Source: Opitutus sp. GAS368
GTDB taxonomy: Bacteria > Verrucomicrobiota > Verrucomicrobiia > Opitutales > Opitutaceae
Assembly (NCBI GenBank): GCA_945903545.1
Contig: CAMDOO010000018.1
Span: 1 to 45,034 of the forward strand
Length of the DNA stretch: 45,034 nt
Direction: 5' to 3'
The translations under genes and the position numbers were made by a program. This document shows, in pieces, positions 1-45,034 of this stretch (positions within the stretch are counted from its first letter, which is position 1; every line of letters begins with the position of its first letter). The notes beneath the pieces are model-generated. The model worked only from the letters and a program-made list of their open reading frames with translations, searched no databases and was not told where the DNA came from.

Positions 1-262
1 AGGCCGACATCGCGATGTTCCCCAGCAACAGGATCGCGACCAGCCACGCGCCGCGCGCCACCCCCGAGGTCTGCTTGTACGCGACCCAGACGTAGAAGGT
101 CAGGAATCCCCAGTACGTGTCGACCATCGTGGCGATGAACCACGGGTGCGAGTAGACCTCGCGGGGGACGGCGAAGAGCGGGCACTGGAAGCTCGCCCAC
201 GAGGTGACGGCGAGCATCGAGGCAAGCACGAGGAGGAACAGGAGTCGGAGGGCGATGATCAT
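1..262 (-). CDS. DUF1475 family membrane protein (3' end cut by window)
   Basis: Only the first 87 codons lie in the window; the gene runs off the left edge. The visible protein starts MIIALRLLFLLVLASMLAVT, a membrane segment or signal anchor. A second hydrophobic stretch follows around TYWGFLTFYVWVAYKQTS and a third begins near the edge (WLVAILLLGNIAM). The pattern of HPWFIATMVD followed by GFLTFYVWVAYK matches what I recall of the DUF1475 family, small inner-membrane proteins of unknown function. It is the last visible gene of a minus-strand run with a CFA-like methyltransferase, DUF1365 and an FAD oxidoreductase, so a role in membrane-lipid modification is inferred from context only. The 139 bases between it and the methyltransferase contain an ordinary dispersed-repeat fragment. 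No Shine-Dalgarno motif is visible. Confidence 0.75.
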   Translation of the reverse strand, partial: MIIALRLLFLLVLASMLAVTSWASFQCPLFAVPREVYSHPWFIATMVDTYWGFLTFYVWVAYKQTSGVARGAWLVAILLLGNIAMSA

Positions 263-401
263 CCGGAAAAATTGTTTTTAAAGGGGCGCGCGGAGGAAGA
301 GAAGGTTCGAATCCTCGTCGGGCTGGGTGCATCGATGCCGAATTCCTCCGTGTTCTCCGCGACCTCCGGTGAAAATCCGGGGAGGGCGGGAGATCCTTCG
401 G

Positions 402-1658
402 TCATGGTCCGGGGTGATTGGCGCGTGCGTGCAGCGTTTGCACGACAGAGATGTGGCGCTGCGCGAAGGCGGCCTCGCAGTAGGAGAGGTAGTAGCCCCA
501 TTTCCGGATGAAGCGCTGGTCAAAACCGAGGGCGCGGACCTCCTCGAGCCTGGCTTGGAAGTTGTCCTGCCACAGTCGGAGCGTGCGGGCGTAGTCGGGA
601 CCGAAGTCGTCCACGGCCCGGACCTGGAAGCGGCCCGCCTCGGCGAGGCAGCGGTTGACGCGCTGGAGCGAAAGCAGGAGCGAACCGGGGAAGATGTGCT
701 TCTGGATGAAATCCACGCCGCGCCGAAGCTCGTCGTAGCGGTGGTCGGGGCAGGTGATGAACTGGAGGGCGAGCAGGCCGTCGGGCGCGAGCACGCGGTC
801 GAGAGTCGCGCAATACTCGGGCAGGTAATTGTGGCCGACGGCCTCGAGCATCTCGATCGAGACGATCTTGTCGAACCGGCCGTCGAGCTCGCGGTAGTCG
901 CGCAGCTGCACATCGATGCGGTCGGACAACCCGGCCTCGGCCACGCGGCGCCGGGCGAACTCATGCTGCTGCGCGGAGATCGTGACGGTGGTCACGCGGC
1001 AGCCGTGGTTTTGCGCGGCGTGGAGGGACCATCCGCCCCAGCCGGTGCCGATCTCGAGGACATGGTCCGTCGGGCGCAGCCGGAGTTTCCGGCAGATGGA
1101 CTCATTCTTCTCCCGTTGCGCTTCCGGCAGGGAGAGGTCCGGGCTCGCCCAGCGGGCGGAGGAATACATCATCGACGGATCGAGCATCAGGGCGAAGAAG
1201 TCGTTCGAAAGATCGTAGTGCTCGCTGATGTTGCGGCGGGCGGTTTTCCGTGAATTCGGTCGAAGCAAGTGGCGCAGCCGGTTGGCGAGGCTGAGCAGGT
1301 TGAGCGAGAATGCGTCCCGGCGCCGCGAGCCGGAGAGGGTCGGTGCCTCCTCATGATTGAGAATGAACCAGGTGATCACCGCCGTGACGTCCGGCGTATC
1401 CCAGTCCCCATCGAGGTAGGCTTCCGCAAAACCGATGTCGCCCGCGAAAAAGCAGCGGTGGAAAAAACGTTCAAGATTCACGCGGATCACCGCGGTGGGG
1501 CCCTGGCCGTCACCAAAGGACCGGCTGCTGCCATCGGGAAGGATCATCCGGAGCTGGCCGTGCGGCATCCGGGCGAGGGCCCGCAGGACGAAGACGCGAC
1601 ACAGGGAGGGACAGACGTCGAAAAAGGGAAACGTGGTTGTCCTGGTGATCGGAATCAT
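402..1658 (-). CDS. Cyclopropane-fatty-acyl-phospholipid synthase-like SAM methyltransferase
   Basis: A 418-residue SAM-dependent methyltransferase of the CFA synthase family (COG2230 type), expected to act on unsaturated acyl chains of membrane phospholipids. The SAM site is EIGTGWGG at 202-209. The start at 1658 is chosen because its ATG overlaps the stop of the DUF1365 gene (ATGA), suggesting coupled translation; a longer frame would run deep into that gene. Compared with E. coli Cfa, the catalytic Cys of YSCAYW is Ser (YSSARW, 165-170) and the bicarbonate-site His appears to be Gln299, while the Glu of MxExVG is kept (E272). As I recall, this pattern marks the subfamily that travels with DUF1365 and COG2907 oxidoreductases. 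The chemistry may therefore be something other than cyclopropanation, for example a methylation or a step towards a modified fatty acid. Confidence 0.85.
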   Translation of the reverse strand: MIPITRTTTFPFFDVCPSLCRVFVLRALARMPHGQLRMILPDGSSRSFGDGQGPTAVIRVNLERFFHRCFFAGDIGFAEAYLDGDWDTPDVTAVITWFILNHEEAPTLSGSRRRDAFSLNLLSLANRLRHLLRPNSRKTARRNISEHYDLSNDFFALMLDPSMMYSSARWASPDLSLPEAQREKNESICRKLRLRPTDHVLEIGTGWGGWSLHAAQNHGCRVTTVTISAQQHEFARRRVAEAGLSDRIDVQLRDYRELDGRFDKIVSIEMLEAVGHNYLPEYCATLDRVLAPDGLLALQFITCPDHRYDELRRGVDFIQKHIFPGSLLLSLQRVNRCLAEAGRFQVRAVDDFGPDYARTLRLWQDNFQARLEEVRALGFDQRFIRKWGYYLSYCEAAFAQRHISVVQTLHARANHPGP

Positions 1659-2527
1659 GAGGAGGAGCGGGGTGGGGAGGAGGGCAGCGATGAATGGGGT
1701 TGGTGGACGTCGCGCTGGTCGTCGGGACGCGCGGTCTTGGCGAACCAAGGGACTTTCTTGAGCCAGAGACGCAGCGCGTGCCAATGAATGAGCCCGAGGA
1801 TCCTCAGGCTCAACAAGGGATATTTTAGCAAGTACCAGGCCAGCCGGCCGTTGGACAGGATTTCACGCTTGCCCGTCAGGGTGCTGGTGAGGGTGCGTTT
1901 CTTGCCGGCGTAGTCGTCGATCTGGATGGCGAGCGCCGGCCCCGGCACGCGGAGATGGAAATCGAAGGCGACGTCGACGTCCGAGAAGGGCGACACATAG
2001 AAGAACTTCGGCTCGCGGTGACGGAAGGCCGCGGGCGTGCCGGCCGTGCCGGGCGGCACGAGGCGGTCGGGCCCGAGCAGGAATGGCTTGGATTCGCGGA
2101 AGGTGTTTGTGACCTCGGCGATCGCGGCGAGGGGCGCGCCGTGGCGGTCGTGACAGAAGTAAAACGAAACCGGGTTGAAGATGTGCCCGAGGATGCGCGG
2201 GAGCGTGACGAGCGTCACCTTGCCGCCGTCGAGCTCAATGCCGCGGGAGCGGAGGAAGGACTCGACGCGCTGCTTCAGTGGCGCGGTGGAACCCGGGGCC
2301 GCGGCTTGGCTGGCGCCGTTGTGCACCGGTCCGTCGAGCCGGAGATAATCGGATTGCCGGAAGGAAAAGAGATTGGGCCGGTCGACGGAGAATAGCGGCA
2401 GGCGGCGGTCGAGCTCGGGAAGCTCATCGAGATCGAGGCCAAACAGGAAGATCCGGTAGAGGAAGCGATGGGATGCCGGGGTGAAGCGCTGGTGCATCAC
2501 GTGGCATTCATAGAGGCAGGAGGGCAT
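1655..2527 (-). CDS. DUF1365 family protein
   Basis: A 290-residue DUF1365 (COG3496) protein. Family signatures are the N-terminal CHVMHQRFTPASHRFLYRIF with the following LDLDELPELD, and the central NPVSFYFCHD. The function is unknown; the family is repeatedly found beside CFA-type methyltransferases and COG2907 oxidoreductases, as here. Its stop overlaps the start of the methyltransferase by four bases. Upstream, 118 bases holding a GTAG-type palindrome separate it from the oxidoreductase gene. The last 25 or so residues are Ser/Pro/Arg-rich and unlike the rest; this tail may simply reflect the coding overlap. Confidence 0.88.
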   Translation of the reverse strand: MPSCLYECHVMHQRFTPASHRFLYRIFLFGLDLDELPELDRRLPLFSVDRPNLFSFRQSDYLRLDGPVHNGASQAAAPGSTAPLKQRVESFLRSRGIELDGGKVTLVTLPRILGHIFNPVSFYFCHDRHGAPLAAIAEVTNTFRESKPFLLGPDRLVPPGTAGTPAAFRHREPKFFYVSPFSDVDVAFDFHLRVPGPALAIQIDDYAGKKRTLTSTLTGKREILSNGRLAWYLLKYPLLSLRILGLIHWHALRLWLKKVPWFAKTARPDDQRDVHQPHSSLPSSPPRSSS

Positions 2528-2601
2528 GGGACGGTCGCAGTAATGAAGCTGTCTGGCTCTGGCGTGGCGTCAAATCGTTGAAGCGGCCTGTAAGTTTCGT
2601 T

Positions 2602-2649
2602 GTAGCTGGCCTCGGTATGGCCGGCACCGGGGTCACCGACGCCGGCTAC
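2602..2649. repeat. GTAG-ended palindrome, family F copy 1
   Basis: Starts GTAGCTGGCC and ends GCCGGCTAC. Each half is itself a hairpin (GCTGGCC with GGCCGGC, then CCGG-GTC with GAC-CCGG), the layout of a REPIN (two inverted REPs). A related copy lies at 19438-19493. The terminal CTAC supplies the TAG stop codon of the oxidoreductase gene (2646-2648, minus strand). The element sits inside the presumed lipid operon, between its first two genes. Confidence 0.8.
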
Positions 2650-3944
2650 AGATTCGGCTTCTCAACCGGCCAGGGGTCGCGGCCGAGGAGGAGGGTGGAG
2701 AGATTGTAGGCGCTGAGCAGGGCGTCCTCGTGGAATCCATAGCGGAAATAACTGCCGGCGAAGTAGGTTTCCGTCGTTTTCCGGGCGGCGGCGTTGAGCT
2801 CCGGCAGCCGGGGTTGGGCGGCGAGGGCGGGGAGATCAAAGAGCGGGTGCTCGCAGGGAATGCGTTTGAGGACCCGGGCGGGATCGATCGCCTCGGGGCG
2901 GTTGATGCTCACGAAGTAGTTCTCTCGATCGGAGACACCCTGCAGGGCGTTCATCCAATAATGGGTGGCGGTGGCGGGATCGGTGCCGCCGCCCGCGATC
3001 TCGTAGTTCCAGCTCGACCAGGCGAGGCGGGTGCGCGGCATCACCGAGGCATCGGTGTGCAGGGTGGCCAGGTTGGGTTGGTAGCGGAAGGCCCCGAGGA
3101 GCCGCGCTTCGTCCGGCCGCGGATCCTGCAGCAGGCGCAGGGCCTGGTCGGCGTGGCAGGCGAGGATGACTTGGTCGAAGTGCTCGGTCGCGCCGTTCCC
3201 GGCGGTCACGGCGACACCGTGCTTGGTGCGCGTCACGGCGAAGGCGGGCTGCCCGAGCCGGATGCGGTCGCGCCACGGGGCGGTGAGCCGCTCGACATAG
3301 GTGCGCGAACCGCCGGTGACGGTCCTCCAGGGGTGCTGGGTGTGGAGCCCGAGGAAGCCGTGGTTGTGGAAAAACCGGAGCAGGGTCGCCGCGGGGAATT
3401 CCAGCATCAGCCGGGGCGGCGTGCTCCAGACGGCCGAGCTCATCGGCACGAGGTAGAGGTTCAGGAAGTCTTCGCCGTAATTCCCGCGGCGGACGTAATC
3501 GCCCAGGGTCTCGTGCGGCGTGGCGGGCTGGTCGAGGGCGGCGCTGGCCTCGCGGTTGAAGCGGTTGACCGCGGCGAGCATCCGGTAGAAGCGCGGGCGC
3601 AGAAGGTTGCGGCGTTGGGCGAACAGGTGGTTGAGCGAGGAGCCACAGAACTCGAGTCCGCTGGCGGCGTGGCGCACGCTGAACGACATGGCGGTGGACT
3701 GGGTGGCCACGCCCAGCTCGTCGAACAGCCGCGAGAGGAGGGGATAGGTGACGCGGTTGTACACCATGAAGCCGGTGTCGACCGGCAGCCTCCGGCCGGT
3801 GCCGGGCTCGGCGACGTCGATCGTGTGGGCATGGCCGCCGGGGCGGGATTCGGTCTCGAACAGGGTCAGGTCGAAATCGCGCCGCAGGAAATGGGCGCAG
3901 CCAAGGCCGGCGATGCCGGATCCGATGATGGCGAGGCGTGACAC
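2646..3944 (-). CDS. FAD-dependent amine oxidase-like oxidoreductase (COG2907 type)
   Basis: A 432-residue flavoprotein with an N-terminal Rossmann fold (IIGSGIAGLGCAHFLRR, about residues 6-22), the acidic ribose-binding end LFETESRPGGHAHT, and an amine-oxidase-like body including VDTGFMVYN. COG2907 proteins are predicted flavin oxidoreductases or desaturases. In Rhodobacter sphaeroides, as I recall, a COG2907/CFA-like pair takes part in furan fatty acid formation and the singlet-oxygen response, so a similar acyl-chain oxidation is a reasonable hypothesis here. The start is GTG at 3944, fixed by the dinucleotide-binding motif only a few residues in. The TAG stop lies inside a GTAG palindrome. 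It is the first gene of the run towards DUF1475. Confidence 0.85.
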   Translation of the reverse strand: MSRLAIIGSGIAGLGCAHFLRRDFDLTLFETESRPGGHAHTIDVAEPGTGRRLPVDTGFMVYNRVTYPLLSRLFDELGVATQSTAMSFSVRHAASGLEFCGSSLNHLFAQRRNLLRPRFYRMLAAVNRFNREASAALDQPATPHETLGDYVRRGNYGEDFLNLYLVPMSSAVWSTPPRLMLEFPAATLLRFFHNHGFLGLHTQHPWRTVTGGSRTYVERLTAPWRDRIRLGQPAFAVTRTKHGVAVTAGNGATEHFDQVILACHADQALRLLQDPRPDEARLLGAFRYQPNLATLHTDASVMPRTRLAWSSWNYEIAGGGTDPATATHYWMNALQGVSDRENYFVSINRPEAIDPARVLKRIPCEHPLFDLPALAAQPRLPELNAAARKTTETYFAGSYFRYGFHEDALLSAYNLSTLLLGRDPWPVEKPNL

Positions 3945-4051
3945 GGGGCGGGTCGGAGGGAAGGAGGAAGGACACCGAAGCTACCGACCAACCCTGAGGG
4001 CACAAGACAGGGGCGCGGGCAGTAGCCGTGCGTTCGGCCTTTGGCGCCGGA

Positions 4052-4312
4052 CTACTTGGATTTGCCCAATCCGGCTTTGGGCCGGGCTGCGGCCGCGGTC
4101 GCCGGGTCCTCCGCCACCATCAGGCCGGACGAGGAATCGCGCTCGGAAAACACGATCGGGTCGCGGGCAATCAGGTCGCGCTCAATGCACTTTTGCACAT
4201 AGGTGCTGAAGGGGAGCCCCAGGCGTTCCGAACGGTCCTTGGCGCGGGCCAGCAACTCGGGCGGGAATGAAATACTCTGGCTGACGAAGGTGCGTCCTTT
4301 TTCCGGGGGCAT
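4052..4312 (-). CDS. Small ribbon-helix-helix-like protein A
   Basis: An 86-residue protein. Residues about 12-50 (QSISFPPELLARAKDRSERL, then STYVQKCIERDL) have the strand-helix-helix pattern of MetJ/Arc-type ribbon-helix-helix DNA-binding proteins. The C-terminal third is Ala/Lys-rich and probably disordered. It is transcribed away from a second small protein of similar pattern (4420-4617), with about 107 bases between the starts. No toxin gene is adjacent, so I favour a transcriptional regulator over an antitoxin. The function is unproven. Confidence 0.6.
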   Translation of the reverse strand: MPPEKGRTFVSQSISFPPELLARAKDRSERLGLPFSTYVQKCIERDLIARDPIVFSERDSSSGLMVAEDPATAAAARPKAGLGKSK

Positions 4313-4334
4313 GGTTCGATGCGCAGCGTGGGGG

Positions 4335-4376
4335 GTTAACGGTTAAAGAAAAGGCGGAAACTATATTGACAGTTAA
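4335..4376. promoter_or_regulatory. Possible operator in divergent region (three GTTAA copies)
   Basis: Between the two divergent small RHH-like genes, GTTAA occurs at 4335-4339, 4342-4346 and 4372-4376. A TTGACA that could be a -35 box lies at 4366-4371, but no convincing -10 box follows at 17 bases. RHH proteins commonly bind short repeated half-sites, so this is a candidate autoregulatory site. Inference only. Confidence 0.3.
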
Positions 4377-4419
4377 TAACGGAAGACAACCGTATCTACT
4401 TGTGGATCGCGAAAGGGTT

Positions 4420-4617
4420 ATGGAAGAAATCAGGCTCCCGCTGGGGCTGCAGAACCTCCTGGAGAAGGAGGCTCGGCGGCGTAATTGCACGGTGAGCGAG
4501 CTGGTTGAGCACGCCGTGCGGGCGGACTTGGAGCACAGCGACCTCGCCTTGATCTGGCCGCGCAAGCTGCCGCCCAAGGAGCGACCGGCTCAAGCCTGCC
4601 CGGAGCCGCCAACCTGA
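4420..4617 (+). CDS. Small ribbon-helix-helix-like protein B
   Basis: A 65-residue protein starting MEEIRLPLGLQNLLEKEA, with a helix-helix pair continuing through NCTVSELVEHAVRADLEH. This matches a ribbon-helix-helix layout. I chose ATG at 4420, preceded by GAAAGGG, because the conserved-looking core starts there; an upstream in-frame start at 4366 would add 18 residues that look unstructured. The last 28 bases overlap the 3' end of the convergent desaturase gene. It pairs divergently with the RHH-like gene at 4052-4312. Regulatory function is inferred from fold pattern only. Confidence 0.5.
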   Translation: MEEIRLPLGLQNLLEKEARRRNCTVSELVEHAVRADLEHSDLALIWPRKLPPKERPAQACPEPPT

Positions 4618-5810
4618 GACGAAGGACCGGTCCGCGGGGAGTGGGCGCGGTTCTGCGCCGGCGCGGAGGAGGGGTCCTGATGGTGCACGGTGGGAGCGAC
4701 AGTCTTGGGCGCCAATCCGGTGTTCGCGGAATTAACGGTGGCGACGGCGATCGCGGCGGCGGCCGGAACGACCCGGCGCAGCGGGGAATGCTCGGCGCGA
4801 ACGGCCGCCCGGTGGGCCGCGGCGACCGAGCTGTGGTGATCGGCATGGGAGCCTTCCTCGAGCACCGATTTCGGCACGGCCTTGAGTCCCCAGATCAGGC
4901 CGGTCCACGAGAGGGCCTTGAGCCCGTAGTAGGTGGGGTCGAATTCCCACCAATAGAATCCGTTGCGGGTCGCGGACTGGTACCGGTGGTGGTTGTTGTG
5001 CCAGCCCTCGCCGAGGGTGATGAGCGCGAGAATGAAGCTGTTGCGCGAGTCGTCGTCTGTCTTGAAGCGGGGGCGGCCCATGAGGTGGGCCATCGAGTAG
5101 ATGCAGGCGGTGCCATGGAACAGGAACGTCGTGCTGATGAAGAAGCCCCAGACGAGCATCTGCAGGCCGTTGGTCCCCAGCGCGGGGGCGAAGTGGGCGA
5201 GGAGCTCGCCGCCGCCGTAGATGGAGGTGGCGAAGAGGATCGGCACCACCAAATCGAAGCGGTTCAACCACACGAGCTCGGGAAACTTCGCCAGGTCCTT
5301 GATCGTGGAATAGTCGGTCGGGAAATTCCGCCGGCTCGTGATCCAGCCGATGTGCGACCAGAGGAATCCGTGGACGTGGGGGGAGTGGGCATCCTCCGGG
5401 CCGTCGCTGTGCGCGTGATGGTGGCGGTGGTGGTAGGCCCACCAGAGGGAGCCGCGCTGCACCGTCGTGCCGGCCCAGAGTGCCAGCAAGAACTGCACAG
5501 GCCGCGAGGTGCTGTAGGTCTTGTGCGAGAAATAGCGGTGATGGATCGCGGTGACGGCGAACATCCGCAGAAAGTACAGTCCCACGGCGGTCCAGACTGC
5601 CACCGGGCTCCAACCAACCCAGATGGCGCCGAGGCAGCCGAGGTGAAGCAAGATGAACGGCATGATCCGCACTAGGTCGACCCGGTCGGGAGAGGCGCGC
5701 ATCTGGTCGGCGCCGTCAGGGCAAAAATCGGAATCGATCCACTGGGCGAAGGCGGTGGCCAGGCGGCGTGGCAGGGAGGGAGAGGAAGCTGAAGAGCTGG
5801 CGTCGTTCAC
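4590..5810 (-). CDS. Acyl-CoA (stearoyl-CoA type) fatty acid desaturase
   Basis: A 406-residue integral-membrane di-iron desaturase that would introduce a double bond into saturated acyl-CoA or acyl-lipid chains. All three histidine boxes are present: HHRYFSH (90-96), HHRHHH (127-132) and HNNHH (271-275, in GEGWHNNHHRY), with hydrophobic segments around 48-85, 103-118 and 180-235. The start codon is GTG at 5810. Residues about 320-406 form an unusual His/Ala/Pro/Ser-rich tail that ordinary family members lack; it looks disordered. The gene's 3' end overlaps the convergent RHH-like gene by 28 bases. Lying close to the lipid operon, it may supply the unsaturated acyl substrate of the CFA-like enzyme. 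Confidence 0.9.
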   Translation of the reverse strand: MNDASSSASSPSLPRRLATAFAQWIDSDFCPDGADQMRASPDRVDLVRIMPFILLHLGCLGAIWVGWSPVAVWTAVGLYFLRMFAVTAIHHRYFSHKTYSTSRPVQFLLALWAGTTVQRGSLWWAYHHRHHHAHSDGPEDAHSPHVHGFLWSHIGWITSRRNFPTDYSTIKDLAKFPELVWLNRFDLVVPILFATSIYGGGELLAHFAPALGTNGLQMLVWGFFISTTFLFHGTACIYSMAHLMGRPRFKTDDDSRNSFILALITLGEGWHNNHHRYQSATRNGFYWWEFDPTYYGLKALSWTGLIWGLKAVPKSVLEEGSHADHHSSVAAAHRAAVRAEHSPLRRVVPAAAAIAVATVNSANTGLAPKTVAPTVHHQDPSSAPAQNRAHSPRTGPSSQVGGSGQA

Positions 5811-5928
5811 AGGTGGTCAGAGGAAGTCCCGCAAGTCAGCGCGTGCAAGCGGCATTTTCCCGGGTCAGGCGGCCCGGGCGGGGTATTTTTACGGCCTGGC
5901 CGGCACGCAGGCGGCCCAGCACGCGGCG

Positions 5929-7926
5929 CTACGGGGTGTCGCGGGTCAGCATCCAGACCGTGAGCGAGCTGTCGGCCAGCTGCGCGGCGAGGATCTGGCC
6001 GTTCCCACTGAAGGACAGTGACTGGATCGGGCTTCGTGTGCCGCCCGTGGGAATCCGGACGACCTCGGACCAATCGGTGGTGTCGTAAACGATGAGCCCC
6101 CCCGTCGCTTCCCCGGCAATCAGCCGCCGGCCATTGGGGTCGAATGCCAGGGCTGGGAAGCCGGACTCCCCGCCCCTGACACGATGCACCATTTCCAGGC
6201 CCGGGGTCCGGCGCAGTTCCAGCAGGCCGGATTCGAGGGCGAGCGCGAGGTGCGCCGCGTCGGGCCCGAAGGCCAGAGCATGCACCTTGGCCGGGGAGAG
6301 GACGTCGGATTGGCGAACCCCGGTCACTGCGTTCCAGGTCCGCAGACGGCCGTCCTCGTCCACCGTCGCCACCAGTTCCCCGCGCTGGGAAACGGCGAGT
6401 CCGGTTATCCGCCGGTCTGGGTGGGCCCGGATCGCGTGCCGCAAGGTGGGCCCCAGGGCATCCCAGATCTCCAGGTCGCCGTCCGCGCCGGCGGCCGCGA
6501 AGAGGGATCCGTCGACCGCCAGCGTCAGCAGGCGCACGCCGCGGCCCATGCCGAGGCGGGCGACGTCCCGCAGGCCTTCGGCGTTGCGCCAGATGTGAAT
6601 GGTGCCCGCTTCGGACCAAGCCAGGACGGAGTCGTCTTGGAGAAACCCGGCGGGCTCTGCGCCGGTTTCCACGGCGGCAACGGGGAGGAGCGAACCGGCG
6701 GAAACCAGCCTGAGCGAAGGTCCTGGCCCGATGACTGCGAGCCGGCTGCCATCGCGGGAAACGCTCAGGGCCGGGCGGCGGACCATGGCCGGGACCGGGC
6801 CCGCTCGGGCGCTCCGGATGCGAACCACGGCGTCGTTCCAGAGGGCGTACCACTCAAAGCCGCGTGGATCGGCGGCGGGCGGGGTGGGGCGCACGGCCAG
6901 CAATTCCTCCCGGGCGCGGGCCGGGTTGTTGAGTTCGAGGGCGAGGGCCGCCCGGTTGAGTGCATTGTGATAGTCCTCGCGGGGCTGGCGCCGGCGTTCG
7001 CGGACCAGGTAGGGGATGAGGTTGGCGACGACTAGGACCGCGGTTGCGGTAAGCCCGAGCGCGCTGGTCCAGAGGGTTTGCCGGCGGCGCCGTTTCTGGC
7101 GCACAGAGCGTCCGGCCTTGAGTCCCCTGATTTCGTCGAGCAACGAGGATCCGTCCGGGTGGCGTCGGGCGGGCGAAGGGTCGCAGGCCCGCACGATGAT
7201 TTCATTCAGCTCCAGCAACAGGACCCGATCCGGCCTGGTCTCGAAGCCGTCCGGCAGCCGGGGAAAATGCCGGCGGTCCAGTCCCATCACGATCTCGTAG
7301 ATCACCTTGCCGAGACTGAAAACGTCCGCTGCGGTGGTGCCCGGTCCCTCCGGCGGAGCGTAGCCCGGCGTGCCGGCGACCGTTGGCTCCGCGGTGATGG
7401 CGCCGACGGTGCCGATGTCGGCCAGCTTGGCCGTGCCGGCCACAAAGATGATGTTCGAGGGCTTGATGTCGCGATGCACGAGACCCCGGGCGTGCAGCCC
7501 GGCCAGCGCGTTGGCCAGCGAGGCGGCGATGGCCAGGGTTTGGGCCGGGGAAATCCGACCCCGGCGGCGCAGGGCCTCGGTCAGCGTGTGGGGCACGTAG
7601 GTCGCCGGCTCGATGAGCCCGCCGCTGGCATCGTCCGCCGCCTCCATCACATAATAGAGGTAGCCCTCGGTTTCGTTGTGGCCGACATGCAGCAGCGCAA
7701 GCTGGCCGGCCTCGATCAACGAGATGGCCGCAAAATGCCGGAGCCCGCTCAATTCGCTGAGGTAAGTCTGCGCGTCCTGAAAACGGCTCCGCCAGATCAC
7801 CTTGATTGCGCGATGGGCCCCGGTGATCCCGCGGGCCAGCCAGACGTCCCCATAACTTCCCCGCCCGATGAGGACGAGCAGCTGATAGTCCGGGATGGCG
7901 GGTGGAACGGCTGGCGGGAGGGACAT
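5929..7926 (-). CDS. Membrane Ser/Thr protein kinase with C-terminal WD40 repeats
   Basis: A 665-residue protein. The N-terminal kinase domain shows the glycine loop GRGSYGDVW (21-29), the ATP-anchoring Lys42 (AIKVI), the catalytic loop HRDIKPSN (151-158), a DIG in place of DFG (170-172) and the activation-segment end GTPGYAPPE. After a basic stretch (RQKRRRRQ) comes a single membrane segment at about 286-305. The rest, from about 350, is a series of WD-type beta-propeller repeats (for example LTLAVDGSLFAAAGADGDLE followed by IWDALG), probably exported. The catalytic residues needed for phosphotransfer are kept, so it should be active. It lies 43 bases downstream of an ECF sigma factor gene on the same strand, a pairing common in Planctomycetes and Verrucomicrobia where the kinase may control the sigma factor. 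Confidence 0.88.
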   Translation of the reverse strand: MSLPPAVPPAIPDYQLLVLIGRGSYGDVWLARGITGAHRAIKVIWRSRFQDAQTYLSELSGLRHFAAISLIEAGQLALLHVGHNETEGYLYYVMEAADDASGGLIEPATYVPHTLTEALRRRGRISPAQTLAIAASLANALAGLHARGLVHRDIKPSNIIFVAGTAKLADIGTVGAITAEPTVAGTPGYAPPEGPGTTAADVFSLGKVIYEIVMGLDRRHFPRLPDGFETRPDRVLLLELNEIIVRACDPSPARRHPDGSSLLDEIRGLKAGRSVRQKRRRRQTLWTSALGLTATAVLVVANLIPYLVRERRRQPREDYHNALNRAALALELNNPARAREELLAVRPTPPAADPRGFEWYALWNDAVVRIRSARAGPVPAMVRRPALSVSRDGSRLAVIGPGPSLRLVSAGSLLPVAAVETGAEPAGFLQDDSVLAWSEAGTIHIWRNAEGLRDVARLGMGRGVRLLTLAVDGSLFAAAGADGDLEIWDALGPTLRHAIRAHPDRRITGLAVSQRGELVATVDEDGRLRTWNAVTGVRQSDVLSPAKVHALAFGPDAAHLALALESGLLELRRTPGLEMVHRVRGGESGFPALAFDPNGRRLIAGEATGGLIVYDTTDWSEVVRIPTGGTRSPIQSLSFSGNGQILAAQLADSSLTVWMLTRDTP

Positions 7927-7969
7927 GGTGAAGGGAGATGGGCCGTGGCCTGGGTTGCAGATCGGCGCA

Positions 7970-8611
7970 CTAGCCCATCCGGGTCGACAGCCGCGCCACC
8001 TCTTTCTTCAACTTGTGGGTCAGCCGGTGAGTGATCAGGTAGACGCCGGCGGGATTCATCCCCAGTTGCCGCCCGATCTGCGCGGCGGTCCAATTGCAGC
8101 GGGTGTAAAGCTCGAAGGCTTGGAATTTCTTGGCCGGCACCTTCTTTGCCACCCGCGCCATGGCCGCCTCGAGGACGGCGGACTGCCAGTCAATTTCCCA
8201 GCACTCTTCCTCCACGATGCTTGGATCCGGCAAGCCCTCGATCAGGGAGGGGCCGATGTCCTCGAGTTCGGGCAGCCTGGCCCGGACATGCGGGGCCAGC
8301 ACGTCTTCCTGCCGCCGGTAATCGATGACCCGCCAGCGGGTGAGATTGAGCAGCCAGCGCCGGAATGAGCCACGGGTGGGGTGGGGCTCGAAGGTCGCGA
8401 TCGATTCGGCCACGCAGTGGAACACGTCCTGGGCCACCTCCTCGGCCTCGCCGTGGTTGAGGCCGGTCCGCCGGGCATGCTTGTAGATGAGCTTGAAGTA
8501 GAGCCGGTAAAACTCCGACCAGCTCACGGAATCCTCCCAGTTGCGGAGGCGCAGCAGCAGGCTGGCGCGGGTGAGGAGCGACGGATCAAGATTTTCCGGG
8601 GGTAGGTTCAT
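7970..8611 (-). CDS. ECF-type RNA polymerase sigma factor next to kinase
   Basis: A 213-residue sigma-70 family protein. Region 2 runs roughly from FYRLYFKLIYKHARRT to WLLNLTRWRVIDYRRQ and includes EAEEVAQDVFHCV. Region 4 is the C-terminal helix-turn-helix CNWTAAQIGRQLGMNPAGVY. No anti-sigma factor gene is adjacent; instead the next gene is a transmembrane Ser/Thr kinase, so phosphorylation may be the control mechanism (inference from similar gene pairs). An inverted repeat sits just upstream of the start. It uses a TAG stop not associated with a palindrome. Confidence 0.85.
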   Translation of the reverse strand: MNLPPENLDPSLLTRASLLLRLRNWEDSVSWSEFYRLYFKLIYKHARRTGLNHGEAEEVAQDVFHCVAESIATFEPHPTRGSFRRWLLNLTRWRVIDYRRQEDVLAPHVRARLPELEDIGPSLIEGLPDPSIVEEECWEIDWQSAVLEAAMARVAKKVPAKKFQAFELYTRCNWTAAQIGRQLGMNPAGVYLITHRLTHKLKKEVARLSTRMG

Positions 8612-8631
8612 CCTTAAACCCCTATAACGTC

Positions 8632-8648
8632 AGATTGGTACCCAATCT
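8632..8648. promoter_or_regulatory. Inverted repeat upstream of the ECF sigma gene
   Basis: AGATTGG (8632-8638) and CCAATCT (8642-8648) form a perfect 7-base inverted repeat with a 3-base spacer, 21 bases upstream of the sigma factor start. The position fits an operator or sigma-binding site for autoregulation. A second hairpin at 8656-8677 (AATCTGC / GCAGATT followed by a short T run) shares the ATCTG sequence. No matching sites were traced elsewhere. Confidence 0.35.
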
Positions 8649-8778
8649 TTCACACAATCTGCGTTCCGAGGCAGATTTTTTGCGTAAAACGGGGGACTTG
8701 GGCCTCCGGCTAACGACCGCCACCACCCGCCGACAACCGTTGGTGCCTGATTACCCCTGCAATGATGGTGAAACGGGG

Positions 8779-10191
8779 TCAGGCCGGGGTCTTGGCCTCT
8801 TCGCCGGCCATGAGCTCCCGCTTGAGCCAGAGCCGCGCGCCGGCGTCGTCGGTGAATGCTCCGTCGAGCTGGGCCTCGAACGCGCGGTCGAGGACGGGCT
8901 TGAAAGCGGGTCCGGGCCGCAAGCCGAGGGCGATTAGGTCGCGCCCCTGGATCAGCGGACGCGGGGCAGACTTTTCCAGCTCAAGGGTCGACGCCCGGGA
9001 TTTCAGCCGGGCGATCCGCTCCAAGGTCTCCGGCGATTGCAGGGGAGGTCGGCCCAGCGAGTCGGCCGTCATCACCAGTGTCAGGTCGTCGATGGTCGCG
9101 GGATCGAGCCGTCGGGCCAGCCGCCGCACCTGGCTGTCCGAGAAATCCGGGCCGGTGCCGTGGTGGTGGACGAGATGGGAGACGACCAGCGCCACCACGG
9201 GCGGCGTGAGGTCGAGCGGGGCCCCGATCCGGCGCAGGAAAGACTCGGCCAGCGGGCCGCCGGCGGACTCGTGTCCCGGGCTGATCCAGCGCAGGACGCC
9301 TCGCCGTTCGGCATGAGCGGTCGTGGGGGGTTTGCCGAAATCGTGAGCCAGGACGGCGAACAGCAGCAATCGGCGCCGCTCGGCGGCGGCCGGACCCCAC
9401 TCGGACAGCCCCGTCAGCGCATCAAGGCAATGCTCGGTATGGGTGAAGACATCACCCTCCGGATGCCACTCGGGCTCCTGACGGGTGCCGCGCAGGGCGG
9501 CGATCTCCGGGAAATGTTGTAGCCAGCCCGATTCCTCGAGCACGGCCAGCCCGCGCGACGGACGGACGGACCGCGTGGCCCACTTTTCCCATTCGGCCCA
9601 GATACGTTCGACGGGCAGCTCGGCGAAGGTGCCGGCGATCGAGCGTGCGAGTGCCGCGGTCTCGGGTGCCAGCTGCAGGTCGAAGCGCGCGGCCAGTTGA
9701 AACGCCCGGAGCACGCGCAGGGGATCGTCCGCGAACCCGGGCCCCGCGTGGCGGAGCCGCCGGGCCGCCAGATCAGCCCGACCCCCGAGGGGATCGATCA
9801 GCTGGTTGGCAAACGGGTCGTAGGCGATCGCGTTGACGGTGAAGTCCCGCCGCGCGGCGGCCTCGGCCTCGCTGAGGGTCGGATCGGGTGCGACGGCGAA
9901 GCCGCGGTGGCCGGCGCCGGTCTTGGATTCCCGCCGGGGCAGGCTGAAATCCAGCGTACGGCCGCCAAGGTTCAGCTTGATCACGCCGAAGCTGCGCCCG
10001 ACCACGTCGGTCGAACCGAAAGGCGCGAGGATCCGGTGCAAGGTGTCGAAATCCATGCCTGCGACCTCCACGTCGTAGTCCTTCGTGTCGAGGCCAAGCA
10101 GCCAGTCGCGCACGCAGCCCCCGACCAGGCGGGGCCGGCCGGCGCGGCGCAACGCTTCCAGGATCGCCCGCAGATTTTCCGGCAGTTGCAT
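8779..10191 (-). CDS. cca: tRNA CCA-adding nucleotidyltransferase with HD domain
   Basis: A 470-residue class II nucleotidyltransferase. The head domain shows GGCVRDW (24-30) and the metal-binding DYD (38-40), followed by RRDFTVNAIAYDP and the RNA-binding neck (DPLRVLRAFQLAARF). A C-terminal HD phosphohydrolase domain includes LLFAVLAHDFGKP and later HLVHHHG. The HD domain favours a CCA-adding or repair enzyme over a pure poly(A) polymerase, though the two are hard to separate by sequence. The start at 10191 is used because its ATG overlaps the stop of the upstream DUF423 gene (TGATG); a longer frame would overlap most of that gene. It probably matures or repairs tRNA 3' ends in the cytoplasm. 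Confidence 0.88.
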   Translation of the reverse strand: MQLPENLRAILEALRRAGRPRLVGGCVRDWLLGLDTKDYDVEVAGMDFDTLHRILAPFGSTDVVGRSFGVIKLNLGGRTLDFSLPRRESKTGAGHRGFAVAPDPTLSEAEAAARRDFTVNAIAYDPFANQLIDPLGGRADLAARRLRHAGPGFADDPLRVLRAFQLAARFDLQLAPETAALARSIAGTFAELPVERIWAEWEKWATRSVRPSRGLAVLEESGWLQHFPEIAALRGTRQEPEWHPEGDVFTHTEHCLDALTGLSEWGPAAAERRRLLLFAVLAHDFGKPPTTAHAERRGVLRWISPGHESAGGPLAESFLRRIGAPLDLTPPVVALVVSHLVHHHGTGPDFSDSQVRRLARRLDPATIDDLTLVMTADSLGRPPLQSPETLERIARLKSRASTLELEKSAPRPLIQGRDLIALGLRPGPAFKPVLDRAFEAQLDGAFTDDAGARLWLKRELMAGEEAKTPA

Positions 10192-10574
10192 CAGGAATCC
10201 CGACCCGCGGAACCGGTTGACCGGGCGTGGAGCAGGACGCAAATCCAGCCGGTAATGAACCCGAGGCCCCCGAGCGGGGTCACGGGCCCGAGCCACTTCG
10301 GCCCGCCGAGGGCCAGCAGGTAAAGCGACCCGGAAAAGAGCACGATGCCCGCCGTCCACATCAGGGCGGCGCGGTCCAGCCATGGGGCCGTGGGCCGGGC
10401 CAGCCCGAGGCCCAGAAGGGCCACCGCGTGGACCAGCTGGTAGAGGACCGCGGTTTGCCAGGTGCCGGCGGAGCTTTGCGCAGCCAGAGTGTCGCGCAGG
10501 GCATGCGCGCCAAACGCGCCGAGGACCACGCCGGTGAGTCCAAAAATACTGCTGGCAAGGAGCGGATTCCGCAT
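10191..10574 (-). CDS. DUF423 family inner-membrane protein
   Basis: A 127-residue protein with four predicted membrane helices. The N-terminus MRNPLLASSIFGLTGVVLGA followed by FGAHALRD is the hallmark of the DUF423 (YgdD) family, and the conserved WQTAVLYQLVHAVAL follows. The start at 10574 is chosen at the family N-terminus; an upstream in-frame ATG would add 33 non-family residues and run into the divergent TorF leader. It overlaps cca by one base (TGATG), so the two are probably co-transcribed. The function of the family is unknown. Confidence 0.87.
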   Translation of the reverse strand: MRNPLLASSIFGLTGVVLGAFGAHALRDTLAAQSSAGTWQTAVLYQLVHAVALLGLGLARPTAPWLDRAALMWTAGIVLFSGSLYLLALGGPKWLGPVTPLGGLGFITGWICVLLHARSTGSAGRDS

Positions 10575-10675
10575 CTCTGCACCGTTGATTTCTCGGGCCG
10601 GGAACGCGATGCTGTTTCTCAGGTCAGGGAAGGGCCGGGGCTTGGACCCGGTGCCGACAAACCCAACGAACACCC

Positions 10676-11413
10676 ATGAAAAAAATCCTCCTCCTCCTTG
10701 CGGCCATGGCGACCGCTTCCGTGCTCAGCGCCGCCGATGCGACGCCGGGTTACACCGTCACGACGGACTTCACTTACACCTCGGATTACGTTTTTCGCGG
10801 CATCAAGTCCGCGGGGAATTCGTTCCAGCCCTCGGTCGAGGTGGCGGTCGGCGATTTCAACGCCGGACTGTGGAGCAACCAGCCGATCACGAAGAACGAG
10901 AACAACGAGATCGATCTCTATGCGGGTTACCGCGTGAACGTGAACAGCCGCTTCGCGGTCGAAGGTGCGGCCACCTACTACTGGTACCCCGAGGCCCGGG
11001 CCAGCCTGGGCCAGACCGCGGGCACCTACGAGGTCTCGGTCGGTTCGTCGTACGACATGGCCCCGCTCACCCCGAGCCTGTTCTACTACCATGATTTCAC
11101 GCTCAAGGCCGACACCCTGCAGGCGTCCATCGGCCACAAGATGCCGCTGGGCAGCGTCAGCGCGGCGACCTTCGAGACCAGCGTTTTTGCGGGCTCCGTC
11201 CGGATGAAGGACGCCACCCCGGATGCCGCCGGCCCTGCGATCAACGAGTCATACACCTACTACGGGGTCGATGTGAGCGTCCCGTACAAGCTCTCGGCCA
11301 ATGCGACCTTTACGGTGGCCGGCCACTATGTCCGGAACCAGAATCTGGCCCCCGGCGCCGGTGTCCCGAAGGATAAGACCTGGGTCACCGCCGGCATTAC
11401 CATCGGCTTCTGA
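10676..11413 (+). CDS. TorF-family putative outer-membrane porin, copy 1
   Basis: A 245-residue exported protein: signal peptide MKKILLLLAAMATASVLSA, then an antiparallel beta-strand pattern starting YTVTTDFTYTSDYVFRGIKS, characteristic of the TorF/Gcw_chp family (TIGR02001). The C-terminus ends in Phe (WVTAGITIGF), as expected for an outer-membrane barrel. The substrate is unknown. It is followed by a candidate terminator and then rplM. A second member of the same type lies just after rpsI (12473-13246); the two are only distantly alike beyond the FRG motif and strand pattern. Confidence 0.8.
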   Translation: MKKILLLLAAMATASVLSAADATPGYTVTTDFTYTSDYVFRGIKSAGNSFQPSVEVAVGDFNAGLWSNQPITKNENNEIDLYAGYRVNVNSRFAVEGAATYYWYPEARASLGQTAGTYEVSVGSSYDMAPLTPSLFYYHDFTLKADTLQASIGHKMPLGSVSAATFETSVFAGSVRMKDATPDAAGPAINESYTYYGVDVSVPYKLSANATFTVAGHYVRNQNLAPGAGVPKDKTWVTAGITIGF

Positions 11414-11429
11414 ACCACGGTAAACTCGC

Positions 11430-11465
11430 CTCGCCCGTGCCTGCCCGAGCGAGGGCGGGTTTTTT
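11430..11465 (+). terminator. Rho-independent terminator after TorF copy 1
   Basis: Stem CTCGCCC (11430-11436) pairs with GGGCGGG (11453-11459), one wobble, 16-base loop, followed directly by TTTTTT (11460-11465). It separates the porin gene from the ribosomal-protein operon. Confidence 0.6.
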
Positions 11466-11479
11466 GTCGGAACAAAGGG

Positions 11480-11507
11480 TTGACAGGATTTCCCCAGACC
11501 CTAGCAC
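11480..11507 (+). promoter_or_regulatory. Putative sigma-70 promoter for rplM-rpsI
   Basis: A perfect -35 box TTGACA at 11480-11485, a 16-base spacer and a weak -10 candidate TAGCAC at 11502-11507. It sits between the preceding terminator and the rplM start at 11523, implying a very short leader. Confidence 0.45.
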
Positions 11508-11522
11508 TTGGCCCCTTTTCCC

Positions 11523-11951
11523 ATGAAAACCTTCCTTGCCAAAAAGGAGACCGTGCAACCCAAGTGGCATCTTATTGATGCCGAGGGCAAGGTGCTCGGC
11601 CGTCTCGCTGTTAAAGCGGCCAACATCATCCGCGGTCGCCACAAGGCCGCCTATACCCCTTCCGTCGATAACGGCGATTTCGTCGTGATCATCAACGCCG
11701 AGAAGGTCGTCCTCACCGGCAAGAAGGAAGTACAGAACGAGTACATGTTCTTCTCCGGCTTCGTCGGTGGCGAGAGCTTCCGCAACATGGCCCAGCAGCG
11801 GGCGCGGAACCCCGAGTTTATCATCACGCACGCCGTGAAGGGCATGCTCCCGAAGAACCGGATCGCCCGCAAGATGCTGACCAAGCTCCGCGTCTTCGCC
11901 GGCCCGAAGCACGATCACGACGCCCAGAACCCGGTCGTGGTCTCCGTCTGA
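11523..11951 (+). CDS. rplM: 50S ribosomal protein L13
   Basis: A 142-residue protein, exactly the usual L13 length. It begins [20 protein letters not shown] and includes the family hallmarks [20 protein letters not shown] and AVKGMLPKN. The ATG at 11523 gives the normal N-terminus; an in-frame TTG 15 bases earlier is rejected. The leader is pyrimidine-rich (CTTTTCCC) with no Shine-Dalgarno motif. It is followed after 13 bases by rpsI, the universally conserved pair. Confidence 0.97.
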
Positions 11952-11964
11952 CCCTGTTTTTGCC

Positions 11965-12363
11965 ATGAGCACCACCGCCACCATTTTCATCGCCACGGGC
12001 CGCCGCAAGACCGCGACTGCGCGCATCCGCCTGACCGAGGGCACGGGCAAGCTGACCGTCAACGGCCGCACTTTCGACAGCTACTTCTCCCACGAGAATT
12101 TCTCCAAGCAGGCCTATGCGCCGCTCCTGACCGTCAGCCTCCGCGAGAAGATCGACGTGACGGCCAATGTCACGGGTGGCGGCGTCGCCGGCCAAGCTGG
12201 GGCGGTTGCCCACGGTATTGCCCGCGCCCTGCAGAAGATGAACATGGAGCTCCGCATCCCCCTGAAGAAGGCGGGCCACATCAAGCGCGATCCCCGCGCC
12301 AAGGAGCGCAAGAAGCCCGGCCAGCCCGGCGCGCGCAAGCGCTTCCAGTTCTCGAAGCGTTAA
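11965..12363 (+). CDS. rpsI: 30S ribosomal protein S9
   Basis: A 132-residue protein with the S9 signatures [16 protein letters not shown], the central [20 protein letters not shown], and the basic C-terminus ending RKRFQFSKR, which reaches the tRNA in the ribosomal P site. It is co-transcribed with rplM and closed by a strong terminator. The leader CTGTTTTTGCC lacks a Shine-Dalgarno motif. Confidence 0.97.
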
Positions 12364-12387
12364 AGCTTCGGTCCTTGGGACCCTTTC

Positions 12388-12422
12388 ACCGCCGCCGCTT
12401 CACCGCGCCGGCGGTTTTTTTT
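12388..12422 (+). terminator. Rho-independent terminator after rpsI
   Basis: Stem ACCGCCG (12388-12394) pairs with CGGCGGT, followed by a run of eight T ending at 12422. It ends the rplM-rpsI operon. Confidence 0.85.
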
Positions 12423-12472
12423 GCCCCGCCATCCTGATCCACGCCCGCCAACCTCCGCCTTCCCGGCTCCGC

Positions 12473-13246
12473 ATGCCGACTCCCTCCAGATTCTTCCCCC
12501 TCGTTTTCATCGGCCTGCTCACCGTTGGAACCGCGGCGGCGTGGGCGGCCGAAGGGAGCACCAGCGTGAGCCCGGGAATGGTTTCCGGGTACATCTTCCG
12601 GGGCCAGGACCGTGGCGGCGCCGCCCTGCAGACCGCCGTGGACGCCACGCGCGGTAATTTTGGCGCGGGCCTCTGGACCAGTTTTCCGCTCGAAGGCTCG
12701 GGTGCCCTGTCACCCGGGACGGAGGTCGATTTCTATGCCGTGCAGAACCTGAGTATGGGAGGGACGTTCGTGGTGACACCCGGGGCCACGCTCTACACCT
12801 ATCCGCGGGCGGAGCGCGCGCTGGGTTTCCGGCGCACGACGTTCGAACCGAGCCTCGCGATCAGTGGTGCGGTTGCCGGAGTCAGGGTGACCCCGAAATT
12901 GAGCCATGATTTCGACCTTGAGGCGACGACGCTCGAGGTCAGCGCGGTGTATGCCCTGGCGCTCCCGTCGCTCGGCACCGAGCTCGACTTCAATGGCGCA
13001 GCCGGGACCTATCTGCGGCGGGAGGATGTTCCCGGCGTTACCGGCGCGCGCAAGGCGTGGGGCAACTACTGGCAGGTCGGTGTCAGCCTGCCTTACCAGG
13101 TGAGCTTCCGGACAAAGCTGGTCGTGGGCTGGACCTACGCCGCCGGGTCCGGAGCCTTCGTCAAATCCGGCTCGGTTCCACGGCTGGCCGACCCGCGCAC
13201 TGCGTCGCGCGGGTTTGCGTCGCTGGGCTTCTCGACGACGTTCTGA
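12473..13246 (+). CDS. TorF-like outer-membrane protein, copy 2
   Basis: A 257-residue protein with a signal peptide (FFPLVFIGLLTVGTAAAWAA) and then a repeated amphipathic strand pattern. The early SGYIFRGQDRGG corresponds to SDYVFRGIKSAG in copy 1, and the C-terminus ends in Phe (FASLGFSTTF). This supports an outer-membrane barrel of the TorF/Gcw_chp type. The substrate is unknown. It follows the rpsI terminator, so it needs its own promoter, which I could not identify. Confidence 0.7.
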   Translation: MPTPSRFFPLVFIGLLTVGTAAAWAAEGSTSVSPGMVSGYIFRGQDRGGAALQTAVDATRGNFGAGLWTSFPLEGSGALSPGTEVDFYAVQNLSMGGTFVVTPGATLYTYPRAERALGFRRTTFEPSLAISGAVAGVRVTPKLSHDFDLEATTLEVSAVYALALPSLGTELDFNGAAGTYLRREDVPGVTGARKAWGNYWQVGVSLPYQVSFRTKLVVGWTYAAGSGAFVKSGSVPRLADPRTASRGFASLGFSTTF

Positions 13247-13307
13247 CACGGATTCTTAACCATTTCCGGCTGGCCTCGCGCCCGCCGGCTTCAAACCTCC
13301 CCATATC

Positions 13308-14333
13308 ATGAAAGTCGGTGTCATCGGTGCGTCCGGTTACTCGGGCGAAGTCCTGGTCAAACTGCTCCTCGGTCATCCGCAGGTCACGCTCGCGGCGGTC
13401 ACGTCGCGCTCCAACGCGGGCAAGGCCCTCGCGCAGGTGATGCCGGCGCTGCGCGGCGTCGACCAGGGGCTGAAGTTTGTCGACTCCGACGCGGCCGCGC
13501 TCGCGAAGGGCGACATCGATCTTTTCTTCCTCGCGCTGCCGCACGGGGCGGCGGCCGAGTATGCGAAGGTGCTCGTGCCCGCCGGCAAGCGGGTGATCGA
13601 CCTGAGCGCCGACTTCCGCATCGCCGACCTCGCGACCTACGAGAAGTACTACGGGAAGCACCACGCCCCGGAGCTCCTGTCGTCTGCGCGTTTCGTGCTG
13701 CCGGAGCTCACGCCTCCCGCATGGAAGTCCGAGGCGAAGCTGATCGCGGCGCCGGGTTGTTATCCCACCAGCATCCTCCTGCCGCTCGTGCCCGTGCTGA
13801 AAGCCGGGCTCGTGACGCGCGAGCACATCGTGGTGAACTCCTTCAGCGGCGTGAGCGGCGCCGGGCGCAAGGTTGACGAGATGTACCTCTACGTTGAGCG
13901 GGCCGAGAGCGCGAAGGCCTACGGGCTCGTGAAGCACCGGCACCTCGCCGAGGTGGAGGAGCAACTCGCGGTCCACACGGGCGCGAAGACCGTGATCCAG
14001 TTCAACCCGCACCTCGCCCCCATGCGGCGGGGGATCGCGACCACCATCACGGCGCCGGCGGCGCCGGGCGTGACGATCGAGCAGCTCTACGCCGCGTGGC
14101 ACGCGGCGTATGTGGACCGGTCCTTCGTGCAGATCCTCCCGAGCGGCGAAACACCCGACACCGCCGCGACCGTCGGCACCAATCGCTGCGATTTCTCCGC
14201 CGTCCTCGACCCGCGCACGGGCAACTTCGTCATCACGTCCGCCGAGGACAACCTGATGAAGGGCGCCAGCGGCCAGGCCGTGCAGATCATGAACCTGTGG
14301 TGCGGCTTCCCGGAGACTTCGGGCCTCGTCTGA
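13308..14333 (+). CDS. argC: N-acetyl-gamma-glutamyl-phosphate reductase
   Basis: A 341-residue enzyme of arginine biosynthesis that reduces N-acetylglutamyl phosphate to the semialdehyde with NADPH. It has the nucleotide-binding start MKVGVIGASGYSGEVLVKLL and the active-site Cys151 in AAPGCYPTSILLPL, with NSFSGVSGAGRKVDE further on. The length is typical. It stands alone here; no other arg genes are adjacent. The ATG at 13308 is preceded by a C-rich leader. A hairpin overlapping its stop codon could be its terminator. Confidence 0.95.
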   Translation: MKVGVIGASGYSGEVLVKLLLGHPQVTLAAVTSRSNAGKALAQVMPALRGVDQGLKFVDSDAAALAKGDIDLFFLALPHGAAAEYAKVLVPAGKRVIDLSADFRIADLATYEKYYGKHHAPELLSSARFVLPELTPPAWKSEAKLIAAPGCYPTSILLPLVPVLKAGLVTREHIVVNSFSGVSGAGRKVDEMYLYVERAESAKAYGLVKHRHLAEVEEQLAVHTGAKTVIQFNPHLAPMRRGIATTITAPAAPGVTIEQLYAAWHAAYVDRSFVQILPSGETPDTAATVGTNRCDFSAVLDPRTGNFVITSAEDNLMKGASGQAVQIMNLWCGFPETSGLV

Positions 14334-14342
14334 GGCCCGTTT
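14320..14342 (+). terminator. Candidate terminator overlapping the argC stop
   Basis: CGGGCCTC (14320-14327) pairs perfectly with GAGGCCCG (14332-14339) around a 4-base loop and is followed by TTT. The U tract is short. Confidence 0.5.
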
Positions 14343-14405
14343 CAGTTGCGGGAGGTTCAGCGCCGTCGCAGGCCAATGTCCGCGGTGCGACTTCGATCGG
14401 GACGA

Positions 14406-14642
14406 TCAACTCCCGGCGCCGGCCACAAAGCGGCAATGCACCGTGATCTCGGCCGCAAAGAGGCCCCGTGCTTCCTGTTGCTCGGCGCGACGGACGTTAT
14501 GCACGATCGGCGGTCGGATCCGCTGCTCCCAGTGCCCGGCCTCGCGCTCCGCCTCCCGCAGCGAGAGCAGCGAGCGGGTGAGGACGAGACGCCACCCCGG
14601 GACGGCCCGGGGCCTGCTCCAGGCGGATGCCTGCGGCGACAA
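14406..14642 (-). CDS. Possible small or degraded gene in the argC/phytase gap
   Basis: A 78-residue reading frame in the 370-base gap between argC and the phytase-like gene. The part from WRLVLTRSLLSLREAERE to FAAEITVHCRF has a plausible protein-like composition. After the stop, the next frame continues with ELIVPIEVAPRTLACDGAEP, which also looks coding, as if one base were lost or gained. I do not recognise a family. It could be a decayed gene remnant or chance in G+C-rich DNA. Nothing else was seen in this gap. Confidence 0.2.
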   Translation of the reverse strand: MSPQASAWSRPRAVPGWRLVLTRSLLSLREAEREAGHWEQRIRPPIVHNVRRAEQQEARGLFAAEITVHCRFVAGAGS

Positions 14643-14704
14643 TCCGGGGAGCGAAGATATTGACCTTACTTTACCCTGCTGGGCTGCAGTGTCTGGCGCG
14701 GCGC

Positions 14705-16564
14705 TCAGGGAACCTCGTAGACTTCGATCAAGCTGATGCCGCTGGTGCCGGAGGCGCTGACGTGAATCGTGTATGATCCGGGATCGAGCGTGGTGAGGAC
14801 GGCGGAGTCATTGCTGCCTTCCGTCAGGGGCGGCGCCCCGGCGCCGGTCGTGGCCGTGCGGATTTCGGCGGCGTTGGCGGCCTGGTTCCAGTTGTCGTTG
14901 GCCAGGATGGCCTGCCCGGCGCTGTTGTACACGACCAGTGTCGGGTCGGGAAGGGTGCCGGTCACGCCATAGTTGGCGAGCGTCGGGCCCATGGCGCGGA
15001 TGAGGAGCGCCTTGGGTTTCGCGCCGCTGACGGCGAGGCCCATGATGTGGGCGCCGGATCCGGAGCTGGTCTGGGCGCGGCTCGAGGCGACGGCGAGGCG
15101 GCTGGGGATAGAGAGGCGGTAGACCAACACCATATTGTCGTTCTCCACGGCGCCACTGTAGGCGGTGCCGTCCTGGAAGCCGTTGGTGGTGATGAAATCG
15201 TTGTCGTTGCCGACGAAGAGGAACCAGTCGTTCGGGGCGCCGGGATCGAGGGTCGGCACGAGGGCAAGGGCCTCCCATTTTTCGGACAGGGTGTTGTTGT
15301 CGTCGGTCGGCCCGTTGTTGAGGCCGAACTTTGCGAGCTGGGTCGAGTCGTTCAAGTCGACCAGGACCGTGGGGGTGGCCGCGACTATGCCGGTGGCGAG
15401 CACCCCGCCGGGCGCGAGGGCCGTGGCGGTGGTGTCATAGGCGGTGCCGGCGATGTTGGTCGCCCCGGTGAGATCGTAGAGCAACACGGCGCGATAGAGC
15501 GAGGTCGGCGAGGCGAGCCCGTGGCCGTTGCTGTCGCGGGCGAGGACGAGGAACTGGAAATTGTTCAAGGCGACCATCTCGCTCTGGGCCGGGACGCGCG
15601 TGGCGCTCCCGACCAGGTAGGTGGGCAGGGCGACAACGTATTCGGCACGCAGGGTGGGCGCGGCCGGGTTGGAGACATCATAGGCGAGGAGGCGGGTGTA
15701 GCGGCGCGGGCCGGTGCCGCCCGTTCCCCCGTCCTGACGGGTGGCGGATTGCAGGAGGGCGAACAGGGTCCTGCCGTCCGGCGAAAGGGAGAGCCCTTCC
15801 AGGCCTTGGTTGTTCTGGCGCCCGGTCAGCGGATCGGCGGGCGAAGGGGCCGGCTGGCCGACTCCCGGGTTGTTCGAGGCGAAGGAGTCGGCCCCATTGC
15901 GCTTGGGAATGATCGCTTCCGGGGGCCGCACGACCGAGGCCAGTTTGCCGTCGGCCGAGAACTTGAAGATGTAGGGCCCGTATTCGTCGCTGACCCAGAG
16001 GGAGCCATCCGGGTTGACCACGATGCCCTCCGGATCGAGGGAAAGGCGCCCGTTGAAAGCCTGGGGCAGGGCGGGAAAACCGGTGCGCGTGCCCGACCCG
16101 GCCGAGGTCGGGTCGAGCGAGGTCAGCGGCGTGCCATTGGCCTCGGTGAACTGCACGGTGTCGGCGAGCGTGAGTCCGACCTGATTCTGCGTTCCCGACC
16201 CGGCCGGCGCGGGCGTGAAAGTGACGGAGATCTTGTTGAAGCGGGAAATATAGTTGGAAGTGCCCGTGACGTTGTAGCCCCGGTCCGGCTGGGCGTAGAG
16301 CGTGCCGGTGTAGGATCCATTCTGGAGGCGCCGCCAAGTGCCGGGCTGGAAGTTGAAGGCGGAGAAGGACCCGAAGGTCTCGCCGAATTTGTCCCGCTGG
16401 TTGGCGGGCATCCGCCCGACGCCGACAAGACCGTGGTTCACGAAGGCCTGGCCGCCGACTTGCACGGTAGTCCCCGTCTGCGCGACGAGCGGAACGGAGC
16501 TGAACGCCACGAGGGCGGCCGGCAGGAGGAGCAGTTTCTGACAGGAGGGGAGGATGGAACGCAT
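14705..16564 (-). CDS. Secreted esterase-like protein of the phytase-like family
   Basis: A 619-residue secreted protein. It begins MRSILPSCQKLLLLPAALVA and has a signal peptide ending near VAQ. The main body is a beta-propeller of the phytase-like (esterase-like activity of phytase) family: LDPEGIVVNPDGSLWVSDEY, NQGLEGLSLSPDGRTLFALL and later LSEKWEALALVPT. The last 135 residues or so form a separate C-terminal module (AHIMGLAVSGAKPKALLIRA, then MGPTLANYGV and DNWNQAANAAEI), which I recognise from many exported Opitutaceae proteins; it may serve in surface display or sorting. The start at 16564 is preferred over one 30 bases upstream because it begins directly with the signal peptide. The phosphoesterase activity is a family-level expectation, not shown here. 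Confidence 0.78.
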   Translation of the reverse strand: MRSILPSCQKLLLLPAALVAFSSVPLVAQTGTTVQVGGQAFVNHGLVGVGRMPANQRDKFGETFGSFSAFNFQPGTWRRLQNGSYTGTLYAQPDRGYNVTGTSNYISRFNKISVTFTPAPAGSGTQNQVGLTLADTVQFTEANGTPLTSLDPTSAGSGTRTGFPALPQAFNGRLSLDPEGIVVNPDGSLWVSDEYGPYIFKFSADGKLASVVRPPEAIIPKRNGADSFASNNPGVGQPAPSPADPLTGRQNNQGLEGLSLSPDGRTLFALLQSATRQDGGTGGTGPRRYTRLLAYDVSNPAAPTLRAEYVVALPTYLVGSATRVPAQSEMVALNNFQFLVLARDSNGHGLASPTSLYRAVLLYDLTGATNIAGTAYDTTATALAPGGVLATGIVAATPTVLVDLNDSTQLAKFGLNNGPTDDNNTLSEKWEALALVPTLDPGAPNDWFLFVGNDNDFITTNGFQDGTAYSGAVENDNMVLVYRLSIPSRLAVASSRAQTSSGSGAHIMGLAVSGAKPKALLIRAMGPTLANYGVTGTLPDPTLVVYNSAGQAILANDNWNQAANAAEIRTATTGAGAPPLTEGSNDSAVLTTLDPGSYTIHVSASGTSGISLIEVYEVP

Positions 16565-16813
16565 GGGAGAACCCCCATGTTGCCCGGCGCACACGACGAT
16601 CTCGTGGCGAATGGACGAACTTCCGGTGACGAATCGCGGTCCCGCGTGCCGCCGTCACCCATTCGTCGCGCAACGCGCCGTGTCCGTCCCGCAAAAACTC
16701 TTGTCAGGCACGAGCGATTGCCGCTCTGTTCGAATCGTTAATTTACGCGTGTCGCGAATTCAGATCCGGTGATCAACCCGGAGCCGCGATGTGCAGGAAA
16801 CGCCCGAGAAATC

Positions 16814-18268
16814 ATGATCGAATTCAAAAATAAAGTCCTGTTCGTTGGTTATGGCGCGGTGGCCGAGTGCACGCTCCCGATCCTCTTCAAGCACATCAAG
16901 GTGCCGAAGAAGAACGTCACGATCATGGACTTCGCGGATCGCAAGGCGAAACTCGCCCCGTGGATCAAGCAGGGCGTCCGTTACGTGCGCGACCGTGTCA
17001 CGGAGGAGAACATGACCACGCTGCTGGCGAAGCATGTCGGCCCCGGCGACATCCTGATCGACCTCGCCTGGAACATCGACGCCTGCGAGATCCTGCAGTG
17101 GTGCCACGACCATGGCGTGCGCTACATCAACACGTCGACGGAGCTCTGGGACCCCTACAAGAGCGGCTCCCACCCGACCGAGAAGACCCTTTACCACCGC
17201 CACATGAACCTGCGGAAGATGCTGGCGAAGTGGAAGACCAAGGGTCCCACCGCCGTCATCGAGCACGGCGCCAATCCCGGCCTCATCTCGCACTTCGTGA
17301 AGCAGGGTCTGATCGACATCGGCAACCGCCTGATCCAGGACAAGAAGGCCAAGGGCGCCCGCGCGAAGAAGATCAAGGGCCTCATCGAGGACCGGCAGTT
17401 CAACCTCCTCGCCCAGGAACTCGGCGTGAAGGTCATCCACTGCTCCGAGCGCGACACCCAGGTGACGGACAAGCCGAAGCAGATCGACGAGTTCGTGAAC
17501 ACCTGGAGCATCGAGGGCTTCCGCGAGGAGGGCACCACGACCTCCGAGATGGGCTGGGGCACCCACGAGAAGACGCTCCCGCAGCACGCCTTCGAGCACA
17601 AGAGCGGCCCGAAGAACCAGATCTGCCTTGCCCAGATGGGCATCAACGTCTGGGTCCGCTCCTTCGTGCCGGACAGCTGGAACATCCTCGGCATGGTCGT
17701 CCGCCACGGCGAGGCCTTCACCATCTCCGACAAGCTCACCGTCTGGAAGAACGGCAAGGCCGTCTACCGCCCGACGATGCACTACGCCTACTGCCCCTGC
17801 GACGAGGCCATTGCCTCGCTCAACGAGATGCGCGGCTACAATTACCACCTGAACGAAAACCAGCGCATCATGAACGACGAGATCACCGGCGGGGCCGATG
17901 TGCTCGGCGCGCTGATCATGGGCCATGAGTACAACTCCTGGTGGGTCGGCTCCGACCTGACCATCGAGGAGTCCCGCCGCCTGGTTCCCCACCAGAACGC
18001 CACCACGATGCAGGTCGCCATCTCCGTCGTCGCCGCGTCGATGTGGATGATCGAGAACCCCGAGGAGGGCGTCGTTGTCCCCGACGCGCTGCCGCACGAC
18101 TACATCCTCAAGATCTCCAAGCCGTACCTGGGACGCTGGATCTCGAAGGCGTACGACTGGACCCCGCTCAAGGGCCGCGACACCACCTTCGACAAGTTCA
18201 ACCCGCCCGACCTCGACAAGAAGGATCCCTGGCAGTTCAAGAACTTCCTGGTGACCGACGCCGGCTGA
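16814..18268 (+). CDS. hss: Homospermidine synthase
   Basis: A 484-residue NAD-dependent enzyme of the saccharopine dehydrogenase-like fold that joins two putrescine units into homospermidine. The N-terminus MIEFKNKVLFVGYGAVAECT contains the nucleotide-binding GYGAVAEC (12-19). Further family features are HGANPGLISHFVKQGL, SEMGWGTHEKTLP and HYAYCPCDEA. The start at 16814 is chosen because it gives this canonical N-terminus; an upstream ATG would add 15 non-family residues. The decarboxylase gene follows after 16 bases, making a polyamine operon that would supply its own putrescine. The preceding 200 bases hold the divergent start of the phytase-like gene; no clear promoter was seen. Confidence 0.93.
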   Translation: MIEFKNKVLFVGYGAVAECTLPILFKHIKVPKKNVTIMDFADRKAKLAPWIKQGVRYVRDRVTEENMTTLLAKHVGPGDILIDLAWNIDACEILQWCHDHGVRYINTSTELWDPYKSGSHPTEKTLYHRHMNLRKMLAKWKTKGPTAVIEHGANPGLISHFVKQGLIDIGNRLIQDKKAKGARAKKIKGLIEDRQFNLLAQELGVKVIHCSERDTQVTDKPKQIDEFVNTWSIEGFREEGTTTSEMGWGTHEKTLPQHAFEHKSGPKNQICLAQMGINVWVRSFVPDSWNILGMVVRHGEAFTISDKLTVWKNGKAVYRPTMHYAYCPCDEAIASLNEMRGYNYHLNENQRIMNDEITGGADVLGALIMGHEYNSWWVGSDLTIEESRRLVPHQNATTMQVAISVVAASMWMIENPEEGVVVPDALPHDYILKISKPYLGRWISKAYDWTPLKGRDTTFDKFNPPDLDKKDPWQFKNFLVTDAG

Positions 18269-18284
18269 GCCCGGCTGCCCCGCC

Positions 18285-19424
18285 ATGATCGCCCTCTCCC
18301 GTCTCCAGCAGCTCGGCAAGCAGCACGGCACGCCGCTCTTCGTGATTGATCACGACGAGCTGCGGAAGAACTACCGCCAGTTCCGCCGCTACCTGCCGCG
18401 CGTCCAAGTGTACTACGCCGTCAAGGCCAACCCGGACCCGGAGATCGTGCGCACCCTCTACAAGGAGGGGGCCAGCTTCGACGTCGCCTCGATGCCGGAG
18501 TTCATGATCGTCCACGAGAACATCAAGAAGCTGCCGGCGAAAAAGCGGCAGGACTGGATCTGGGACAAGATCATCTACGCCAACCCGACCAAGCCGGTCG
18601 ACACGCTGGAGAAGCTCAACAAGTACAAGCCGCTTGTCACCTTCGACAACAGCGAGGAGATCCGGAAGATCAAGAAGCACGCGCCGAATGCCGGCCTCGC
18701 GCTCCGTCTCAAGGTGCCCAACACCGGCGCGATGGTGGAGCTCTCGTCGAAGTTCGGCGCCTCACCCGGCGAGGCGGTCGATCTCATCCTCGAGGCCGAC
18801 AAGCTCGGCCTCACGGTCGAGGGCATCAGCTTCCATGTCGGCAGCCAGACGACCAACTTCGAGAACTACGTCCAGTCCCTGAGCCTCACCGCCGCCATCT
18901 TCAAGGAGGCGCAGGACCGCGGCTACCGGAAGATGAACCTGATCGACATCGGCGGCGGCTTCCCGGCCCCGTACGACTCCTCGGTGAAGCCGTTCCGCGA
19001 GCTTGCCGCTGTGATCAACAAGGAGATCGACCGGCTTTTCCCGAAGGACATCCAGATCCTCGCCGAGCCCGGCCGCTTCATGGTCGCCTCCGCCGGCTAC
19101 GCCGTGTCGTCCGTCATCGGCAAGGCCGTCCGCGACGGCAAGCCGTGCTACTATATCAACGACGGCGTGTACCACACGTACTCCGGCGTGATCTTCGACC
19201 ACTGCAAGTACCCCATCAAGGCCTTCAAGAAAGGTTCGACGCAGCTGTCATCTGTGTTCGGTCCCACCTGCGACGCCCTCGATGTGGTCTCCATGGCCGA
19301 GAATCTGCCCGACCTGGAGCGCGACGACCTCGTTTACAGCGTCAACATCGGCGCCTATAGCCACGCCTCGGCGACCTATTTCAACGGCTTCCCGCCGGCG
19401 AAGGTGGTCCACGTCAATCGCTGA
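18285..19424 (+). CDS. Ornithine/lysine decarboxylase, PLP fold type III
   Basis: A 379-residue alanine-racemase-fold decarboxylase. PLP Lys47 is in YYAVKANPDPE, and the phosphate-binding and substrate motifs HVGSQ (184-188), GGGFP (223-227), EPGRF (261-265) and GPTCDALD with Cys329/Asp330 are all present. This residue set fits an ornithine decarboxylase making putrescine; activity on lysine cannot be excluded. The gene is directly downstream of homospermidine synthase and likely provides its substrate. A GTAG palindrome follows in the convergent gap to the lipoprotein gene. Confidence 0.9.
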   Translation: MIALSRLQQLGKQHGTPLFVIDHDELRKNYRQFRRYLPRVQVYYAVKANPDPEIVRTLYKEGASFDVASMPEFMIVHENIKKLPAKKRQDWIWDKIIYANPTKPVDTLEKLNKYKPLVTFDNSEEIRKIKKHAPNAGLALRLKVPNTGAMVELSSKFGASPGEAVDLILEADKLGLTVEGISFHVGSQTTNFENYVQSLSLTAAIFKEAQDRGYRKMNLIDIGGGFPAPYDSSVKPFRELAAVINKEIDRLFPKDIQILAEPGRFMVASAGYAVSSVIGKAVRDGKPCYYINDGVYHTYSGVIFDHCKYPIKAFKKGSTQLSSVFGPTCDALDVVSMAENLPDLERDDLVYSVNIGAYSHASATYFNGFPPAKVVHVNR

Positions 19425-19437
19425 CGTCGGTTGTTTT

Positions 19438-19493
19438 GTAGCTGGCCTCGGTGAGGCCGGCGGCTCGGATCCGGGGTCAACGAACCCGGCTAC
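19438..19493. repeat. GTAG-ended palindrome, family F copy 2
   Basis: Starts GTAGCTGGCCTCGGTGAGGC and ends ACCCGGCTAC, clearly related to the copy at 2602-2649. It lies between the convergent decarboxylase and lipoprotein genes, where it could also act as a bidirectional hairpin terminator. Confidence 0.8.
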
Positions 19494-19511
19494 AGATCCG
19501 TCCCTCAGCGC

Positions 19512-19775
19512 TCAGGGCTTCGGATTGGTGTAACCGTACTGCGCGACGTATTCCCCGGCGGCCTTGGTGGCCGCAGCGGTGGGGGTCAGGCCCTGTGCCA
19601 CCAGTTCCTTCTGGCGCTGGGCCGTCCAAAGGGACCGGAAGGTGGCGTCGGTGTCAGCCGCCAGGGCCGTGACCGGTTTTGGCTTGGGGGTGCGGTTTTT
19701 CCGCAGCAGCGTGCAGCCGGTGGACGAAAATGAGGACAACAGGACGAGCAGGCTGACGCAAAGCAGGCGTTTCAT
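19512..19775 (-). CDS. Small lipoprotein of unknown function
   Basis: An 87-residue protein. The start at 19775 gives a clean lipoprotein signal, MKRLLCVSLLVLLSSFSSTG followed by Cys21 (lipobox SSTGC). The mature part, about 67 residues, begins with a basic Pro/Lys segment (KNRTPKPKP) and then looks helical (DATFRSLWTAQRQKELVAQG). An upstream in-frame ATG would bury the signal. It is divergent from the KLKP-motif membrane protein at 19871. I do not recognise a family. Confidence 0.65.
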   Translation of the reverse strand: MKRLLCVSLLVLLSSFSSTGCTLLRKNRTPKPKPVTALAADTDATFRSLWTAQRQKELVAQGLTPTAAATKAAGEYVAQYGYTNPKP

Positions 19776-19870
19776 GATTTTTTCAGTGTTTTGGGACGTT
19801 TTCCGAAACATGAGGATCCGCGAGACTTTTTTTGGTTCCTTGCGGGCGGGAAATTTCCTTCACTGTCGGA

Positions 19871-21205
19871 ATGAGCGACGACCCCCAACCGTTGCGCCTC
19901 AAGCCGCGCTTGAAGGTGGACCCGGCCGCGTCGGCTGCTCCGAAGGCGGAAATGCCGCCAGAGCCCGCCGTTGATTCCGCTCCGGTGCCACCGCCTCCGG
20001 CCCCCGTGGTGGCGGAACCGGCCCCTGTCCCTGCTCCCGCCCCGGCCGTGGTCCCGGAAAAGCCTCGCCTGAAGCCGCGCCTCACCCTGGCGGCCGAACC
20101 GGCGGCAGCCCCGCCGCCCTCCGCCACGCGGAGTCCGATTCCTCCCGCTCCGGCAGTCATCCCCGAACCGACTCCGCCCGCTACACCTCTCGTGGTGCCG
20201 CCTGTTGTTGTGCCGGCTGCCTTGGTGCCACCGCCCGCTCCGGCGACTCCGTCCGCGCCCGCCGCCGAACCGGGCAAGTTCAAGCTCAAGCCAAAGATTG
20301 CCGTTCCACCGTCCGCCACCCTGCCGGTGGTGGCGGCCGCCCCGGCTCCGGAAGTGGCTCCGGCGGTGATTGGGTCGGAAGCGGCTTCGGCCGTTCCGGA
20401 AGCGCCGGAATCCGTTTCGGCCCCCGTGCCGGCCGCGGCGGCGGAGGCCGCCCCTGCCGAGGGGGAAGCGCCCGCTGCGCCCAAGATCAAGATGCGCCCT
20501 CCCGGGCCCATCACCTCCGAGCCTCCGAACTCGGCGATTCCCGTGCCGGCCGTGTCCAAGAAGCGCGGCGGAAACAAGCGGCTCATCATGCTTGCGGCCG
20601 GTGCGGCCGTGCTGCTCGGTGGCGGCGGTTTCGCCACCTGGTTCTTTGTCCTCAAGGAGGAGCCGCCTCCGCCTCCCATCGTGCGCAAGGCGCCCGTGCC
20701 CAAGGCCGATGCCCCCGCCGCGACGAAGACGGCCGCGACTCCCGGGACCAACCCCGCCCCGGCCGTGTCCACGGCCGGCAAGGCGGTTGAGAAAGCACAG
20801 GCCGCCATCGCCGGCCGCACGGCCGACGGCAAGGCCGGCGCCCCGGAGGTCATCGAGGACCGCGCCCCGTCGGCTCCGAACTTGGCGTCACCCCCGCCCC
20901 AAGGCCCCCCGACCCCGGCTACCGCCGAGGTCAAGGTGGCGGCGGGCATTACCGCCACCACCAAGGGGATTGATGCCACGGTTGACGCCAGCCCCGCGTT
21001 CAAGGCTTGGGCCTGGAACGCCCGGATCAGCAGCGTGCGTCCGACCGGCAACAATCCGGCGGCTACGATCAACGGGCGGCTCATCACCCGGGGCACCACG
21101 GTGGACGATGCGCTCGGTGTGGTTCTGCAGGAAATCGACTCCGAGAAGAAGCAACTGATCTTCCGCGACAAGACCGGCGCCATCGTCGGCCGCCCGTATT
21201 TCTGA
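19871..21205 (+). CDS. Pro/Ala-rich single-pass membrane protein with repeated KLKP motifs
   Basis: About 444 residues. The cytoplasmic N-terminal half is Pro/Ala-rich and carries four similar basic motifs (LRLKPRLKV, PRLKPRLTL, FKLKPKIAV, PKIKMRPPG). A membrane segment follows, RLIMLAAGAAVLLGGGGFAT, then a second Pro/Ala-rich linker. The C-terminal domain of about 65 residues (AWAWNARISSVRP, ATINGRLITRGTTVDDALGV, LIFRDKTGAIVGRPY) resembles in pattern the periplasmic domain of GspB-type secretion proteins. The ATG at 19871 is preceded by TTCACTGTCGGA; a longer start is rejected for adding non-family sequence. The function is unknown; a scaffold linking a cytoplasmic partner to the envelope is one possibility. 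Confidence 0.7.
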   Translation: MSDDPQPLRLKPRLKVDPAASAAPKAEMPPEPAVDSAPVPPPPAPVVAEPAPVPAPAPAVVPEKPRLKPRLTLAAEPAAAPPPSATRSPIPPAPAVIPEPTPPATPLVVPPVVVPAALVPPPAPATPSAPAAEPGKFKLKPKIAVPPSATLPVVAAAPAPEVAPAVIGSEAASAVPEAPESVSAPVPAAAAEAAPAEGEAPAAPKIKMRPPGPITSEPPNSAIPVPAVSKKRGGNKRLIMLAAGAAVLLGGGGFATWFFVLKEEPPPPPIVRKAPVPKADAPAATKTAATPGTNPAPAVSTAGKAVEKAQAAIAGRTADGKAGAPEVIEDRAPSAPNLASPPPQGPPTPATAEVKVAAGITATTKGIDATVDASPAFKAWAWNARISSVRPTGNNPAATINGRLITRGTTVDDALGVVLQEIDSEKKQLIFRDKTGAIVGRPYF

Positions 21206-21234
21206 GATCGTGCCGAACGGGCCGCGGATTTGGG

Positions 21235-21304
21235 GTAGGGGCGTGTGTCCCCACACGCCCTTGATCTGACCGAGCCAGGACGCGTGGGGACACGCGTCCC
21301 CACC
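21235..21304. repeat. GTAG palindrome, family G
   Basis: Begins GTAGGGGCGTGTGTCCCCAC. The first half forms a hairpin GGCGTGTG/ACACGCC and the second GGACGCGTG/CACGCGTCC, with the far end decayed from CTAC to CACC. It lies between the convergent KLKP protein and dusB. Confidence 0.7.
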
Positions 21305-21336
21305 TTGTTTCTCTGATCCGAGTAAGAGAATGATAT

Positions 21337-21359
21337 GGCGGGCCGGGTGGCCCGCCTAC
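21337..21359. repeat. Solo REP hairpin ending in CTAC
   Basis: GGCGGGCC (21337-21344) pairs perfectly with GGCCCGCC (21349-21356), and the sequence ends CTAC. The CTA is the complement of the dusB TAG stop codon (21356-21358). Confidence 0.65.
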
Positions 21360-22462
21360 CACACCTCGACCGGACCCTTGGGCACCTTGATCGCGGGCAG
21401 CGCGTCAACCTCGCCGTCCGCCAGGAGGAAGGACGACGTCAGTGGCGCTGGCTCGAACTTCGGCAGGAGCTTTCCCTCGGCGTCGCAGAACTGCGCGCGC
21501 CACGCGAGGTACTCAGTCAGCGCCGCTTCGAAGTCGGCGCGCGAGGTGATCGAGATGATCCGCTGCTTGAACGGCTTCGACGGGCCGAAGCGGCGCGTGT
21601 ACCACGGCGCCACCTTGCGGAAGAGCCTCGCTCCTCGCTCCTCGCCGTAGAACTCAAGGTAGCGCTCGAAGTGCCGCTTCATCACCGCGATCCGGTCCGC
21701 GAAGTCGGATTCCGGCGGCAACGCCCCGGTGCGCAGAAAAGTATCGGTCCGGCGGAAGATCCACGGATCGTAGAAGGCGCCGCGCCCCACGCTCACCCCG
21801 GCGCAGCCGGTCTCCGTGAGCATATGTTTCGCCGCCTCGGGCGTGGTCACATCGCCGTTGCCGATCACGGGGATGTTCCGCACCGCCTGCACCACTGCGC
21901 GGATTCCGGCGAGATTCACCCGGCCGGAAAAGCCCTGTGCCCGCGTGCGGCCGTGGACGAAGATCGCCGCGACGCCGACATCCTCCAACACGCGCGCCAG
22001 GTCCGGCGCGGTCAGGTTGTCGTCGTCCCAGCCGAGGCGCATCTTCGCCGTCACTGGGATTTTCACAGCGTTCACCATGCCGCGCACCAGCGCCGCGGTC
22101 TTGCCGAGCTCGGTCATCATCGCCGAGCCGCCGCCGATCTTCACCACCTTCTTCACCGGGCAGCCCATGTTGATGTCGACCGACTGCACGCCCATCCGCT
22201 CACACTCGATTGCGGCATCGCGCATCTCCTCCGGCACGCTCCCGAATAGCTGGATGGCCAGGGGCTGGTCGCCCGGCGCGGTGGCCGTGAGCTTCAGCGC
22301 GGTCGGGTTGCGCTCGAGCAGGGAGCGGGCGTTGACGAGGTCGGTCGTCGCCCAGCCGAGCCCGCCGATCTCGCGCAGCGTCAGCCGGAAGGGCAGGTTG
22401 GTGTAGCCCGCGAGCGGGGAAAGAAAGAGATTGGACGAGAGCTCGTGCGGCCCGAGGCGCAT
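21356..22462 (-). CDS. dusB: tRNA-dihydrouridine synthase, DusB type
   Basis: A 368-residue FMN enzyme that reduces specific uridines in tRNA to dihydrouridine. It has the family opening FLSPLAGYTNLPFRLTLREI, catalytic Cys101 in INMGCPVKKVVK, KMRLGWDDDN, and HGRTRAQGFSG with PVIGNGDVTT downstream. The length is at the upper end for the family. The TAG stop falls in a GTAG-type hairpin. The exact Dus subtype and target position are inferred from the NMGCPVKKV motif. Confidence 0.92.
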   Translation of the reverse strand: MRLGPHELSSNLFLSPLAGYTNLPFRLTLREIGGLGWATTDLVNARSLLERNPTALKLTATAPGDQPLAIQLFGSVPEEMRDAAIECERMGVQSVDINMGCPVKKVVKIGGGSAMMTELGKTAALVRGMVNAVKIPVTAKMRLGWDDDNLTAPDLARVLEDVGVAAIFVHGRTRAQGFSGRVNLAGIRAVVQAVRNIPVIGNGDVTTPEAAKHMLTETGCAGVSVGRGAFYDPWIFRRTDTFLRTGALPPESDFADRIAVMKRHFERYLEFYGEERGARLFRKVAPWYTRRFGPSKPFKQRIISITSRADFEAALTEYLAWRAQFCDAEGKLLPKFEPAPLTSSFLLADGEVDALPAIKVPKGPVEVW

Positions 22463-22527
22463 GGGGCGAGGAATGGCGCGTTCGCGATCAGGAGCAAGCG
22501 CCGGGCGATGCCCAGACAGATCTCGGG

Positions 22528-22630
22528 TTTTTTACCACCGAGCCACCGAGCGCGGATGATTGGTGGACCGATCCCCAAACCAAAACAACGAGGCTTGGTC
22601 TCTGTGCTCCCTGTGCCTCCGTGGTAAAAA
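22528..22630. repeat. Dispersed inverted repeat of the ACCACGGAGGCAC type
   Basis: The left arm begins TTTTTTACCACCGAGCCACC at 22528 and the right arm ends TGCCTCCGTGGTAAAAA at 22630, an imperfect inverted repeat around a roughly 50-base centre. I recognise this motif as a common dispersed intergenic repeat in Verrucomicrobia. It has no GTAG ends. It fills most of the dusB to 22732 gap; the rest looks featureless. Confidence 0.6.
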
Positions 22631-22731
22631 TCAGGACGTAATCCGCGGCTCGCAATTGGCGGGAATCGGGGCAACGTCGGCCTCGTCCCTGCCAGTTGGT
22701 TTACCCCGTTACCCGAGCCGTTTGTCCCTCC

Positions 22732-23697
22732 ATGACCCCCCGAGGCGCACGCTGGATCTCCCTGTTGTTGGTGGCCCTGCTGCTTGGCTTGGGCTGGTAC
22801 CAGTGGGCAAAGAACGATCTCGCGGCCGCGACCCGGGACACCGCCGCCCGCCAGACCGCCGAGATCACCACGCTCCGCAATGCCAACCGCGAGCTGGCGA
22901 GCACGGTTGAGCGGGCCCTGCGCTCGGTCGAGGCCCCTGCGGTCACCGCGGTCGCGGAAACCTCGGCCGCTCCGCTCGCGCCGGTCGACCGGGCCGCCCG
23001 CACCCGGGCCCTGCTCGACTTGATCAAGGGCGGGGAGCTGGGCCAGCTCACATACCCGGCGCCGTCGCAGTACAAGGTTTCGACCAAGGTCGAGAAGCTG
23101 GCGGAGGTCCTCGGGCTCACGCCAGCCGAGGCCGAGGCTCTCAACGCCGCCGCCAACCGGGTCGTTGCCGACCTGCTCGCCGGCGCCCAGGTGAACCAGG
23201 GGGCCGACGCGGTTACGATTGAAATGAAGGACTCGCCGGCGGCGCGGGCCAGGTTCGGTGAGATGCGCGAGACCTTCCTGCAGGTCCTCGGCGAGGACGG
23301 CCATGCGGTCTACGAGGCCCTCGGCTTCCGCGCCGCGCTGGAGAACTCCCTCAACAATCTCGGCCTCGTCGGGTACACGATGACCATCCAGAAGGTCCCG
23401 GGCGAGGCAGGGAAGGATTCCGCCTATCGCTATCTCCGCGAGGGAACGGGGCCTGTCACCCAGGTGGTGGGGGTCACCACCGGTCCGCGGTCCCCGGCTT
23501 TTGTGGCACCCGTGTCCGACGACGAAGCCGCGCGGGCCGAGGAGGAGCGCCGCAAGCAGCAGGCGCAGCTTGCCCAAGCCCGGTCCGCGGCGGTGGCCCG
23601 TGGCGGCCCGCCTGCGGTGGGGCCGCTGGTTGCGGACCGCGCCACCCTGGCCAACCGGCTGGGTGCCTTGGCCCCGTTGATCCCGCCAGGATTCTGA
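22732..23697 (+). CDS. Membrane-anchored protein of unknown function, paralogue 1
   Basis: A 321-residue protein. One N-terminal membrane anchor (WISLLLVALLLGLGWYQWAK) follows the positively charged MTPRGAR. Residues about 35-75 look like a coiled coil (TAEITTLRNANRELASTVER). The middle contains KVEKLAEVLGLTPAEAEALN, a helical motif, and the C-terminus ends RLGALAPLIPPGF. The next gene, four bases on, has the same plan and a matching RLGPAARLIPPEFL. I do not recognise a family. The start at 22732 is set by the charged n-region of the anchor. Confidence 0.65.
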   Translation: MTPRGARWISLLLVALLLGLGWYQWAKNDLAAATRDTAARQTAEITTLRNANRELASTVERALRSVEAPAVTAVAETSAAPLAPVDRAARTRALLDLIKGGELGQLTYPAPSQYKVSTKVEKLAEVLGLTPAEAEALNAAANRVVADLLAGAQVNQGADAVTIEMKDSPAARARFGEMRETFLQVLGEDGHAVYEALGFRAALENSLNNLGLVGYTMTIQKVPGEAGKDSAYRYLREGTGPVTQVVGVTTGPRSPAFVAPVSDDEAARAEEERRKQQAQLAQARSAAVARGGPPAVGPLVADRATLANRLGALAPLIPPGF

Positions 23698-23701
23698 TTT
23701 T

Positions 23702-24781
23702 ATGAAAACGCTCACTCCAGCACCGGCGCTGCCGCCCCCGATGGCGGCATGGGAAAAGGTCACGGTGGGACTGCTCGGCGTGGCCGTGATCGCCGTGGTC
23801 TTCGTGGCGAAGACCGAGCTCGCTGATCGCCGCGAGACGGCCGCCACCCTTTCCGGCCAGCGCCTCCGCGAGATCGAGCAGGCGAAAGCCGACGGAGCGC
23901 GGCTGGTCCGCGAATCGGATTTTGCGGTGGAGCGACTCACGGCGGCGGCAGCGGGTACCCGGCCGGAGTCCCGCGGGACAGCGGACGTTGCTTCCGTGCC
24001 GGCCGGCGTGGATCCGGCCGCCCGGATCGCCGCGCTGGGACAGGTGATCGACCTGATGCAGAAGAATGTGCTCACGACGACCTCGACCGGCTTGCTGCTC
24101 AACCAAGCCGCGAAACCGGGGCAGGCCCTGCCCGCCTTCATGATCGACGCCGAAGGCCGGCTCGCGCCCGGGTTCGGAAACCTCTTCGGCCTCAATGCGG
24201 ACGAGGTGGAGCGCTTCCAGTCCATCGTCCTCGGCCTGAAGCAGCGGGCGGAGGAATTGGTCACGGCCCACACGACGATCCGGCCGACCGAGAACGGATA
24301 TGTCCTGGAGTACAAGCCACCCGGGGAGGCCGGGCAGTTCCGCGAGTCGGTGGTGGAGTCGCTCAAGTCCTACCTCGGCGACGAACGTTACCGGATGTTC
24401 GCCACCCTGAACGGGGAGCGGGCGGCCGAGAACGGCACGCGGACCGGCGGACCGGGCGCGATGTTCAACGCCATGGGGGGCGCCGCGCGCACGGTCACCC
24501 TGACGCGCACGCCGACGGGTCTCAGTTACTCTCTGACCGGTGAGGCCGGCGGTGGCGGTGGCAGCGTCAGCGGGGCCAACCTGGCGCCCATGATGACGCG
24601 CCTCGGACCCGCCGCCCGGCTCATTCCGCCGGAGTTTCTCAACTCGATCCCGAAGCCGCCGGCCGGCGGTGCGGGTATCGGCCGGGTCGAGGGGGACTCA
24701 TTCGCCGTTCCGCGCACGGGCGATGCACCGAAGACTCTGGATGTTCCGGCGGGCAATGCGCGCCAAGCCGACAAATTCTGA
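23702..24781 (+). CDS. Membrane-anchored protein of unknown function, paralogue 2
   Basis: A 359-residue protein, four bases downstream of its paralogue and surely co-transcribed. It has an N-terminal anchor (WEKVTVGLLGVAVIAVVFVA), a helical, probably coiled-coil region (LSGQRLREIEQAKADGARLV), and a central helical segment FGLNADEVERFQSIVLGLKQ that mirrors LGLTPAEAEALN of the first protein. The C-terminal part contains a Gly-rich stretch, then RLGPAARLIPPEFLNSIPKP. The anchored topology suggests a periplasmic helical domain. The function is unknown. Confidence 0.65.
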   Translation: MKTLTPAPALPPPMAAWEKVTVGLLGVAVIAVVFVAKTELADRRETAATLSGQRLREIEQAKADGARLVRESDFAVERLTAAAAGTRPESRGTADVASVPAGVDPAARIAALGQVIDLMQKNVLTTTSTGLLLNQAAKPGQALPAFMIDAEGRLAPGFGNLFGLNADEVERFQSIVLGLKQRAEELVTAHTTIRPTENGYVLEYKPPGEAGQFRESVVESLKSYLGDERYRMFATLNGERAAENGTRTGGPGAMFNAMGGAARTVTLTRTPTGLSYSLTGEAGGGGGSVSGANLAPMMTRLGPAARLIPPEFLNSIPKPPAGGAGIGRVEGDSFAVPRTGDAPKTLDVPAGNARQADKF

Positions 24782-24840
24782 AGTTCGCCGGCTCCGGTGG
24801 CGCTTTGCGCTATGCGTGAAGCCTGCGCTCCGCCTCCGAT

Positions 24841-24889
24841 GGGCTTTGCCCAGCAAGTCACGTATTACGTGACACCATGGGCGAAGCCC
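24841..24889. repeat. Large hairpin with internal perfect palindrome
   Basis: GGGCTTTGCCCA (24841-24852) pairs with TGGGCGAAGCCC (24878-24889), one mismatch, enclosing the perfect palindrome GTCACGTA-T-TACGTGAC (24857-24873). Each outer arm is also a small hairpin. It lies in the convergent gap after paralogue 2 and may serve as a terminator or be another mobile palindrome. Confidence 0.55.
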
Positions 24890-24989
24890 GGACCGGCCGG
24901 TGGCAGATTCTGGGGAAAATCCGTTTTCTCGTCCGCTGTGCGCACGGTGCGGAGGACTCCTTTTCCTGGAATGGAGAAAAGCCGGGCAC

Positions 24990-25022
24990 AAAAAAACCCA
25001 GCGCCCGGGACCGGGCGCTGGG
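24990..25022 (-). terminator. Strong rho-independent terminator
   Basis: On the minus strand a perfect 12-base stem CCCAGCGCCCGG / CCGGGCGCTGGG (24997-25022) is followed by a run of seven T. It ends the two-gene operon 27836-25043. Confidence 0.9.
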
Positions 25023-25042
25023 CTGAAGACTGAAGCGACGGA

Positions 25043-27298
25043 TTACTGGCCGGCGCGGCCGGCCGGCGGGACGGCGACCGGCGGGACGGCGCCGCCCCGG
25101 GCTCCACCGGCGGCGGGGGCACCAGCACCACCGCGGCCGCCCCGGGCGGCGGTGAAGGTGATGGGGGTGTTGATCAGATCCTGCAGCGCGGGCTTGAAGG
25201 CCGCCGGGATCTGCGAGATGGCATCGTTGCGCATGATCTGGATAGCGGCGGCGAAGCTGTTGTCGCCGGAGTATTCGCGCCCGACCATCGGGAACCATTC
25301 GAGGAATTCCTTGCTGAGCTCCTGGGTCCAGCCGGTCTTGAGGGTGCGGAGGAGCTGGGCGTACTGGATCTGCTCCTCCTGGCGGAGCAGCCCGAAGTTC
25401 GTCTTGCCGCCCGCGGAGCCGGGGGAACCGCCCGCGCTGGCGCGGGGGCGGCCAACGGCGTTGATGTATTCCGGAATCGCGTAGAACGGCGTGCTCGGCG
25501 CGGTGCGCATGAGCGCCATGAGCTTGGGGGCCGCGCTCGGGGCCTGCAGATAGACCAGCATCTCAGCGAGGTCCATGTTCAGCTCGCGCATCCGGGTCGG
25601 GAGCATCCGGTCGAACTTGGCGATGAGCCGCAGGCGGGTCGCCTCGTCTGGCGGGCCCATGCGGATGAACACGAGGCCGAGGGCGCGCAGGTAGTCGAGC
25701 TTGTCCTGATAGGCGACACCTTCGAGGTCGATGCGCTCGAGCGAGGAGATCGCCCGCGCTTTCAGGGCCTGGTCGGCCGGCTTGTAGTCCGGTCCGCGGA
25801 ACCACTCGTCACGGCCGCTGACGCGGGCGAGGGAGGCAATGGCGGCGATGGAGGCACGGGGATTCGTTTCCGCGATGGCGCGGTCCTGCCAAGTCGCCAC
25901 CGGCTGCCACTCGAGGGCAGTGCGGGCGGCGAAGCGGAGCGCGCGATCCTGGCTGTCCAAGTGGGACCAGGCGGCGGCCACGGCCTTGGCATCGGCCTTC
26001 CCGTGGAAGGCCTCGAGGCTCTTCCGGGTGGCGCGCTGGGCGGCGTAGGTCGTGTCCGGCTTCGTGGGCACGGTGGATTCCTTGCCCGTGTAGGTGATGC
26101 GATAGAGCTGGGTGGTGGCGCGCGCGCCGGTCATGACGAGCAGGGAGCCGTCGACTTCGTTCACGATCGCATTGGTGACCGGGAAGGGACTGCCGCTGAC
26201 GAACGGCATGGCCTCACCCTTGTAGGAGGAGCCATCCGGGTGGATGAAGGTTGCCCACAGGTTGCCGTAGGACCAGTCGGCGATGAAGAACGCGTCCTGG
26301 TAGCGGGCCGGGAACTTGGCGCCCGTGCCGAACACGCCGCCCGTTGGCGAGCCGGACCCGACGGTCGCGATCACGCCGTAGTAGTCGAAGAAGTAGGTCG
26401 GGTGCTTGCGGGAGCCGTCACGCCAGCCGGAGTCGGCGCCGCTGATGATGTGCTGCACGTTCGTCGGGCGGTACCACGGGGTGGACTTGTCGAATTCCAT
26501 GTCGGAATCGTACAGGAACATCTCGCCGTCCTTGTTGTACTGGTGCGACACCGGGTTGCGCGTGCCCATCGCGAAGAGCTCGAATTCCTTCCCCTCGGGG
26601 TCGAAGGAGGTGATGAAGGAGGAGGGCGCGCGGTTGAAGCCGGGGCCGGTCTGCTGGAGCGGCATCACGAGGTTGTCCTCGCCCCAGATCAGCGGCACGC
26701 GGGAGCTCTGCCACTCCGTCGGTCGCGTCTCGTTGCCGGCGAGCCAGGTGATCCGTTTGCCGTCCGGCGTCAGCTTCAGATCGTGCGTGCCGTGGTCGCC
26801 GCCGGCTCCGCCGCCCTGGCTGGGCTGGACGTTGCGGATGACAGAGGACTTGTCGTATTTGTCGTCCTTGTTCGTGTCGGTGATCCGGTAGATGCCGGGG
26901 CGGATCGTGCTGCTGCGGTTGACGTCGACGTACAGGCTGTCGAACGCGTAGAGGAGGCCCTCGCTGGCCCCGATGGGGACGGTGATCGCCTCCACCTTCA
27001 CGGGGTCATTGGTGCCGACATTGGGAATCGTGAGGCGGAACGCCTGGTCGGTGTTGTGCGAGCCGACGACGAGGCGGTGCTTGTTGTCCCAAGTCATGGG
27101 AACCCACTGTCCCTCGGAGGCGGGGACATTGTAGAGCAGCTCCAGCTTGAAGTCCTTCGCGAGGGTGAATTCGCGGCCGACAAAGAGGCCGTCCGCCGAC
27201 TCGATACTGCCATCGGCGGCATTGAGCTCGGGGTACGACGCGCCATGGAGCGCGGTGGTCGCGACGGCGGCGAGGAGGGCGAGTGAAAGTGTTTTCAT
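25043..27298 (-). CDS. Secreted beta-propeller dehydrogenase-like protein with HEAT-like repeats
   Basis: A 751-residue exported protein: signal peptide MKTLSLALLAAVATTALHGA, then a propeller of the sorbosone/glucose dehydrogenase or PVC membrane-bound dehydrogenase type (for example HDLKLTPDGKRITWLAGNET, FFIADWSYGNLWATFIHPDG). An alpha-helical HEAT-like region covers roughly 440-700, and a Gly/Ala/Pro-rich tail ends it. Relatives in this phylum usually end in a c-type cytochrome domain. I see no CXXCH and indeed no cysteine at all, so electron transfer would need a partner. The ATG at 27298 begins the signal peptide; a longer frame adds 27 residues of leader. It is the second gene of an operon with 27336-27836, closed by a strong terminator. 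Confidence 0.72.
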   Translation of the reverse strand: MKTLSLALLAAVATTALHGASYPELNAADGSIESADGLFVGREFTLAKDFKLELLYNVPASEGQWVPMTWDNKHRLVVGSHNTDQAFRLTIPNVGTNDPVKVEAITVPIGASEGLLYAFDSLYVDVNRSSTIRPGIYRITDTNKDDKYDKSSVIRNVQPSQGGGAGGDHGTHDLKLTPDGKRITWLAGNETRPTEWQSSRVPLIWGEDNLVMPLQQTGPGFNRAPSSFITSFDPEGKEFELFAMGTRNPVSHQYNKDGEMFLYDSDMEFDKSTPWYRPTNVQHIISGADSGWRDGSRKHPTYFFDYYGVIATVGSGSPTGGVFGTGAKFPARYQDAFFIADWSYGNLWATFIHPDGSSYKGEAMPFVSGSPFPVTNAIVNEVDGSLLVMTGARATTQLYRITYTGKESTVPTKPDTTYAAQRATRKSLEAFHGKADAKAVAAAWSHLDSQDRALRFAARTALEWQPVATWQDRAIAETNPRASIAAIASLARVSGRDEWFRGPDYKPADQALKARAISSLERIDLEGVAYQDKLDYLRALGLVFIRMGPPDEATRLRLIAKFDRMLPTRMRELNMDLAEMLVYLQAPSAAPKLMALMRTAPSTPFYAIPEYINAVGRPRASAGGSPGSAGGKTNFGLLRQEEQIQYAQLLRTLKTGWTQELSKEFLEWFPMVGREYSGDNSFAAAIQIMRNDAISQIPAAFKPALQDLINTPITFTAARGGRGGAGAPAAGGARGGAVPPVAVPPAGRAGQ

Positions 27299-27335
27299 CT
27301 GAGATATGTTTTCTGGAGGGGTGTTTGGGTGCGGG

Positions 27336-27836
27336 TTACTGCGCTGCCCGGGCGGCAGTGGCCGCGCGCGCAGTGGCACGGGTTTCCATGGTGGCGGCGG
27401 CGGCGCGGATCTTGGCCTCGTCCGATTTCGGAAGAATCTTCTTCACGAGGGGCGCAAGGGTGGCCGCCCGGGCGCTGGCGACGGCCAGTTCGGCGTCGGC
27501 GAGCACCTTGGCCTTGGCCTCGATGCTGCTGGCATTGGCGGGGACCATCAGGCTGGCGGCGACCAGGGCGGTGCGGGCGTCATTGGCGGCCTTGACCAGC
27601 TTGCCGATGGCATCGAGCACGGCCTGATTGGCGGTGTCTTCCTCGGCCCGGGTGATGGAGGTCAGCTCCAGATCGCTGTAGGTGCGTCCCGCCGTAACGG
27701 GCTTGTACAATTCCACGGCCGGGATCGCGATGCCGGGCGTGCCGTTGATGTTGCCGCTAAACCCTTGGGCGTGGGTGGCGGGAAGGCCGAAGCTGAGCAG
27801 GCCGAGAACGGCGAGGACTAAACCGGGTGTTTTCAT
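27336..27836 (-). CDS. Small exported helical protein of unknown function
   Basis: A 166-residue protein with a signal peptide (MKTPGLVLAVLGLLSFGLPA, cleavage near THA-QG). The mature part starts GFSGNINGTPGIAIPAVELY and then becomes an Ala-rich helical region (AKAKVLADAELAVASARAAT). The ending TRATARAATAARAAQ is low complexity. It is 37 bases upstream of the dehydrogenase-like gene and probably co-transcribed, so it may be a secreted partner of that protein. An alternative ATG three codons earlier is possible. No family recognised. Confidence 0.6.
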   Translation of the reverse strand: MKTPGLVLAVLGLLSFGLPATHAQGFSGNINGTPGIAIPAVELYKPVTAGRTYSDLELTSITRAEEDTANQAVLDAIGKLVKAANDARTALVAASLMVPANASSIEAKAKVLADAELAVASARAATLAPLVKKILPKSDEAKIRAAAATMETRATARAATAARAAQ

Positions 27837-28121
27837 GGGGGTCATGGAACGGAGACGCTGACGGTTGTGGGTGGCTGACCGGAAAGGGGAGGGCGCGGGT
27901 GACGCGAGGGGAAATCCATGACGGGGTGCCCGAAAGAAACGACGATTATTTTCCGAAAAGTGGCATTTTTATCCTAAGCTTAAGGGGAGATGAAAGTCGC
28001 GGAGCGGGAGAATACTCCCATAGGACTTCATCGGGCCCATGGGTCCTTAAGCCCCTGCCGGCGCCGGTCGATCGACACTTGGCGCTTGTTCCGGCGCCGC
28101 CTGCCGGTTGAGTCGCGGGGC

Positions 28122-29807
28122 ATGGCCAAACCTGAGGAACCCAAGATCATCTTCTCCATGCTGGGCGTCTCGAAGAAGATCGAGCGCAAGGAGATCCTCC
28201 GCGACATCTCCCTCTCGTTTTACTACGGGGCCAAGATCGGCGTGCTCGGGCTCAACGGCTCCGGCAAATCCTCTCTTCTGCGCATCCTCGCGGGACGGGA
28301 CACCGACATTGACGGTCGCGTCCATTTTGAGCCGGGTTACCCGGTCGGCTTTCTTGAACAGGAGCCGCATCTCACGCCCGGCGCCACGGTCCGGGCGTGC
28401 GTCGAGGAGGGCGTGAAGCATCTCACGGATCTCACCACGGCCTATGACGCGACGTGGGATGAGTTGAGCGCGGCGGAGACCGACGCGGAGAAGGAGAAGA
28501 TCGCGACGAAGCAGGGCGAACTGCAGGAAAAAATCGAGGCGCTCAATGCGTGGGATGTCACCCCGCAGGTCGAGATGGCGATGGATGCCCTCCGTTGCCC
28601 GCCGGGCGACCAGCCGGTGGACAAGCTCTCGGGCGGTGAACGCCGCCGGGTCGCGCTCGCACGCTTGCTCCTCCAGAAGCCGGCGATCCTCCTGCTCGAC
28701 GAGCCGACCAACCATCTCGACGCCGAGAGCGTGAACTGGCTTGAGCAGCATCTCGCCCGCTACGAGGGCACGGTCATCGCCGTGACCCACGACCGCTACT
28801 TTCTCGATAACGTGGCCCAGTGGATCCTCGAGCTCTCCTACGGCCACGGCATCCCGTGGAAGGGCAACTATTCCTCTTGGCTCGAGCAGAAGCAGGCGCG
28901 CGCCGCGGTCGAACAGCGCACCGAGGACCGCCGGCAGAAGGCAATGGCCCGCGAGCTGGAGTGGATCCGCCAGTCGGCCAAGGCCCGCGTCACGAAGTCC
29001 CAGGCGCGCATCACCGCCTACGAGACCATGCTGAAGCAGAACGTCGCCGTGCAGGAGCGCGAGTTCGAGCTGCTCATCCCGCCCGGGCCGCGGCTCGGCA
29101 CGCTCGTGGTCGAGGCGGTTAACGTGTCCAAGGCCTACGGCGAGAACGTCCTCTTCGAGAAACTGAATTTCTCCCTCCCGCCCGGTGGCATCGTCGGCGT
29201 GATCGGACCCAACGGCGCGGGCAAGACCACGCTGTTCCGCCTGATCACGGGCGTGGAACAGCCCGACTCCGGCACCCTCCGCGTGGGCGACACCGTGAAG
29301 ATTGCCCATGTGGACCAGTCGCGCGATTCGCTCCCGGACCACGAGACGATCTGGCAGGCGATCAGCGGCGGCGAGGAGATCATGCGACTCGCGAACCGGG
29401 AGCTGAACTCGCGGGCCTACTGCGCGCAGTTCGGCTTCACCGGCGCCGACCAGCAGAAGAAGGTCGGCATCCTTTCCGGCGGCGAACGCAACCGCGTGCA
29501 CCTCGCCCGCCTCCTCAAGAGCGGTGCCAACCTGATCCTCCTCGACGAGCCGACCAATGACCTCGATGTGAACTCGATCCGCGCGCTCGAAGAAGGGCTG
29601 GAAAATTTCGCCGGCTGCGCCGTGGTGGTGTCGCACGACCGCTGGTTCCTCGACCGCGTGGCGACGCACATCCTCGCGTTCGAGGGCGACAGCTACGTGC
29701 ACTGGTTCAACGGCAACTTTTCCGCCTACCAGGAGGATTACCGCCGCCGGAAGGGCAAGGAGGCCGACCAGCCCCACCGGATCAAGTACCGCAAGCTGAC
29801 GCGGTGA
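28122..29807 (+). CDS. ettA: Energy-dependent translational throttle ABC-F ATPase
   Basis: A 561-residue ABC-F protein, close to the E. coli EttA length. There are two ATPase domains: P-loops GLNGSGKSS and GPNGAGKTT, signatures LSGGERRR and LSGGERNR, and Walker B LLLDEPTNHLD and LLDEPTNDLD. The inter-domain linker (WLEQKQARAAVEQRTEDRRQ onwards) and the ending HRIKYRKLTR are those of EttA, which binds the ribosomal E site and gates elongation according to ATP/ADP. It lacks membrane segments, as expected. The start at 28122 (MAKPEEPKIIFSMLGVSKK) is the family N-terminus; an upstream frame is rejected. A REP element begins 21 bases after the stop. Confidence 0.95.
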   Translation: MAKPEEPKIIFSMLGVSKKIERKEILRDISLSFYYGAKIGVLGLNGSGKSSLLRILAGRDTDIDGRVHFEPGYPVGFLEQEPHLTPGATVRACVEEGVKHLTDLTTAYDATWDELSAAETDAEKEKIATKQGELQEKIEALNAWDVTPQVEMAMDALRCPPGDQPVDKLSGGERRRVALARLLLQKPAILLLDEPTNHLDAESVNWLEQHLARYEGTVIAVTHDRYFLDNVAQWILELSYGHGIPWKGNYSSWLEQKQARAAVEQRTEDRRQKAMARELEWIRQSAKARVTKSQARITAYETMLKQNVAVQEREFELLIPPGPRLGTLVVEAVNVSKAYGENVLFEKLNFSLPPGGIVGVIGPNGAGKTTLFRLITGVEQPDSGTLRVGDTVKIAHVDQSRDSLPDHETIWQAISGGEEIMRLANRELNSRAYCAQFGFTGADQQKKVGILSGGERNRVHLARLLKSGANLILLDEPTNDLDVNSIRALEEGLENFAGCAVVVSHDRWFLDRVATHILAFEGDSYVHWFNGNFSAYQEDYRRRKGKEADQPHRIKYRKLTR

Positions 29808-29828
29808 TGCGGGGTTGACCCCGAAACT

Positions 29829-29885
29829 GTAGGAGCGGGTTTACCCCGCGATGGATCGGAAGATCGCGGCGTAAAGCCGCTCCTA
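29829..29885. repeat. REPIN family A copy 1, downstream flank of the RAYT gene
   Basis: Begins GTAGGAGCGGGTTTACCCCG and ends GCCGCTCCTA. Two inverted hairpins (GCGGG-loop-CCCGC and GCGGC-loop-GCCGC) form the element. Its last CTA is the complement of the TAG stop codon of the RAYT gene. Confidence 0.88.
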
Positions 29886-30401
29886 TATTCCGAGCCATTC
29901 CGGAAATGGACAATCGGAGTTTGTGAGCGGGCCAAACCAAGCCCAGTCCAACGGTGCGCAGTAGTAGCCGGGCCATTTTGTGTCCGCGGTGAGCAACTTT
30001 GCCCGGTCAGGATTGAGGAAAATGTAGAGAAAGACAGGGAAGCGATCCTCGGCTGGCCTTATGCGATGATCGAAGTAGCCGCGCTGCCACGATAGGCCGC
30101 TGCGACGCAGGACAGGTGTCAAAGGACCCTTCCAGTTTCGAATGACGGAGGACAATGGGACGTCGACTCCCAAGGTGATGAGCAGGTGGATGTGATCCGG
30201 CATCACGACCATGCATCGAATCAACCAATTGCCAGTGGTCTCAATCTTCATGCTGTGGGCCAGGAGGGCGGTCGTGATCTCTGCCTGTTGCAGGCCGGAC
30301 CTCCGATCGTTGGTGCAGACTGTAAGGAAGTAATCACACCCTGGTGCTGACCAACGATGACGCCGCAATGCTTCGTGCCCTCGTCCAAATGTATGACTCA
30401 T
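29883..30401 (-). mobile_element. RAYT: REP-associated tyrosine transposase (Y1/IS200-like)
   Basis: A 172-residue single-domain HUH transposase. The metal-binding motif is H70-I-H72 in VVMPDHIHLLITL, WQRGYFDHRIR precedes the catalytic helix, and the likely nucleophile is Tyr126 in YIFLNPDRAKL. RAYTs are domesticated relatives of IS200 enzymes that cleave REP sequences at a GTAG-type tetranucleotide. This gene is bracketed by family A palindromes at 29829, 30408 and 30553, five bases or fewer from its coding ends on both sides, and further copies lie across the window. All catalytic residues I can check are intact. The surrounding DNA is visibly less G+C-rich than its neighbours, suggesting later arrival. 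No separate terminal repeats of an insertion sequence were seen. Confidence 0.92.
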
Positions 30402-30407
30402 GTTTTG

Positions 30408-30465
30408 GCAGGAGCGATTTCACGCCGTGATGGATGGCAAACTCGCGGGATAAACCCGCTCCTAC
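30408..30465. repeat. REPIN family A copy 2, six bases before the RAYT start
   Basis: The right half is intact (ends CGGGATAAACCCGCTCCTAC); the left half is decayed (GCAGGAGCGATTTCACGCCG). It lies six bases upstream of the RAYT ATG on the minus strand, so it forms most of the gene's leader. Confidence 0.85.
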
Positions 30466-30552
30466 AGGGGTAGAACGCAGATTTCGGCGGAATCTTTCAC
30501 TAAAAGTGAGCGCCTGCTTCGATTTTTAGGGAATGACCGTCCCAGTCCTCCT

Positions 30553-30610
30553 GTAGGAGCGGGTTTATCCCGCGATGGATCGGGAGATCGCGGCGTAAAG
30601 CCGCTCCTAC
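30553..30610. repeat. REPIN family A copy 3
   Basis: Near-perfect copy beginning GTAGGAGCGGGTTTATCCCG and ending AAAGCCGCTCCTAC. It lies one base from the TGA stop of the methyltransferase gene on the minus strand. The 87 bases between copies 2 and 3 show nothing else. Confidence 0.88.
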
Positions 30611-30611
30611 A

Positions 30612-31433
30612 TCAGGGCTTCCGCCGCAGCGCGAAACGCAGGTAAACCGCCCGGCCCGCAGCGAGCCCGGCGTAGGTCGAGCTCTCGGTCGTGCCGCCGA
30701 AATAGTGGGCCACCTTTCGGAACGGACGTGGTACGCTGCTCTGGATCATCTCGTCGCGTCGGGCGCCATCGGCCCGCATCGCGGCCAGCACGCCGGCGGT
30801 GAGATCCTCCTCGGCCAGAAGGACAAAATCGGAGGTGGCGATGGCCTCCTGGAATTTTCCAAGGGCATGGGCGGCATCCGGTCGGCGGTAGAAGAAGTCC
30901 GCGACGAGCAGCGTGCCGCCGGAGGCGAGCACCCGCGCCATTTCGCGCAGGAACGCAGGCTTGTCCGGCACGCAGTGGGTAAGCTCGACACAGATGACCG
31001 CGTCGAAGGATGCCGCCGGGAAGGGCGTGTGCAGCGCGTCGCCGGCCAGAAACTCGAGCCCGGGCCGGCTGAAGTGGCGCTGGCACCACCGCGCCGAGGC
31101 CCCGGCGTAATCGAGCCCAACCATCCGGCTCGGCCGGAAATGCTCGTGCAGAAAACTGCATCCACCGCCACGCCCGGCGCCCACCTCAAGCACTTGCCGG
31201 TCTGCGAGCGGTGTGTCACCGACGACCCGGAGATAAAGCGCCCGGTTCAGTTCCTCGTTGGCGAGGGAGGAGGGCAGGGGGGCGTCCGGCGGGGTCCAGC
31301 CGCAGTTCATCATCCGCCAGTGACGCTGACCGCGGAAGGCGAAGCCGATCGAGTTGTAGAAGAGCCGGCGGAACCAAGGCCGGCGCCAGAGCCAGGTGAA
31401 CAGGCGCTGGAGCGGCGATTTGGTGGCGGCCAT
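30612..31433 (-). CDS. Class I SAM-dependent methyltransferase
   Basis: A 273-residue methyltransferase. Motif I is VLEVGAGRGGGCSFL, followed by the acidic end of strand 2 (VGLDYA), motif II near FDAVICVELTHCV, and LASGGTLLVADFFYR. The N-terminus (LYRR-like WLWRRPWFRRLFYNSIGFAF) is basic and amphipathic, suggesting membrane contact. It resembles the methyltransferases acting on long-chain or polyketide lipids (phthiotriolone type), but the substrate is not deducible. The start at 31433 is used because the longer frame would translate the neighbouring palindromes. A family A REPIN abuts its stop. Confidence 0.8.
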   Translation of the reverse strand: MAATKSPLQRLFTWLWRRPWFRRLFYNSIGFAFRGQRHWRMMNCGWTPPDAPLPSSLANEELNRALYLRVVGDTPLADRQVLEVGAGRGGGCSFLHEHFRPSRMVGLDYAGASARWCQRHFSRPGLEFLAGDALHTPFPAASFDAVICVELTHCVPDKPAFLREMARVLASGGTLLVADFFYRRPDAAHALGKFQEAIATSDFVLLAEEDLTAGVLAAMRADGARRDEMIQSSVPRPFRKVAHYFGGTTESSTYAGLAAGRAVYLRFALRRKP

Positions 31434-31500
31434 GGGAGCCGGGGTATCAGGAGCCGATTGCTCCGCGAGTTTTATCGGCGAGGAATGGCCTTCCGAATCG

Positions 31501-31640
31501 GTAGGGCGGCGATTCCGCTCGCCGCCGGGACCGCAGGTAGGGCTGGGTCGACGACCCGGCCGGGATCCCTCATCGCGGTCGCTTCGTCGAGGCAACCCTA
31601 CCTCGAACTGGCCCGGCGCGGATCGGAGTCCGCGCCCTAC
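31501..31640. repeat. REPIN family B copy 1 with another element nested in its loop
   Basis: The outer arms are GTAGGGCGGCGATTCCGCTC (hairpin GGCGGCGA/TCGCCGCC) and the terminal hairpin GGCGCGGA/TCCGCGCC followed by CTAC (31637-31640). Between them sits a complete second GTAG...CTAC element at 31537-31601. The rest of the 31434-31823 gap shows no further feature. Confidence 0.82.
31537..31601. repeat. REPIN family C, nested inside family B copy 1
   Basis: Begins GTAGGGCTGGGTCGACGACC (hairpin GCTGGGTC/GACCCGGC) and ends GGCAACCCTAC. The right half is a weaker hairpin (GTCGC/GCAAC with a wobble pair). It lies wholly inside the loop of 31501-31640. Confidence 0.7.
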
Positions 31641-31823
31641 CGTGGGGCCTTGGGATCAAGGCCATACGTTCATCCCCCCGTCGCGCTTTTTGCGCGTGCA
31701 ACGTTCCTGCATTGGCTTCGTCTTAACGGCACTCTCGGTGTCGCCCCCCCCCTCGACCACCGCCGTTTGACCCCGTTCCTGCACCCGTTCTCCCGCCTGG
31801 TCTCCTTCACTTTCATCGGTGAT

Positions 31824-34697
31824 GTGGCTCGGCGGAGCCTCGGCGGCTCACTGCGTAAAGCGGCCGCCTGGCTGCTCGCCGCCTGTGCCGCGGGCCCGCT
31901 GCATGCGGAGTCCACCACCTCGGTTCCCACGACGGCCGGCTCGGGCGTTACGATGCGCATCGCGACGCCGGTCTCGGTCCTTCCGCGCTTTGGCTTCCTC
32001 CCGATCCGGGTCCTGATCGACAACCACTCGGAGCGGGCGGGCACCTGGCAGATCCGGTTCGAGGGCGGGGAGTCCGCCTCCGCCTCGGGCGCGATCAAGA
32101 GCCGGATGACCGTGACGGCCGCGGCCGGGGAGAAGAAGGAAGCCTGGTTCTTTGTACCCCTCGCGGAGGCCGCACCCTCGTTCACCCTGGGTGCGACACC
32201 CCCGCCGCCGGCGGCCACCAACGCGGCGATCCGTGGACGCACGCCCACCCTCGCCACCATCGGTGCTTCGACCACGACCGCCGGGGTGGAAACCCGCGCC
32301 CGGACCAAGCTCATTGTCGGCGTCCCCGCGGCCAGCGGCGCCGGCGGCTGGAAGTGGACCTCGCGCCTGGAGCCGGGCAACAGGCCCGGCGAAAACATCG
32401 GCATCGCGACCGCGCTCCAGTCGATCAGCTTCAACGAGTCCCCGCTGACGGGGAAGGATCTGCCGCTGGGCTTCGACGTCGTCGATCGCATCGATCCGGT
32501 CACCCGCTGGGCCGAGCGCCATTTTATCTACAAGGAGACGCTACCCGACCCGTCGGGCGAGTCGGCACCGAAATCCTCGGCCTTCAGCACCCTGAGTTCC
32601 TCCCTGACCGCGGAATCAGCTGCGCGCGCGGCCTTGGAAGCCAGCGGACTCCTGCAGGCGCCTTCAGGTGTGACGCAAACCGTGTCGGTCTCGCCGCTGT
32701 ATTCCGGCCGCTCCGGCGGACAGGTGGCGTGGCTCACGACGTTCATCCAAACCGGCAGTTCGCGTGTGCTGCCCGTGCAGAGCGGACTCGCAGTGCCGCC
32801 GGGAACGGTGATCAACCTGCACGCCTCCGCCCAACCCGGCGAGGTGGTGCGCAGCGTCACGTTTGTCGAACCCGACGCCCTGGTCGGCCTCGAGGGAAAA
32901 TCCGCGCCCGGCACCGCCACCGATCCCGAGGTCGCGGCGGCGGCAGCCCAGTCGATCCTGATGCGTTATGGCTACCTTCGCCCCCAGCCGGACGTGGAGG
33001 TTTCGCGCACGCTGCCCGGCCAATCAAATTTCACCCTGCCGGCACTGCACGCCGGGGCCACGCTGTGGTTCGAGTCCGGCCCGAAGGCGCTCCTGCCCGC
33101 GCCGATCTTCGGCACCCTGCCACCCAACACTGTGGCCTACCTGCTGTCCGGGCCGACGCCGGACCAGGTGATCCGCTGCTTTGCCGTCGGTCCTCCCGTG
33201 AAATTCGCGGCCCCGTCGACCGCAGCCGGCGGCGCCTCCGGCGGAGCCGCGGCGGCGCTGAGCATCCAGGTCACCGGCCCGGGGATCCTGGGCGCGGCTG
33301 ACGTTTCCTTCGCCGGCCTGATTCCCGCCACCGCCAGCCTGGCGCCACCGCTCGCGATCACGCAGCCGCTCACGGCGAAATTCCGGCAGATCCTCTACAA
33401 CGGCAGCCTGCGCGGCCTGCCGAATCTCAACGCCGTCGACACCGTTTCGCTCCCGGCGGACTGGCGGATGTGGTCGCCCTTCCACGGTGTGCTCGTCACC
33501 CAGGCCGAGTACGAGAGCCTCGATGCCGCTCGCCGCGCCGCGCTTCGCAGCTGGGTGATGCAGGGCGGGTTTCTCTTTCTGGAGCCGACGGTGACCGGTC
33601 CGCTGGTGGGCGTGCCCTTGCAGCAGTCCCGGCTCGGCAATGGCATGATCACCACGCTGCCGTGGACCGTGGACGACTATCTTGCCCCGCCCGTCATCAA
33701 CGAGGCCGGTACCGAGTACGTAAAGGTGGCCAAGCCGGAGGAACTGATTCCCCTGCTCCAGCTCCACGCGCTCGCCCTCAGCCTGCCGGCGGGGGATTCG
33801 CTGCGCCCGGCGCCGCTCTCGAAGGAAACGCCCCGGCGCGGCGTGACAGTTGCCGACAAGGGCAGGTGGGCCGTTGGCATTCTCGTGGGTTTCGCGATCC
33901 TGGCCGGGCCCCTAAACCTGCTCCGCCTCGCTCCTTCCGGCAGACGTCACCGCCTGTTTTTCACCACCCCGCTGCTCGCCTTCGTTTTCACCGCCTGCCT
34001 CGGCGGCGTGGTGGTGGGGAGCGGCGGTTTCGGCGGGGACGGTGACCGCCACGCGGTGGTGGTGCTGCTCCCCTCTGAAGGCCGGGCCGTCGTCTATCAG
34101 GACCAGGTCTCGACGACCGGAATGCTCGGGCGCCGCACCTTTGCGCTCGATGACCGCACGCTCCTGACGAACCTTGCGGTTGATGAGTACGATTCCACCG
34201 GCCGGTCCTCCTATTTCGAGCGGGAGAATGGCACCGCGGGCGGCGACTGGTTCCGCAACCACTGGGGCACGGCGCAGCACCTCCGGCAGGTCTCGGCGGC
34301 GCGCGGCGGCGTGGCAGTCAAGCCGGCCTTGGGCCTGATTGCACCCTCCGTGGAATCCTCCCTCCCGGCCAAGTTGCAGGATTTCTATTATTTGGATCTG
34401 CGGAGCCAGGCGTGGACCGCCGCCGAGGTGGCCCCCGGCAAGCCGGTGACACTGACGCGCGCCACGGTCACCCAATGGCCGCCGGTCAACCCGACCGGTT
34501 CCAAGTACCTTGAGACCGTGCTCGCCGGCGCGGCTCGCATCGAGCCCGGTCGCTGGATCGCGCGCAGCGGTGGCTCGTCCTTCGCTCCCATCGAGACCTT
34601 CAAGGCTATCGCGTGGCACGACACCGTCGTGTACACCGGCGTGGCGGGCGACCGCCTGCCGGAAGTCATCGCGCCAGGGGAGGCGCCCAACGAATGA
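31824..34697 (+). CDS. Large exported, membrane-anchored protein of an ABC system, paralogue 1
   Basis: About 957 residues. A signal peptide (LRKAAAWLLAACAAGPLHAE) leads into a beta-rich N-terminal domain with FGFLPIRVLIDNHSERAG. A long extracytoplasmic body follows, then a glutamine-amidotransferase-like segment (LPADWRMWSPFHGVLVTQAE, then LRSWVMQGGFLFLEP). Two membrane helices (WAVGILVGFAILAGPLNLLR and FFTTPLLAFVFTACLGGVVV) precede a second extracytoplasmic domain. The next gene is a full-length homologue. The frame is open far upstream; I chose GTG at 31824 as the nearest start giving a normal signal peptide, a tentative choice. With the ATPase and permease that follow, it is probably a dedicated envelope component of the transporter. 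Confidence 0.75.
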   Translation: MARRSLGGSLRKAAAWLLAACAAGPLHAESTTSVPTTAGSGVTMRIATPVSVLPRFGFLPIRVLIDNHSERAGTWQIRFEGGESASASGAIKSRMTVTAAAGEKKEAWFFVPLAEAAPSFTLGATPPPPAATNAAIRGRTPTLATIGASTTTAGVETRARTKLIVGVPAASGAGGWKWTSRLEPGNRPGENIGIATALQSISFNESPLTGKDLPLGFDVVDRIDPVTRWAERHFIYKETLPDPSGESAPKSSAFSTLSSSLTAESAARAALEASGLLQAPSGVTQTVSVSPLYSGRSGGQVAWLTTFIQTGSSRVLPVQSGLAVPPGTVINLHASAQPGEVVRSVTFVEPDALVGLEGKSAPGTATDPEVAAAAAQSILMRYGYLRPQPDVEVSRTLPGQSNFTLPALHAGATLWFESGPKALLPAPIFGTLPPNTVAYLLSGPTPDQVIRCFAVGPPVKFAAPSTAAGGASGGAAAALSIQVTGPGILGAADVSFAGLIPATASLAPPLAITQPLTAKFRQILYNGSLRGLPNLNAVDTVSLPADWRMWSPFHGVLVTQAEYESLDAARRAALRSWVMQGGFLFLEPTVTGPLVGVPLQQSRLGNGMITTLPWTVDDYLAPPVINEAGTEYVKVAKPEELIPLLQLHALALSLPAGDSLRPAPLSKETPRRGVTVADKGRWAVGILVGFAILAGPLNLLRLAPSGRRHRLFFTTPLLAFVFTACLGGVVVGSGGFGGDGDRHAVVVLLPSEGRAVVYQDQVSTTGMLGRRTFALDDRTLLTNLAVDEYDSTGRSSYFERENGTAGGDWFRNHWGTAQHLRQVSAARGGVAVKPALGLIAPSVESSLPAKLQDFYYLDLRSQAWTAAEVAPGKPVTLTRATVTQWPPVNPTGSKYLETVLAGAARIEPGRWIARSGGSSFAPIETFKAIAWHDTVVYTGVAGDRLPEVIAPGEAPNE

Positions 34698-34780
34698 AAC
34701 CGCGCCTGATCTCCAACCCGGTACAAGTATACCGCAGAATCCTCGCGTACCGGGAGGAATTCTCGGCTGGGGCGCCGATC

Positions 34781-34867
34781 CTTTCCGCGGATTTCGCGGA
34801 TCGACGCGGATATTCCAGCCCAATCCGATTCAGGCATCCGCGTTCATCCGCGTTATCCGCGGGAAGG
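34781..34867. repeat. Dispersed inverted repeat between the two large paralogues
   Basis: The left arm contains CCGCGGATTTCGCGGAT and GACGCGGAT; the right arm is its approximate complement (ATCCGCGTTCATCCGCGTTA then TCCGCGG). I recognise this motif as a widespread bacterial intergenic repeat; it lacks GTAG ends. It fills much of the 34698-34900 spacer. Confidence 0.65.
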
Positions 34868-34900
34868 TTTGGGGCCCTTTGGCTGTGGCTCCGTCGATCT

Positions 34901-37324
34901 ATGGTGCTTGGCGCGCTGGCCCTTCTGGCGGGCGTGATCGCCCGCGCCGAAACCATCCGCGAGGTGACCACCACGAGCGGTTCTGGCATCACCATTCGTT
35001 TGTCGACGCCGCTGACGTACGCGCCGCACTTCGGTTTCGTACCGGTGCGCGTTGCGGTTGAGAACCATTCATCGCGCGACGGCGTCTGGACCGTGAAGGT
35101 CACTTCGGGCGAAACCGCCTCGTTCCCCGGTCGCGCGAGCGGCTCGGCTCGGATCGAAGTCTCCGCCGGAGCGACGAAGGAAAGCTGGATTTACGCGCCG
35201 ATGGCCGTGCCCGGCATCGTGGCGGCGCTCGTGCTGGATCCGAAGGTTCCCCGGGAACCGACCCCGCTCTACCCGGTGAATCCTCCGCCGCCGGCCGCGG
35301 CCACTCCGGCCACCAGCAGCGCCGCTGCAGCGGCCGCGCTGGAGGCGGCGGCCACCGCGTTGCTCGGTCCGACCAAGCTGCTCGACACCCCGTGGGGCGT
35401 GAGCGAGTCGGTCACGACCCAGAACGGCGTGGTCACCTTTGAGCAGACCGGCAACGCCCTCGTGTTGGTGCGCCCGCCCGCCGGTTCACTGCCGCCGGGC
35501 GTGGTCGTCAATCTCCACGCTGCGCTCGATCCCAGCCAGGTAGTGCGCACGATCACTTACGTCGCGCCGGAAACCCTGGCCGCCGTCAACGCGGCCCTGA
35601 CCTCCCGTGCCGATGCGTACCGGAAGGCGGTCAGCCGCAATCAGCTTTCGCTCTGGCGCTACGGCTACCTGCGTCGGAGTGGCGTGGTGCAGCCTTCCCT
35701 GGCCACGAGCTTTGCCGACCGCGACGGCGTCGTGACCACCTCCGTCACCGAGACCGGTCCCTCGACGCTGCTGGCCCAGCCGCTGCCCGATGCGCTGCCT
35801 CCCGACACGCTCGTTTCGCTTTCCCCCGCACCGGTGCTGCCGGGCGGCGTGATCCGCAAGTTCACCGTCACGACCCTGGTCACCGCCGCCGCGACCGACG
35901 CCGCCTCCCCCGGACCTTTCTCCGCCGTGCTCGGCGCCGCGGAGCCGGGCCGGATCCTGGTGGAGGTCGCCGGGCCGGGAGTTCTGCGGCCGGTCTGGAC
36001 CGATCTTTCGGCCACGCTCAACGGCGAGATCCAGCCCATGCCGCCGATCGTCATCCCGCCGCAGATCCGGGAATCGCTGCTCGAGCGCCTGGCGCTGGGC
36101 AATCTGCGCGGCACGCCGACCGTGACTGAGATCGATCCCTCGACCCTGCCGGCCGATTGGCGCCTGTGGGCCTCGTTGCATGCGGTCGTGCTGCGGAAGT
36201 CGGATTACATGAAGCTCGCAGCCGAGCACCGCGTCGCGCTCCGCCGCTGGGTGGCCCTCGGCGGCCGTCTCGTGCTGGCCACCGATTCCGAGGAGGACGG
36301 CCAGGTCGAGCGGCTGGGCGCCGGGGCGATCGTCCCGCTGAGTGGCTTGATCGGTTACCTGCCCCCAGCCGAGATCAGCCGGCAACTCCAGCTTTCCGCG
36401 CCGTCGCTCAGCCTCCCGATCGGCGAGACGCTCGCCCGTGATCATGCCTCGATCGAGTGCTTTGGCGCCGGCGAACGCTCCGACACCCGCTGGCTGGTCT
36501 ATGTGCTCATCGGCTTCGCCGTGGTGGCGGGTCCGGTTAACCTCCTCGTCTTCGCCCCGGCCGGTCGCCGGCACCGCACCCTCGTCTCGATGCCGCTGAT
36601 CGCGCTGGTCGGCGCCGTCGTGATGGGCGCGGGTGTCGTGGCCCGCGTCGGCCTCGGCGGCGAGGGCGTGCGCAGCAGCGTGGTCGCACTTGCGCCCGAG
36701 GATGGCGGGGCGGCGGTTTTTCAGGACCAAGTCTCGCGCACCGGAATCCTGCTGTCGCGGCGCTTCGACCTGCCGGACGACACCGTGATGGCCGCGGCCT
36801 CGCTCGATGCCGGCGGCGCCCAGGTGGGCGGTGCGGAACTCGTGCGCGAGAACGGCCAGGCCTCGGGCGACTGGTTCCGCAGCCGCAGCTTCCAGGCTTA
36901 CCAGCTCCGGCGCTTTGTCCCTGCGACCGGCAAGGTGGAGCTGACCACCCTAGCCGCCGATGGCACGCCGACCGTGACCTCGACCCTGAAGGGCACGCTG
37001 ACGGATTTCACCTGGGTTGATGACCAGGACCGGCTCTGGACCACCGCGGCGCTCGAGCCCGGCAAGGCCGTCGCACTGGCGGCGTCAAAGGACGCGGTCT
37101 GGCCGCGGCTGCAGCCCCGCGGCTCGAAGTCGCTCCGGGACATTTTTGCGGCGGCCTCCACCCGGCAGCCCGGCCGCTGGACAGCGCGCACCGGCGAGAA
37201 TGATTTCGCCCCCCTTTCGACCCTCAACTCCATTCGCTGGCAGGATGGCGAAGTCCTCGTCACCGGACTCGCGATCGCCAAAGCTTGGAGCCAGCCCCCC
37301 GCGGAAATCCCTCCCACCCCATGA
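34901..37324 (+). CDS. Large exported, membrane-anchored protein of an ABC system, paralogue 2
   Basis: An 807-residue homologue of the previous protein. Its signal peptide MVLGALALLAGVIARAE leads into SGSGITIRLSTPL and FGFVPVRVAVENHSSRDG, matching paralogue 1. The amidotransferase-like segment is LPADWRLWASLHAVVLRKSD then LRRWVALGGRLVLATD, with no catalytic Cys in the expected nucleophile position that I can see. The two membrane helices are WLVYVLIGFAVVAGPVNLLV and VSMPLIALVGAVVMGAGVVA. The start at 34901 is used because upstream sequence is the dispersed repeat. Its TGA overlaps the ATG of the ATPase gene (ATGA), so translation is coupled. It is about 150 residues shorter than paralogue 1, mostly in the middle. 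Confidence 0.8.
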   Translation: MVLGALALLAGVIARAETIREVTTTSGSGITIRLSTPLTYAPHFGFVPVRVAVENHSSRDGVWTVKVTSGETASFPGRASGSARIEVSAGATKESWIYAPMAVPGIVAALVLDPKVPREPTPLYPVNPPPPAAATPATSSAAAAAALEAAATALLGPTKLLDTPWGVSESVTTQNGVVTFEQTGNALVLVRPPAGSLPPGVVVNLHAALDPSQVVRTITYVAPETLAAVNAALTSRADAYRKAVSRNQLSLWRYGYLRRSGVVQPSLATSFADRDGVVTTSVTETGPSTLLAQPLPDALPPDTLVSLSPAPVLPGGVIRKFTVTTLVTAAATDAASPGPFSAVLGAAEPGRILVEVAGPGVLRPVWTDLSATLNGEIQPMPPIVIPPQIRESLLERLALGNLRGTPTVTEIDPSTLPADWRLWASLHAVVLRKSDYMKLAAEHRVALRRWVALGGRLVLATDSEEDGQVERLGAGAIVPLSGLIGYLPPAEISRQLQLSAPSLSLPIGETLARDHASIECFGAGERSDTRWLVYVLIGFAVVAGPVNLLVFAPAGRRHRTLVSMPLIALVGAVVMGAGVVARVGLGGEGVRSSVVALAPEDGGAAVFQDQVSRTGILLSRRFDLPDDTVMAAASLDAGGAQVGGAELVRENGQASGDWFRSRSFQAYQLRRFVPATGKVELTTLAADGTPTVTSTLKGTLTDFTWVDDQDRLWTTAALEPGKAVALAASKDAVWPRLQPRGSKSLRDIFAAASTRQPGRWTARTGENDFAPLSTLNSIRWQDGEVLVTGLAIAKAWSQPPAEIPPTP

Positions 37325-38301
37325 GCAAGCCCTTCATCGAAGTCAGGAACCTGCGGCGCACGTTCAACGGCTTCCACGCCGTCGACGGCATCTCCTTCAC
37401 GCTCGAGGCCGGCCAGGTCACGGGCCTGATCGGCGCGAACGGCGCGGGCAAGACCACCACGATGCGCATCCTCTCGACGCTCGACCTGCCGACCGAGGGC
37501 ACGGTGCTCCTCGGGGGCGTGAACGTGGTCGAGCAGCCTAACGATGTGCGCCGCCGCCTCGGCTGGATGCCGGACCACTTCACGCCGTACAAGGACACGA
37601 CGGTGCTGCAGTACCTCGATTTCTTCGCCCGCGCGCAGGACCTGCACGGCGCGGCGCGCACCAGTCGGCTCGGCGAGGTCGCCGAGTTCACCAACCTGCA
37701 CCCGCTCCGCGACCGCCCGATCGACAAGCTCTCGAAGGGACAGTTGCAGCGCGTTTGCCTCGCCCGCGCCCTGATCAACGACCCCGAGTTCCTCATCCTC
37801 GACGAGCCCGTGGCCGGCCTCGACCCGAAGGCCCGGCACGAGTTCAAGCACCTCATCCATCTCCTCCGTGACCGCGGCAAGACGATGCTGATCAGCTCCC
37901 ACATCCTCTCCGAGCTCGGCGAGATGTGCGACATGCTGCTCTTCATGGACCGCGGCAAGGTGGTCCACCACGGCGACACCCATGCACTGCGCCGCGGCGA
38001 CAGCACATCCGAGATTTGCATCATCAACATCACCGTGGCCGGGCCCGTGGAGCCGGCGGTGAAGTGGCTCGAGTCGCGCGACAAGTGGACCGTGCTGGAG
38101 GAACTGACCGACGGCGTGAAGGCCGAGTTCGATTCCGGCGACCAGGCCCTCCTCCGCGAGGAGCTGAAGCGAATGATGGCCGACGGTATTGGCGTGGTGG
38201 ACTTCCACCGCGAGGAACGCCGCCTCGAGGAAACCTTCATGGAAATGCTCCGCGCGCCGGCGGGTGCCCCGCCGGCGAAAACGGACGAGGAGGGTTCATG
38301 A
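37321..38301 (+). CDS. ABC transporter ATP-binding protein
   Basis: A 326-residue ATPase. It has P-loop GANGAGKTTT, signature LSKGQLQR (an accepted variant of LSGGQ), Walker B FLILDEPVAGLD and the switch His in LISSHILSEL. The C-terminal 80 residues (after ALRRGDSTSEICIINITVAG) form an extra domain as in ABC-2 type exporters. Its start overlaps the stop of paralogue 2 by four bases, so the membrane proteins and the ATPase belong to one operon. A family A REPIN lies between it and the permease. Confidence 0.92.
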   Translation: MSKPFIEVRNLRRTFNGFHAVDGISFTLEAGQVTGLIGANGAGKTTTMRILSTLDLPTEGTVLLGGVNVVEQPNDVRRRLGWMPDHFTPYKDTTVLQYLDFFARAQDLHGAARTSRLGEVAEFTNLHPLRDRPIDKLSKGQLQRVCLARALINDPEFLILDEPVAGLDPKARHEFKHLIHLLRDRGKTMLISSHILSELGEMCDMLLFMDRGKVVHHGDTHALRRGDSTSEICIINITVAGPVEPAVKWLESRDKWTVLEELTDGVKAEFDSGDQALLREELKRMMADGIGVVDFHREERRLEETFMEMLRAPAGAPPAKTDEEGS

Positions 38302-38306
38302 GCGCT

Positions 38307-38365
38307 GTAGGAGCGGCTTTACGCCGCGATTCCCTCGGCCATTCGCGGGGTAAACCCGCTCCTAC
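38307..38365. repeat. REPIN family A copy 4
   Basis: Begins GTAGGAGCGGCTTTACGCCG and ends GTAAACCCGCTCCTAC, opposite in orientation to copies 1-3 in its hairpin order. It lies inside the ABC operon, between the ATPase stop (38301) and the permease start (38402). Confidence 0.88.
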
Positions 38366-38401
38366 ACTCAAATTCCGCCCATCTCTCGCCATGGAATCAC
38401 C

Positions 38402-39844
38402 ATGAAAACCGCCCCCGCCGCCCACGCCCCGTTTGAGTGCAATGACTTCCCCTCGTGGGTCCCCGCCGTGCTGGTGAAGGAGCTCCGGCAGGGCCTGCAC
38501 ACGAAGGGCTTCTTCGCGATCGTGATCCTGTTCCACGCCGTGATGGTGGTGGCGATGACGACCACCGTCATCGCGCTTCCCGGCGCCACGGCCGCGGCCC
38601 GCGCGGCGGCGGCCGACACGAGCAACACGTTCTTCTGGACCCTGCTCGCGGTGATGCTGCTCCTCGTCCTCCCGGCGCGCGCACTGGTGGGGCTCCGGGC
38701 CGAGGTCGACAGCCGCACGCTCGATCTGCTCGTCCTCACGCACCTCAGCGCCTGGCGCATCGTGCTGGGCAAGTGGGCGTCGCTGGTCGCGCAGGGTTTC
38801 CTCCTGTTGGTCTCGATGCTGCCCTACGGCTTTGTCCGGTACTTCGCCGGCTCGGTCGACCTGGCTGATGATGCCTTCCGCTGCGGCCTGCTGCTGAGCG
38901 CCTGCGGGCTGCTGACGGCGGCGGCGCTGTGGTGCTCCGGCCTGCCGCGCATGGCGGCGATCCCGATCGTGATCCTGATCGGCTACGGGACCGGCATGCC
39001 GGCCTTCCGCAGCGCGGCCGGCGCGGTCGCCTACGCCGGTCCGCTGAGCTTTGCGGCCGACAGTCCCGGCCTCGCGGTCTTCGACGGCCTGCTGCTCCTG
39101 TTCTTCTTCCTGCTCGGCGCGGTGCGCCGGATCGCGGCTCCGGCGGAAAACTATGCGTTCTTCTCCCGGCTGCTCGCGCTGCCGGCGTTTTTGCCCGTGC
39201 CGATCTACGCCCTGCTGGGCAAGGCCGAGCTCGCGCGCTACCAATTTGGTTTTGCGACCTGCATCCTGATCGTCGTGGCCGCTATGGAGATAGCCAGCGT
39301 GCGCCTGCCGATGGGCATCCACTGGCGGACTTGGGCGAAACGCGGCGGCCCCGGCCGGCTGTTGGCGCCGCTCTTTCAGCCCGGCTGGCAGAGCGCCTTC
39401 GCGTTTGCGCTGCTCACGGGCCTGGCGGTGTGCGCGCTCGTCTGGTGGGGCGGCCTCTACAGTCCCGGCGAGCGGGTATCGTTCCTCCGCCTCGCCCTCC
39501 TCGTGGCCGGGGGCCTTGCCTTCCCCGCGGCGCTCCGCGCGTATCTGGCCCGCAAGGGCGAGAACCCCGGCACGGTCTACGGGCTCGCGATTGGCGGCCT
39601 GGGTCTGATCGCGGCCGTCACCTCGGTCTTCAGCAACGCGCCCCTCATGCCGCGCTGGTGGCTGGAGGTTGCGAGCACGCTGCCGGTGTCGTCCTTCTGG
39701 ATGGAGTTCACCCGCGGCACCCCCGGCAACGCGGTCGTGATCGCCCAGTGCGCGATCGCAATCGTCTCGCTGGCCCTGGCCTGCTGGTACACGCGGTCGT
39801 ACTGGAGTGATTTGGCGGCACTGAATGCGAAGGAACGCGCCTGA
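38402..39844 (+). CDS. ABC-2 type transporter permease
   Basis: A 480-residue protein with about 12 hydrophobic segments (for example TKGFFAIVILFHAVMVVAMT and LLAVMLLLVLPARALVGLRA). The cytoplasmic motif ALVGLRAEVDSRTLDLLVLT (a membrane protein turned over to ERQDGTLELLLLT-like elements) is that of ABC-2 permeases. It follows the ATPase gene with a REPIN in between. With the two large exported proteins it forms one export or envelope-assembly system of unknown substrate. The ATG at 38402 has only a weak GGA upstream. Confidence 0.85.
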   Translation: MKTAPAAHAPFECNDFPSWVPAVLVKELRQGLHTKGFFAIVILFHAVMVVAMTTTVIALPGATAAARAAAADTSNTFFWTLLAVMLLLVLPARALVGLRAEVDSRTLDLLVLTHLSAWRIVLGKWASLVAQGFLLLVSMLPYGFVRYFAGSVDLADDAFRCGLLLSACGLLTAAALWCSGLPRMAAIPIVILIGYGTGMPAFRSAAGAVAYAGPLSFAADSPGLAVFDGLLLLFFFLLGAVRRIAAPAENYAFFSRLLALPAFLPVPIYALLGKAELARYQFGFATCILIVVAAMEIASVRLPMGIHWRTWAKRGGPGRLLAPLFQPGWQSAFAFALLTGLAVCALVWWGGLYSPGERVSFLRLALLVAGGLAFPAALRAYLARKGENPGTVYGLAIGGLGLIAAVTSVFSNAPLMPRWWLEVASTLPVSSFWMEFTRGTPGNAVVIAQCAIAIVSLALACWYTRSYWSDLAALNAKERA

Positions 39845-39866
39845 GGCGCGGGGCGGTACTGGCCGC

Positions 39867-39958
39867 CCGAGGGCGGATGACGGAGGACGGACGGCGGACA
39901 TCGGAGGCCGCGATCGACTTTCCGAGGCTGCCATCCGCCGTCCGCCATCTGCCCTCGG
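39867..39958. repeat. Dispersed inverted repeat (CCGAGGGC type)
   Basis: CCGAGGGCGGATGACGGAGG and the following ACGGCGGA pair imperfectly with the right arm TCCGCCGTCCGCCATCTGCC ending CTCGG at 39958. It lies between the permease and msrA, has no GTAG ends, and could terminate the ABC operon. Confidence 0.55.
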
Positions 39959-40031
39959 AATTGCCAGACGGGCGGCGCAGCACGTTTGACACCCAGAACG
40001 AATGGAATCGTATGCAGGCCACAACAAAGCC

Positions 40032-40556
40032 ATGAGCAATTCCTCATCTCTCGTCCTCGGTGGTGGCTGTTTCTGGTGCACGGAGGCCGCGTACAAGCTG
40101 CTCCCCGGGGTGCAGGCGGTGACCTCCGGCTACGCGGGCGGCGCGGAGGACAACCCGACCTACGAGATGATCTGCGCGCACCGCACCAGCCATGCGGAGG
40201 TGATCAAGATCGTCTACGATCCCACGGTGGTGTCGCTCGAGAAGCTCCTCGAGTTCTTCTGGAAGGTGCACGACCCGACCCAGGTCGGCGGCCAGGGCAA
40301 CGACCACGGCTCGCAGTACCGCTCGATCATCCTCTGTGCCGGCGCCGAGCAGCAGGCCGCGGCGGAAAAATCGAAGGTCGTGGCGCAGCAAACATTCGAG
40401 GACCCCATCACCACCGAGATCGGGCCGCTGGAAAAATTCTGGCCGGGCGAGGATTACCATCAGGACTACTTCGCGAAGCACCCGGCCGAGGGCTACTGCG
40501 CCTACGTCATCGCGCCGAAGGTGAAGAAGCTGAAGACGGTTCTCGCCGGGAAATAA
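40032..40556 (+). CDS. msrA: Peptide methionine sulfoxide reductase A
   Basis: A 174-residue enzyme that repairs oxidised methionine (S-sulfoxide). It has the catalytic GGGCFWCTE (Cys13) near the N-terminus, SGYAGG, HAEVIKIVYDP and the DHGSQYRSIIL substrate-pocket motif, with the closing region GEDYHQDYF. The start at 40032 fits the family; an ATG 30 bases upstream is also possible. No Shine-Dalgarno motif. It stands alone, with no msrB nearby. Confidence 0.94.
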   Translation: MSNSSSLVLGGGCFWCTEAAYKLLPGVQAVTSGYAGGAEDNPTYEMICAHRTSHAEVIKIVYDPTVVSLEKLLEFFWKVHDPTQVGGQGNDHGSQYRSIILCAGAEQQAAAEKSKVVAQQTFEDPITTEIGPLEKFWPGEDYHQDYFAKHPAEGYCAYVIAPKVKKLKTVLAGK

Positions 40557-40635
40557 TTTCGGAAGCTGGCACGCGGAGGCCGCCGAGAGCGCGGAGACCA
40601 GCAATTCGGAATTCCAAACCTACAATCGCTTTGCG

Positions 40636-40696
40636 CAGAAGGTAGCGAAGGAAAGTCTTGGTTCGGCGTATTCTAAGTTCCCTTCGCTAACTTCTG
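40636..40696. repeat. Inverted repeat between msrA and the long sigma factor
   Basis: CAGAAGGTAGCGAAGG (40636-40651) pairs with CCCTTCGCTAACTTCTG (ending 40696) almost perfectly around a 28-base centre. There is no T run, so it is a poor terminator; it looks like another dispersed palindrome. Confidence 0.6.
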
Positions 40697-40714
40697 TAAA
40701 ACTGCCGGAGGACT

Positions 40715-41857
40715 TCATCCGGGTTGATCGGTTAGCTTCGGGCCCAAGCGCTTTTTCGCGGAAAGCCGCAATTCCGCGACGGCTTTCCTGATTTCTTCAT
40801 CGGTTCCGAGAGTAAAGTCGGTTGTGACTTTCAACCAATCCACCGGTTGGAGCAGGGACAGTTCGGGGATTCTCATCTGTGGAAACCTGTCCAGGTAACC
40901 GTTCAGGGTATCGATGCCGGCGAGATAGATGCTGCCGGCGCCCTCTTTGTTTCCCGACTGCCCTTCTCTCTCTAATTGCAGTGCCCGGCGGTTTCCCTCG
41001 GCTTCCTTTTCCGCCTCCGCCCGTTGGCGCTGGGCGCGCGAAAATCCAGTGGCGATACGGGCGTTACGTTCCTCTAACCGTGCAATCTCCGACTGGAGAA
41101 CGCTGGTTTGGTGGAAATGATAATAAACCGCTAGGGTGATGATGGCGGCGACGGTGGTCTTCTGGAGCGTGGTCATGGCGATTGTTTTTGTGACCTCAAG
41201 GGCCGCGGCCCCGATGGCCGCGGGGGTAAGGAAGCTCCCCGCGGAGATTGTGGCCCCGAGGGCAGCCGGCGCGGTTTCGATCGCGTGGGCCGAGAGATCG
41301 GTCGCGAGCCCGGCGGCGGTGATGGCGACGCCGCGTTTGGCGAGGAGGGGGCGGAGCTGTTCGAGGGCGCGGCTGACGCGTTTCTGGGCGGCGTCCTCGG
41401 TGGTGCCGAGGGCGGTGCCGATGTCGCGCAGGCTCTTTTGCTCGAAGAAGCGCAGCAGGATCGCGCTGCGGTCGGTCTCGGGGAGTGCGGCCACCGCTTC
41501 GTCGAGGAGGGGCTCGACCTGGAGCCACGCGGAGGGATTCGGGTTCATGGCGGAAAGTTCGGCGGCGGCCTGCTCGCGCACGCGGCGCCGGGTTTCGTCG
41601 CGCACGGCGTTGATCGCGGTGCGGCGGGTCACGACGTGCAGCCATGCGACCAGCGGCTGACCGGGCTGGAGGCGCGACGCCTGCCGGGCGAGCTCGAGGA
41701 ACACCGACTGCGCCACCTCTTCCGCGAGCTCACGAGAGGCGGTCTGCCGGCGTGCAGCGGAGTAGACGAGGTTGAGGTGCCGCCCCACAAGCGCCGCAAA
41801 GGCGTCCTGCGCACCCTCCCGGGCAAAGCGCTCCAGCAATGGCCAGTCGTCATTCAT
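40715..41857 (-). CDS. Long ECF sigma factor with membrane-spanning C-terminal extension
   Basis: A 380-residue protein. Sigma region 2 occupies about 10-90 (LVYSAARRQTASRELAEEVA) and region 4 about 118-172 (LPETDRSAILLRFFEQKSLR then DIGTALGTTEDAAQ). The sigma part would end near 180. Beyond it are a hydrophobic stretch, a clear membrane helix at 233-247 (TTVAAIITLAVYYHF), a charged coiled coil (252-295) and a domain of about 75 residues (FPQMRIPELSLLQPVDWLKV) common in long verrucomicrobial ECF factors. A sigma factor tied to the membrane could respond to an envelope signal without a separate anti-sigma. The 3' third has visibly lower G+C than the sigma part. Confidence 0.85.
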   Translation of the reverse strand: MNDDWPLLERFAREGAQDAFAALVGRHLNLVYSAARRQTASRELAEEVAQSVFLELARQASRLQPGQPLVAWLHVVTRRTAINAVRDETRRRVREQAAAELSAMNPNPSAWLQVEPLLDEAVAALPETDRSAILLRFFEQKSLRDIGTALGTTEDAAQKRVSRALEQLRPLLAKRGVAITAAGLATDLSAHAIETAPAALGATISAGSFLTPAAIGAAALEVTKTIAMTTLQKTTVAAIITLAVYYHFHQTSVLQSEIARLEERNARIATGFSRAQRQRAEAEKEAEGNRRALQLEREGQSGNKEGAGSIYLAGIDTLNGYLDRFPQMRIPELSLLQPVDWLKVTTDFTLGTDEEIRKAVAELRLSAKKRLGPKLTDQPG

Positions 41858-41927
41858 CGGGGTTCACCTAGATATCCCCGCCGCCCCGGCCGATCCGACA
41901 GAAAAAATAAGGGATCCGGATGTTTGG

Positions 41928-42237
41928 CACACAGAGGCACAGGGCGGCGGAGGCGCAACCAAACCCCGGAAGAGTAGCCGCAAAAAGGCGCAAAAATTGC
42001 CGGGGCTGCGAAGGGAGTTTCCCGTGCGCTTATAAGCGCGATGGCGACGTGGCCGGAGCCGGAGGAATTTTTGTGCCTTTTCGTGGCCAAAACGGTTTGG
42101 AATTCGTCGCGGCCCGCGAGGATTTACAAATACAGCAATATGGCGGACACGGAGTCCGGAACCATTTTTCGGGTTCAAACCTCTGCGCTCTTTGGGTTGT
42201 GAGCCGTAGGCCCGGCGAAGGCTGGCTCCTCTGTGTG
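41928..42237. repeat. Patch of nested inverted repeats
   Basis: Outer arms CACACAGAGG (41928-) and CCTCTGTGTG (42228-42237). Inside lies a second pair, AGCCGCAAAAAGGCGCAAAAA (part, near 41975) against TTTTTGTGCCTTTTCG (near 42069-42084). It fills most of the roughly 490-base gap between the sigma factor and the hydroxylase; no gene is supported here. Confidence 0.5.
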
Positions 42238-42269
42238 AAACCAATCCGGAAGCATCGCGGCCGGCTCAG

Positions 42270-42322
42270 CGAGCCCCTCGACAAGCTCGGGGCCTTGAGC
42301 CTGTCGAAACGGCCAGCCCTAC
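42270..42322. repeat. Repeat ending in CTAC (GAGCCCCTCGACAAGCTC type)
   Basis: Contains GAGCCCCTCGACAAGCTCGG and GAGCCTGTCGAAAC and ends GGCCAGCCCTAC, so it again carries a GTAG end on the minus strand. The CTCGACAAGCTC core is a widespread bacterial repeat. It lies 27 bases beyond the hydroxylase stop. Confidence 0.5.
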
Positions 42323-42348
42323 CCCCGGACGGTCGTCCGGAACCGGCG

Positions 42349-43206
42349 TTACCGCGCTCGGTTGGCCTCGCGGCGGCGCTGGACCATCTCGTCGGTCTTG
42401 CGGTCCACCCAGCGGATCAGGGCGCAGGGTTTCGGGCTGACGAATTCCGTCTCCGTCCATTCCGAGCCGTCGACGTAGAGGCTCTTGGGCAGGAGGAAGG
42501 TGCCAAACACCCAGTCGGCGACCGGCAGGGTGAAGAAGCCGGAGATGGCCTCGTTGCAGTCGATCACGGCGTGATGGCGCAGGTGGAAGCTGTAGACCTT
42601 GCGCCAGAACCAGCCCATTTGCTTATGCTCGATGAGCGGGGCCCAGCGTTCGAAGGACCAGTGCTCGATGGCGTGGAACACCTCGTAGAGCGTGAGCGAG
42701 AAGGCGGTGGCGATGAAGCCGCCGAGAAACCACGGCAGCCCGGGGGCGATCCAGTGCAGGACGATCAGCAGGGGAGTCAGCGCGGCGCCGAAAACCGCGA
42801 GCGTGTACCACGGAAAGAACGAGGCCTCGCCCTGCTCGGGCTCCGTCACCGGGTAGATGTTCTCGACGTAGGGGACGTCGCGGCCGCTGGCGGTGCGGCG
42901 GCGTCCGATGCGGGTGAGCGAGTGGTGCAGGGTGTGCTGGCGGTAGAAACGGCTGAGGAAGGACGCCACCGGCTTGTGCAGGACATAGCGGTGGAAGCCG
43001 TACTCGACGAAGCAGTTGAACATCGAGATCGCGAGGAAGACGGCGGCAAAACGCAGCGGGGTTGTGGCGATCTGGGTCTGCCAGACGGCCTCCGGCGCGA
43101 GGAGCCAGAGGAGCCCGGCGAGGCCGGCGAGCGAGACAGCGACCGTAAAAAGGAAGAGGGGGAGGGAGAACTGTTCCTCCACTTGGGGCTTTGCTGATTC
43201 AGACAT
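42349..43206 (-). CDS. Sterol desaturase / fatty acid hydroxylase family protein
   Basis: A 285-residue integral-membrane di-iron protein. The histidine motifs are FHRYVLH, HTLHH, HAIEH and FHLRHH, with four hydrophobic segments (for example LFLFTVAVSLAGLAGLLWLL and FLGGFIATAFSLTLYEVF). This family hydroxylates or desaturates sterol, carotenoid or fatty-acyl substrates; which one cannot be told from sequence. The insertion between the second and third motifs is typical. No pathway neighbours are present, though the window also holds a desaturase and the CFA-type operon. It ends in TAA. Confidence 0.85.
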   Translation of the reverse strand: MSESAKPQVEEQFSLPLFLFTVAVSLAGLAGLLWLLAPEAVWQTQIATTPLRFAAVFLAISMFNCFVEYGFHRYVLHKPVASFLSRFYRQHTLHHSLTRIGRRRTASGRDVPYVENIYPVTEPEQGEASFFPWYTLAVFGAALTPLLIVLHWIAPGLPWFLGGFIATAFSLTLYEVFHAIEHWSFERWAPLIEHKQMGWFWRKVYSFHLRHHAVIDCNEAISGFFTLPVADWVFGTFLLPKSLYVDGSEWTETEFVSPKPCALIRWVDRKTDEMVQRRREANRAR

Positions 43207-43320
43207 GGGGGGCGATCCTTCGGAACTTCAGGGACAAGACAACCGTTGATGTCAGGAAAAATTGCGCATTTTTTGAACAGATTTCCAGCAAGCCGGGGCC
43301 GTGTCGTGGGCCTTATTCCG

Positions 43321-43443
43321 GTAGGGCGGCGACTCCGCTCGCCGCCGGGTGTAGTCGGGGTGCCCTCACCCCGAATGGATCTTCTCCGGGTGAAGGCACC
43401 CGGACTACATTCGATTACGGCGCGGACGGAGTCCACGCCCTAC
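43321..43443. repeat. REPIN family B copy 2 with another element nested in its loop
   Basis: The left arm GTAGGGCGGCGACTCCGCTC matches family B copy 1. The right arm GGCGCGGACGGAGTCCACGC ends CCCTAC at 43443. A complete family D element sits between the arms at 43351-43408. Confidence 0.82.
43351..43408. repeat. REPIN family D, nested inside family B copy 2
   Basis: Begins GTAGTCGGGGTGCCCTCACC (hairpin GGGGTG/CACCCC) and ends GGGTGAAGGCACCCGGACTAC in inverse orientation. Both halves are hairpins. It occupies the loop of 43321-43443. Confidence 0.8.
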
Positions 43444-43469
43444 CACGGCAGAATCCGGATCGGACTGCC

Positions 43470-43484
43470 GGGGGGGGGGGGGGG
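43470..43484. repeat. Run of 15 G
   Basis: An uninterrupted guanine tract in the hydroxylase-pnuC gap. It could be a slippage-prone tract, a G-quadruplex former or a sequencing artefact. The rest of this roughly 550-base gap holds the palindromes listed and no supported gene. Confidence 0.8.
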
Positions 43485-43527
43485 AAGGAGGCAACCCACG
43501 ACGGGAGCCGGGTGGCTGACGAATCGT

Positions 43528-43551
43528 CCCTGCCCTCCCGGGCAGGGCTAC
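43528..43551. repeat. Solo REP hairpin ending in CTAC
   Basis: CCCTGCCC (43528-43535) pairs perfectly with GGGCAGGG (43540-43547) around a 4-base loop and is followed by CTAC. No inverted partner was found beside it. Confidence 0.6.
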
Positions 43552-43578
43552 AAGATTCGGTCGTGGGGCTTTTTGAAT

Positions 43579-43637
43579 GTAGGAGCGGGTTTATCCCGCG
43601 AATGATCGCCGGAATCGCGGCGTAAAGCCGCTCCTAC
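43579..43637. repeat. REPIN family A copy 5
   Basis: Begins GTAGGAGCGGGTTTATCCCG and ends AAAGCCGCTCCTAC, nearly identical to copy 3. It lies upstream of pnuC. Confidence 0.88.
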
Positions 43638-43758
43638 ATTCGGACCCGGTCTTCAATCGGTACCCTCACCCAAGATTCAGTCCGCGGTGTCGGGCCCGGC
43701 GGTCGGTAGCGGTTTTCCTTCGCCAGTCTGTCGTTCGTTTGAGTGATACTTGGGCGCC

Positions 43759-44415
43759 ATGTCCGACGTACTCCGTCAAATCGCCGCCCAGTTTGCCGCT
43801 GCCACGGCACTCGATCTCGCGAACTTCATCCTCGGTGTGATCGGCGTGTGGCTGATGACCCGGCAGCGGCTCGTGGCTTTTCCGGTCGGACTGGTGGCGG
43901 TCTCGGTGCAGGGCGTCCTGTTCTACCAGCAGAAGTATTTCGCCGATGCCCTGCTGCAGGTTTTCTTCTTCGTCACGCTCGCCTGGGGCTGGCGGCACTG
44001 GGTGCGCGACCGCGGGGATTCGTCCGAGCTGCCGGTGACGCGGCTCACCGCCCGCGGCTGGGTTCTCACCCTGGGGGCCAGCGCCGCGGTGACGGCCGGC
44101 TGGGCGCTCACGCTCGGGCCGTGGCTGGGTTCGGTCCAGCCGTGGCGTGACGCTTTCATCGCGGCCTTCAGCGTGACCGCGCAAGTCCTGCAGGTCCGGA
44201 AGATTTTCGAGAACTGGCTGCTCTGGATCGTGGTGAACGTCGTGGCGGTACAGTCGTATCTGAGCGCGGTGGGAGCCTATACCGCGCTGCTCTATCTCAT
44301 TTATCTCGGGCTGGCGGTCGCGGGTCTCCTCGCCTGGCGGAAGGCGATGGTTTCCGCTGTAGGCCGGGTGACTTCACCCGGCGATCATGGGGCGGATCGG
44401 CAATCCACCGGGTGA
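43759..44415 (+). CDS. pnuC: Nicotinamide riboside transporter, PnuC family
   Basis: A 218-residue inner-membrane protein with about seven hydrophobic segments. Family features are ILGVIGVWLMTRQRLVAFPV, FFFVTLAWGWRHW and VRKIFENWLLWIVVNVVAVQ (the ENW...W signature). PnuC proteins let nicotinamide riboside enter by facilitated diffusion, trapped by phosphorylation; the kinase is the next gene. The ATG at 43759 is chosen over a TTG nine bases upstream. The normal protein seems to end near LLAWRKAM; the last 18 residues (VGRVTSPGDHGADRQSTG) and the stop are encoded by a REPIN that begins in frame at 44359. Confidence 0.9.
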   Translation: MSDVLRQIAAQFAAATALDLANFILGVIGVWLMTRQRLVAFPVGLVAVSVQGVLFYQQKYFADALLQVFFFVTLAWGWRHWVRDRGDSSELPVTRLTARGWVLTLGASAAVTAGWALTLGPWLGSVQPWRDAFIAAFSVTAQVLQVRKIFENWLLWIVVNVVAVQSYLSAVGAYTALLYLIYLGLAVAGLLAWRKAMVSAVGRVTSPGDHGADRQSTG

Positions 44416-44430
44416 GGTCACCCGGCCTAC
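44359..44430. repeat. REPIN family E inserted in the 3' end of pnuC
   Basis: Begins GTAGGCCGGGTGACTTCACC (hairpin GCCGGGTGA/TCACCCGGC) and ends GGTCACCCGGCCTAC (hairpin CCGGGTGA/TCACCCGG). The pnuC reading frame enters it at GTA and stops at TGA 44413-44415. The downstream kinase starts 13 bases after it. Confidence 0.88.
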
Positions 44431-44442
44431 AGATTTCAGTCC

Positions 44443-44994
44443 ATGCCTGATCCCATTCGCATCGCCGTCTTCGGCACCGAGTCCACCGGCAAGACCACCT
44501 TGGCCGAGCGACTGGCGGCGCATTTCCGCGCGGCGTGGTCGCCGGAGTTCGTCCGGGAGTTTTGGGAAATCAAGTCGGGCAAGATTGTCGGCGCCGACCT
44601 GGGCACGATCGCGCTCGGCCAGATGGCCAACGAGGACCGGGCCGACGACGCGGCGCAGCGCGTGGTGTTCCATGACACCGAATTGATCACCAACACGCTG
44701 TGGGCCGATGTGCTGTTTCCCGGCGAGTGTCCCGACTGGATCCGGGCCGAGGCCGCGGCGCGAAGCGGGCGTTATGCGCTTTATCTGCTCTGCGGGACCG
44801 ATGTGCCTTTTGAGCCCGATCCCCAGCGGTGTTTTCCGGCAGCGACGGACCGGGAGAAGGCGGGGCGCTTGTGGCGCGAGACCCTGAAGCAGCGCGGTCT
44901 GCCCTTCGTGGAGATCCGCGGCGGCTGGGCCGAGCGCGAGGCCGCGGCGATTGCGGCGGTGGAGGGGATCCTGAGTCGACGGGATACTTTGTAG
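44443..44994 (+). CDS. Nicotinamide riboside kinase, NadR C-terminal type
   Basis: A 183-residue P-loop kinase like the C-terminal domain of NadR. It has Walker A GTESTGKTT (11-19), WSPEFVREFWE, and FHDTELITNTLWADVLF with the catalytic-site Asp-Thr-Glu. It would phosphorylate nicotinamide riboside to NMN and so trap what PnuC lets in. The transcriptional-repressor and adenylyltransferase parts of full NadR are absent. It is the second gene of a two-gene NAD salvage operon. The TAG stop (44992-44994) is the TAG of a family A element's GTAG. Confidence 0.88.
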   Translation: MPDPIRIAVFGTESTGKTTLAERLAAHFRAAWSPEFVREFWEIKSGKIVGADLGTIALGQMANEDRADDAAQRVVFHDTELITNTLWADVLFPGECPDWIRAEAAARSGRYALYLLCGTDVPFEPDPQRCFPAATDREKAGRLWRETLKQRGLPFVEIRGGWAEREAAAIAAVEGILSRRDTL

Positions 44995-45034
44995 GAGCGG
45001 CTTTACGCCGCGATCGATCCAATCTCGCGGCGTA
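44991..45034. repeat. REPIN family A copy 6, cut by window end
   Basis: Begins GTAGGAGCGGCTTTACGCCG and reads into the second half (CGCGGCGTA) where the window stops. Its first four bases contain the stop codon of the kinase gene. Confidence 0.82.

Follow-up and report, generated by a model that had tools for sequence, protein, structure and literature searches.

The system closest by repeat design to the locus described here is the group 3 REPtron Mb of Marinomonas sp. MWYL1, a bacterium of another phylum, which in the passages of PMC8266576 drawn on here likewise has a short perfect REP with a 10-nt palindrome two bases from its GTAG foot. CT is among the cleavage sites of Marinomonas Mb and its tyrosine nucleophile is Y125, against the candidate Y126 here; its loop, however, spans 4 nt instead of the 5 nt (TTTAn) found here, and whereas cleavage at CT and CA has been shown for Marinomonas Mb, the CT-GTAG context reported below comes from sequence alone. 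Within the same phylum, GTAG repeats of Opitutus terrae were published in 2013, and the cited sections of PMC3733652 describe several GTAG families in this verrucomicrobial species as well as repeat-specific REPtrons in species with several families. O. terrae resembles the present case in both respects, and furthermore in its GTGG feet, in REP feet which give their neighbours TAG stops and in the occurrence of both hetero- and homodimers; the dimers quoted for it, unlike those found here, have only 1-2 bp between the partners. In Pseudomonas fluorescens SBW25 two REPs form the mobile unit and a single-copy RAYT acts in trans, as is proposed here, and the SBW25 16-mer GTGGGAGGGGGCTTGC resembles the GTGGGAGGGGC arms of relatives considered below, whereas copies number in the hundreds (47 sites here) and the loop is other than TTTAn (PMC3116915, in the excerpts cited). 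Finally, TnpAREP/RayT of E. coli (4er8) shares with the RAYT of this study the fold, the HUH motif, the Tyr, the W-Q pair and the foot-contact positions, the identity amounting to 28% in the structural alignment with our predicted model. According to the quoted parts of PMC8266576 the E. coli protein belongs to group 2, with longer, bulged REPs, and E. coli BIMEs also combine REPs of unlike type (y-z1, y-z2).

The window, by which we mean the whole analysed stretch of 45,034 nucleotides, is contig C18 of a 3.08-Mb genome in 122 contigs (G000). A first-pass annotation had tentatively assigned it to a verrucomicrobial genome, in line with the four of ten named RAYT relatives that come from Verrucomicrobia/Opitutae records, and had contrasted it with the well-studied cases in Proteobacteria. 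That such an arrangement would be unexpected outside this group does not hold, since GTAG repeats of O. terrae and repeat-specific REPtrons are in print (PMC3733652, in the sections cited), and the kind of system is therefore not new to the phylum; among the matches listed in a literature search there were no further papers on RAYTs in Verrucomicrobia. We interpret the locus, with a probability of roughly 85%, as a REPtron, that is a single-copy RAYT/TnpAREP of the Y1 (HUH) type and the IS200/IS605 superfamily together with non-autonomous REPINs which it would move in trans. The arms of its repeats (family A) consist of GTAG, two bases, a 5-bp stem and a TTTAn loop, and two inverted 23-nt arms, usually with an 11-15-nt spacer, form a REPIN. 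Arms are either G-closed (GG-G TTTAY C-CC, G-type) or C-closed (GG-C TTTAY G-CC, C-type). The features of the window are as follows:

29883..30401, (-) strand: RAYT/TnpAREP gene, 172 aa, ATG start; HUH H70 and H72; W105, Q106, D111, H112 and R115; Tyr126 by alignment
29829..29886: REPIN at the 3' end of the RAYT gene; G-arm 29829-29851 (+), 12-nt spacer, C-arm 29864-29886 (-)
30408..30465: REPIN separated by six bases from the RAYT start codon; decayed arm 30408-30430 (+), G-arm 30443-30465 (-)
30553..30610: REPIN at a distance of 87 bases from the preceding one; G-arm 30553-30575 (+), C-arm 30588-30610 (-)
38307..38365: REPIN between two ORFs; site empty in both congeners
43579..43637: REPIN with spacer ATGATCGCCGGAA, which resembles several others of family A
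44991..45034: REPIN truncated by the contig end; the readable part of its second arm is C-type

The three REPINs around the gene, one of them holding its stop, and the copies at 38307, 43579 and 44991 had been pointed out in the first-pass annotation, and all of them were found again, the last one ending with the contig. The TAG stop of the RAYT gene (29883-29885) lies inside the mutated foot (ATAG) of the arm 29864-29886. GTAG termini often supply stops to adjacent ORFs (PMC3733652, in the sections cited), and a REP-supplied stop was discarded as a special trait of this locus, as 10 of 86 RAYT rows end on a stop provided by an intact GTAG foot (the rows contain 12 duplicates, none of them among these ten). 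The arm next to the start codon (30408-30430) carries four mismatches and a GCAG foot. Folded as single-stranded DNA, the REPIN 30408-30465 was little better than its shuffles (z -1.2), while four other REPINs reached z values of -6.7 to -7.4. On visual inspection, the REPIN at 44991-45034 continues at the end of contig C53 (L106); the two contig ends share one REPIN and are thus probably neighbours in the genome.

The RAYT ORF scored 85.9 bits against NF047646 of NCBIfam (REP-associated tyrosine transposase, cut-off 80) and matched PF01797 (Y1_Tnp) of Pfam with 37.7 bits. Its best solved relative by sequence was E. coli TnpAREP 4er8 (E 1.3e-7), which was also the top Foldseek match (E 1.4e-8, TM 0.60/0.63) of an AlphaFold2 model with a mean pLDDT of 81.4. 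The protein has HIH at 70-72, WQ at 105-106 and Tyr126, the latter aligning with E. coli RayT. In an alignment of 69 RAYTs, including that of E. coli, there is no variation at H72, W105, R115 and N130; H70 and Y126 occur in 67, Q106 in 64 and H112 in 60 sequences, and position 111 is occupied by D in 49 and by E in 19. The GTAG-contact positions named in PMC6006769 correspond to W105, Q106, D111, H112 and R115. ORF, profile and alignment thereby agree with the earlier description of an intact-looking RAYT with an HUH motif and candidate Tyr126: as judged from its sequence, the gene is intact and the predicted catalytic and GTAG-contacting residues are kept. Its WQ and Asp and the short REP agree with group 3 (subclass 2.5, with the consensus DH[LF]H, WQ, YI[VI]ANP, short REPs and D for E100), while DHIH and YIFLNP deviate; as the full set of subclass 2.5 motifs is not present, no group was assigned. 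Grouping by a tree was dropped, the branch of E. coli RayT having a length of 4.24 in a tree without a group 3 reference.

With respect to the superfamily, an autonomous IS200/IS605 insertion sequence with terminal hairpins had to be weighed against the REPtron, the more so as IS200/IS605 transposases were the next structural matches after 4er8. The gene is, however, present in a single copy with its nearest paralogue in G000 only 44% identical, the IS200 model gave 29.4 bits and thus stayed below its cut-off of 55, the neighbouring genes encode an ABC ATPase with two ABC domains and a methyltransferase and not tnpB, and the tyrosine motif is YIFLNP instead of the Y[IV]ENQ of subclass 1.1. We regard the probability of such an insertion sequence as practically negligible.

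For the REPtron, the substrate side was analysed in the whole genome. The 24-mer GTAGGAGCGG[G/C]TTTAnnCCGCGA occurs in 45 exact copies in the 3.08 Mb of G000, and the reversed control in none; for the 23-mer with up to three mismatches, 79 matches were obtained against one for the control. Pairing was determined in the window and in 40 stretches taken around the G000 matches. These contain 33 inverted pairs, 29 of them with a spacer of 11-15 nt, and 16 unpaired matches, ten of which lie at contig ends and two of which, with five mismatches, were taken as chance. Single arms are described as remnants of dimers in the quoted parts of PMC3733652, which fits the unpaired arms observed here. Of 47 repeat sites in G000, ten lie within 44 bases of a contig end, where 0.26 would be expected within 70 bases. 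When the 24 G/C pairs were oriented from G-arm to C-arm, their spacers were more alike than in 200 of 200 shuffles and in 200 of 200 random flips, indicating that the whole REPIN of ~58 bp and not the single arm was copied.

Among arms chosen by foot and loop alone, all five stem pairs were formed in 186 of 195, whereas a control loop gave 16 places, none with more than three stem pairs. G-C and C-G are both numerous at stem pairs 1, 2 and 5. Since the stretches had been fetched by patterns which name most of the stem bases, independent support comes only from the positions that the patterns did not specify: these are pair 5 in G000 (21 GCGGG/CCCGC versus 32 GCGGC/GCCGC) and, with the wider patterns used for the other genera, pairs 1 and 2. 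In 39 of 73 G000 arms the foot is immediately preceded by CT, with ~5% expected; as the copies are related, the very small p-value should not be read literally. CT is one of the dinucleotides cleaved by RAYTs characterised in vitro (PMC8266576, in the passages cited). In analogy to those enzymes, the RAYT would work on single-stranded DNA, probably the lagging-strand template, and would bind the 5-bp hairpin via the GTAG foot, whereupon Tyr126 may cut at the adjacent CT. The entire REPIN would then be removed, re-inserted or copied, while the RAYT itself would not multiply.

Family A repeats number 71 in G000, compared to 6 in G001 (92% complete) and 0 in G002 (only 75% complete), the two congeners considered. 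No match to the window RAYT was obtained in G001 at E 1e-5, where a profile search revealed one more distant RAYT, and G002 gave one match with 32% identity. The RAYT, its REPINs and the methyltransferase gene are jointly missing from the orthologous place in both congeners: G002 has ~270 bases in place of window positions 29808-31904, and G001 has 241 bases in place of 29808-34925, so that the missing part is larger in the latter. The comparison with the sister genomes covered three G000 stretches with 12 repeat sites, three of which make up the RAYT cluster; besides this cluster five sites were judged, and the remaining four had no two-sided alignment. All four REPIN sites that could be aligned on both sides (window 38307; C36 10502 and 13481; C13 35365) lack the element in at least one of the congeners, and the sister stretches contain no arms with up to five mismatches. 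For the fifth site, the unpaired arm at C36 5931, G001 contains a decayed counterpart that differs by four mismatches. Empty sites of this kind fit the mobile REPINs described in the cited excerpts of PMC3116915. Four sites of G001 were inspected in turn: one lies in DNA 88% identical to the G000 REPIN locus on C54 (G001 C361) and the REPIN is shared, while the other three match none of the G000 repeat loci compared. As this shared REPIN also occurs in a congener without such a RAYT, part of family A is older than the split, and since the sister DNA is ~73-88% identical, the insertions need not be recent and their exact junctions are unreadable. Taken together, the absent RAYT locus, the empty sites and the counts of 71 versus 6 and 0 mean that a spread of the REPIN within the genus is well supported.

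These data also bear on the notion that the hairpins are ordinary bidirectional terminators or mRNA stabilisers whose mobility is only apparent. Stable folding and the position of one tested case between two ORFs would be in keeping with such a role, but not the near-identical feet, loops and spacers at unrelated sites, and the absence from orthologous sites largely refutes it, leaving it very improbable. Regarding the REPtron, the first-pass annotation had seen the layout that an active RAYT and its substrate would be expected to show. The intact gene and the REPIN sites empty in congeners speak for this, and the support for activity is only indirect; we consider the REPtron to be real and probably active until fairly recently.

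Four other RAYTs were found in G000 by protein search (44, 38, 31 and 36% identical), and a profile search gave six RAYT matches in all. Each of the four adjoins GTAG hairpins of a different sequence, and family A surrounds the window gene; the earlier description of a RAYT with a cognate REPIN family is supported. Within 300 bases of the 86 RAYT rows, family A arms (up to two mismatches) occur at five distinct RAYTs: the window gene (L001) with 5 arms, L139 of G029 (54% identical to the window RAYT) with 3, L018, also of G029, with 2 of the GAGGGG type, one G055 locus (L041/L063) with 1 and the gammaproteobacterial L008 with 1. The clade of the window RAYT comprises 11 rows (support 100/98), and its members mostly adjoin hairpins that share the design but not the stem, GT[A/G]GGAGGGGCTTTAYGCCCC or GTAGGTCGGGCTTTACGCCCGAC; the hairpins of many more distant RAYTs have 8-9-bp stems. 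Among 76 genomes, family A (up to one mismatch) is present in 6 of 7 with a RAYT of this clade and in 14 of 69 without (p 0.001, or 0.003 with G000 left out), clade membership being taken from the fetched loci only.

The window contains further hairpins besides family A. A second GTAG family, GTAGGGCGGCGAnTCCGCTCGCCGCC, is found at 31501-31529 and 43321-43349 (+), with unlike partner arms at 31640 and 43443 (-), and resembles the hairpin adjoining the RAYT at G000 C83 (L005); window positions 43317-43445 recur at 91% in G001 C39, and once more elsewhere. The hairpin GTAGGGGCGTGTGTCCCCACACGCCC at 21235 (+), with an unlike partner arm at 21303 (-), equals one flanking the RAYT at G000 C26 (L004), and the hairpins GTAGCCGG...CCGG at 2649 and 19493 (-) are like those adjoining a RAYT of G005 (L053), with no cognate RAYT identified for them in G000.

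The first-pass annotation had tied the abundance of family A to possession of the gene. Within the genus copy number follows the gene, as the above counts document, whereas two relatives, one with no detectable RAYT and one with a broken cognate gene, are just as rich in the repeat. G019, another genus of the bacterial family (97% complete), has 90 family A arms, and no RAYT was found in it by protein search or by profile at E 1e-3 or at E 1. The 18 stretches sampled from it hold 22 pairs, mostly with 22-25-nt spacers and C/C arms. That these repeats are decaying without a RAYT was considered and rejected: the spacers of 18 of the 22 pairs (four pairs of unlike length or partner were left out) are non-random, with 0.202 compared to -0.002 for shuffled ones, and G000 spacers gave 0.265 versus -0.036 by the same treatment, so that decay is at most mild. 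G029 contains 142 family A arms, and its cognate RAYT is frameshifted near the start. In G055, which belongs to another family and has 78 arms, the best match to the window RAYT reached 63 bits; on one side of a RAYT-like row on C63 a family A pair is found at a distance of ~440 bases, another such row on C76 has a single arm ~290 bases off, and the remaining RAYT-like rows have no nearby family A arm within three mismatches. This genome has several RAYT-like matches that cover similar ranges of the profile (71-146 and 8-72), on C15, C19, C33, C34, C63, C73 and C89, in contrast to the usual single copy. G028, finally, has a RAYT of the clade and no family A; GAGGGG hairpins adjoin this RAYT, and six arms of the wider C-type pattern are present. 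Consequently, the presence of the gene is not a simple predictor of copy number in the bacterial family as a whole. As the G000 repeats are overrepresented at contig ends, an assembly gap could hide a RAYT located between REPINs, and such a gap could conceal one in G019.

The lack of a detectable RAYT in G019 and the frameshifted gene of G029, together with the REPIN common to G000 C54 and G001 C361, are what one would expect if the RAYT of the window were a bystander and family A had been spread by another, since lost RAYT, the repeats being kept by descent. The GC content of the RAYT ORF (0.559, in a window of 67%) might be added to this list, but the four other RAYTs of G000 are also low (0.556-0.625), and the composition is therefore not distinctive; for the same reason it was abandoned as a sign of transfer. 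Against a bystander stand the four of four tested G000 REPIN sites that are empty in one or both congeners, the G000 spacers, which are still alike, and the intact RAYT with all key residues. On balance we judge this explanation to be unlikely and keep to the REPtron.

A further property of the REPtron concerns the combination of its arms. Among the 33 G000 pairs 24 are G/C, 8 are C/C and one has a degenerate arm, while G/G does not occur. An excess of heterodimers was not concluded from G000 alone, because C/C REPINs seem to break the assembly, the readable partners at contig ends being C by eye. Internal pairs thus under-count C/C, and for this reason other genera were sampled, the sites being taken non-randomly from the list of G-type matches (20 of 123 in G044, 20 of 32 in G017 and 10 of 16 in G026). 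G/C was found at 19 of the 20 sites in G044, at 14 of 20 in G017 (one of them head to head) and at 7 of 10 in G026; no sampled site in these three was G/G, and the rest were without a recognised partner. One G/G pair is present among the listed G-type matches (G017 C30 88852/88879), hence the rule of unlike arms is not absolute. The arms of G019 are nearly all C-type. G/C pairing spans four sampled genera with the stems GAGCGG, GTCGGG and GAGGGG and with spacers of 4 to 25 nt, which differ between genomes (14-17 nt in G017, 4-25 nt in G044 and 4 nt in G026, as sampled, and mostly 11-15 nt in G000). Furthermore, hairpins occur on both strands at 46 RAYT loci, and at 24 of these the two strands carry different arms; the strand predicts the arm sequence by a small margin (0.80 versus 0.74 identity) that beats 500 of 500 within-locus permutations.

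The joining of a G-closed arm almost only to a C-closed one thus appears as a recurrent rule, as though recognition by a RAYT complex required an arm of either type. In the quoted sections of PMC3733652 heterodimers are preferred over homodimers in most families, with no obvious explanation, and the y-z BIMEs of E. coli are known heterodimers (PMC8266576, in the passages cited). We tentatively suggest that the REPIN may be an element whose two ends differ in function, comparable to the left and right ends of IS200/IS605, and hold this to be a doubtful proposal with the odds clearly against it. As the copies share descent, C/C is under-counted and the samples are non-random, the unlike arms are not proof of function. 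The set of pairs described here would make the puzzling preference for heterodimers testable, and the unlike arms are the part of the system worth testing.

The locus adds a cleanly laid out candidate REPtron, with empty sites within the genus, outside Proteobacteria. In its host, a genome of 3 Mb accommodates at least five RAYTs together with several families of GTAG repeats, and the related genomes provide natural contrasts, as they hold the repeat without the gene, with a broken gene or with an intact one. These contrasts may be useful for learning how long REPINs outlive their RAYT and why their arms are so often unlike.
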